A DNA stretch of 44,513 nt. Origin: Actinomycetota bacterium. Its GTDB lineage: Bacteria; Actinomycetota; Actinomycetes; Mycobacteriales; JACQDL01. Under the pieces are notes generated by a model, which ran no database searches, was not told where the DNA came from, and worked only from the letters and a program-made list of their open reading frames with translations. The stretch covers positions 1 through 44,513 of the forward strand of contig JACQDL010000037.1 of the NCBI GenBank assembly GCA_016201065.1, given 5' to 3'. Positions 1 through 44,513 of this stretch are shown one piece after another (position 1 is the first letter of the stretch; the number at the start of each line of letters is the position of its first letter). A program made the position numbers and the translations under genes.

Positions 1-151
1 CCTCAGGCGAGGGCAGGTGATCCGACGGAAGCACGAGAAGGCCCAGTGGCTCAGTTCAAACGAGAACGGCGGCGCAGCCGCCACGAGTACATCGGCTCAA
101 CCGCGCAAGCCTGACGGCTCCCAAGCACGCTCATATGCAGCCGACTACGAC

Positions 152-283
152 CTGCCGGCCGAGATGAGCGGCACCGGGGAGATCGTCGACGGTGTTGTGC
201 AGGTCCACGCGGTGATGGCAGTCGAGGGGGACCGGGCCGTGTCCGGGCACCTGCACCGGGCTCGGGTGGGGCGGCGAGACTGA
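152..283 (+). pseudogene. Fragment of a PPC/DUF296 (PD1-like) domain protein
   Basis: The plus-strand translation contains the run EIVDGVVQVHAVMAVEGDR followed by AVSGHLHRARVG. This resembles the core of the PPC/DUF296 domain, where a conserved HxH-type segment and a GGHL-like turn are typical. Only about 45 residues remain before a stop at 281-283; a full domain has roughly 110-130. The residues upstream in the same frame (17-150) do not look like a protein. I read it as a truncated relic, with the missing C-terminal half replaced by sequence in which I see no gene. The family assignment is from memory of the motif, so it is moderate at best. Confidence 0.4.
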
Positions 284-585
284 TCTGCCATCCTGACGGC
301 GGCTTGGCCTCCTCCCAGCATGGTGCGGGATCGGCGGACCGCCAACCGGTACGCCTGTGATCTCGATCGGGCGGGTAAACCGGTACGGCGGTGCCGTCAC
401 CGATGACGTTGCGGCGTCGTTGTGCTGGAAATGGCCGAGCATCCACCATGCGTCCGGGACCGGTGGATGGCGATGAACCGGCCGGCCAGTCGGAGTGCGA
501 CGTCGTCATATGACTGCCCCAGCGGTGATCCACGGTTGCGGCAAAGTCGTGTGTCATGGTCCGGATGTGACTGTGGGTAGTCGGT
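284..585. other. Stretch without a recognisable gene
   Basis: Several open frames cross this stretch on both strands, but none gives a plausible protein: they are rich in Arg, Pro and Ser, as expected for out-of-frame GC-rich DNA. It lies between a PPC/DUF296 fragment and a transposase remnant and is probably decayed sequence. I see no tRNA, repeat array or convincing terminator. Confidence 0.5.
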
Positions 586-1060
586 CTATGGGATGAGGGC
601 CAGGGCGCGCATGCGGTCGCGGGCGATCGCTTCGGTGGTTTCTTTGATCTTGTTGTGGCCGGCGAGCCGGATCAGGCCGATGGCGAGGTTGCGGAGGGTG
701 GCCATGACCTGGGGGCCGTTGCCGGTGACCGACTGGTGGTGGTCCTCGCCCCGGAGGGTGTCGCCGGATCGGTGGATCCGGGCCCTGTGCTGCGAGGACG
801 TCGATGACCTCGTGCAGGTAGCGGTAGCCGGTGGCCTGGGAGACGCCGGCGTCGCGGGCCAGGCAGTGGATGCAGCCGCGTTCCCGAAAACCAGCGCAGC
901 GCCATGGCCGCCTGGCGGAACGGACCCAGCGCCCGGGTGCGTTTCCGGGTGCCCAGTGTCCTGCGGTGGGTGGTGAGGAGTCTGGCGACGTACTCCACGC
1001 CGTGGCGGGGACGTCGAGGGTGGCAAGATGGGCGACCAACGTGGAGACCCTGGTTCTGTG
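586..1060 (-). pseudogene. Chimeric, frameshifted transposase remnant
   Basis: Three minus-strand frames carry consecutive pieces of transposase-like protein. At about 1,050-900 one frame reads HGVEYVARLLTTHRRTLGTR and then RALGPFRQAAMALRWF. At about 865-773 another frame reads CIHCLARDAGVSQATGYRY followed by LHEVIDVLAAQ, the helix-turn-helix N-terminus typical of IS5-related (DDE_Tnp_4) transposases. At about 765-586 a third frame reads TGNGPQVMATLRNLAIGLI and ends near RDRMRALALIP, which looks like the C-terminus of an ISAs1-type transposase. The DDE catalytic core is absent, and the two ends seem to come from different families. No terminal inverted repeats were identified. It is a dead element and marks past IS activity in the accessory region. 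Confidence 0.65.
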
Positions 1061-1138
1061 GACAGTCTTGTGGTGAGAACCGTCCTACCAGGGGCTCCAC
1101 GCCTGTCCGCCGCCGGGTCCTTCCACGTCACCCCCGCC

Positions 1139-1771
1139 ATGAATGCCCGCATGTGGTCTTTTTGTGAAGATTTACGACGCGAACCTTGTAGAGAAAACCT
1201 CAGTGGGTCGCGTGCGGATAAGGTCCCCTTCGCCTGCTGCGTTCACCTCGGTCGACAGCACCACACGCTCTTCGACCAGCAGCCGCGCCGGTGGCGCCAG
1301 GTTTGCCGGCGTCGCGGATGGCCGGCGTGTCGTGCCGACGAGGGACAGCTCGACGAGCTTGCCCTCTTTCGCTGCAACGGTTGCACGGCCCGCCTGGCTT
1401 GGCTCACGCTGGCCCTTCGGGCCGAAGACCCCGACGCGCGCAAAGGATGGTACTGGGGGCTCAGCCCCGCCGACCGGCACGAAACTTCCTCTGTCCTGCA
1501 GACCGGAATCCCAACGTCGCCCGCGCCGGATCGAGCCGTCGAAGCTGCTCGGCTCCGCGCGGCGGGCTGGACAGTCGACGCGATCGCGGCCCAACTGGGC
1601 TGTAGGCGCCGAACCGTGCGGAATTGGCAGGCCGTCCGGATCGCGGGCTCCAGCTGGTCGCGGCCTATCAATCCGCCTGGGCCAGCGCGTCGGTGCGGTC
1701 ATCGTACGAGAGCAGCCCACTCATCGGGGAGACCTCACGCATCTCGATCGAATCGCGGTCCAAGCCCGTGA
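1139..1771 (+). CDS. Helix-turn-helix ORF, hypothetical, possibly truncated
   Basis: This frame has G/C-rich third positions around 1,290-1,650 and contains a credible HTH: DRAVEAARLRAAGWTVDAIA followed by AQLGCRRRTVRNWQA (about 1,525-1,640), as in resolvase or transposase DNA-binding domains. A CxxC-like cluster (RCNGCTARLAW) precedes it. The last 35 or so residues are antisense to the small minus-strand gene at 1,668-1,856 and look unnatural, so the real protein was probably cut off. The ATG at 1,139 is one possible start with no clear ribosome binding site, and the first 50 residues are not convincing. It could be the DNA-binding part of a lost mobile element. Function unknown. Confidence 0.3.
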   Translation: MNARMWSFCEDLRREPCRENLSGSRADKVPFACCVHLGRQHHTLFDQQPRRWRQVCRRRGWPACRADEGQLDELALFRCNGCTARLAWLTLALRAEDPDARKGWYWGLSPADRHETSSVLQTGIPTSPAPDRAVEAARLRAAGWTVDAIAAQLGCRRRTVRNWQAVRIAGSSWSRPINPPGPARRCGHRTRAAHSSGRPHASRSNRGPSP

Positions 1772-1856
1772 GCACCCGATGCAACCCGCGCACGTCCCCA
1801 CCCTCGACGAGCAACGTCCAACGTTCGAGGTTGCGCTGGTGTGGCTGGCCCGTCAT
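1668..1856 (-). CDS. Small hypothetical protein (62 aa)
   Basis: The ORF starts with ATG and encodes an acidic, soluble-looking protein (segments ERWTLLVEGGDVRGLHRVL and DSIEMREVSPMSGLL). About four fifths of third positions are G or C and the amino acid mix is normal, unlike the antisense frames. It lies 57 nt downstream of the 393-residue gene in the same orientation, so it may be its partner. I do not recognise the family and see no membrane segment, Cys cluster or signal peptide. It overlaps the tail of the convergent HTH ORF, and at most one of the two is likely intact there. Confidence 0.45.
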   Translation of the reverse strand: MTGQPHQRNLERWTLLVEGGDVRGLHRVLTGLDRDSIEMREVSPMSGLLSYDDRTDALAQAD

Positions 1857-1913
1857 GTCGTGGTAGGCAGGTGCCGCGGGCCGGTACCCCGCTGGGCGGT
1901 CGCGTGTCGTGCC

Positions 1914-3095
1914 CTATCGGAGAAGCGCTGGGCCCAGTCCGGCGCTGTCCAGACGAGCGATCAGGCTGGGCTTGCGGGCATGTAACTCACGCAGACCCGC
2001 GATCCTGGTGCCGAACGCCTCGACACCGTCAGCCTCGCGACCGATCGCATGAAGATCAGTCAGGATCGCCACGGCAACGTCGTACTCGGCCTGCTTCTTC
2101 GTCTCGATCAGCTGGCTCACCCGCTGCCAGGCGCCGTCCCCCTCCGCCACGAGATCCGCGCGGCGCCGGGCCGTGGCCTCGGCCGCCGCGCGTTCCCGGC
2201 GTGCCTGTTCCCGCGCCGCCTCTTCCTCCGCCTGCCGTTGCCGGTGCGCGTGGAGCGCGTCCGCCGCGGACAGCAACTCACTGGCCGTCCGTCGCCCGAC
2301 ACTGGCATCACCGTCGACACCCGCCGTGCCCGCACCTGCCGTGGTCTCGGCGTGGAATCGACGCAGCAGTTCGGTCCCCAGGTGCGCCGGACCACCCTGC
2401 ATCAGCCGCAGGAGCACCGTGTCTTTGTCCTCCGCCAGCAGACCCGACACCCAGGTGGCCAGGTCCGCGGCGGTCGGCTCCCGGGTCACGCGGTCGCAGC
2501 TGGCCTGCGCGGCAACGGCGACCAGGTCCTCGTCCAGGCCCAGGAACTCCACGAACCGCTGCAACGACCCGGTCAGCTCGCGCAGACCCGGGGGCACCGG
2601 CGGCTCGTGCTCCTCATCGGCCACGGCCTCGGACTGCACCGCGAACAACCACCCCAGGTACAGCAACCGGAGATCACCACGGGCAAGGTCCTCCCGCGCC
2701 GGGATGATCGAAGCCAACCAGCCCTCGCCGGCCTCCTCCCAGTAGCCCCCGGGTTCCTCCTCGCAGGTGTAGTCCAGGACCACGTGTTCGCCGCTGGACC
2801 ACGTCACGGCGGTCTCGTCCACGCAGTACTGCTGCACGGTCTCCGCCGCAAGCAGGGTCCGGGGCAGCCGAATCAACAACTGGCGGGTCCCCCAGTTCGC
2901 CATGTACAGGAAGGCGTCGAAGTGCCGTTCCACCAACTGCCGGGGGTCCCCGCGGAAGTCACCGTAGTTGTAGGAGACCACCAGGCTCGTCGACGTGATC
3001 CGCGCCCGCGACGACAACGACCTGAGCCGGGTCATCTCGTCGGCGGCCAGCGGACGATCCACCGCAAGGAACTCGTAGTACTGGTACTCGCTCAC
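1914..3095 (-). CDS. Conserved hypothetical protein with C-terminal coiled coil (393 aa)
   Basis: The gene starts at GTG (3,095) with SEYQYYEFLAVDRPLAADEM. I recall this opening from a widespread bacterial family of unknown function, often followed, as here, by a ...RARITSTSLVV..NYGDFRGDP segment and a FLYMANWGTRQLLIRLP segment (within residues 30-80). Residues about 140-260 are mixed alpha/beta. Residues about 275-345 are Glu/Arg/Ala-rich (RQRQAEEEAAREQARRERA) and should form a coiled coil, after which a short helical C-terminus closes the protein. There is no signal peptide and no obvious catalytic motif. It sits between a broken upstream gene (3,144-4,344) and a small downstream ORF in one orientation, possibly a former three-gene unit. 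The frame is intact and codon use is normal, so it may still be made. Confidence 0.8.
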   Translation of the reverse strand: MSEYQYYEFLAVDRPLAADEMTRLRSLSSRARITSTSLVVSYNYGDFRGDPRQLVERHFDAFLYMANWGTRQLLIRLPRTLLAAETVQQYCVDETAVTWSSGEHVVLDYTCEEEPGGYWEEAGEGWLASIIPAREDLARGDLRLLYLGWLFAVQSEAVADEEHEPPVPPGLRELTGSLQRFVEFLGLDEDLVAVAAQASCDRVTREPTAADLATWVSGLLAEDKDTVLLRLMQGGPAHLGTELLRRFHAETTAGAGTAGVDGDASVGRRTASELLSAADALHAHRQRQAEEEAAREQARRERAAAEATARRRADLVAEGDGAWQRVSQLIETKKQAEYDVAVAILTDLHAIGREADGVEAFGTRIAGLRELHARKPSLIARLDSAGLGPALLR

Positions 3096-3143
3096 GACGT
3101 GACATCGTGCCCGAACGGCGGCCTGCCGCCAAAACCACCGCAG

Positions 3144-4344
3144 TCAGGCGTTGCTCTGCGGGGGCAGCGCGTAGCCGGCGCGCGGCAGGGCGGCGTGGAA
3201 CTTCGCCTCGTGTTCGGGTGCCGCAGCCGGGTACCGGTCGCCCAGGTGCCGGCAGTACCGTCCGGTCCGGCGGTCACGGGCGATCAGCGTCGCGGTCGCG
3301 GCGTCCGCGCAGGCGATGAGGTGGACCAGCCCCTCGTCCCGGACCACCAGCGCCGCCGCCGTCCGAGCGATGACCATTCTGGGCACCCGGTGAACCACCG
3401 GTCCCGGAGTTCGCATCGTCGAGGTCACCGTCCAGGACCTCCGGGGTGTAGGCCGGCTCCAGGCCGAACACGTATGTCCCGAGGCGGTTCAGCCGGATGG
3501 CGACCAGTCCGTCGTAGCGGCTCAACGCGTCGATGTCGTCCGCACCCCAGTTGTCACGGAAATCGTCCCGCGCGCCCTCGGCGTCGCCGTACGCGAGGTC
3601 GAACAGACCCAACGTCCCGGCGTACTCGAACAGGACCGCCAACGTGTAACGGCCCTCGATGATCGGCCACTCCCCGAACCCCGCGTACCCCAGACTGGCG
3701 TACTCCGCATCGACCAGGTACAGCTTCCACGGGTCGCGTGCCACCGAGAACCCGGGCTTCGAGCGGTACATCACCGCGAACAGGTCATCGAGGCGCAGCC
3801 ACCGGCCCGGCGGACACGCCGCCAACGCCTGCCCCACCGCCCGGCGCCGCGGTCCGGCCGCGGTCAACGCCCGTGCCGAACGCTGGCCCTTGATCTCCTC
3901 GACCCGGCTCATCTCGTCGATCACCGCATGCGAGATCCACCGGGTCCACAGCGTCCGGATCGTGCGTTCCGGTGGTGCCGTTGACGCCGCGCGCCCCTTC
4001 GCGGTCAACTGGAGTCGGCTCCCCGCCACCTCAGCCAGGCCACCGGCCTGGAGGAGCAGGGGCCATGCGTACGCCGCGATCGGGTCGCCGTCGTAGAAGT
4101 CTCCGCCCCGGAGGACCTCGCTCACCAACCCGACGGCGGTTGCCGCCGGACGCTTGGTCTTCTCGCTGCACCGCAACCGGCCCCCGGCGCACAACCGCAG
4201 CACCGCCAGCACATCCGGCAACGCCAGCGTTGCTCCCTCGCGTATCCACACGTCGTCGACGTCGACGTCGACGTCGACGACGACACCGAGACCAGCGAGG
4301 TCGTCGAGGGTGCCGGCGGCAGCGGCAGGATCGGGGGCTGCCAC
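3144..4344 (-). pseudogene. Broken conserved hypothetical gene (internal deletion and frameshift)
   Basis: The first part (4,344 to about 3,430) is a good coding frame with segments such as RWISHAVIDEMSRVEEIKGQ, LDDLFAVMYRSKPGFSV and LNRLGTYVFGLEPAYTPEVL. It then turns into Gly/Arg-rich nonsense. A second frame, open from 3,428 to 3,144, carries a coherent C-terminus: ARTAAALVVRDEGLVHLIAC, ADAATATLIARDRRTGRYCR, then KFHAALPRAGYALPPQ. Both look like parts of one family of large actinobacterial proteins, so the middle was probably deleted at about 3,390-3,430 with loss of frame. The GTG start at 4,344 keeps a TAGGGT hexamer 6 nt upstream. It could instead be two separate genes. Function unknown. 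Confidence 0.55.
4255..4278. repeat. Hexanucleotide tandem repeat, GTCGAC x4
   Basis: Four exact copies of GTCGAC run head to tail, continuing into an imperfect GAC-rich tail. On the minus strand they encode a Val-Asp run near the N-terminus of the broken gene starting at 4,344. A six-base unit changes length without shifting frame. Confidence 0.8.
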
Positions 4345-4350
4345 GCAACG

Positions 4351-4356
4351 ACCCTA
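4351..4356 (-). promoter_or_regulatory. Candidate -10 (TAGGGT) of a leaderless start
   Basis: Read on the minus strand, TAGGGT is followed by six bases and then the GTG at 4,344. The same geometry is seen at several genuine genes in this window, so the broken gene probably still has a promoter. No good -35 was identified. Confidence 0.35.
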
Positions 4357-4428
4357 CCGATCAGCCCGGACACTGCGGGAAGCCGAGAGCACGCAGCGGG
4401 AACGGACGAGCAGTGGCCCGTCACCCGT

Positions 4429-4630
4429 TCAGAACTCGTATCCATGCTCGATCCAACAGCGCCAGTCCTCGATCGCCTGACGGGTCTCCTCGTCAATGTC
4501 GCCACGAGGGTCGAGTTGCGCTGGGGACCACACAACGTGCGCGCCAAGGCTAGACGATGGTGTCCTGGAGGTAGTAGTACCAGCCCATGGCCCGCTCCCC
4601 GCTGTCGTAGGCGTCGACAACGATCTCCAT
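4429..4630 (-). pseudogene. Remnant of a CcbP-like calcium-binding protein gene
   Basis: From the ATG at 4,630 one frame reads MEIVVDAYDSGERAMGWYYY followed by LQDTI and a stop. A second frame just downstream (about 4,540-4,429) reads LDPRGDIDEETRQAIEDWRC followed by WIEHGYEF and a stop. These look like the beginning and end of the same family, the small CcbP-like calcium-binding proteins that share an AMGWYYYLED start and an acidic DW..W...GY end. About 45 central residues are missing and the two halves are out of frame. Intact members have about 110-120 residues; here about 60 remain. Assignment is by remembered motif. Confidence 0.55.
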
Positions 4631-4852
4631 GGAGATCCGGTGCTCACGTTCCGGTTCCCTGGCCCGACCTGTCACCGGCATTCCTCTCAATAGGCGTGGC
4701 TTGTCAACATGGATGTCCCCCGACAGGTGCCTGCGGGAGCCGATGGCCGCAGTGGTCAGCGGTGGATTCTCCCGCGGGTCCCGATCCGTGCGGTTGGATA
4801 TGGTCGACCCGCCGTCCACTGTCCGCAACCGGGGTGACAACGGAAGGGTCCG

Positions 4853-5900
4853 ATGAAGCATCCACGACACGACCGCCCGCTCGGGCTCGGGGAGTTCCTG
4901 TACACCCTGGAAGCACAGCTGGCTTCGCTCACCAGTGCCGAGATCACGGCCGCACTCCTGGTCCACGCCCAGCGGCTCCCGGCCCCCGATCGTCTCGGAT
5001 TCCTCGGCATCTTCACCGAGGCACCCCCGCACCGCCCCACGGCAGAGCACACGGCGAGCACCCTCCTGAGACATTCCTGCCGGACTGGATCGACGCCCTG
5101 ACCGACGCCGGCCGGCTCGCGGACCTACTCAACCGCCTCGGGGACCCGTCCTCGGCCGTCGAAGCCCGACGGGACGCCTCGCGGTGCACACCCACCCGCC
5201 GCCGCTTGCTGGCCCTCGTTGAGGCGGGCGAGGCTGCGGGTTGCCTCACCGAGACCCTCACCGCCGAGGCCGGGCAGATCGGACCGGACCCGGATCGCCT
5301 GGCCTGCGGACTCCTCCTGCTCGCCGGGCAGGTTGATCAGGCGGCAGCCGCGCTGGCCGGGGCTGCTCTGGTGGGTTGGTCCCGACCGCTGCATCCCGGC
5401 CCGGTCGTCCTGCCGTACCTGCTGGTGGCCGCCACGGGAGCCGCGCCCCCAGCAGCCGGGTCCAGTTCCTTGGGTGCGGCCTTCGCTGCGATTGACACGG
5501 CCCTCCACCAGCCGTACCACCTCGGGTCGGACAGCGACGACCTGGCGAACTGCCACCTCATTGACGACCTGCACGACTTCGACGAGCAGGACGACGCAAC
5601 CCGGCCCGATGCGGCTCCGGCGGACACCGTGGTCGCCCGCCTGACCCGGCAGATCACCGAGTCCGGCGTGCCCGAGCAACGACGTCGCCAGTGGCTGTCC
5701 GTCGCCGGGACCGCCGTCGAGAACCGGGTCGACGCGATCGTCAGCAGCAAGCACCGCCGTGCGTACGAGCGGGCGGCGGCCCTGGCTGTCGCCTACACCG
5801 AGGCCCTGGTCGCCACCGGCACCAGCCCACGACGGGCCTACCTCACCGGCATCCGGGTGAGATACCCCCGCCACTCCGCGTTCCGCGCCGAAGCGGACCA
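4853..5900 (+). pseudogene. Broken conserved hypothetical gene (TPR-like), 5' end frameshifted from 3' part
   Basis: A credible start (ATG at 4,853, preceded by GGAAGG) opens a frame reading LGEFLYTLEAQLASLTSAEI and then HAQRLPAPDRLGFLGIFTEA, which stops at 5,101. From about 5,060 the coherent protein continues in a different frame: TFLPDWIDALTDAGR, then helical segments (RLACGLLLLAGQVDQAAAAL, AYERAAALAVAYTEALVATG) and an end near RVRYPRHSAFRAEAD (about 5,890). In the related proteins I recall, roughly 200 residues separate the two parts, so a deletion as well as a frameshift is likely. The downstream frame has no stop before the next gene and runs into jetA. Function unknown. Confidence 0.55.
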
Positions 5901-6039
5901 CCGGGCGTTCCTGCCGGCACCGTCCACGTACGGCATTCGGGTGAACACCGGAGAACCATCGGATTTCACGCACGACCCTGCCGATGGGCGATCGTGGCGC
6001 GCCGACCGCCGCAGTTCCGCCAGCGCGCAGGTGGGGGCG

Positions 6040-7674
6040 ATGGCCGATTCTGGTGACCCGGCGCGGACGGACCGTGCCGCTGTCGTGTCGCCGGCCGCCG
6101 ACGCGACGACGCGTGGTCGCTGGCGGGCACTGGTGCTCACCGACCCGGTCGCGCGACTCGTCCGCAACGCCGTCCACGCCGACGTGGACGGCGACACCTA
6201 CGACCTCCGGCAGCTCGCGCTCGCCGCGATCGACCTGGTCGTCGCGTCGATGGGGTTCGCCCGGGAGGCGACGCTCGATGAGGTCGTCGACACGCTCACT
6301 GGTGTGGCCGCCCGGATGCAACCGGCGGAGGAGCACGCGCACCAGTGGCGTGACGTCGCGCAGGTGGTCGTGAAGGGGCTCCTGAACGACGCCCACCTTC
6401 AGCGCACGTTCAGCTACGCCTTCGCCGACCTCGCCGACCTCGCCGACCCGGACGCGGTCCGCTGGGAGCCCTACGACTTCCGGTTGTTGTCGCTGCGCGA
6501 CACCGAGTACGGACCCGTCCTCGTCGCCAGCGACCAGGCAGTGCTGCTGTACCTGCACGGGCTGGACGTCGACATCGAGGACGCCGACGCCGCGCTGGCA
6601 CATGTGCTGCAACGACAGCTCGACGACCGCCGTTTCGACGCCGCAGTCGGCACGGCCACCCAGGCGGAGCGGACGAGCATCGCGATGTCGGCGCAACTGG
6701 CGGACCTGCTGGAGGCGACCAACCGTGACGTGCGCAGCCACGACTGGCTCGTTGACGTCCCCGGCCGACTGGAACGCGCCCGCCGGCACGTACACCACCG
6801 CATCGGCGAGGACGACCACTTCCTCGACCACGTGCAGGCCGGCCTCGACGCCGGCACCTCCGCGGCGGTGCGGGCGGCGTCCGGGCAGATCGTGGACCTG
6901 CTGCAGCGCGCGAAGCAGGTCCACCTGGACCTCGAGCGGCGGCTTATCGGCGCCCGCCAGGTGTTCCTCTCCGCGCAGGTCCGCCAGCGGCTCGCGCCGC
7001 GGCGCCGGCTGCGGCTGCTCGCCATGGGCGCGGAGTTGTTCGTGCCGACGCTCGCGCTCCCGGCCGGCGCCGCGACGGCGGTGGTGGACCGGTTCGCCGA
7101 GCACGCGCTTGGCGTGTCGGTGCCGCGCCTGATCAGGTTCGACGACGTGCTCGACACACTGTGGGCGCCACCTCGGGTCCGGGAGGCGCCCGACGCCACC
7201 GCCGAGGACCCCGGCGACGACACCGACACCGGCGACATCCAGCGGTACGCCGAGGCGGTCCTTCGGGCCGCCCGCGACATCGTCCGGGTCACTCGAACCG
7301 CGCCGGTGCGGTTGTCGACGCTCCTCGACGCCGCCGCCACGGTCGACCCGGCCGCCGTCGAGGGCGCCGTCGACGACGTGATCGAACTGGTTCTGCTATC
7401 CAGTCTGTGGGCGTTCGCCCCCGACGTCACCGATGAGGAGATCAGCAGCCAGGTCGATCTGCTCGCCTCCGGCCTCCGCGCCGTCGACGACGGCACGCCG
7501 ATGCGGCGCCACGGTGCCGACGGCACGGACGGTACCGGCGCCACGGACAGCGTCCGGGGCGTCAGCGGCATCTGGGGCGCCGACCTCCTCGTGACCGCGG
7601 CGGCCACCGACCCGACGAGTGACCCGGCCGGCGGGACGACGACCGGGACGACCGGTGACGGGCGCCCCCGATGA
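6040..7674 (+). CDS. Wadjet/Mks-like kleisin-type subunit (JetA candidate, 544 aa)
   Basis: First gene of a four-gene overlapping operon. The ATG at 6,040 follows a G-rich GGTGGGGGCG. The frame is open far upstream, but that part belongs to a relic, and 544 residues fits the roughly 500-residue JetA/MksF (MukF-like) subunits that link the SMC ATPase heads. Residues about 25-120 look like winged-helix modules (YDLRQLALAAIDLVVASMGF, VARMQPAEEHAHQW-type helices). The middle is long-helical with an Arg-rich stretch (QVRQRLAPRRRLRLLAMGAE), and residues about 420-500 are again helical. The last 50 residues are Gly/Thr/Asp-rich and probably disordered. It ends in a 4-base ATGA overlap with the next gene. 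Assignment rests mainly on operon context, since I see no diagnostic motif. Role: subunit of an SMC complex acting on DNA, probably in plasmid defence. Confidence 0.6.
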   Translation: MADSGDPARTDRAAVVSPAADATTRGRWRALVLTDPVARLVRNAVHADVDGDTYDLRQLALAAIDLVVASMGFAREATLDEVVDTLTGVAARMQPAEEHAHQWRDVAQVVVKGLLNDAHLQRTFSYAFADLADLADPDAVRWEPYDFRLLSLRDTEYGPVLVASDQAVLLYLHGLDVDIEDADAALAHVLQRQLDDRRFDAAVGTATQAERTSIAMSAQLADLLEATNRDVRSHDWLVDVPGRLERARRHVHHRIGEDDHFLDHVQAGLDAGTSAAVRAASGQIVDLLQRAKQVHLDLERRLIGARQVFLSAQVRQRLAPRRRLRLLAMGAELFVPTLALPAGAATAVVDRFAEHALGVSVPRLIRFDDVLDTLWAPPRVREAPDATAEDPGDDTDTGDIQRYAEAVLRAARDIVRVTRTAPVRLSTLLDAAATVDPAAVEGAVDDVIELVLLSSLWAFAPDVTDEEISSQVDLLASGLRAVDDGTPMRRHGADGTDGTGATDSVRGVSGIWGADLLVTAAATDPTSDPAGGTTTGTTGDGRPR

Positions 7675-8396
7675 CCAGCCCCGCCGCCGACCTGACCGCC
7701 GTGCGCGCGGCCAGCGAACTGCTGGCGTTCGGCCTCTCCCGGACCCAGCGACCCCTCGACGGCAGCGACTACCACCGGCTACTCGACCGCTACCGCACCG
7801 ACCTCGGGTTCCGGGACACCGTCGACACGATCGCCGAGGGCCTCGGCCTCGACGTGATCGGGACGCCGCGCACCGGGCTGGTGCTCGTGCCGGACCCGAG
7901 CGGGCCATTCGCCACCCGGCTGGCCGACCTCAGACCCGGGATGCCCGCGGAGGACAAGCTCGTCGCCGGGCTGGTCCTGCTGGCGCTCGCGGCGTACGCC
8001 TACCCGAACGAGGTGGACCTCGACGACACCGAGACCAAGCTCGTCAACGTCGTGAAGGTCGACGAGTTCATCCGCGCCGCCATCGGCGGCCTGTCCGAGC
8101 TGGACGGACCGGACGGCTCCGCCGGGGAGCGGGCCCGCACCGCGGCGGCGACGTACGCGAACCTGCCGTCGCTGCGTACCACCCCGACCGGACGCCGCGC
8201 CGTCGGATGCACGCTCAAGCACATCGAGATCGTCTGTGACTGGCTCGTCGAGCAGGGCGCCGCGCGGGAGGCCCGGGCACTCGGCGCGGACACGTTCCAG
8301 CTCACCGACCGGTTTCGCCTGCTCGTGGCCGACTCCGCCGGATCGGCTGCCCTGGCGGCGCTGCGTGAGGCCCGCCGCACCCAGATCACGCCATGA
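7671..8396 (+). CDS. Wadjet/Mks-like MukE-type subunit (JetB candidate, 241 aa)
   Basis: The ATG overlaps the stop of jetA (ATGA), and its own stop overlaps the start of the SMC gene in the same way, which implies translational coupling and fixed stoichiometry. Length and character fit JetB/MksE (MukE-like) proteins: an N-terminal helical part (AVRAASELLAFGLSRTQ), a hydrophobic helix (LVAGLVLLALAAYAYP, about residues 102-117) and a C-terminal winged-helix-like region (TLKHIEIVCDWLVEQGAARE with ADTFQLTDRFRLLVAD). These proteins bind the kleisin and DNA in known complexes. No catalytic motif is expected or seen. Sequence alone would not identify the family; the setting between a kleisin-like and an SMC-like gene does. 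Confidence 0.6.
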   Translation: MTSPAADLTAVRAASELLAFGLSRTQRPLDGSDYHRLLDRYRTDLGFRDTVDTIAEGLGLDVIGTPRTGLVLVPDPSGPFATRLADLRPGMPAEDKLVAGLVLLALAAYAYPNEVDLDDTETKLVNVVKVDEFIRAAIGGLSELDGPDGSAGERARTAAATYANLPSLRTTPTGRRAVGCTLKHIEIVCDWLVEQGAAREARALGADTFQLTDRFRLLVADSAGSAALAALREARRTQITP

Positions 8397-11300
8397 GGAA
8401 CGTCATGTGGCAGATCCGCCGCCTCCGGCTCGACCGGATCGGCGCGCCAGCCGCCAGGTTCTTCGACGTCACCATCGACCTGTCCGGCACGGATGGGCAT
8501 CCGCTCGACTCGATCCTGTGGCTGCGCAACGGTGGTGGGAAGTCAAGCGTGCTCTCGCTGGTGTGCGCGGTGATCCGCCCCCACCGCCGGGAATTCCTCG
8601 CCATGTCCGCGACCGGCAAGCACGTCGAGGACTACGTCCTGGGCCCCGACACCGCACACGTCATCATCGAGTGGTCCGGCCCGTCGGGCCGCCGGCTGGT
8701 GACCGGCGCCGTCTACGAATGGGCCGACCGGACCCAACCGGCGGACCCCAACCGTGACCACGACAAGCTGCAGTCCCGCTGGTACGCCTTCACCCCGGTG
8801 CCCGACCGCGCCGATTTCGACCTGCTGCCGTTCGACCAGGCCACCCCACTGCCGCTGAAGGAGTTCGTCGGCGCCGTTCGCGGGTGGGCCGCCATCCCCG
8901 GCTGCGGCGCGGTCGTCGCCGACAACCAGGACCGGTGGAGCCGGGTCCTCGACGACCACGGCCTCGACCCGGAGCTGTTCACCTCGATCCTCCAGATGAA
9001 CGCCACCGAGGGCGGCATCGAGGGACAGTTCCAGTTCCGCAACACCGACGCGTTCGTGCGGTACCTGCTCGAACTGACCGTCGAGCCCGAGGTGCCGCGG
9101 TCCGTGTCGGACATCCTCGAATCGGTGCGTGCCGCACTCGCCGAACGGCCCGCGCTCCACGCCGACCTGGCGTTCGCCGACGAGGCGGTTCCGCTGCTAC
9201 GGAGGCTCGCCTCGGCCCGAGCGAGACACCTCGACGCCGTCGAGCGGCGCACGACCGTCGAGGCGTCCGTACGGGAACTGCGCGACGCCCTCGTGGCGGC
9301 GGCGCAGCGGGCAACCGCCGATCAGGACACACACACGGAGTTCGCACGGATCGCGGGTGAGCGGGCGACGGCCGCACGGCGCGCCGCGGACCTGGCCTAC
9401 AACCGCAGCGTCGAGTTCCGGCGGATTGCGGCCGTCTACCGGCAGCAGGCCGCGCAACGGCGACGCGACACGGCAACCCAGGATCAGAAGGCGTCGCAGG
9501 CGCAGCTCGACGCCTGGCGCGCCGTGCCCCACCTCGCCGCGTGGACGGCGGCCCAGGGCCGGGTCGCCGGGTTGGCGGAGCAACTGGCTGCGCTCACGGC
9601 CGATGCCGAACCGCTGCGGCGGTCCCGTGATGCGGCGTCGGTGGTGTTCGCCACCGCGTTGGACCGGAACATCACCACACTCACCGCCGAACGGGCCGAC
9701 GCGGCGCGCCGGCAACGCGAGGCCACCGAACGGGCCGACGCAGCGAAGCGGCGCCGGAGCGCGCTCGCCGAGGAACGCGGACGGACCCAGTCCCGCCTCG
9801 ACTCACTCACCGAAACCCTCGACGCGCTGCGCGCCGACGTGGACTCCGCCGTCGCCGCCGGGCACCTCAACCCCGGCGAGGACCTCGACACGGCCATTGA
9901 TCGGGTCCGCCGCGACGACAAGGCCGCCGAGGCCCTGCTCGGGCAGGTCGCCGAGCAACGCGCTGGGCTGACCCGGCGCCGGGACACCCTCGCCGACCGG
10001 GAACGTGAGCTGGACGCGGCCCGGACCCGGCTGGAGCACGACCGCAGCCGGACCGCGGAGCGGCAGGAGACGCTCACGGCCCGGGTCACGGACCTGGCCG
10101 GTCGCGAACGGCTGCGAACACTCGCGGAGTCCGACGACGTCGACCCGCTCGCCGAGGGCATCGGCCTGATCGGGCTGCTCGACGAGCAGATCACCCGCGC
10201 CGACCGGCGCCGCGTGGAGATTGCCGTTCAAGGCGCCGAGGACGACCGGGCCACAGCGGCGCTGGCGGCAACGAATCTGCTGCCGCCGGTGCTCGACGTC
10301 GCGTTCGCCCTCGCCGAGTGCGAACGGTCCGATGTGGCAGTCACCAGCGGCTGGTCCTACCTCGCGGACTCGGTGCCCGCACCACTGCGGGCGGCGGTGT
10401 TCGCGGCGGCCCCCGCGCTCGCCGGCGGTGTCCTCGTGTACGACCCCGACCACCTCCCCGTCGCCCAACAACTGCTGACGGCCGCGGCGTCGCGGCCCAC
10501 CTCGGTGGTGGCGGTGGCGACAACAGCCGACTTCCAGGCCGTCGTCGAGGCGGTGGCCGCCGGTCCCGTACCGTCGACGTTCGTCGTGCCCACCGCGCCC
10601 GCGTTGACCGACAAGGCGGCGGCCGGTGCCGAACTGGAGCTGCGTGACACCGCCCGTGTCGCCCGCACCACCGAGGCCGAGGCGCTGGCCAGGCAGTGGG
10701 ACACCGACGACGACCTGCGCCGGGCATTGCGCGCGCTGCTCGCCGACTGCCCGCCCGGAACGCTCGCCCGACTCGCGACGGATCTCGCCGAACTCGACGC
10801 GCGGATCGACCCGGTCGTCGCCGAACTGGCCGGCGTGCCCGCGCAGCGCGCCGACCTCGACGCCGAGGCACCCGACCTCGACGCCGCCGACACCCGCGCG
10901 CAGGCGGTCCGGCGTAGTGCCGCCAGGACGACCGCCGTGCTCACCGCACTGCGGGAACGGCACGCTGCGGCCGGACCGCTGCACGCCGAGGCAGGGACGA
11001 TGCCCGCCGCCATCGCCGGACTCACCGAGACGATCACGAAGGCGGATGCCGACGAAACCGAGGCCCGTGCCGAGGTCGACGTGGCGAAGGCGGACGCGGC
11101 CACCCGTTTGACGCTCATCACCGGGTACGGCACCGAACGCGCGCGCCTCGCCACCGCCACCGCCACCGCCACCGCCACCGACGGCACTGTCACCATCGTG
11201 CTCGACCAGGCACGGCACGAGTGGCAGACCGCCGACGCCGCGTACCGCCGGGAGACGTCGGAGTCGGTTCTCGCCGGACAGATGGAGGAGGCGACACGCG

Positions 11301-12793
11301 CCGTGCTGGCACCGGCCGACGAGGTCGCGAACCTGCCGCCGGAGGTGCGTGCCCGCGCGGAGCAGCTGTTCTCGACCCCCGCCGGCTCGCAGCCGCTGCT
11401 CACCAAGGACGCCATCCGGGCGGCCGACGCGACACTGTCCCGGCGCGGTATGGAACTCACCGCCGCCGGGGTGGAGGCGGAGCTCGCGTCCGCGGAGGTC
11501 GACCAGCACACGCCGGCCGACCGGCGCCGTCGGGCGCAGATCGAGGAGCACGAGACGCCACCGACCCGGGAGGAGGCCCTCGCCGCCGCCGACGCCACCG
11601 AGGAGAACCAACGCGCTCACCTCGACATGGTCAGCACCGCGCAGGAGCATGCCGCCGACGCTGCGGAACGCGGCCGGGATGCGGGCAGCCGCGCGGAGGC
11701 CATGCGTACCGCGGCGCAGCTGCTTGGTGCCACCCGCACCGAAACCGTCGGCGACGACATCACGCCGTACCCCGGCACGGACGAGGCAGCGCGGTCCGCC
11801 GTTGACACGCTGCGGGCCGAGCAGGACGGTGCGCGGACCGGGGAGTCGCAGACGGCCAAAGCGCTCGACACGATCTCCACGGAGCTGGCGTTGTGGGCGA
11901 ACGACGATCGATTCATGCTCGTGAAGTCCGACGTGCGGACCCGGTTCCGGGTCGCCGACGCCGGCAGCGAGCTGGGGCCGGTCGCCGACGATCTCGCCAA
12001 GGACCTCACGATGTACGCGGCGAACCTACGCGGCCAGCTCACCGAACTCGACGAACACAAGAGTGTCGTCGTCACCGCGATCACCGGCATGGTCCGCCAG
12101 GCGTTGCGGACGATCGACCGAGCGCAACGGTTCTCCGAGCTGCCCGAGTCCCTTGGCCCGTGGGCCGGGCAACGATTCCTCGACGTCGGCCCGCGGACCA
12201 GCGTCAACACCTCCGAACCCATCGTCCGGGACCGCTGCGCGCGGCTCGTCGATGTGCTCACCGCCCGGGGAGCGGAGGTACCACGGGGCCTGGACCTGCT
12301 GTGGCAGGCGACCTCCAGTGTCGTCGGGGACGGCAACTGGCGGGCGAGGGTGCTCAAGCCGTCGACGACGTTCGCGCTCGACCGGGTGTCGGTGGAGAAG
12401 ATGCGCAAGTGGTCCGGCGGCGAGAAGGTGACCACCGCGCTGCTGCTGTTCTGCATGGTTGCGAAGCTGCGGGCCCAAAACCGTGGTCGCGAGCTGCCCG
12501 GTCTCGGCGTGCTGCCGCTGGACAACCCCCTGGGCAAGGCGAACTACGTCGTGTTCCTCGACCTGCAACGCCGCGTCGCGGCAGCGAACGGCATCCAGTT
12601 GCTGTTCCTCACCGGAGTCGGTGACATGAAGGCCGTCGGCAGGTTCCCGAACATCGTCCGGATGCGCAACGCCGCCCACGGCCCGCGGGAGTACGTCCGG
12701 GTCGGCGAACGCACGCTCACCGTCGACGACCCGGCCGGCATCGTCGACTCGACCCGGGTGTGGCGGGACGACCCGGTGCTGAGGCTGCTGTGA
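8393..12793 (+). CDS. SMC/MukB-like ATPase of a divergent Wadjet system (JetC candidate, 1466 aa)
   Basis: An ATPase of SMC architecture. Walker A is RNGGGKSSVLSLV with Lys50. Long Glu/Ala/Arg-rich helices fill about residues 235-585 and 750-1265 and should form antiparallel coiled-coil arms around a globular hinge-like part (about 590-745). The C-terminal head has an ABC signature KWSGGEK (Ser1341-Lys1345) and a Walker B-like VLPLDNPLGKAN with Asp1377. The residue after that Asp is Asn1378, where SMC, MukB and Rad50 proteins have the catalytic Glu. After it come FLDLQRRVAAANGIQ and LLFLTGV, a D-loop/switch-like region. At 1466 residues it is longer than the JetC proteins I recall from types I-III. 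Expected role: an ATP-driven DNA loop-extruding motor that senses small circular DNA. It overlaps both neighbours by 4 bases. SMC-like nature is clear; the Wadjet assignment rests on the operon. Confidence 0.85.
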   Translation: MRNVMWQIRRLRLDRIGAPAARFFDVTIDLSGTDGHPLDSILWLRNGGGKSSVLSLVCAVIRPHRREFLAMSATGKHVEDYVLGPDTAHVIIEWSGPSGRRLVTGAVYEWADRTQPADPNRDHDKLQSRWYAFTPVPDRADFDLLPFDQATPLPLKEFVGAVRGWAAIPGCGAVVADNQDRWSRVLDDHGLDPELFTSILQMNATEGGIEGQFQFRNTDAFVRYLLELTVEPEVPRSVSDILESVRAALAERPALHADLAFADEAVPLLRRLASARARHLDAVERRTTVEASVRELRDALVAAAQRATADQDTHTEFARIAGERATAARRAADLAYNRSVEFRRIAAVYRQQAAQRRRDTATQDQKASQAQLDAWRAVPHLAAWTAAQGRVAGLAEQLAALTADAEPLRRSRDAASVVFATALDRNITTLTAERADAARRQREATERADAAKRRRSALAEERGRTQSRLDSLTETLDALRADVDSAVAAGHLNPGEDLDTAIDRVRRDDKAAEALLGQVAEQRAGLTRRRDTLADRERELDAARTRLEHDRSRTAERQETLTARVTDLAGRERLRTLAESDDVDPLAEGIGLIGLLDEQITRADRRRVEIAVQGAEDDRATAALAATNLLPPVLDVAFALAECERSDVAVTSGWSYLADSVPAPLRAAVFAAAPALAGGVLVYDPDHLPVAQQLLTAAASRPTSVVAVATTADFQAVVEAVAAGPVPSTFVVPTAPALTDKAAAGAELELRDTARVARTTEAEALARQWDTDDDLRRALRALLADCPPGTLARLATDLAELDARIDPVVAELAGVPAQRADLDAEAPDLDAADTRAQAVRRSAARTTAVLTALRERHAAAGPLHAEAGTMPAAIAGLTETITKADADETEARAEVDVAKADAATRLTLITGYGTERARLATATATATATDGTVTIVLDQARHEWQTADAAYRRETSESVLAGQMEEATRAVLAPADEVANLPPEVRARAEQLFSTPAGSQPLLTKDAIRAADATLSRRGMELTAAGVEAELASAEVDQHTPADRRRRAQIEEHETPPTREEALAAADATEENQRAHLDMVSTAQEHAADAAERGRDAGSRAEAMRTAAQLLGATRTETVGDDITPYPGTDEAARSAVDTLRAEQDGARTGESQTAKALDTISTELALWANDDRFMLVKSDVRTRFRVADAGSELGPVADDLAKDLTMYAANLRGQLTELDEHKSVVVTAITGMVRQALRTIDRAQRFSELPESLGPWAGQRFLDVGPRTSVNTSEPIVRDRCARLVDVLTARGAEVPRGLDLLWQATSSVVGDGNWRARVLKPSTTFALDRVSVEKMRKWSGGEKVTTALLLFCMVAKLRAQNRGRELPGLGVLPLDNPLGKANYVVFLDLQRRVAAANGIQLLFLTGVGDMKAVGRFPNIVRMRNAAHGPREYVRVGERTLTVDDPAGIVDSTRVWRDDPVLRLL
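11151..11180. repeat. Hexanucleotide tandem repeat, CCACCG x5
   Basis: Five exact copies of CCACCG lie in the second coiled-coil arm of the SMC-like gene and encode an Ala-Thr run (ATATATATDG). Copy-number change would add or remove two residues in the arm without a frameshift. Confidence 0.8.
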
Positions 12794-13869
12794 CGACCCC
12801 ACCGGCTGGGGCGGCCGCACCGGGGCTGTCGGCCCTGGCCGCAGCGCTGCACGACGTGGTCGTCACGTCCCGGCGGGTGCGGGTGCCGGTGGAGGACCTG
12901 CGGCGGGTGGCGCTTGCCGCAGACCTGTCACTCGCCGGATCGCCGGACGCCCGGGCGCGGTTGGCCGACGCGATCCGGGAGCTGGAGGCCAGCGGTGCCG
13001 TCACGCTGCCCATCAAGGAGGCCCTCTGGGAACGCGTGCCCCGTCCGGCACTGCCACGGTGGGTGGCCCGGCGCGCCGCCCGACCGGAGGCACCGGCAGC
13101 CTCGGCGGCGGCGTCGGTCAGCTGGCACGCCAGGTTGAGCTGGGTGCCGTCGTTCCTGGCGAACGACCGGCCGAGCGCCGCGGAACGGTCGCTGCTGCGC
13201 GCCGTCAACAGCTTCCTCGGCGCTGGTGGGTCGTCGTTCGTCGTGCCGCTCCGGGAACGATCGCTGCAGCTCACCGGCGACGAGAAGGCGCTGGACACGA
13301 CGAGTCGCGGCCGGTTGTTCGCCACGGGGCGGCTGTCCCTGCGGCTGCTCGCAGCGCGGCGCACGAGCCCGCCCATGGTGCGTCACCGAGTCGGCGCCGG
13401 TCGGGTGACGCTGCTGGTCGAGAACTACGCCACGTACGACTCGCTGTCCACCGCACTGCCGGCCGTCGGTGAGGTGGGTGAGGTGGTCTACAGCGCTGGC
13501 AACACGCTCGGGACTGTGCTCACCGCGCTCGCCGACGTGGGACCGCCGGACGCGTTGGCGTACTTCGGTGATCTCGACGTTCGCGGCCTGGAAATCGCGG
13601 CGGCGGGTGCCCGGCTCGCCACCGAGCTGGGCCTGCCACCACTGGTCCCGGCGGAACGGCTCTACCAACTCCTCCTCCAGCACGGCCGCCCCGCACCCAC
13701 CGGCCCGAAACCCGATGCGGCGAGGGCGCGCGCCGCCTCGGCGTGGCTGCCCGAGTCGCTGCGTGTATCAGTCCTCGACGTGCTCCTCGCCGGCAACCGG
13801 CTCGCCCAAGAGGCAGTCGGCCTGGAGCTGCTGCACAACGAACCCCCACGGACCGTCCGCACCCAGTAG
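12790..13869 (+). CDS. Toprim-type nuclease subunit of the Wadjet-like system (JetD candidate, 359 aa)
   Basis: The GTG start at 12,790 overlaps the SMC stop (GTGA), the third such overlap in the operon. An in-frame ATG 30 nt upstream lies inside the SMC gene and is less likely. The C-terminal half has a toprim/DUF2220-like pattern: LLVENYATYDSL with Glu211, then YFGDLDVRGLEIA with Asp261 and Asp263, the acidic triad that binds metal in topoisomerase VI-like JetD nucleases. The N-terminal 130 residues are helical with a winged-helix look (LADAIRELEASGAVTLPIK) and could match the DNA- or SMC-binding arm (DUF3322-like) of JetD. In Wadjet this subunit cuts circular plasmid DNA. The key acidic residues are present, so it is predicted to be active. 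It ends 3 bp from a convergent gene with no visible terminator between them. Confidence 0.78.
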   Translation: MTTPPAGAAAPGLSALAAALHDVVVTSRRVRVPVEDLRRVALAADLSLAGSPDARARLADAIRELEASGAVTLPIKEALWERVPRPALPRWVARRAARPEAPAASAAASVSWHARLSWVPSFLANDRPSAAERSLLRAVNSFLGAGGSSFVVPLRERSLQLTGDEKALDTTSRGRLFATGRLSLRLLAARRTSPPMVRHRVGAGRVTLLVENYATYDSLSTALPAVGEVGEVVYSAGNTLGTVLTALADVGPPDALAYFGDLDVRGLEIAAAGARLATELGLPPLVPAERLYQLLLQHGRPAPTGPKPDAARARAASAWLPESLRVSVLDVLLAGNRLAQEAVGLELLHNEPPRTVRTQ

Positions 13870-13872
13870 GTG

Positions 13873-15492
13873 TCAGCGCAGGAAGGACAGCGCCTGGTTC
13901 ACCTCGTCAACGTGGAATCCGGCCGGGTTGAACTGCGTGGCGTCGTGCAGCCCCAGCCACTCCAGGCGTTCGGCGTGTTCGGGGTGCTGGGGGTCGGCGA
14001 GTGCCTCCACCAGCTCCTCGTACCCCCAGATGCCGCCACAGTCTTCCGGTGGCGCCGCCCGGCGCCCGCCCGCGCAGCGCGGGTAGACCACCGCGGGGTC
14101 ACGGTCGAGGACCTTCTCCACCACGATGTCGTGCACCCAGTCGTCGCCGAAGTCGTAGGTGTAGCGGATCTTGTCCTTCACCCGGGCGACCACCTGCTCC
14201 AGGGTGACCAGCGCCTCGTCCTGGTGCGCCAACTCCAGCTCCAGGTCCGGCCGACCGAACTCGCCGTACGGCGTATCGAACACATGCAGGTGCCCGCCGC
14301 CCCACCCGAACGCGGACTGAATCGTGTCGTGCAACCGGTCCAGGCCCAGGTCCGCCGGCACCAGCAGCCGCCGCCAGATCGGCGGTTTCGCCCCACGCAG
14401 TCCCACCTTGATCTGATAGATCGGCGCCGGGCCGGCCGGCTTCTTCCGCTTCGCCGGCAACGGAGCCGGCGCAGCCCGACCGAACCGCAGCGCGGCGGGT
14501 CCGCCGCCGAACAACGCACCAGCAGCGCCACCGCCGCCCACGAGGTCCACCAGCATGTCCAGGATGGTCGCCGCGGAGCGGTCGGCGTGGGCATGCCCAC
14601 GCCCATCCGTTGGCCTCCGGGCCGCCGGGAGTGCTGTCATCCGGGAACGGAGCAGCAGGGCCAGTACCTCGTGCGGCGGCGCGTCGTCGTCGTCCTCGTC
14701 GGCCGGGTCCGTCTCGCCGACGAGCCTCTCCTGGTCATGCACGGCCCGCGCGTCCAGGGCCTCCTCGACGTGCCACCGCAACTCGGCCGGGTCAGGCGTC
14801 TCGGTCCTGATGTCCAGGCCGTTCGCCCGACCAGCCTTACGAATGTTGTCCAGCGCCGTGGGCAGACCATCGGTATCGACGAGGAGGATGTCCGCGGCGG
14901 CGCCACAGTCCTGCTCGTCCACGACAACCAGGAACGCGTGCCCACGGGTGGCCCGCCGGAACGGGGCAACCAACACCGACGTCGTTTCCTGGGTGTCGTA
15001 CAGCCGCAGGCAGTCGCCGACCCGCACCGGCTCGGCCAACTCACCGGCCCACCGTGGGGTGGGGATGCCCATGGCCACCATCTGCTCGGCGGCGACCGAC
15101 GCACCCTCGGCCAACTGTTCCTGCACACCAGATGCGGCCGAACCGATCGCCAGCAGCAGAGCCAGCGCCACGCCACTGGGCTCGGCCGTGACCTGTGGAA
15201 TGAACACCCGGACGAAGTCAGTCACGGCCTCGTCCCCGGCGACCTCCACCAGGGGGGCCACGAACGCCGCACCAGCCAGCTCCGCCTCCAGGGCGTCCTC
15301 GTACTCGGCGAGAGCGGCAACACCAGCGAGCAACTCACCGATCATCTGCGCCGGGTCGACATCCTCACCCGAACACCCGGGACAGTCGCACCCCTCCGGC
15401 GCGTCGGGCACCGCGGTCAGGTCCACGCGCCGGGCACCCTTGCTGCTCGGATTGTTCTGCTGACCCAGTCGGTCACGATTGGCAGGACTCAT
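13873..15492 (-). CDS. Plasmid pRiA4b ORF-3-like domain protein with long N-terminal extension (539 aa)
   Basis: Residues about 355-539 match the pRiA4b ORF-3 (PF07929) domain: YQIKVGLRGAKPPIWRRLLV, FGWGGGHLHVFDTPYGEFG, IRYTYDFGDDWVHDIVVEKV, then an acidic end with GIWGYEELVEALADPQHPEH and a FNPAGFHVDEVN tail. The biochemical role of this domain is not known to me. The first 350 residues add a Cys cluster (CDCPGCSG, about residues 36-43), a helical region and a region rich in Asp/Glu, so the protein is larger than simple one-domain members. The ATG at 15,492 was chosen because MSPANRDRL follows it and a CAGACT hexamer lies 6 nt upstream; an upstream GTG at 15,528 gives an unnatural Arg-rich start. 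It converges on the Wadjet-like operon with 3 bp between stops. Confidence 0.8.
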   Translation of the reverse strand: MSPANRDRLGQQNNPSSKGARRVDLTAVPDAPEGCDCPGCSGEDVDPAQMIGELLAGVAALAEYEDALEAELAGAAFVAPLVEVAGDEAVTDFVRVFIPQVTAEPSGVALALLLAIGSAASGVQEQLAEGASVAAEQMVAMGIPTPRWAGELAEPVRVGDCLRLYDTQETTSVLVAPFRRATRGHAFLVVVDEQDCGAAADILLVDTDGLPTALDNIRKAGRANGLDIRTETPDPAELRWHVEEALDARAVHDQERLVGETDPADEDDDDAPPHEVLALLLRSRMTALPAARRPTDGRGHAHADRSAATILDMLVDLVGGGGAAGALFGGGPAALRFGRAAPAPLPAKRKKPAGPAPIYQIKVGLRGAKPPIWRRLLVPADLGLDRLHDTIQSAFGWGGGHLHVFDTPYGEFGRPDLELELAHQDEALVTLEQVVARVKDKIRYTYDFGDDWVHDIVVEKVLDRDPAVVYPRCAGGRRAAPPEDCGGIWGYEELVEALADPQHPEHAERLEWLGLHDATQFNPAGFHVDEVNQALSFLR

Positions 15493-15498
15493 CCGTCT

Positions 15499-15504
15499 AG
15501 TCTG
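15499..15504 (-). promoter_or_regulatory. Candidate -10 (CAGACT) for the pRiA4b-like gene
   Basis: On the minus strand CAGACT is followed by six bases and the ATG at 15,492, the leaderless geometry seen elsewhere in the window. The first base deviates from TANNNT, so this is weaker than the others. Confidence 0.25.
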
Positions 15505-15695
15505 CCGGCCCGCGCCGGCACCTTCCAAACAGATCCACGACAGAGACCGCGACCCGGCCCGCCCGGCCCCACCTACTGGGGTACGACGGCCGGCTGTTCC
15601 GTGCCCCTACGCATCCGGGCCACCATCACCCGGGAGGCCGCCCCCACCCTCGCCGCCACCATCACCACGCTCACCAGCGACCACCCCCACAGACA

Positions 15696-15735
15696 ACCAC
15701 CGGTGACCGAAACGACTCGTTCGGTCCCCGGTGGT
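15696..15735 (-). terminator. Hairpin downstream of tRNA-Arg
   Basis: ACCACCGG (15,696-15,703) pairs with CCGGTGGT (15,728-15,735), and the inner ACCGAA pairs with TTCGGT, leaving a short loop. It lies 20 nt past the 3' end of the minus-strand tRNA gene and is probably its terminator. No U-run follows, which is common in Actinobacteria. Confidence 0.55.
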
Positions 15736-15755
15736 CATGGGTGTGATGCTTTGCG

Positions 15756-15827
15756 TGCCCCCGGCAGGATTCGAACCTGCGCACCCGCCTCCGGAGGGCG
15801 ATGCTCTATCCCCTGAGCTACGGGGGC
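15756..15827 (-). tRNA. tRNA-Arg (anticodon CCG)
   Basis: The 72-nt minus-strand sequence folds as a standard cloverleaf: acceptor GCCCCCG pairing with CGGGGGC, D-arm GCTC...GAGC, anticodon loop CTCCGGA with CCG at positions 34-36, and a T-arm GCAGG-TTCGAAT-CCTGC. The discriminator base is A, and 3' CCA is not encoded. It reads CGG codons, which are abundant in this DNA. Its 3' end faces the accessory region, a classic integrase target orientation, although I found no second copy of the 3' end as an att repeat inside the window. Confidence 0.95.
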
Positions 15828-15842
15828 TCAGCGACGGCGATC

Positions 15843-15848
15843 AGGTTA
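15843..15848 (-). promoter_or_regulatory. Candidate -10 (TAACCT) of tRNA-Arg
   Basis: TAACCT on the minus strand ends 15 nt before the tRNA 5' end, a suitable distance for a short processed leader. No convincing -35 was seen. Confidence 0.3.
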
Positions 15849-15881
15849 GCAGGATTCGGCCACCGGCCGCCGCACAGGGGA

Positions 15882-15887
15882 TACCGT
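15882..15887 (+). promoter_or_regulatory. Candidate -10 (TACCGT), leaderless response regulator
   Basis: TACCGT lies six bases before the ATG at 15,894, so transcription would start at or next to the start codon. No ribosome binding site precedes this ATG, which agrees with leaderless translation. Confidence 0.45.
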
Positions 15888-15893
15888 CCGGGC

Positions 15894-16298
15894 ATGTCCC
15901 TCCCTCGGGTCCTCGTCGTCGACGATGAGGCGGTCATCCGCCAGCTCATCGTGATCAACCTTGAGCTGGAGGGGTTCGAGGTGCACACGGCGGCGGACGG
16001 GCAGGAGGCACTGGTCAAGGCCCGCGAGGTACGCCCGCACGTGGTCACCCTCGACGTCATGATGCCGAACCTCGATGGTTGGGCCACCGCGCAGCAGCTC
16101 CGCGCCGACCCGGTCACCCGGGACGCCCGGATCGTGTTCATCTCCGCCCGCGGCCGCTCGGGCGACGTCAGCCGCGGCTTGCAGCTCGGTGAGGCATACC
16201 TGACCAAACCGTTCGATCCCGACGAGGTCGTTGAGGCGGTTCGCCGGCTCGCCGCGCCCGCCGTGCCCGCCCCCGGCGACGATCCCGCCGTGGGGTGA
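15894..16298 (+). CDS. Single-domain response regulator (CheY-like receiver, 134 aa)
   Basis: A receiver domain with the expected landmarks: acidic pair in VLVVDDEAVIRQL, phosphoacceptor Asp54 in TLDVMMPNLDGW, the Ser in IVFISARGRSG and conserved Lys105 in AYLTKPFDPDE. No DNA-binding or enzymatic output domain follows; the protein ends in an Ala/Pro-rich tail. It may act through protein contacts or as a phosphate relay. No histidine kinase is nearby, so its partner is encoded elsewhere. The segment before the conserved Lys (QLGEAYLTKPF) is one residue shorter than the usual GADDYLTKPF. The start was chosen from the leaderless TACCGT signal. It precedes argS in the same direction, but argS has its own -10. 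Confidence 0.9.
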   Translation: MSLPRVLVVDDEAVIRQLIVINLELEGFEVHTAADGQEALVKAREVRPHVVTLDVMMPNLDGWATAQQLRADPVTRDARIVFISARGRSGDVSRGLQLGEAYLTKPFDPDEVVEAVRRLAAPAVPAPGDDPAVG

Positions 16299-16351
16299 CG
16301 CAGCCGGCGTGGGCGTCGGGTGGCGCGGAGAGTTCGCTGCCCTTCGCCCTC

Positions 16352-16357
16352 TAGCAT
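16352..16357 (+). promoter_or_regulatory. Candidate -10 (TAGCAT), leaderless argS
   Basis: TAGCAT is followed by six bases and the GTG of argS at 16,364. There is no Shine-Dalgarno sequence, so a leaderless transcript is the simplest reading. Confidence 0.5.
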
Positions 16358-16363
16358 GGGCCA

Positions 16364-18025
16364 GTGACACCTGACCAGCTCGAAGTCGCGATCATCGAGG
16401 CTGTCCGGCGCGCGGTGGACGCCGGCGACCTGACCGCGCCGGTCCCGGACCAGGTCCAGGTCGAGCGGCCCAGGGTGCGTGAGCACGGCGACTACGCCAC
16501 CAACCTCGCGCTGCGGCTGGCCCGCCCGGCCGGCCGGGCGCCCCGTGCGGTGGCCGAGATCGTCGCTGCCCAGCTGCGTGACCACGAGGCGATCGCCAAG
16601 GTCGAGGTGGCCGGCCCCGGGTTCCTCAACATCACCCTGGCCGAGGGCGCGCAGGGTGAGCTGGCCCGCACGATCGTCGCCGCCGGCCGGTCCTACGGCC
16701 GCTCCCGGACGATGGCGGGCCAGCGGGTCAACCTCGAGTTCGTCTCCGCCAACCCGACCGGGCCGCTCCACCTCGGCGCGGTCCGCTGGGCCGCCGTCGG
16801 TGACGCCCTGGCCCGCATCCTGCAGGCGGCTGGCGCGGACGTCACCCGCGAGTACTACTTCAACGACGCCGGCGGCCAGATCGACCGGTTCGCCGCCTCC
16901 CTGTACGCCGCCGCCCTCGGCCAGCCCGCCCCCGAGGACGGCTACGCCGGCGAGTACATCACCGACATCGCCGCCGCCGTCGCCCGCCAGCATCCCGGAG
17001 TGCTCGACCTGCCCGCCGGCCAGGCGCTGGAGACGTTCCGGCGCGAGGGCGTCGAGCTGATGTTCGTCGAGATCAAACGGTCGCTGGTCGACTTCGGGGT
17101 GCACTTCGACGTCTACTTCAACGAGCGGGAGCTGCACGCCCGGGGTGAGCTGGACGACGCCGTGGCCCGGCTGCGGGAGCAGGGACACGTGTTCGAGGCG
17201 GATGGCGCGGTGTGGCTGCGCACCACCGACTTCGACGACGACCGGGACCGGGTGCTGATCCGCTCCAACGGCGTGCCGACCTACTTCTGCGCCGACGCCG
17301 CCTACTACCTGGACAAGCGGCGGCGCGGCTTCGACCGGGTCGTGATCATGCTCGGCGCGGACCACCACGGCTACATCGGCCGCTACCGCGCCATCGCCGC
17401 CTGCTTCGGGGACGACCCGGACACCAACCTGGAGATCCTCATCGGCCAGATGGTCAACCTCGTCCGCGGTGGCGAGCCGCTCCGGATGAGCAAGCGCGCC
17501 GGCACCGTGGTCACCATCGAGGACCTGGTGGGTGCCGTCGGTGCCGACGCCGGCCGGTATGCGCTGGCCCGCTCCTCGGTGGACTCCACCATCGACATCG
17601 ACCTCGACCTGTGGGCCCGCCACACCTCCGACAACCCGGTCTTCTACGTGCAGTACGCGCACGCCCGGCTGTCCTCGCTCGGCGGCAACGCCCGCAGCCT
17701 CGGCATCGAGCTGGGCGACCCGGCCGCCGCCGACCTGACCCTGCTCAGGCACGAGCGGGAGGGTGACCTGCTGCGGACCCTCGCGGAGTTCCCGCAGGTC
17801 GTGGCGACCGCGGCGGAGCTGCGCGGCCCGCACCGGATCGCCCGGTACGCCGAGCAGCTCGCCGGCGCCTACCACCGCTTCTACGACGACTGCCGGGTGC
17901 TGCCGCTGGGCGACGAGCCGGTGACGGCGCTGAACGTCGCCCGGCTGTGGCTGTCCGAGGCCGCCCGGACCGTGCTGGCCAACGCCCTGGAACTGCTGGG
18001 CGTCACCGCACCGGAGCGGATGTAG
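16364..18025 (+). CDS. argS: Arginyl-tRNA synthetase
   Basis: Class I aminoacyl-tRNA synthetase that charges tRNA-Arg. The N-terminal additional domain (about residues 1-110) is followed by the catalytic core with an HIGH-like motif in [12 protein letters not shown], an Arg-specific [12 protein letters not shown] segment, the tract [15 protein letters not shown] and a KMSKS-like MSKRAGT. The C-terminal DALR anticodon-binding domain carries [20 protein letters not shown], and the protein ends in ...APERM, the usual ArgS terminus. Length 553 residues is normal. The GTG start is supported by the upstream TAGCAT. lysA begins directly after its stop, so argS and the aspartate-pathway genes are probably co-transcribed. 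Confidence 0.97.
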
Positions 18026-19414
18026 ATGCGCACCCACGAAGCCGGCGCGCTGCACGCCGACGTCACCCAGCCGTCCTCCTCGTTGCTGCGCCCGCCCACC
18101 GACCTCGCCGCGCTCGACCCCGCGCTCTGGCCGCACGCGCTCACCCGCAACGACGACGGTGCGCTGAGCCTCGCCGGCATCGACGTGCGTGACCTCGCCG
18201 CCCGGTTCGGCACCCCGGCGTACCTCACCGACGAGGCCGAGTTCCGCTCCCGCTGCCAGGACTTCGTCAAGGCGTTCGGCGGCGCCGACGTGCACTACGC
18301 GGCGAAGGCGTTCTGCAACCTCCAGGCGGTCCGGTGGATCGCCGAGGAGGGGCTCAGCCTCGACGTCTGCACCGGTGGCGAGCTCGCCGTGGCCCTGCGC
18401 GCCGGCTTCCCCGCCGACCGGATCGCGATGCACGGCAACAACAAGTCCCCGGATGAGCTGGCGGCCGCCGCGGCGGCCGGCGTCGGCACGATCGTGCTCG
18501 ACTCGTTCGTTGAGATCGCCCGGGTCGCCGCCGCCGCCGAGCGGCACGGCATCCGGCAGCGGGTCCTGGTCCGGGTCACCGTCGGCGTGGAGGCGCACAC
18601 CCACGAGTTCATCGCCACCGCCCACGAGGACCAGAAGTTCGGCTTCTCGCTCGCCTCCGGTGCCGCCTACGAGGCGGTACGCCGGGTCCTGGAGCTGTCG
18701 TCGCTGGAGCTGCTCGGGCTGCACAGCCACATCGGCTCGCAGATCTTCGACACCTCCGGCTTCGAGATCTCCGCCAGGCGGGCGGTCGGCCTGCTCGCCG
18801 AGATCGACGCCGGGCTCGGCGTGCAGCTGCCGGTGCTGGACCTCGGCGGCGGCTACGGCATCGCCTACACCAGCGCCGACGACCCGGTCGACGTGCCCAC
18901 CCTCGCCGCCGAGCTGACCCGGATCGTGACCAAGGAATGCGAGCTGGCCGGGTTGCCGGTGCCGCAGCTCGCGGTCGAGCCGGGGCGGGCCATCGCCGGG
19001 CCGCCGACGATCACCCTCTACGAGGTCGGCACGGTCAAGGACGTCGACGGCATCCGCAGCTACGTCAGCGTCGACGGAGGGATGAGCGACAACATCCGTA
19101 CCGCGCTGTACGACGCGCAGTACACCTGCGTGCTCGCCTCGCGCCGCTCCACCGCCGAGCCGATGCTCTGCCGGGTGGTCGGCAAGCACTGCGAGGCCGG
19201 TGACATCGTCGTCCGCGACACCTGGCTGCCGGCCGACCTCGCCCCCGGCGACCTGCTCGCGGTCGCGGCCACCGGGGCGTACTGCCGGAGCCTGGCCAGC
19301 AACTACAACCACGTGCCCCGTCCGCCGGTGGTTGCCGTCCGGGACGGCGAGGCCCGGGCGATCGTGCGCCGGGAAACCGTCGAGGACCTGCTCCGGCTGG
19401 ACGTGCTCCAGTGA
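18026..19414 (+). CDS. lysA: Diaminopimelate decarboxylase
   Basis: PLP enzyme of fold type III that converts meso-diaminopimelate to lysine. The PLP lysine is Lys94 in [10 protein letters not shown]. Other landmarks are [10 protein letters not shown], the His of [14 protein letters not shown], the phosphate-binding GGGYGIAY, the [11 protein letters not shown] strand and the C-terminal CEAGDIVV (family CESGD). Length 462 is normal for Actinobacteria. The ATG follows the argS stop with no gap; an alternative start a little downstream cannot be excluded because the first 40 residues are variable in this family. The 3' end overlaps the next small gene by 4 bases (GTGA). Confidence 0.97.
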
Positions 19415-19620
19415 CCAACCAGCGGGCCGCCGCGCGCGCCATGGGCTCGCTGGCCGGCACCACCTTCGCCCTGCTCGCGATCGTGGGGTGGCGGCGGTGG
19501 CTGCCCGGCTGGCTGCTCGCGATGGTCGCCGTCGTGTTCGTGGTCGCCCTGGTGTCCCTGGCGGTCGGCGCGCTCAGGGCGCGGCAGCAGGGTTCCGATG
19601 AGGTCGGGGGTAGCGGATGA
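19411..19620 (+). CDS. Small membrane protein between lysA and hom (69 aa)
   Basis: The GTG start overlaps the lysA stop and the stop overlaps the hom start, so it is translationally coupled on both sides. The protein has two hydrophobic stretches, around residues 13-26 ([14 protein letters not shown]) and 31-54 ([20 protein letters not shown]), joined by a basic WRRW turn, and a short polar tail. It is probably a two-helix inner-membrane protein. I do not recognise a family and cannot suggest a role beyond its fixed place in the aspartate-family operon. Confidence 0.75.
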
Positions 19621-20924
19621 CGGATCGGCCGTTGCGGGTCGCGCTGCTCGGTTGTGGCGCGGTGGGCACCGAGGTGGTGCGGCTGCTGCGTGAGCAGTCG
19701 GCCGACCTGGCGGCGCGGATCGGCGCACCGCTGGAGCTGGCCGGGATCGCGGTCCGGCGCCCCAGCCGGCATCCGGAGGTGCCGCAGGAGCTGCTCACCA
19801 CCGACGCCGCCGGACTGGTCGGCCGGCCGGACCTCGACCTGGTGGTCGAGGTCATCGGCGGGCTGGAGCCGGCCCGGAGCCTGCTGCTGACCGCGATGCG
19901 CACCGGGAAGTCGGTGGTCAGCGCGAACAAGGCGCTGCTGGCCGAGGACGGTCCGCTGCTGTATGAGGCCGCCCGTGACGCCGGAGTCGACCTGTACTAC
20001 GAGGCGGCGGTGGCCGGGGCGATCCCGCTGCTGCGTCCGCTGCGCGAGTCGCTGGCCGGTGACCGGCTGACCCGGGTGATGGGCATCGTCAACGGCACCA
20101 CCAACTACATCCTCTCCCGGATGGACGAGACCGGCGCGGGCTTCGGCGAGGCGTTGGAGGAGGCCACCGCCCTCGGTTACGCCGAGGCGGACCCGACGTC
20201 CGACATCGACGGCTTCGACGCCGCCGCGAAGGCGGCGATCCTCGCCTCGCTTGCCTTCCACACCCGGGTCACCGCCAGCGACGTGCACCGTGAAGGCATC
20301 GGTGAGGTCACCGCCGCCGACGTGGCCAGCGCCAAGGCGATCGGGTGCACGGTGAAGCTGCTGGCGATCTGCGAGCGGGTCGGCAACGGCACGCCGGCGG
20401 AGCTGGAATCCGTCGCGGTGCGGGTGCATCCGGCGATGTTGCCGCGTACCCACCCGCTGGCCGGGGTCGGCGACGCGTTCAACGCGGTGTTCGTCGAGGG
20501 CGACGCGGCCGGGCAGCTCATGTTCTACGGCCGGGGCGCCGGTGGTGCGCCGACCGCGAGCGCCGTGCTCGGTGACCTGGTGGCGATCGCCCGCAACCGG
20601 GTGGCGGGCCGGCAGGGTCCGGGCGAGTCGGCGTACGCCGACCTGCGGATCAGGAAGATGGGGGAGACCCCGACCCGGTACCACGTCAACCTCGACGTGA
20701 CGGACCGGTCCGGCGTGCTCGCCGCGGTGGCCACCGCGTTCGCCCGGCACGACGTGAGCATCTCCACCGTTCGTCAGGAGGGACGCGGCGATGACGCCAG
20801 CCTCGTCATCGTCACGCACACGGCGCCGGACCAGGCGCTCGCCGACACGGTGGCTGACTTGCGCAAGCTGGACGTCGTGCGCGACGTGGCGAGCGTGATG
20901 CGGGTGGAAGGCATGGGTGGGTGA
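19617..20924 (+). CDS. hom: Homoserine dehydrogenase with ACT domain
   Basis: Reduces aspartate semialdehyde to homoserine, the branch point for threonine and methionine. The Rossmann motif [11 protein letters not shown] is at residues 10-20. The catalytic region holds [27 protein letters not shown] and [19 protein letters not shown]. After residue about 350 an ACT domain ([20 protein letters not shown] ... [10 protein letters not shown]) suggests feedback control by threonine, as in other actinobacterial Hom proteins. Length 435 is typical. The start overlaps the preceding small membrane gene by ATGA, and the end lies next to thrC. No aspartokinase gene is in this window. Confidence 0.97.
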
Positions 20925-20941
20925 GCGAAGGGAGGCGCGCC

Positions 20942-22018
20942 GTGGACCGACCAGCGGGCGTGCCAGGGGCGTGGCGCGGCGTGATCGAGCAGTACCGGGA
21001 CCGGATGCCGGTGCCGGCCGATGCGGCCGTGGTGACGCTGCACGAGGGCGGAACGCCGCTGGTGCGGGCGCCGGAGCTGTCCCGCCGGACCGGGTGTGAG
21101 GTGTATCTCAAGGTCGAGGGGGTGAACCCGACCGGTTCGTTCAAGGACCGCGGGATGACCGTGGCGATCACCCGGGCGCGGTACGCCGGTAGCGCCGCCG
21201 TGATCTGCGCCAGCACCGGGAACACCAGCGCCTCGGCCGCCGCCTACGCGGTGCGGGCCGGCCTGACCTGCGCGGTCCTGGTGCCGCGTGGGAAGATCGC
21301 GGTCGGCAAGCTGGCCCAGGCGCTGGTGCACGGCGCCCGCCTGCTCCAGGTCGACGGGTCGTTCGACGACTGCCTGGTGGTGGCGCGTGACCTCGCCGAC
21401 CGGTACCCGGTGACCCTGGTCAACTCGGTGAACCCGGACCGCATCGACGGCCAGAAGTCGGCCGCCTTCGAGGTCTGTGACGTGCTCGGCGGAGCGCCGG
21501 ACGTGCATTGCCTGCCGGTCGGCAACGCCGGCAACATCACCGCGTACTGGAAGGGGTACGTCGAGTACGCCCAGGACAAGGTGACCTCGGGCACGCCCCG
21601 GATGTTCGGCTTCCAGGCCGCTGGGGCGGCCCCGATCGTCAGCGGTGTGCCGGTGGCCAGCCCGATGACCATCGCGACGGCGATCCGGATCGGCAACCCG
21701 GCGTCCTGGGCCGGGGCGCTCACCGCCAGGGACGAGTCCAAGGGGCTCATCGACGCGGTGACCGACCGCCAGATCCTGCAGGCATACCGGCTGCTCGCCC
21801 GCTCCGAGGGGGTGTTCGTCGAGCCGGCCAGCGCGGCGGGCGTTGCCGGTCTGCTGAGCTGTGCGGCCGACGGCCGGCTCGGCCGCGACCTGCGGGTGGT
21901 CTGCACGGTGACCGGCAACGGTCTGAAGGACCCGGACTGGGCGATCGCCGGGACCGCGGCTCCGGTCACCATCCCGGCCGACCCGGCCGCGGCCGCCGCC
22001 GAGCTCGGTCTCGGCTGA
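20942..22018 (+). CDS. thrC: Threonine synthase
   Basis: PLP-dependent conversion of O-phosphohomoserine to threonine. The PLP lysine is Lys68 in [11 protein letters not shown]. The phosphate-binding loop [13 protein letters not shown] and the [14 protein letters not shown] motif are present, and the protein ends soon after [16 protein letters not shown] chose the GTG at 20,942 because AAGGGAGG lies 7 nt upstream. A GTG at 20,921 overlapping the hom stop would add seven residues but has a poorer ribosome binding site. At 358 residues it matches the short actinobacterial ThrC class rather than the longer E. coli type. It lies in the hom-thrC operon. Confidence 0.96.
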
Positions 22019-22045
22019 GCGGCCGTCGGCTGAGCCACCGCTCGG

Positions 22046-22051
22046 TAGGCT
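22046..22051 (+). promoter_or_regulatory. Candidate -10 (TAGGCT), leaderless thrB
   Basis: TAGGCT is separated by six bases from the thrB ATG at 22,058, and no ribosome binding site is present. It suggests thrB has its own leaderless transcript although it is only 39 bp downstream of thrC. Confidence 0.5.
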
Positions 22052-22057
22052 GCCGGC

Positions 22058-22978
22058 ATGCCGCGACCGCTCTTCGGTGCCGCTCCGGTCCGGGTCAGGG
22101 TCCCGGCGACCAGCGCCAACCTGGGCCCGGGCTTCGATGCGCTCGGCCTGGCGCTCACGCTCTACGACGACGTCGTTGTCACGGTCGTCGACGCTGGTCT
22201 GCACGTGGACGTCGCCGGGGAGGGTGTCGACCAGGTGCCGCGCTCCGAGCGGCACCTGGTGGTGCGCTCGTTGCGGGCGGGCTTCGAGCTGCTCGGCGGC
22301 CAGCCACCGGGAGTGCAGGTGGTGTGCGCGAACCGGATCCCGCACGGCCGCGGGTTGGGTTCCTCGGCGGCGGCGATCGTCGCCGGGCTGGTCGCGGCGC
22401 GGGCGCTGGTTCCGGGCGCGGCGGAGGTGCTCGATGACGCGACACTCCTGCGTCGGGCCACCGAGCTGGAGGGGCATCCGGACAACGTGGCGGCCTGCCT
22501 GCGTGGCGGACTCAGCATCGCCTGGGTCGACGAGACCGGTCCGCGGGTGGCCAGCCCGGTCCCGGACCGTTCGCTGCGCCCGGTGGCGTTCGTGCCGCCG
22601 ACCAGGGCCTCCACCGCGAGGGTGCGGCGCCTGCTGCCGGAGAGCGTGCCGCATCTGGACGCGGCCCGCAACGCCGGCCGGGCGGCGCTGCTGGTCCACG
22701 CGCTGACCACGGCGCCTGAGCTGCTTCTCGCGGCCACCGAGGACTGGCTGCACCAGCGATACCGGGTCAGCGCCATGCCGAGGTCGGCAGCCCTGGTGAG
22801 CCGGCTGCGCGGATCGGGGGTCCCGGCGGTGATCTCCGGTGGCGGCCCGACCGTGCTCGCCTTCCCGCCGCACGACCTCGACGTCGACGTCGACCTCGGG
22901 CCGTATGCGCCGCGTCACTGGATAGTGCACGAGCTGGCGGTTGACCTCTACGGTGCTCAGGTGCTCCCATTAGATTGA
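22058..22978 (+). CDS. thrB: Homoserine kinase
   Basis: GHMP-family kinase that phosphorylates homoserine for ThrC. The signature pieces are present in order: N-terminal VRVPATSANLGPGFDALGLA, the ATP-binding loop IPHGRGLGSSAAAIVAGLVA (about residues 91-110), ELEGHPDNVAACLRGGL, and the C-terminal GVPAVISGGGPTVLAF. Length 306 is normal. The C-terminus contains a short Asp-Val run (LDVDVDLG). It completes the local threonine pathway hom-thrC-thrB. The start is set by the leaderless TAGGCT signal. Confidence 0.97.
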   Translation: MPRPLFGAAPVRVRVPATSANLGPGFDALGLALTLYDDVVVTVVDAGLHVDVAGEGVDQVPRSERHLVVRSLRAGFELLGGQPPGVQVVCANRIPHGRGLGSSAAAIVAGLVAARALVPGAAEVLDDATLLRRATELEGHPDNVAACLRGGLSIAWVDETGPRVASPVPDRSLRPVAFVPPTRASTARVRRLLPESVPHLDAARNAGRAALLVHALTTAPELLLAATEDWLHQRYRVSAMPRSAALVSRLRGSGVPAVISGGGPTVLAFPPHDLDVDVDLGPYAPRHWIVHELAVDLYGAQVLPLD

Positions 22979-23326
22979 TGGGGAAACACGCCGGGCGACC
23001 CCGTTGTTGCTTGAGGGTGAGTGCAGCCCGTAGGCTTTTGGGCAACTAGCCGCCCGCGGGCGTGCTCCTCGCGGAATGTCCCGATCCCGCCGGTCATCCG
23101 GTGCACGTCGAGATACCGCGGTCAATCCTCAGGACGTCCGGGTTGGGCGCAACGCCGCATGGTGGGTGGTGCGGTGTGCGCCCGGGGTCGAGGGGCGGGC
23201 TCACGCGGCTGGTGCCGCTTGTGCCCGTCATCCGGATGGGTCACGCATCACCCGGCCGTGTCGGCCGGTCGCTCCACCGGGCCTGGCGCCGTCCTGACGC
23301 TGGCCTTCGCAGGGAAGGAACCCTCA
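22979..23326 (+). promoter_or_regulatory. Leader region of rho (348 nt, no confident gene)
   Basis: Between thrB and the rho start I see no convincing gene. A candidate promoter is TTGCTT (23,007-23,012) and TAGGCT (23,031-23,036) with an 18-nt spacer, which would give a leader of nearly 290 nt. The leader contains an open frame at 23,076-23,297 (73 codons, Arg/Ala-rich) that could be a leader peptide but has ordinary random composition. Rho autoregulates through its leader in several bacteria, so an attenuation role is plausible inference only. Confidence 0.4.
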
Positions 23327-25186
23327 TTGAGCGACACTACGGACACCTTGCCCGGTAACGTCGGGCAGGAGGTCGACCACAGCGGCTCCGTACGGGCGAA
23401 TGGAGCTGATTCGGATCAGCAGACCGGTCAGGGCGGCCGGACGCGTCGGCGGAGTACCGGCGGTGGCTTGCCCGGCATGGTGCTTCCGCAGCTCCAGGAG
23501 ATGGCCACCGGCCTCGGTATCACCGGGGTCGCCCGGATGCGGAAGAGCGACCTGATCGAGGCGATCAAGGCCAAGCAGTCCGGCGCCGCCAGACCGGCCG
23601 AAGTTTCGGCCGGTCGTACCGGTGCCAAGCCGGCCGATGCGTCGGCCGGTCGTACCGGCACGGTCACGGCCAGCGTGGGACCCTCCGGGCAGGGCTCGCA
23701 GGGCTCGCAGGGCGCGTCGCCGGCAGCGCAGGGTGAGCAGCCGTCGAGCGGCACCGAAGGGCAGCGCGGCACGGAGCGCCGGGACGGCGAGCAGCGTCCA
23801 CGCCGGGACGGCGAGCAGCGAAATCACCGCGACGGTGGGCCGCGCACCGGACAGCAGCGTGAGGGCGGCCAGCGTGACGGCGGCCAGCGCGACCGGGACG
23901 GCGAGGACGAAGGCGACGGCGGCGGTCGTAGCCGGCGGGGCCGGCGGTTCCGGGATCGGCGCGGGCGCACCGGCACCGGCGCCGGCAGCAGCGGCGGCGG
24001 GGTGGGTGGACGCGAGCGGTTCGGCGGTGAGAGCGAGCCGGTGATCGCCGAGGACGACGTGCTCGTCCCGGTGGCCGGCATTCTCGACATCCTGGACAAC
24101 TACGCGTTCATCCGGACCTCCGGGTACCTGCCCGGACCGAATGACATCTACGTGTCGCTGTCCCAGGTGCGCAAGAACGGCCTGCGGCGTGGTGACGCGA
24201 TCACCGGCTCGGTGCGTCAGCCGCGCGAGGGTGAGCGGCGGGACAAGTTCAACGCCCTGGTCCGGCTCGACACGGTCAACGGCGTGGAGCCCGATCAGGC
24301 GAAGAACCGGCCCGAGTTCACCAGGATGACACCGCTGTACCCGCAGGACCGGCTCCGTCTGGAGACCGAGCCGCACATCCTCACCACCCGGGTCATCGAC
24401 CTCGTCGTGCCGATCGGCAAGGGTCAGCGCGCGCTGATCGTGAGTCCGCCGAAGGCCGGCAAGACGATGGTGTTGCAGGCGATCGCCAACGCGATCACCC
24501 ACAACAACCCTGAGTGCCATCTCATGGTCGTGCTCGTCGACGAGCGGCCGGAGGAGGTCACCGACATGCAGCGGTCGGTGAAGGGTGAGGTCATCGCCTC
24601 AACCTTCGACCGGCCGCCGACCGACCACACCACGGTCGCCGAGCTCTCCATCGAGCGGGCCAAGCGGCTGGTCGAGCTCGGGCACGACGTCGTCGTGCTG
24701 CTGGACTCCATCACCCGGCTCGGTCGCGCGTACAACAACTCCTCGCCGGCCTCCGGCCGGATCCTGTCCGGCGGTATCGACTCCACCGCGCTGTACCCAC
24801 CGAAGCGGTTCCTCGGGGCGGCCCGCAACATCGAGCACGGCGGCTCGCTGACCATCATCGCCACGGCGCTGGTGGAGACCGGGTCGACCGGTGACACGGT
24901 GATCTTCGAGGAGTTCAAGGGCACCGGCAACGCCGAGCTCAAGCTGGACCGTAAGATCGCCGACAAGCGGGTCTTCCCGGCCGTCGACGTGATGGCCTCC
25001 AGCACCCGCAAGGAGGAGATCCTGCTCGCTCCGGAGGAGCTGGCCATCGTCGTCAAACTGCGTCGGGTGCTGCATGGGCTCGACCCGCAACAGGCCATCG
25101 ACCTCCTGCTGGACAAGCTCAAGGAGACCCGGACGAACGTCGAGTTCCTCATGCAGGTGCAGAAGACCACGGTCTCCCAGGACTGA
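23327..25186 (+). CDS. rho: Transcription termination factor Rho with long Arg/Gly-rich insertion
   Basis: Hexameric RNA helicase that ends transcription. Residues about 40-90 hold the Rho N-terminal domain ([35 protein letters not shown]). Then come about 140 residues rich in Gly, Arg, Gln, Asp and Ser with internal repeats (SAGRTG twice, RDGEQR and GGQRDG copies), the insertion typical of high-GC Actinobacteria. The RNA-binding CSD follows ([20 protein letters not shown]). The ATPase has Walker [12 protein letters not shown] with Lys379, Walker [17 protein letters not shown] and R-loop/secondary RNA-site motifs up to KTTVSQD. The TTG at 23,327 is preceded by AGGGAAGGAA and gives [10 protein letters not shown]; longer upstream frames are not protein-like. 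Length 619. Confidence 0.95.
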
Positions 25187-25316
25187 GTGGGCGGGTACCG
25201 GGAGTGGGCGGGCAGGTCGCCGGTCGACGAACGGTCGTGGCACACTGGTGTCGACCTGCGAGAGCGGCTCCGGTTCACGTCCTAGGGCGACCCGGCGGCC
25301 TGGCGGAAGGAATGTT

Positions 25317-25541
25317 GTGAGGCCTGGAATCCATCCGGACTACGTCAGCACCACGGTGATGTGTTCGTGCGGCAACACCTTCGAGACCCGGAGCACCGCC
25401 ACCAGCGGGAGCATCCACGTCGAGGTCTGTTCCGCTTGCCACCCGTTCTACACCGGCAAGCAGAAGATCCTCGACGTCGGCGGTCGGGTGGAGAAGTTCG
25501 AGCGCCGGTTCGGCCGGCGTCAGCGGCCCGGCACGAAGTAG
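25317..25541 (+). CDS. rpmE: Ribosomal protein L31 (zinc-binding type)
   Basis: A 74-residue large-subunit protein. [18 protein letters not shown] and [19 protein letters not shown] are diagnostic, with Cys16, Cys18, Cys38 and Cys41 forming the zinc site, so this is the zinc-containing paralogue, which some bacteria replace under zinc starvation. The GTG start follows GGCGGAAGGA at good spacing. A short basic extension ([12 protein letters not shown]) ends the protein. A perfect 18-bp hairpin follows, so it is probably monocistronic or the end of the rho unit. A CACACT hexamer near 25,240 may be a promoter element. Confidence 0.96.
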
Positions 25542-25545
25542 CGCC

Positions 25546-25589
25546 CGAGACGGCGCCCACCCCGCCTGCGTGGGGTGGGCGCCGTCTCG
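25546..25589 (+). terminator. Strong hairpin after rpmE
   Basis: An 18-nt arm (25,546-25,563, beginning CGAGACGGCG) pairs perfectly with 25,572-25,589 around an 8-nt loop. The stem is almost pure G-C and no U-run follows, a typical actinobacterial terminator. It separates rpmE from prfA and could work for transcripts on either strand. Confidence 0.8.
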
Positions 25590-25637
25590 CGTGTGTCGTA
25601 CGGGTCGACCGGCCCGTCGCCCGAGCCCGGAGGTGCC

Positions 25638-26702
25638 ATGACCAGCAGCAGTAGCCTGCCCGGCCAGCTCGCCGAGTACGCCGAGCTGGAGCGGCGGCTC
25701 GCCGACCCGGCAATGCACGCCGACCAGGCCGCGGCCCGGGAGGTGGCCCGCCGGTACGCGGAGCTGACCCAGGTCGTGTCGGCCGCGCGGGAGCTCGACA
25801 CCGTGCGGGGCGACCTCGCCGCCGCGCGGGAGCTGGCCCGCGAGGACGGCTCGTTCGCCGCCGAGGCCGAGGCGCTGTCCGGTCGGGTCGCCGAGCTTGA
25901 GGGGAAGCTGCGCGAGCTGCTGCTGCCGAAGGACCCCAACGACGCGAAGGACGTCATCGTCGAGATCAAGGCGGGGGAGGGCGGCGAGGAGTCCGCGTTG
26001 TTCGCCGGTGACCTGCTGCGGATGTACCTGCGGTACGCCGAGCGGCAGGGCTGGAAGGCCGAGGTGCTCGACGCGGTGGAGTCCAGCCTCGGCGGCTACA
26101 AGGACGTCTCGATCGCGATCAAGGCGCGCGCCAGCGGTGTCTGGCGGCGGCTGAAGTACGAGGGCGGCGTGCACCGGGTGCAGCGGGTGCCCGCGACGGA
26201 GTCGCAGGGGCGCATCCACACCTCGGCGGCCGGGGTGCTGGTGATGCCGGAGGCCGCCGAGGTCGAGGTCGCCATCGACGACAACGACCTGCGCATCGAC
26301 GTCTTCCGTTCCTCCGGCCCAGGCGGCCAGAGTGTCAACACCACCGACTCGGCGGTCCGCATCACCCACCTGCCCACCGGCATCGCCGTCGCCTGCCAGA
26401 ACGAGCGGTCCCAGCTGCAGAACAAGGAGCAGGCGATGCGGATCCTGCGGGCCAGGCTGCTCACCGCGGCCCAGGAGCAGGCGATGCGGGCGCAGTCGGA
26501 TGCCCGGCGCAGCCAGGTCCGGACCGTCGACCGCAGCGAGCGGGTGCGCACCTACAACTTCCCGCAGAACCGGATCTCCGACCACCGGGTCGGCTACACG
26601 GCCTACAACCTAGACCAGCTGCTCGACGGCGACCTCGACGGCGTGATCGACGCGTTGACCAGGGCCGACACCGAGGCTCTGCTGGCCGGCGTGCAGCGGT
26701 GA
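25638..26702 (+). CDS. prfA: Peptide chain release factor 1
   Basis: Recognises UAA and UAG stop codons and triggers peptide release. The codon-reading tripeptide is Pro185-Ala186-Thr187 in [14 protein letters not shown] (PxT is the RF1 type; RF2 has SPF), and the catalytic GGQ is Gly229-Gly230-Gln231 in [14 protein letters not shown]. The C-terminal [17 protein letters not shown] is also diagnostic. Length 354 is normal. The ATG follows CGGAGGTGCC. prmC, whose product methylates the GGQ glutamine, starts inside its stop codon region (GTGA overlap), so the substrate and its modifying enzyme are co-translated. Confidence 0.97.
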
Positions 26703-27568
26703 CCGCGCCGGCTGTGCCGGCTGTGCCGGCTGTGCCGGCTGTGCCGGCTGTGCTGCTGCGCACCGCCGAGCGGGAGCTCGCCGGCGCCGGGGTGGCCAGC
26801 CCGCGGCAGGACGCCGAGGCGTTGCTGGACCATGTCCTCGGCGGCACGGCACGGTTCACCCTCACCGCGGTCCCGCCCGAGGACTCCGCGCGCTACCGGG
26901 ACCTGGTGCACCGCCGGGTCGGCCGGGAGCCGTTGCAGCACATTCTCGGCGTCGCGGGGTTCCGCCGGCTGACGCTCGCCGTCGGCCCCGGTGTGTTCGT
27001 GCCGCGCCCCGAGACCGAGTCGCTTGTCGGTTGGGCGTTGTCGCTGCTCGCCGGCCGGTCCGCGCCGTTGGTGGTCGACCTGTGCGCCGGCACGGGCGCG
27101 ATCGGCCTGGCGGTGGCCGCCGAGCACCCGGGTGCGCGGGTGCACGCGGTGGAGCTCGACGGCGCCGCCCTGGGCTGGCTGCGCCGCAACGCCGCCGCCT
27201 GGCCGGAGGTGTCGGTGGTCCGCGTCGACGCCACCGACCCGGCCACGCTGCGTGAGTTGGACGGCACGGTCGATCTGGTCCTCGCCAACCCGCCGTACGT
27301 GCCGGACGGGACCCCGGTGCCACCCGAGGTCGACCACGATCCGGCGATCGCGGTGTGGGGCGGTCCGGACGGGCTCACGACGGTGCGTAAGGTCTCGGTT
27401 CGGGCGGCCGCGTTGCTCCGCCCCGGTGGTTGGTTCGGGGTGGAGCACGACGAGACCCGCGGGGCGGAGGCGCGCGCGATCCTGGCCGCCGCCGGCCTCG
27501 TCGCGGCACGGACCCACGCCGACCTGGCCGGCCGGCCACGGTTCAGCACCGCACGGAGAGAGCGCTAG
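26699..27568 (+). CDS. prmC: Release-factor glutamine N5-methyltransferase
   Basis: SAM-dependent methyltransferase for the GGQ glutamine of release factors. The catalytic NPPY motif is [10 protein letters not shown] with Asn197; the SAM-binding loop is [16 protein letters not shown]; the N-terminal helical domain contains [17 protein letters not shown] and [11 protein letters not shown], and [12 protein letters not shown] precedes the core. Length 289. The GTG start overlaps the prfA stop. An alternative start downstream is possible because residues 4-17 are a low-complexity PAV run encoded by a 9-bp tandem repeat, absent from typical PrmC. tsaC follows after 3 nt. Confidence 0.95.
26711..26755. 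repeat. 9-bp tandem repeat at the 5' end of prmC
   Basis: GCTGTGCCG is repeated four times exactly (26,711-26,746), followed by a fifth copy with one change (GCTGTGCTG). It encodes a Pro-Ala-Val run right after the start codon. Copy changes keep the frame. Confidence 0.85.
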
Positions 27569-27571
27569 GGG

Positions 27572-28219
27572 ATGACGGAGTTCTACGACTGCACCAGGCC
27601 GGAGCGGCGTGCTCAGGCGATCGGTGCGGCGGTGGAGGCGGTGCACCGCGGTGAGCTCGTGGTGCTTCCGACGGACACGGTATACGGGATCGGCGCGGAC
27701 GCCTTCTCGCCGACCGCGGTCGGCGAGCTCCTCGCCACGAAGGGGCGCGGCCCGGACATGCCGGTGCCGGTGCTGGTCGGGTCGTGGCAGGCCGTCGAGG
27801 GGCTGGTGCTGTACCTTCCGCCGGTCGGCCGGGAGCTGATCGAGACCTTCTGGCCCGGCGGGCTCACCCTCATCCTGAGGCACGCGCCGTCGCTGGCCTG
27901 GGATCTGGGGGAGTCGCGCGGCACGGTGGCGGTGCGGATGCCGCTGCACCGGGTGGCCCTCGACCTGCTGGAGCGCGTCGGCCCGCTCGCCGTGTCCAGC
28001 GCGAACCTGACCGGCAGGCCGCCCGCGACGACCGCGGAGCAGGCCCGGGACCAGCTGGGTGACGCCGTGGCGGTGTACCTCGACGGCGGGCCGTCGGGCG
28101 ACCCGATACCGTCGTCGATCGTCGACCTGACCGGACCGACCGCGCGGCTGGTGCGGGCCGGCGCGGTGGGCGAGGACCGGCTCCGTGAGGCGCTGCCCGA
28201 CCTGGTGGTCGGGCCCTGA
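27572..28219 (+). CDS. tsaC: L-threonylcarbamoyladenylate synthase (TsaC/Sua5/YrdC)
   Basis: Makes threonylcarbamoyl-AMP from threonine, bicarbonate and ATP for the t6A modification of ANN-decoding tRNAs. The YrdC fold is visible: VVLPTDTVYGIGADAFS near the start, KGRGPDMPVPVLVG (the KxR substrate site region), ETFWPGGLTLILRHA, GTVAVRMPLHRVALDLLERV and GPLAVSSANLTGRPPATTAE. At 215 residues it is the short form without the Sua5 C-terminal domain. It sits 3 nt after prmC and is coupled with it; this prfA-prmC-tsaC order is common in bacteria. Confidence 0.95.
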   Translation: MTEFYDCTRPERRAQAIGAAVEAVHRGELVVLPTDTVYGIGADAFSPTAVGELLATKGRGPDMPVPVLVGSWQAVEGLVLYLPPVGRELIETFWPGGLTLILRHAPSLAWDLGESRGTVAVRMPLHRVALDLLERVGPLAVSSANLTGRPPATTAEQARDQLGDAVAVYLDGGPSGDPIPSSIVDLTGPTARLVRAGAVGEDRLREALPDLVVGP

Positions 28220-28394
28220 GCCGGGGCCTGACCCGAGGCGCCGGAGGTGGCATGATCGGCTCACCCGGGCCACGGGCCACGGGCACGCGGGCCACAGGTG
28301 GACGTGGAGATGACCGAGGGGGCGATGACCGCGATCGGATACCCGGCCGGCCGGCAGGCCGTGCCACCCGACCGTTGGGGCTGGTGGCTGGCCG

Positions 28395-29507
28395 GTGCGT
28401 GAGTACCTGCTCGTGATGGCCATCGCGGCCGGCGTGACCTTCCTGATCACCCCGGTCGTGCGGATCGGGGCGATCAGGTGGGGTGCGATGGCCCGGGTGC
28501 GCGACCGCGACGTGCACGCCATCCCCACCCCGCGCCTCGGCGGTGTCGCGATGTATCTCGGCGTCGCGGCCGCGCTGCTGATCGCCCACCTGATGCCGAC
28601 CCTGCGGCACAGCTTCGAGCAGAGCAGCTACAGCACGGCAATCGTCGTCGCCGGGGGGCTGATCTGCCTGCTGGGCGCGCTCGACGACCGTTTCGAGCTG
28701 GACGCGCTGACCAAGCTCACCGGCCAGATCGCCGCCTCCGGGGTGATGGTGATCCTCGGCGTGCAGCTTCTGCTCATCTATGTCCCGTTCGGCGGGGTCG
28801 GCACCTTCATCCTCGGCCGGGACCAGGCCGTCCCGCTGACCATCGCGTTCTGCGTCCTCACGGTCAACGCGCTGAACTGGATCGACGGGCTGGACGGGCT
28901 GGCCGCCGGGGTCTCGGCAATCTCCGCGCTCGCCTTCTTCGCTTACTCCTACCACCTGGGGTACGTCGGGTACGGGCAGGTGGCGTTCACCCCGACCCTC
29001 ATGTCGGCGGTGCTGGCCGGTGCCTGCCTCGGTTTCCTCCCGCACAACTTCCAGCCCGCGCGGATCTTCATGGGGGACTCCGGCTCGATGTTCATCGGGC
29101 TGATGCTGGCGGCCTCGGCAACCACCGCGACCAGCGCGGACTCGCAGTCGTTCCAGACCCTGCTGGGAGCCCTGCCGCTGCTGATCGGTCTGCTGATCCC
29201 GCTCGGCGTGCTGGCGATCCCGCTTGGCGACCTCGTGGTGACCACGGCCCGCCGGGTCAGGGCCGGCAAGGCACCGTGGTCGCCGGACAAGCTGCACCTG
29301 CACCACCGGCTGCTGGAGATCGGGCACTCGCAGCGGCGTGCCGTGCTCATCATCTACTTCTGGACGGCGTTGCTCGCCTTCGGTGGGGTGGCGATGTCGG
29401 TGACGCACGGCCTGTGGCTTGTGCTCGGGGTCGTCGGCGGTCTCGCCGCGGTCGCCCTGGTGCTGGTCAACCTCCCGAAGCTGCGACCGGTCCGGCGGAG
29501 CCAGTGA
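28395..29507 (+). CDS. wecA: WecA/TagO-like undecaprenyl-phosphate sugar-1-phosphate transferase (370 aa)
   Basis: Polytopic membrane enzyme of the MraY/WecA family, expected to transfer GlcNAc-1-phosphate from UDP-GlcNAc to a polyprenyl phosphate at the start of cell-wall polymer synthesis. Family marks: HAIPTPRLGGVAMYLG near the N-terminus, the catalytic acidic motif LLGALDDRFELD, NALNWIDGLDGLAAGVS, FMGDSGSMFIGLMLA and the His-rich cytoplasmic loop PDKLHLHHRLLEIG. About ten or eleven hydrophobic helices are visible. The gene usually lies just upstream of the atp operon in Actinobacteria, as here. The GTG at 28,395 is the most upstream start; the preceding 175 nt hold no gene. Substrate is by family inference. 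Confidence 0.9.
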   Translation: MREYLLVMAIAAGVTFLITPVVRIGAIRWGAMARVRDRDVHAIPTPRLGGVAMYLGVAAALLIAHLMPTLRHSFEQSSYSTAIVVAGGLICLLGALDDRFELDALTKLTGQIAASGVMVILGVQLLLIYVPFGGVGTFILGRDQAVPLTIAFCVLTVNALNWIDGLDGLAAGVSAISALAFFAYSYHLGYVGYGQVAFTPTLMSAVLAGACLGFLPHNFQPARIFMGDSGSMFIGLMLAASATTATSADSQSFQTLLGALPLLIGLLIPLGVLAIPLGDLVVTTARRVRAGKAPWSPDKLHLHHRLLEIGHSQRRAVLIIYFWTALLAFGGVAMSVTHGLWLVLGVVGGLAAVALVLVNLPKLRPVRRSQ

Positions 29508-29980
29508 CCGGCTGGCTGCGCGACACGAGCGCGTTGGAGCGGCCCGGATGGGATCTCTCCCATCTGCGGACCGGGCTGGTCGCGACCGCCGGTCTGGCGG
29601 CCGTCGGCGCCCCGGTGACCTGGTTGCTGCGGGACGGGCGCGCCGCGGTGTGGGTGCTGATCGGGCTGGCCATCGTCGCGGTCTTCTTCTCCTCCGGGGT
29701 GTGGCTGGTGGCGAAGGCCGGTGCGATCGACGACCGCCTGACGCTGCCGGCGGCGCTGGGCAGCTACCTCGTCAAGGTCGTCCTGCTCGGGGTGGTGCTG
29801 GTGACGCTGCGGGATCGGGCCTGGGTCGACTCGCTGGCGTTGGCGTGGTCCGTCGTCGCCGGGATCGTCACCTGGATCGGGACGCACCTGTGGCGGGTGC
29901 TGACCGCCCGGATGTACTACGTCGACCCGGACTACGTGGAGCCGGTCCGGGCCGACCCGGACCGGGCCGACCTGCAATGA
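29504..29980 (+). CDS. Membrane protein upstream of the atp operon, AtpI-like (158 aa)
   Basis: The GTG start overlaps the wecA stop (GTGA). Four hydrophobic segments are visible: about residues 21-39 (LVATAGLAAVGAPVTWLL), 48-70 (AVWVLIGLAIVAVFFSSGVW), 86-104 (SYLVKVVLLGVVLVTL) and 112-130 (LALAWSVVAGIVTWIGTHLW). The C-terminus is acidic with a YYVDPDYVEP tail. Number, spacing and position fit the ATP synthase protein I family (PF03899), thought to help assemble the c-ring or transport magnesium, but the sequence itself is too variable for certainty. Confidence 0.65.
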   Translation: MTGWLRDTSALERPGWDLSHLRTGLVATAGLAAVGAPVTWLLRDGRAAVWVLIGLAIVAVFFSSGVWLVAKAGAIDDRLTLPAALGSYLVKVVLLGVVLVTLRDRAWVDSLALAWSVVAGIVTWIGTHLWRVLTARMYYVDPDYVEPVRADPDRADLQ

Positions 29981-30054
29981 CGGGCGTGTCGGCCTGGTCG
30001 CCGCCGAGATGCGATGTTTCGCGCCCGGCCCGCGACGGTATCCGCCCCCCGCTG

Positions 30055-30084
30055 TTGAGTCGTTTGCGGTAGGTCCGGTAGTCT
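30055..30084 (+). promoter_or_regulatory. Candidate promoter of the atp operon
   Basis: TTGAGT (30,055-30,060) and TAGTCT (30,079-30,084) are separated by 18 nt, a good SigA-like arrangement, about 70 nt before the first small gene of the operon. Confidence 0.45.
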
Positions 30085-30143
30085 CCTTGTGAAATGCTTC
30101 ACGAGCTGGTGCGACGGGTTTACGGTCCGACGTTGCCGGCTGA

Positions 30144-30149
30144 TATCGT
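30144..30149 (+). promoter_or_regulatory. Second candidate -10 (TATCGT) before the AtpZ-like gene
   Basis: TATCGT ends 9 nt before the ATG at 30,159, with a weak TTTACG 18 nt upstream. It would give a very short or absent leader. It may be an alternative to the promoter at 30,055-30,084. Confidence 0.3.
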
Positions 30150-30158
30150 GCGGCTGCC

Positions 30159-30368
30159 ATGACCGGGGACCCCCAGCAGAACCCACCTGACGGCGCGAGC
30201 CAGGGATGGGCGGTTCTCGGCACCCTCATCGCTGGCATGGCCGTGTGGGGAGGGGCTGGTGCGCTCCTTGATCGATGGCTCGGAACACGGGCGTTCCTGC
30301 CGATCGGGGTGATCGCTGGCACGGCTGCCGCGGTCTACCTGATCGTTGTCAAGTACGGCAAGCCGTAG
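30159..30368 (+). CDS. AtpZ/AtpI-like small membrane protein (69 aa)
   Basis: The sequence shows two membrane helices, GWAVLGTLIAGMAVWGGAGA and FLPIGVIAGTAAAVYLIVVK, separated by a short LLDRWLGTRA loop. This GAGxLLDRWLGT pattern is characteristic of the small AtpZ-like proteins (PF09527) that precede atpB in many operons and are linked to magnesium/calcium handling or ATP synthase assembly. The gene is 22 nt from the atpB start, with GAGAGGAGACAGG between them. Confidence 0.8.
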   Translation: MTGDPQQNPPDGASQGWAVLGTLIAGMAVWGGAGALLDRWLGTRAFLPIGVIAGTAAAVYLIVVKYGKP

Positions 30369-30390
30369 CCGCACATCGAGAGGAGACAGG

Positions 30391-31188
30391 GTGATCGCCA
30401 ACGTCCTGGCGTCTGCCGGGCCGGGATTCCAAGCCCCGGGCGTTGACGAGTTCTACCCCACGCCGCTGGGCGAGTTCTCGCTGCTGGGGATCCAGTTCGC
30501 GATTACCCGGATCACCCTGATCAGCTGGGTGGCCGTCGCCCTGGTCATCGGCTTCTTCGTGTTGGCCGCCCGCCGGCCGCAGCTCGTCCCCGGCCGCCTG
30601 CAGTTCGCCGGGGAGTCGGCCTACGGGCTGATCCGCAACAGCGTGGCCCGCGAGGTGCTCGGACATCAGGGACTGCGGTACGCGCCGTACCTCGCCTCGC
30701 TGTTCTTCTTCATCCTGGCCAACAACATCATGGGCATCATCCCGTTCGCCCAGGTCTCGCCGAATGCGAAGTTCGCGCTGCCGGCGCTGTTGGCCGGGCT
30801 CACCTACATCATGTTCAACTACATCGGCATCAGGCAGCATGGCCTCGTGCCGTACCTGCGGGCGAACCTCTTCCCACCCGGGGTGCCGTGGCCGATGTAC
30901 CTGCTCGTCACGCCGATCGAGTTCGCCTCGACCTTCATCTTCCGGCCGGTCACGCTGGCGGTCCGGCTCTTCGCGAACATGTTCGCCGGCCACCTGCTGC
31001 TGGCCGTTTTCGCGCTCGGCACGGTGTACCTGCTCAGCGTCCCGAACTTCTCGAAGATCTTTTCGCTCGCCTCGTTCGCGATGGCGATCGTGATGACCTT
31101 CTTCGAGCTGCTCATCGAGGTCCTGCAGGCGTACGTGTTCACCGTGCTCACCGCGGTCTACCTCGAAGGCGCGATGAGCGAGCACTGA
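30391..31188 (+). CDS. atpB: ATP synthase Fo subunit a
   Basis: Membrane stator subunit that forms the proton half-channels. The essential arginine is Arg192 in TLAVRLFANMFAGHLLL; the earlier YLASLFFFILANNIMGIIPF helix and C-terminal FFELLIEVLQAYVFTVLTAV helix are typical. At least five hydrophobic helices are visible in 265 residues. I chose the GTG at 30,391 because GAGAGGAGACAGG lies just upstream; a longer frame from 30,346 adds a Ser/Arg stretch without protein character. Confidence 0.96.
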   Translation: MIANVLASAGPGFQAPGVDEFYPTPLGEFSLLGIQFAITRITLISWVAVALVIGFFVLAARRPQLVPGRLQFAGESAYGLIRNSVAREVLGHQGLRYAPYLASLFFFILANNIMGIIPFAQVSPNAKFALPALLAGLTYIMFNYIGIRQHGLVPYLRANLFPPGVPWPMYLLVTPIEFASTFIFRPVTLAVRLFANMFAGHLLLAVFALGTVYLLSVPNFSKIFSLASFAMAIVMTFFELLIEVLQAYVFTVLTAVYLEGAMSEH

Positions 31189-31275
31189 CCGTCCCGCTCG
31201 CCGCGCCTGCCACTCCCGCAGAACCCCCGCGATGATCCATGAAGGATCGTCCGACCCACCAGGAGGAACCCCGTA

Positions 31276-31503
31276 ATGTCGCTCCTCGCTGAAGGCATCA
31301 CCGGCAGCCTCGGTGCCGTCGGCTACGGTCTTGCCGCCATTGGCCCCGGCATCGGCGTCGGCGTCGTCTTCGCCGCCTACATCCAGGCGACGGCCCGTCA
31401 GCCCGAGTCCGCGAAGAACACCCGGACCTACCTGTTCCTCGGGTTCGCGCTGTCCGAGGCGTTGGCCCTGCTGGGCTTCGTCGTCCCGTTCATCTTCAAG
31501 TAA
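31276..31503 (+). CDS. atpE: ATP synthase Fo subunit c
   Basis: Proteolipid of the rotor ring: two helices of a hairpin, the first with GLAAIGPGIGVGVVFAAYI, a polar ARQPES loop that contacts the central stalk, and the second with the proton-carrying Glu61 in FALSEALALLGFVVPF. The lack of the extra sodium-binding Gln/Ser pattern agrees with a proton-coupled ring. Length 75. AGGAGGAAC precedes the ATG. An 87-nt gap separates it from atpB; no separate promoter is evident there. Confidence 0.97.
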   Translation: MSLLAEGITGSLGAVGYGLAAIGPGIGVGVVFAAYIQATARQPESAKNTRTYLFLGFALSEALALLGFVVPFIFK

Positions 31504-31530
31504 CCCGACCCCTCCAGACGGGATCCCAAC

Positions 31531-32079
31531 ATGTTGATGCTGGCAGCGGGCGGCGAACCGAACCCGCTCATTCCCAACCTGGGCGAGGTCATCATAGGCC
31601 TGGTCGCCTTCGCGGTGCTCGGCTACGCCCTGATGAAGTTGGCCTTCCCCGCATTCGAGCGAGCCTACGCCGCGCGCACCGAGGCGATCGAGGGCGGCCT
31701 GAGGAGGGCCGAGGAAACCCAGGCCGAGGCGCGACGCGTGCTCGAGGAGTACACCCGGCAGATGGCCGAGGCGCGCACCGAGGCCGCAACGATCCGCGAC
31801 GACGCCCGGGCGGACGCGGAGCGGATCACCGAGGCCATGCGCCAGCACGCGCAGGAGGAGTCGGCGCGGATCGTGGCTCGCGGCGAGGAGCAGCTCGCCG
31901 GGCAGCGCCAGTACCTGGTGGCCGAGCTGCGCCGGGAGATCGGCCAGCTCTCGGTCGACCTCGCCGAGCGCATCGTCGGCGACTCGCTGTCGGGCACGGT
32001 CGCCCGCCGGAAGACCGTCGACCGCTTCCTCGCGGAGCTCGACGACGTGTCCGGGGTCGGCCCGAGGGCGAACGCCTGA
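31531..32079 (+). CDS. atpF: ATP synthase Fo subunit b
   Basis: Peripheral stalk subunit: a short periplasmic start, one membrane helix (EVIIGLVAFAVLGYALMKLA, about residues 19-38), then a long charged coiled coil (about 45-165) rich in Ala, Glu and Arg. Length 182 is normal. It is a separate gene, unlike the mycobacterial arrangement where a second b-like segment is fused to delta. Its stop overlaps the start of atpH by one base (TGATG). Confidence 0.95.
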   Translation: MLMLAAGGEPNPLIPNLGEVIIGLVAFAVLGYALMKLAFPAFERAYAARTEAIEGGLRRAEETQAEARRVLEEYTRQMAEARTEAATIRDDARADAERITEAMRQHAQEESARIVARGEEQLAGQRQYLVAELRREIGQLSVDLAERIVGDSLSGTVARRKTVDRFLAELDDVSGVGPRANA

Positions 32080-32912
32080 TGGCTGGCCTCCTGATGGGCG
32101 GCCCGAGCCGGGACACGCTGGCGGCGCTGCAGGCACGGTTCGCCGTGCTTACCGACCGTGCCGAGCAGGCCGACATCGGCCGGATCGCCGAGGAGCTGGA
32201 GGCGGTCACCAGCCTGCTCTCCCGCGAGCCCGCGCTCCGCCGCCACCTGGTGGACTGGAGCGTGTCCGGGGAGGCCCGGCGGGGCCTGGCCCGCACCTTC
32301 CTCGGCGGGCGGGTCAGTGCCGAGGTGCGGGAGCTGGTCGAGGCGGCGGTCGGCGGGCGGTGGTCGCGTCCCGGCGACCTGACGGACGCGATCGAGCTGC
32401 TGTCCCGGCTGGCGGTCTTCGCGGTGGCCGAGCGGGACGGCTCGCTGGACGAGGTGGAGGACGAGCTGTTCCGGTTCGGCCGGATCCTCGCCGGCCAACC
32501 CCGGTTGCGGACCCTCCTGGCCGACCCGGCGGCGACACCGGAACGCCGGATCGGGCTGCTCGACTCGGTGCTCGGGGACAAGGTCGTCGCGGTGACCGCC
32601 CGGCTGCTGCGGCAGACCGTTGCCGCGCCGCGCGGGCGGAACCTCGAGGACGCGGTGGCCGGGCTCTCCGAGCTCGCGGCGACCCGGCGGGAGCGGTACC
32701 TCGCGCACGTGCGCACGGCGCAACCGCTGACCGCCGCGCAAGAACAGCACCTCAGCACGACGTTGACCCGGATCTACGGCCGGCCGATCTCGCTGCAGAT
32801 CGAGATCGACGACGCCGTGCTCGGCGGGCTGGTCGTCCGGGTGGGCGAGGAGATCATCGACGGCAGTGTCGCGGGCCGTCTCGCCGCGGTCCGCCACCGG
32901 TTCGCGGGCTAG
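32079..32912 (+). CDS. atpH: ATP synthase F1 subunit delta (long form)
   Basis: The subunit connecting the b stalk to the alpha/beta head. At 277 residues it is about 100 longer than the E. coli protein, as usual in Actinobacteria. The delta (OSCP) fold is recognisable in the second half: RTLLADPAATPERRIGLLDS, VTARLLRQTVAAPRGRNLED, and the C-terminal beta part ISLQIEIDDAVLGGLVVRVG with EIIDGSVAGRL. A one-base overlap with atpF suggests coupled translation. Confidence 0.94.
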   Translation: MAGLLMGGPSRDTLAALQARFAVLTDRAEQADIGRIAEELEAVTSLLSREPALRRHLVDWSVSGEARRGLARTFLGGRVSAEVRELVEAAVGGRWSRPGDLTDAIELLSRLAVFAVAERDGSLDEVEDELFRFGRILAGQPRLRTLLADPAATPERRIGLLDSVLGDKVVAVTARLLRQTVAAPRGRNLEDAVAGLSELAATRRERYLAHVRTAQPLTAAQEQHLSTTLTRIYGRPISLQIEIDDAVLGGLVVRVGEEIIDGSVAGRLAAVRHRFAG

Positions 32913-32952
32913 CTGACCTTTTCACGACGAAGCGGAGCAGGGACGGAACACC

Positions 32953-34617
32953 ATGGCGGAACTGACGATCACTCCGGATGAGATCCGTAGCGCGATCGAG
33001 AACTACGTCTCCTCCTACTCGCCGGAAGTCTCCCGCGAGGAGGTCGGCACGGTTGCCGACACTGGCGACGGGATCGCGCACGTCGAGGGGCTTCCCTCGG
33101 CCATGACCAACGAGCTGCTGGAGTTCGAGGACGGCACGCTGGGCGTCGCGTTGAACCTTGACGTGCGCGAGATCGGCGTGGTCATCCTCGGTGACTTCAG
33201 CCATATCGAGGAGGGGCAACGGGTCCGGCGGACCGGGCGGGTGCTGTCGGTGCCGGTCGGTGACGGCTTCCTCGGCCGGGTCGTCGACCCGCTGGGCAAC
33301 CCGATCGACGGGCTCGGCGAGGTCGCCGTCGAGGAACACCGGGCGCTGGAGCTCCAGGCGCCCAGCGTGGTGCAGCGGCAGCCGGTGAAGGAGCCGCTGC
33401 AGACCGGCATCAAGGCGATCGATGCGATGACCCCGATCGGCCGCGGCCAGCGGCAGCTCATCATCGGCGACCGGCAGACCGGCAAGACCACGGTCGCGAT
33501 CGACACGATCATGAACCAGAAGGCGAACTGGGAGACCGGCGACCCGGCGAAGCAGGTGCGGTGCATCTACGTCGCCATCGGCCAGCGGGGCGCCACCATC
33601 GCGGCGGTGCGCTCGGCACTGGACGACGCCGGCGCGATGGAGTACACGACCATCGTCGCCGCACCGGCCTCGGACCCGGCCGGCTTCAAGTACCTCGCCC
33701 CGTACACCGGCTCCGCCATCGGGCAGCACTGGATGTACGGCGGCAAGCATGTCCTGATCGTCTTCGACGACCTGTCCAAGCAGGCGGAGGCGTACCGGGC
33801 GGTGTCGCTGCTGCTGCGCCGGCCGCCCGGCCGTGAGGCGTACCCCGGCGACGTCTTCTACCTGCACTCCCGGCTCCTGGAGCGGTGCGCCAAGCTCTCC
33901 GACGAGCTCGGCGGCGGGTCGATGACCGGCCTGCCGATCATCGAGACCAAGGGCAACGACGTCTCGGCGTACATCCCGACCAACGTCATCTCGATCACCG
34001 ACGGCCAGATCTTCTTCGAGACCGGCCTGTTCAACGCCAACGTCCGGCCCGCGATCAACGTCGGCACCTCGGTGTCCCGGGTCGGTGGCAGCGCCCAGAT
34101 CAAGGCGATGCGGTCGGTGGCCGGCCGGCTGCGGCTGGACCTGGCGCAGTACCGCGAGCTGGAGGCGTTCTCGGCGCTCGCCTCGGACCTGGACAAGACC
34201 TCCCGGGCCCAGCTGGACCGCGGTGCCCGGATGGTCGAGCTGCTCAAGCAGCCGCAGTACTCGCCGTACCCGGTGCAGCGGCAGGTGGTGTCGGTCTGGG
34301 CCGGGACGACGGGTGAGCTCGACGTCGTGCCGATCGTGGACATCCGCCGGTTCGAGGCGGAGTTCCTCGACTTCGTCGAGCGGGCGCACGGTGGGATCTT
34401 CGATGAGATCCGGCAGACCGGGGCGCTCTCCGGCGCGGCGGTGGATCACCTGACCGCGGCGATCGCGGAGTTCCGCAAGCAGTTCCAGACCTCCGATGGC
34501 ACGATCCTGGGGCGGGAGGCCACCGTGGCGGCGCTCGCGGAGAGCGAGCTGGGGCAGGAGAAGGTCACCCGGGTCACCCGGCCGCAGGTCACCTTCGCCG
34601 GCGAGCGGCGCGAGTAG
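32953..34617 (+). CDS. atpA: ATP synthase F1 subunit alpha
   Basis: Non-catalytic nucleotide-binding subunit of the F1 head. Walker A is [13 protein letters not shown] with Lys178; a Gln rather than Gly-Ala pattern here is typical for alpha. Other markers are [39 protein letters not shown]-type segments and the [20 protein letters not shown] signature. The N-terminal beta-barrel begins [17 protein letters not shown]. Length 554 is slightly longer than E. coli, with an acidic/basic C-terminal extension ([13 protein letters not shown]) as seen in other Actinobacteria. Standard place between atpH and atpG. Confidence 0.98.
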
Positions 34618-34622
34618 CGGCC

Positions 34623-35549
34623 ATGGGAGCCCAGCTTCGGGTACTTCGCGGCCGGATCCGGTCCGTGCAGTCCATCAAGAAGATCACCAAGGCGATGGAG
34701 ATGGTCGCCACCTCCCGCCTTGGCAAGGCGCAGACCAGGATGAACTTCGCCCGGCCGTACTCGGTGGAGATCACCAGCGTGCTCACCGCGCTGGCGTCCA
34801 GCACCTCCGCACCGTTGCACCACCCGCTGCTGGTGGAGCGGCCGGCGCCGCGGCGGGCCGGCGTGCTCGTGGTCACCAGCGACCGGGGACTGGCCGGTTC
34901 CTACTCCTCCAACGCCATCCGGCGGGCCGCCGCGCTCTCGGAGCTGCTGCACGCCGAGGGCAAGGAGACGGTGCTCTACGTGATCGGCCGCAAGGGGGTC
35001 GGCTACTACCGGTTCCGGGGCCGGGAGCTCGCCGGCGAGTGGACCGGGTTCTCCGAGAAGCCGACCTACGACGACGCCAGGGCGGTCGCGATGGCGCTGA
35101 TCCGGGCCTTCCTCACCGGCGCCGACGGGCAGGACGAGGAGGATGGCGCGCCGGGCGTCGACGAGCTGCACATGGTCTACACCCGGTTCGAGTCGATGAT
35201 GACCCAGCTGCCCGCCGCAGTGCGGCTCGCGCCGATGGAGGTCGAGGAGACGCAGCTGCCGCCTCCCGGGCTGCACCTGCCGGAGTACGAGTTCGAGCCG
35301 GAGCCGGGTCCGCTGCTGGAGGCCTTGCTGCCGAAGTACGTCAGCGCCCGCATCTACGCCGCGCTGCTGGAGTCGGCGACCGCGGAGTCCGCGGCCCGCC
35401 GGCGCGCCTGCAAGGCGGCCACCGACAACGCCGAAGAGCTGATCAAGGCTTACACCCGCGAGGCCAACCAGGCCCGCCAGGCCGAGATCACCCAAGAGAT
35501 CAGCGAGATCGTCGGCACCGCCGACGCGCTCGCCGCATCAGGGGAGTGA
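34623..35549 (+). CDS. atpG: ATP synthase F1 subunit gamma
   Basis: The central rotor shaft. The N-terminal helix [20 protein letters not shown] and the C-terminal helix with [20 protein letters not shown] and [13 protein letters not shown] are the conserved antiparallel coiled coil that turns inside the head. [20 protein letters not shown] marks the globular part. Length 308 is normal. A loop around residues 165-180 ([18 protein letters not shown]) is acidic, at the place of the extra gamma loop of Actinobacteria. The gap to atpA is 5 nt. Confidence 0.97.
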
Positions 35550-35552
35550 TGA

Positions 35553-36989
<1,437 letters not shown>

Positions 36990-36997
36990 CCGCTCGC

Positions 36998-37003
36998 TAG
37001 ACT
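36998..37003 (+). promoter_or_regulatory. Possible internal -10 (TAGACT) before atpC
   Basis: TAGACT lies 9 nt after the atpD stop and 34 nt before the atpC start. No clear -35 was found, so an internal promoter is only a possibility. Confidence 0.25.
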
Positions 37004-37037
37004 GTTCGATGATCGTCGGGATGTGAGGAGCCTACCT

Positions 37038-37427
37038 GTGGCAACGATGCACGTGGAGTTCGTCTCGGTGGAGCGACCGATCTGGTCCGGCGACGCGACG
37101 ATGGTGGTCGCCCGCACCACCGAGGGTGAGCTGGGGGTGCTGCCCGGGCATGCGCCGCTCCTCGGCGAGCTGGCCGGCGGGGGTGTTGTCCGGGTCCAGC
37201 GTGACGGCGCCGCCGAGCTGGTGGTTGCCGCGCACGGCGGGTTCCTGTCGGTCACCGAGGACGGCGTGTCGATCCTCGCGGAGCTGGCCGAGCCCGCGGC
37301 GGAGGTCGACGTGGAGCGGGCACGGCGCGCGCTCACTGCGGCCAGGGCAGCCACCGACGATCCGGACGCGAAGGACGCCGAGCTGCGGGCGATGTCGCGG
37401 CTGCGCGCCGCGGGCGAACCGGTCTAG
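37038..37427 (+). CDS. atpC: ATP synthase F1 subunit epsilon
   Basis: Central-stalk subunit that can inhibit ATP hydrolysis. The N-terminal beta-sandwich is clear (VEFVSVERPIWSGDATMVV, TTEGELGVLPGHAPLLGELA, VVAAHGGFLSVTEDGVSILA), and the C-terminal helical part (ERARRALTAARAATDDPDAK) is short, as in other Actinobacteria. The start is the GTG at 37,038 because GAGGAG lies 7 nt upstream. Length 129. It ends the atp operon. Confidence 0.95.
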   Translation: MATMHVEFVSVERPIWSGDATMVVARTTEGELGVLPGHAPLLGELAGGGVVRVQRDGAAELVVAAHGGFLSVTEDGVSILAELAEPAAEVDVERARRALTAARAATDDPDAKDAELRAMSRLRAAGEPV

Positions 37428-37432
37428 GCCGG

Positions 37433-37438
37433 TAGCGT
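37433..37438 (+). promoter_or_regulatory. Candidate -10 (TAGCGT) before the DUF2550 gene
   Basis: TAGCGT lies 15 nt upstream of the ATG at 37,454. It would give a short leader, although the gene may also be read through from atpC. Confidence 0.3.
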
Positions 37439-37453
37439 GGTACGGGGTCGGGT

Positions 37454-37894
37454 ATGGGCACCATCGAGGTCATCGCGCTGGTGCTCGTGGCCGCGGCCGC
37501 GCTGCTGTTCCTGCTCGCCGCCCGGCGGTGGTACCTCCTCCGGGTCGGCGCCATCGATGTGACCTTGCGGGATCGCCCCGGAACGGGCGGTCGAGGCTGG
37601 GTGCTCGGGGTCGGCCGGTACGGCGGCGACGAGCTGCTCTGGTTCCGGGTGTTCAGCCTGGCCCTCACTCCCTCCCGCTCGGTCTCCCGGCGGACACTGG
37701 AGATCGTCGGCCGGCGCAGGCCGGATGGGACGGAGTCGTGGGCGGTGGCGCCCGGTTCGGTCATCCTCGAGTGCCGGCTGGACAGCGCGCCGCTGCAGCT
37801 CGCGATGGGGGAGGAGGCGCTGACCGGATTCCTGTCCTGGCTGGAGGCTGCCCCGCCCGGGGGGTACGCGGCGACCGGCTTCCAGTCCGGGTGA
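37454..37894 (+). CDS. DUF2550 membrane-anchored protein (146 aa)
   Basis: An N-terminal signal-anchor helix ([19 protein letters not shown], residues 6-24) is followed by a soluble domain with [40 protein letters not shown] and [20 protein letters not shown]. This is the actinobacterial DUF2550 family, encoded next to atpC in many genomes, including mycobacteria. Function unknown. It converges with the adenosyltransferase gene, whose stop lies one base away. Confidence 0.9.
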
Positions 37895-37895
37895 C

Positions 37896-38468
37896 TCAGC
37901 TGTCGCCGCCGGGCTTCCAGAGCACGTCGCCGCCCGGGTTGACCACTCGGGACAGGATGAACAGCAGGTCCGAGAGGCGGTTGAGGTACGTCGCCGCCAG
38001 CCGGTTGGTCCGCTCGCCGTCGGCCGCCACCAGCGCCCAGGTGTCCCGCTCGGCGCGCCGTGCCGTGGTGCGGGCGACATGCAGCAGCGCGGCCCCGGCC
38101 GTGCCACCCGGCAGCACGAAGCTGTCCAGCTTGGACAGCCGGGCGTTGAACTCGTCGCACCACGCCTCCAGCCGGGTGACGTAGGCGTCGGTGATCCGCA
38201 GCGGCGGGTACCTCGGCGCCTCGACGATCGGCTGGCACAGGTCCGCGCCGACGTCGAAGAGGTCGTTCTGGAGCTGGGTGAGCACCGCGGCCACGTCGTC
38301 GGGCAGCCCGCCGAGGGCCAGCGCCACGCCGATCGCCGCGTTCGTCTCGTCACTGCCGGCGTACGCCACCAGCCGCGGGTCGGTCTTGTGGACCCGGGAC
38401 ATGTCGCCGAGCGCGGTCGTCCCGTCGTCGCCGGTCCTGGTGTAGATCCGGGTCAGGTGCACTGCCAT
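37896..38468 (-). CDS. PduO-type cob(I)alamin adenosyltransferase
   Basis: Transfers the adenosyl group of ATP to cob(I)alamin, making the adenosylcobalamin used by mutases. The ATP-binding N-terminus ([20 protein letters not shown]), the conserved [15 protein letters not shown] (family YGTVDELNS), the [20 protein letters not shown] motif with [10 protein letters not shown], and the C-terminal [15 protein letters not shown] are all PF01923 marks. Length 190 from the ATG at 38,468. The cofactor product would serve the B12-dependent mutase encoded 2.3 kb away. It is divergent from murA with a 99-nt shared intergenic region. Confidence 0.95.
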
Positions 38469-38554
38469 GGCGTCGACCTTAGCGCCGGGCGGTACCGGTC
38501 CCGCCACGCCCGGGGCGGATTTCGGGGTCGGGCCCGGCGCACCGTGGTTGGGCC

Positions 38555-38560
38555 TAGGAT
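38555..38560 (+). promoter_or_regulatory. Candidate -10 (TAGGAT), leaderless murA
   Basis: TAGGAT is followed by seven bases and the GTG at 38,568. It overlaps the alternative ATG at 38,559, which argues against that ATG as the start. Confidence 0.45.
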
Positions 38561-38567
38561 GTCGCGG

Positions 38568-39851
38568 GTGCAGGTGTTCCGGGTGCACGGCGGTGCCGTG
38601 CAGGAGGCCGTTCGGCTGTCCGGGGAGGTTCGGGTCCCGGGCGCGAAGAACAGCGTGTTGAAGTTGATGGCCGCGGCATTGCTCGCGGAGGGCACCACCG
38701 TGCTCCGCGACGTACCCCAGATCGCGGATGTCGGGGTGATGGGTGACCTGCTGCGCCGGCTCGGCTGCGAGGCGACGCTGACCGACGGGCAGGTGGCGAT
38801 CGTGACGCCACCCCGTCCGGACACCCACGCGCCCTACGAGCTCGTCCGCCGCTTCCGTGCCTCGATCAACGTGCTCGGCCCGCTGGTGGCCCGCTGCGGT
38901 GAGGCGCGCGTCGCGCTGCCCGGTGGTGACAACATCGGGGTACGGGCGCTGGACATGCACATCGCCGGGCTGGAACGGATGGGCGCGGTGGTGTCCACCG
39001 AGCACGGGTACCTCGTCGCCACCGCCAGCGCGTTGCAGGGTGCCTCGATCTGGCTGGACTTCCCCAGCGTCGGCGCCACCGAGAACCTGCTGATGGCCGC
39101 GGTGCTCGCGAAGGGCACCACGGTGATCGAGAACGCCGCCCGCGAACCGGAGATCGTCGACCTCTGCGCGCTGCTCATCGCGATGGGGGCGCACATCGGC
39201 GGTGCCGGCAGCTCCGAGCTGGTCATCGACGGCGTCGACGTGCTGCGCGCGGTCGAGCACACCGTGGTGCCGGACCGGATCGTCGCCGGCACCTGGGCGA
39301 TCGGCGCGGTCCTCACCCAGGGGGACGTCCTCGTCCGCAACGGGGTGCCCGACCATCTGGAGATCGCGCTGGACAAGCTCGCCACCGCGGGCGCGCACGT
39401 GGAGGGCACCGACGGCGGCTTCCGGGTGTCGATGGAGCACCGGCCGCGCGCGGTGGACGTGGTGACGCTGCCGTACCCGGGGTTCCCGACGGACCTGCAA
39501 CCCATGGTGCTCGCCCTCGCGGCGGTCTCCGACGGGGTGGCGATGGTCACCGAGAACGTGTTCGAGGCGCGGTTCGTCTTCGCCCGTGAGCTCGCCCGGC
39601 TCGGCGCCGGCGTGCGCACCGACGGCCATCACGCGGTGATCCGGGGGCGGCCACGGTTGTCCGGCGCCCCGGTCCGGTCCAGTGACATCCGGGCCGGGGC
39701 GGCGCTGGTGCTCGCGGGGCTGGTGGCCGACGGTGTCACCGACGTGAGTGAGATCCACCACATCGACCGTGGCTACGTCGGCTTCGAGCGGGACCTGATC
39801 GCGCTGGGTGCCCGGGTGGAGCGGATCGAACTGCCGGACGACCTGGCCTGA
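38568..39851 (+). CDS. murA: UDP-N-acetylglucosamine 1-carboxyvinyltransferase with Asp at the active-site Cys position
   Basis: First committed step of peptidoglycan synthesis: transfer of enolpyruvate from PEP to UDP-GlcNAc. Family marks: [20 protein letters not shown] with the conserved Lys, [53 protein letters not shown] and [20 protein letters not shown]. The flexible-loop residue that is Cys in most bacteria is Asp121 here ([15 protein letters not shown]). The same change in mycobacteria and others makes the enzyme insensitive to fosfomycin. The GTG start at 38,568 is favoured by the leaderless TAGGAT; an ATG nine bases upstream is the alternative. Length 427. Confidence 0.95.
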
Positions 39852-39856
39852 GCCGC

Positions 39857-39862
39857 TATCGT
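39857..39862 (+). promoter_or_regulatory. Candidate -10 (TATCGT) of the acyl-CoA dehydrogenase gene
   Basis: TATCGT lies 34 nt before the ATG at 39,897, leaving a short leader that contains a GGGAGG ribosome binding site. Confidence 0.4.
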
Positions 39863-39896
39863 CAGCCCCGTTGCCGCAGTGGATCGGGAGGGTGGC

Positions 39897-40748
39897 ATGA
39901 CGAAGACGGTGGCCGTGGTCGGCGCCGGCCTGATGGGCTCGGGCATCGCGCAGGTCGCGGCGCAGGCCGGCTGGCGGGTCATCGTGCGGGACGTCGACCT
40001 CCCGGCGCTGGCCCGGTCCCGGGACATGATCGAGGCGTCGTTCGCCCGGTTCGTGGCCAAGGGGCGGCTGACCGAGCGGGACGCGCAGGACGCGCTCGGC
40101 CGGATCTCCGGCACGACCGACCTTGCCGCCGCCGGAACGGCCGACATCGTGGTCGAGGCGGTGTTCGAGGACCTCGCCGTCAAGCGTGCGGTGTTCACCA
40201 CGCTGGACGCGATCTGCCGGCCGGACGCCGTGCTCGCCACCAACACCAGCGCGATCCCGATCACCCAGATCGCCGCTGTCACGCAACGCCCGGAGTCGGT
40301 CGTCGGCACGCACTTCTTCTCCCCGGTGCCGATGATGGCGCTGTGTGAGCTGGTCCGCGGGTACAAGACCAGCGACGCGACCCTCGCCCGGGCGCGGGAG
40401 TTCGCCGAGGGGGTCGGCAAGACCTGCATCGTGGTCAACCGGGACGTCGCCGGCTTCGTCACGACCCGCCTGATCGCGGCGCTCGCCCTGGAGGCGGCCC
40501 GGTTGGTCGAGACCGGCGTCGCCTCGGCCGAGGACGTCGACACCGCCTGCCGGCTCGGGTTCGGGCACGCGATGGGGCCGCTGGCCACCCTCGACCTCAC
40601 CGGCGTCGACATCATGGTCGACGCCGCCCGCAACATCTACGCCGACACCCAGGACGAGAAGTTCTACCCGCCGGAGCTGCTCGCCCGGATGGTTGTCGCC
40701 GGTGACCTGGGTCGCAAGACCGGGCAGGGCTTCTACAGCTACGGGTAA
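39897..40748 (+). CDS. 3-hydroxybutyryl-CoA (3-hydroxyacyl-CoA) dehydrogenase
   Basis: NAD(P)-dependent oxidoreductase of 283 residues. The Rossmann motif VVGAGLMGSGIAQVAAQAG is at the N-terminus; the catalytic His lies in VVGTHFFSPVPMMALCE; NTSAIPITQIA and VNRDVAGFVTTRLIAALALE are typical, and the C-terminal domain ends GRKTGQGFYSYG. The ATG at 39,897 follows GGGAGGTGGC; an upstream GTG at 39,879 would add six residues. It is followed by a mutase of the ethylmalonyl-CoA type, so it may reduce acetoacetyl-CoA for a C4-to-C5 acyl-CoA route (polyhydroxybutyrate or ethylmalonyl-CoA pathway). The physiological direction is inferred. Confidence 0.92.
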   Translation: MTKTVAVVGAGLMGSGIAQVAAQAGWRVIVRDVDLPALARSRDMIEASFARFVAKGRLTERDAQDALGRISGTTDLAAAGTADIVVEAVFEDLAVKRAVFTTLDAICRPDAVLATNTSAIPITQIAAVTQRPESVVGTHFFSPVPMMALCELVRGYKTSDATLARAREFAEGVGKTCIVVNRDVAGFVTTRLIAALALEAARLVETGVASAEDVDTACRLGFGHAMGPLATLDLTGVDIMVDAARNIYADTQDEKFYPPELLARMVVAGDLGRKTGQGFYSYG

Positions 40749-40775
40749 CCCCACCGGAACGCTGCTACCCGCCAG

Positions 40776-40781
40776 TAGACT
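40776..40781 (+). promoter_or_regulatory. Candidate -10 (TAGACT) of the mutase gene
   Basis: TAGACT lies 35 nt before the ATG at 40,817; the intervening leader contains GGGAGG. Confidence 0.4.
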
Positions 40782-40816
40782 CCGGCCACGCCGTGCCGCA
40801 CCGGGAGGTCCCGTCG

Positions 40817-42829
40817 ATGCCCTACCCGACCGCCCCTGGCGAACGCGACCGGCCGTGGGTCATGCGGACCTACGCCGGGCACTCGTCGGCCGAGGAGTCC
40901 AACGCGCTCTTCCGGCGCAACCTGGACAAGGGGCAGACCGGGCTGTCGGTCGCCTTCGACCTGCCCACCCAGATCGGCTACGACCCGGATGCCGAGCTGT
41001 CCCGGGGTGAGGTCGGCCGGGTCGGCGTGCCGATCGCGCACCTCGGCGACATGCGCCGGCTCTTCGCCGACCTCCCGCTGGCAGACATGAACACCTCGAT
41101 GACCATCAACGCGACCGCGCCGTGGCTGCTCGCGCTCTACCAGGTCGTCGCCGAGGAGCAGGGCGCTGAGCTGTCCAGGCTGGCCGGCACCACCCAGAAC
41201 GACATCCTCAAGGAGTACCTCTCCCGCGGCACCTACGCCTTCCCGCCGGGTCCGTCGCTGCGGTTGGTCACCGACCTGATCGCCCACACCATCACCCGGA
41301 TGCCGGCCTGGAACCCGGTCAACATCTGCAGCTACCACCTGCAGGAGGCCGGCGCGACCCCGGTGCAGGAGGTGGCCTTCGCGATCGCAAACGCGATCGC
41401 GGTGCTGGACGCGGTCCGGGACGCCGGTCAGCTCCCCGTCGAGGCGATCGGCGAGGTCGTCGGCCGGATCTCGTTCTTCGTCAACGCCGGGGTCCGGTTC
41501 GTCGAGGAGCTGTGCAAGATGCGGGCCTTCGTCGAGCTGTGGGACGAGCTCACCCGGGACCGGTACGGGGTGAGCGACCCGAGGCACCGCCGGTTCCGCT
41601 ACGGCGTGCAGGTCAACTCCCTCGGCCTGACCGAGGTGCAGCCGGAGAACAACGTGCCGCGGATCGTGCTGGAGATGCTCGGCGTCACGCTGTCCCGGGA
41701 TGCCCGGGCGCGCGCCGTCCAGCTTCCCGCGTGGAACGAGGCGCTCGGCCTGCCCCGGCCGTGGGACCAGCAGTGGTCGCTGCGGGCACAGCAGGTCCTC
41801 GCCCACGAAACCGACCTGCTGGAGTACGACGACCTCTTCGCCGGCTCGACCGTCGTCGCCGCGAAAACCGCGGAGATCATCGCCGGTGCCCGGGCCGAGC
41901 TGGCCACGATCGCCGGGATGGGCGGCGCGGTCGCCGCCATCGAACGGGGCTACCTCAAGGGACAGCTCGTCGCCGCGCTGGCCGAGCGGCGGCGCCGGAT
42001 CGAGTCCGGTGAGCTGGTGGTGGTGGGGGTCAACACGTTCACCGGCGCTGAGCCGAGCCCCCTGCTCGCCGAGGGCTCCGCCGCGATCCAGGCGATCGAC
42101 CCCGCGGTGGAGCGGGCGGCAGTGGAGTCGATCCGGGCCTGGCGGGCGGCTCGCGACGGCGCGGCGGTGCAGGGCGCGCTGGCGGAGCTGCGGGACGCGG
42201 CGACGGGCACCGCCAACCTGATGCCGGCCACGCTGACGTGTGCCCGCGCCGGGGTGACGACGGGGGAGTGGGCGGGCGTGTTGCGCGAGGTGTTCGGCGA
42301 GTACCGGGCGCCGACCGGCGTCTCCGCCGCGGTGCCGCCGGCGGAGCCGGGACCGGGCCTGGCCGCGGTCCGGGAGCGGGTCCGGCGCACCGGTGCCGAG
42401 CTCGGTGGGCGGCTGCGGCTGCTGGTCGGCAAGCCGGGGCTGGACGGCCACTCCAACGGCGCCGAGCAGGTCGCGGTCCGGGCCCGGGACGCCGGTTTCG
42501 AGGTGATCTACCAGGGGATCCGGCTGACTCCCGGCCAGATCGTCACCGCGGCCGTCGAGGAGGACGTGCATGCCGTCGGGCTGTCCGTGCTGTCCGGCTC
42601 GCACCTGGCGGTCGTGCCCGCGGTGCTGACCGGGCTGCGGGCCGCCGGGCTGGCCGACGTTCCGGTCGTCGCCGGGGGGATCATCCCGGCCGGCGACGCG
42701 GCCCGGCTGCGCGAGCTCGGCGTGGCCGGGGTGTTCACGCCGAAGGACTTCGAGCTCACCGAGATCATCGGGCAGATCGTCGAGGCGATCCGCCAGGCAC
42801 ACGGGCTGCCGCCGACACCGGACTGCTGA
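40817..42829 (+). CDS. meaA: B12-dependent acyl-CoA mutase, MeaA / ethylmalonyl-CoA mutase type (670 aa)
   Basis: A single chain holds both parts: a TIM-barrel mutase domain (RPWVMRTYAGHSSAEESNAL, FDLPTQIGYDPD, MNTSMTINATAPWLLALYQV, WNPVNICSYHLQEAGATPVQ, VQVNSLGLTEVQPENNVPRI) to about residue 480, and a C-terminal cobalamin domain with the DxHxxG motif Asp543, His545, Gly548 in KPGLDGHSNGAEQVAVRARD. Standard methylmalonyl-CoA mutase has two subunits, or about 730 residues in one; this length and N-terminus match what I recall of Streptomyces MeaA, an ethylmalonyl-CoA mutase. It follows a hydroxybutyryl-CoA dehydrogenase gene, which fits the ethylmalonyl-CoA route. No crotonyl-CoA carboxylase/reductase gene is in the window. 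The ATG follows GGGAGGT. Confidence 0.85.
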   Translation: MPYPTAPGERDRPWVMRTYAGHSSAEESNALFRRNLDKGQTGLSVAFDLPTQIGYDPDAELSRGEVGRVGVPIAHLGDMRRLFADLPLADMNTSMTINATAPWLLALYQVVAEEQGAELSRLAGTTQNDILKEYLSRGTYAFPPGPSLRLVTDLIAHTITRMPAWNPVNICSYHLQEAGATPVQEVAFAIANAIAVLDAVRDAGQLPVEAIGEVVGRISFFVNAGVRFVEELCKMRAFVELWDELTRDRYGVSDPRHRRFRYGVQVNSLGLTEVQPENNVPRIVLEMLGVTLSRDARARAVQLPAWNEALGLPRPWDQQWSLRAQQVLAHETDLLEYDDLFAGSTVVAAKTAEIIAGARAELATIAGMGGAVAAIERGYLKGQLVAALAERRRRIESGELVVVGVNTFTGAEPSPLLAEGSAAIQAIDPAVERAAVESIRAWRAARDGAAVQGALAELRDAATGTANLMPATLTCARAGVTTGEWAGVLREVFGEYRAPTGVSAAVPPAEPGPGLAAVRERVRRTGAELGGRLRLLVGKPGLDGHSNGAEQVAVRARDAGFEVIYQGIRLTPGQIVTAAVEEDVHAVGLSVLSGSHLAVVPAVLTGLRAAGLADVPVVAGGIIPAGDAARLRELGVAGVFTPKDFELTEIIGQIVEAIRQAHGLPPTPDC

Positions 42830-42846
42830 CCCGCGACCCGGCGCAC

Positions 42847-42852
42847 TAGGCT
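42847..42852 (+). promoter_or_regulatory. Candidate -10 (TAGGCT), leaderless nucS
   Basis: TAGGCT is followed by seven bases and the nucS ATG at 42,860. No ribosome binding site is present. Confidence 0.5.
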
Positions 42853-42859
42853 GCCGAGG

Positions 42860-43519
42860 ATGCGGCTCGTGATCGCCCGGTGCAGCGTCGACTACGTGGG
42901 TCGGCTCACCGCGCACCTCCCGATGGCCACCCGGCTGCTGATGGTCAAGGCCGACGGCTCCGTGCTGGTGCATGCCGACGGTGGCTCGTACAAGCCACTG
43001 AACTGGATGTCGCCGCCGTGCCGGCTGGAGGAGGGGCCGGGGGAGTGGCGGGTGGTGAACCGGTCGGGCGAGGAGCTGCGGATCACCATCGAGGAGATCG
43101 CCCACGACACCGCACACGAGTTGGGGATCGACCCGGGACTGCGCAAGGACGGCGTCGAGGCGCACCTGCAGGAGCTGCTCGCCGAGCATGTGCGGACCCT
43201 CGGCGACGGGTGGCGGCTGGTCCGGCGGGAGTTCCCCACCGCGATCGGTCCGGTCGACCTGATGTGCCGGGACGCCGCGGGTCTCGGTGTCGCCGTGGAG
43301 ATCAAACGCCGCGCCACGATCGACGCGGTGGAGCAGCTCACCCGATACCTGGAGCTGCTGAACCGGGACCCGCTGCTGGCACCGGTGGCCGGCGTGCTCG
43401 CGGCGCAGAGCATCGCGCCGCAGGCCCGGACGCTCGCCGAGGACCGGGGCATCCGGTGCGTGGTCCTCGACTACGACGAGCTGCGCGGCATCCCGAGCAC
43501 CGAGATGACGCTGTTCTGA
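42860..43519 (+). CDS. nucS: Mismatch-specific endonuclease NucS (EndoMS)
   Basis: Performs the non-canonical mismatch repair of Actinobacteria, which lack MutS and MutL, by cutting both strands at certain mismatches. The N-terminal DNA-binding/dimer domain ([39 protein letters not shown]) leads into a RecB-like nuclease domain with Asp133 ([10 protein letters not shown]), Glu147 and Lys149 ([20 protein letters not shown]). The C-terminal TLF resembles the short beta-clamp-binding tail known in this family. Length 219 is normal. Loss of this gene raises mutation rates in mycobacteria and Streptomyces. Confidence 0.96.
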
Positions 43520-43579
43520 CCGGTTTGTGCTTCACTGGAGCTGCGCCGGCGGGTGCGACCAGGAGCTGCGAGGGTAGCG

Positions 43580-44380
43580 GTGACGGCAGGCGAGGCAGTT
43601 CCGCCGCGGTCGGCCCGGCCGACCGCCGACCGGGATGCGCGCGCCGCGAACCAGCACAGCTACGGCGACGGGGCGCAGGTCCGGGCCTACCTCACCGACC
43701 CGTACCACCAGGTTCGTCGGGACCTCGCGGTCCGGCTGCTGCTCCGCGGTCTGCGTAGCGGGGCACCGCCGCTGGCCGGGCCGGTGTTGGAGATCGGTGT
43801 GGGCTCCAGCACCATGGTCGCCGGTGTCAGTGACCTGGGCTATCGGGCGATCATGGCGGATCTCGCGGTCGAGGCGCTCCGCGGGGTGGCGCCGCCGCCA
43901 GCCAGGGCGGTCTGCCTCGATGCCGCGCGACCGCTACCGTTCGCGGACGGATCACTTGCCGCGGTGGTCATGGGTGACCTGATCGAGCATGTGTACGACC
44001 CGTTCCGGCTGGTGTGTGAGTGCCACCGCGTGCTCCAGATCGGCGGCATCCTCGTGATCACGACGCCGAACCTGGCCACCGTCCAGGACCGGCTGCGCTT
44101 CATGGTGGGACGTGCGCCGCGCCAGGTCGACCCATTGCACCCATACCTGTGGCTGCATATCCGGCCATTCACACCATCGCTGCTCGCGAGGCTCCTGCAC
44201 CGGGCCCGCTTCCAGGCCGTCGAGGTCCGTGCGAACTTCGTCACGTGGCGGCTGCCCGGTGGCCGGTGGGTGCGCTCCCGGATGTTGGCGCGGGTCGCCC
44301 CGGGCCTCGGCGGATCACTGGTGGTGTCAGCCCGTAAACCGAATACGGATGGACGCGTCCGGATCGTTGGTGGCCACTGA
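43580..44380 (+). CDS. Class I SAM-dependent methyltransferase (about 266 aa)
   Basis: The SAM-binding motif I is VLEIGVGSSTMVAGVSDLGY, followed by an acidic strand end (IMADLAVEALRG), LPFADGSLAAVVMGDLIEHV (motif IV) and VCECHRVLQIGGILVITTPN, which match Methyltransf_11/UbiE-type enzymes. The C-terminus holds basic, aromatic segments (HPYLWLHIRPFTPSLLARLL) as in methyltransferases acting on sugars or lipids. The substrate is unknown. The start is uncertain: GTG at 43,580 has GAGGGTAG upstream, and GTG at 43,553 is an alternative nine residues longer. No neighbour clarifies its role. Confidence 0.85.
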   Translation: MTAGEAVPPRSARPTADRDARAANQHSYGDGAQVRAYLTDPYHQVRRDLAVRLLLRGLRSGAPPLAGPVLEIGVGSSTMVAGVSDLGYRAIMADLAVEALRGVAPPPARAVCLDAARPLPFADGSLAAVVMGDLIEHVYDPFRLVCECHRVLQIGGILVITTPNLATVQDRLRFMVGRAPRQVDPLHPYLWLHIRPFTPSLLARLLHRARFQAVEVRANFVTWRLPGGRWVRSRMLARVAPGLGGSLVVSARKPNTDGRVRIVGGH

Positions 44381-44513
44381 GGCATTCCGCGTAACCGGTT
44401 GTGACTGTGTGTGATTGTTGGGGTGGTGGTGCGACACGCCGGGGCGGGTGCGACAAAAGACGCGGAACCCCCGGTATGAAGGTGGTCCTACGAAAGATCA
44501 TCTTCACCGGGAG
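44381..44513. other. Window end without a gene
   Basis: No gene is visible. GTGCGACA occurs twice about 20 nt apart, and the last 40 nt show an imperfect inverted pattern (CCGGTATGAAG near 44,471 against CTTCACCGG near 44,502). This could be a hairpin or the edge of a further element, but the window ends too soon to tell. Confidence 0.3.

Follow-up and report, generated by a model that had tools for sequence, protein, structure and literature searches.

Wadjet type III is one of the three Wadjet types of Doron et al. (2018), and it has been little studied. A 2023 review notes that most work has been done on type I and that types II and III await characterization. In types I and II, the SMC motor extrudes loops of circular DNA, which JetD then cleaves (PMC10586767, PMC12647877).

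Within the 44,513-nucleotide stretch of DNA analyzed here (the window), positions 6040–13869 carry the genes jetA-B-C-D, in that order, in one operon (Table 1). We put at about 0.93 the probability that this is a complete and apparently functional type III Wadjet (JetABCD) operon, which by analogy would act through SMC extrusion and JetD cleavage. The first-pass annotation had described four genes of these sizes joined by 4-bp overlaps, and the reading frames agree with it. All four frames are intact and lack internal stops, and their codon-position G+C is coding-like in a window with an overall G+C of 71.5%. The overlaps are of the translational-coupling type at every junction (ATGA at jetA/jetB and jetB/jetC, GTGA at jetC/jetD).

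Table 1. Coordinates, in the window, of the type III Wadjet genes and of the Walker B codons discussed in the text
Feature	Position	Strand	Product	Basis
jetA3	6040..7674	+	predicted kleisin (MukF-like), 544 aa	PADLOC JetA3 and homologues
jetB3	7671..8396	+	predicted KITE (MukE-like), 241 aa	position between jetA and jetC; homologues
jetC3	8393..12793	+	SMC-family ATPase motor, 1466 aa	PADLOC JetC3 and alignment of 14
Walker B codons D1377-N1378 inside jetC	12521..12526	+		19-locus motif comparison; N1378 = 12524-12526
jetD3	12790..13869	+	Toprim nuclease subunit, 359 aa	PADLOC JetD3

The 5' limit of jetA required some attention because the frame upstream of it is open, and in frame, back to position 4444. 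The JetA proteins of the two closest operons that we found, both from Geodermatophilaceae (L002 and L003), align from residue 1 and so start at the corresponding methionine, in support of position 6040 as the beginning of the gene. A 1076-residue fusion of JetA with the upstream frame was rejected on the same grounds. Relatives of the upstream frame were absent from the other genomes of the 148-genome class sample and from the type III loci. Between 4853 and 6039 there is a gene-like frame that starts at 4853, contains a frame shift near 5060 and then runs stop-free and in frame into jetA; it looks like a decayed gene.

Searching each protein against the PADLOC Wadjet profiles, as had been proposed, identified three of the subunits as type III over much or nearly all of their length. 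JetA matches JetA3 (PDLC00567) with E = 4e-125 over residues 17–497, JetC matches JetC3 (PDLC00579) with E = 0 and 1335 bits over residues 4–1463 of 1466, and JetD matches JetD3 (PDLC00594) with E = 2.7e-90. No JetC1 or JetC2 model appears among the PADLOC matches of JetC up to E = 1. The two Geodermatophilaceae operons have the same gene order and are similar throughout (tblastn identities of 67–68% for JetA, 71% for JetB, 58% for JetC and 65% for JetD; JetA identities over all comparisons, 67–71%). With full-operon homologues in the same order and PADLOC E-values down to 0, the match lies far beyond chance, and the initial recognition of a Wadjet or MksBEFG-like SMC operon is upheld by the JetA, JetC and JetD profiles together with the conserved synteny.

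The same annotation had gone further and suggested a subtype beyond types I–III. Two observations could be read in this way: JetB is almost without a match to PADLOC JetB3 (PDLC00573; E = 0.011 over 59 residues), and a JetC scan of genome contigs gave just two close relatives. However, the JetB proteins of other type III operons, those of L002 and L049, also escape the JetB3 models, so that the weak score points to a gap in the model set rather than to a new type. JetB itself is identified by its position and by its 71% identity to JetB of the two Geodermatophilaceae operons. Given the near full-length JetA3, JetC3 and JetD3 matches, and because the features cited as odd are standard for type III (see below), we regard a new subtype as highly improbable. 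Judged by sequence, the operon is an ordinary additional type III Wadjet and not a new type. General annotation would label most of it hypothetical because in Pfam only JetD_C is found, on JetD at 21.3 bits, just below the 22-bit cut-off, with nothing else in the operon, and NCBIfam has no match to any of the four proteins.

The Walker A motif (NGGGKSS, residues 46–52) and ABC signature (SGGE, residues 1341–1344) recognized earlier in JetC are both present and kept across its relatives. Neither of the two features that had seemed exceptional sets this protein apart. NGGGK, called unusual, is the type III norm and occurs in 12 of 14 aligned type III JetC proteins, and a length of 1466 residues is normal for the type, as full-length relatives have 1441–1547 residues and the matched full-length JetC3 models have 1451–1486 positions. 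A JetC profile search of the PDB returned coiled coils only.

It is the Walker B motif (LPLDNP, residues 1374–1379, with LDNP at 1376–1379) that distinguishes type III. The residue following the Walker B aspartate, ordinarily the catalytic glutamate, is asparagine in all 14 aligned JetC proteins and in five partial or split ones (L023, L027, L031, L034 and L046), i.e. in 19/19 intact motifs, with the pattern (L/A)DNP; L029, which is disrupted there, was omitted. The loci with Asp-Asn-Pro are L002, L003, L022–L025, L027, L028, L031–L034 and L045–L050, plus that of the window. In contrast, JetC of type I (five loci) and type II (six loci, including the source genome's own) has a DEAF motif, which is absent here. 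A profile–profile alignment superimposes DNP on the DEA of both other types, but its probabilities are low (20% and 2%); the case for equivalence is therefore made chiefly by the local features, namely the signature, a hydrophobic strand and the aspartate. On this comparison, the asparagine is a class-wide property of type III and is not specific to the operon at 6040–13869, and it is the sole point of wider interest at this locus.

An asparagine at this site need not mean a dead enzyme. The ATPase DndD has a threonine at the corresponding position. Most Lamassu LmuB proteins naturally have glutamine at the position of the Walker B glutamate (PMC10586767). For MksB of C. glutamicum, a type I protein, an E1042Q substitution at this position impairs ATPase activity (PMC10123090), and type I kinetics may therefore not carry over to a motor with asparagine at this site. 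We tentatively suggest, as a possibility we consider less likely than not, that a type III motor without the usual catalytic glutamate might hydrolyze ATP slowly, serving as a clamp or timer and not as a fast extruder, or might employ a substitute residue, for which E93 and E206, invariant acids of the JetC N-terminal head, are candidates. If so, the DNA-sensing cycle of type III would differ from those of types I and II; the invariant Asp-Asn-Pro gives a testable prediction of how, or how fast, the type III motor uses ATP. The literature searched, which covered few subscription papers, contains no discussion of this asparagine, and its novelty is accordingly unproven.

The Toprim acids of JetD, E211, D261 and D263, are all present. 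Across 17 relatives the two aspartates never vary and 16 retain E211, in agreement with the acidic triad that had been proposed for the fourth gene. In profile comparisons, E211 aligns with the mutated residue of JetD(E248A) in 8q72 and with its equivalent in MksG (8b7f), with weak E-values of 0.46–0.59. JetA and JetB would be expected to adopt kleisin and KITE folds, respectively. A PDB profile search with JetB found nothing, and AlphaFold2 modelling from three-sequence alignments reached mean pLDDT values of 39 for JetA and 48 for JetB, so that these models were not used.

By analogy to types I and II, JetC dimers would combine with JetA, as kleisin, and JetB, as KITE protein, into an SMC motor that uses ATP to load onto DNA and extrude it. 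If the substrate is a small circle, extrusion would run to completion and the motor halves would meet, an encounter that would activate the Toprim nuclease JetD to cut the DNA. We infer that complex formation, extrusion and cutting by these four proteins would protect the cell from plasmids: small plasmids would be lost, and linear or very large DNA would be spared.

The surroundings of the operon bear on this proposed role. A tRNA-Arg(CCG) gene at 15755–15827 on the minus strand marks the boundary between a variable region on the left of the window, which holds the operon, and a conserved core that runs through argS, lysA, hom, thrC, thrB, rho, prfA and prmC to the ATP synthase genes. No repeat of at least 16 bases that duplicates the end of the tRNA gene, as an integration repeat would, was found in the window. 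Convergent with jetD, positions 13873–15528 on the minus strand encode a protein of 551 residues whose C-terminal domain is plasmid pRiA4b ORF-3-like (Pfam E = 3.5e-60). Farther left, the end of a frame at 586–1152 on the minus strand resembles by eye an ISAs1-type transposase, with no Pfam match, which suggests an insertion-sequence remnant.

Judged by JetD, relatives are sparse. A search with JetD matched 6/296 genomes of the phylum sample and 12/395 of the class sample, the source genome included, and no further relative turned up among the genomes sampled from the order, a pattern that suggests horizontal acquisition of the operon. Among viral contigs, profile searches for JetC and JetD gave no relatives. 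More distant type III operons, complete or partial, occur in other actinobacterial genomes, and further examples occur in plasmid-collection records from Streptomyces, Rhodococcus, Polaromonas, Microvirga, E. coli and Salmonella. Identities to other type III operons are 24–30% for JetA, among the further operons, and 22–36% for JetB. Three of these loci have peculiarities of their own. The JetC of a Salmonella plasmid (L046:3081-7507) is annotated as two overlapping ORFs and is apparently split by a frameshift. An actinobacterial relative (L029:9956-11424) has JetD and a JetC frame that is apparently broken around Walker B. In the plasmid operon of Streptomyces sp. NBC_01166, a gene for a "3'-5' exonuclease" (L049:12699-13553) overlaps the end of jetD; it is absent from the window.

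This patchy JetD distribution and the location in a variable region beside a tRNA gene fit a defense gene better than a housekeeping gene. They weigh against a role in which restriction has been lost and the proteins act as a chromosome-organization or DNA-repair SMC complex of the MksBEF kind, with JetD as a passenger. Such a role could draw on the Walker B asparagine, which could slow the ATPase, and on the fact that some MksBEF complexes without JetD organize chromosomes (PMC10586767), but here JetD is present and intact and retains its Toprim acids. We consider it very unlikely, and favor a type III Wadjet defense operon.

The source genome (3.65 Mb, 65 contigs) contains one JetC3 and a second Wadjet, of type II, around 53–58 kb on another contig (C13, 53699–57751; L063), where the profile matches are JetB2 (E = 1e-165), JetC2 (E = 0) and JetD2 (E = 2.7e-111). 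The operon adds a further example of type III Wadjet, and its genome has type II as well. Its likeness to described type III systems extends to gene order, subunit lengths, the NGGGK Walker A, the LDNP Walker B and the JetD Toprim domain, and the only difference found is a JetB too divergent for the JetB3 models, as in its relatives. With type II, represented by the genome's second system and by Neobacillus vireti, it has in common a JetC-class SMC ATPase and a JetD Toprim nuclease, but the two belong to separate profile families and differ at Walker B (DEAF in type II, DNP here). The overall architecture and the JetD Glu and DxD residues are likewise common to type I, or MksBEFG, of C. glutamicum, E. 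coli GF4-3 and P. aeruginosa PA14, whereas type I JetC has about 1100–1300 residues and an IDEAFGRG Walker B with the catalytic glutamate. Lamassu LmuB resembles JetC as an SMC-like ATPase that naturally has another residue in place of the Walker B glutamate (glutamine in LmuB; PMC10586767). However, LmuB is a short Rad50-like protein of another system, whereas JetC has asparagine and is encoded with JetA, JetB and JetD as its partners.
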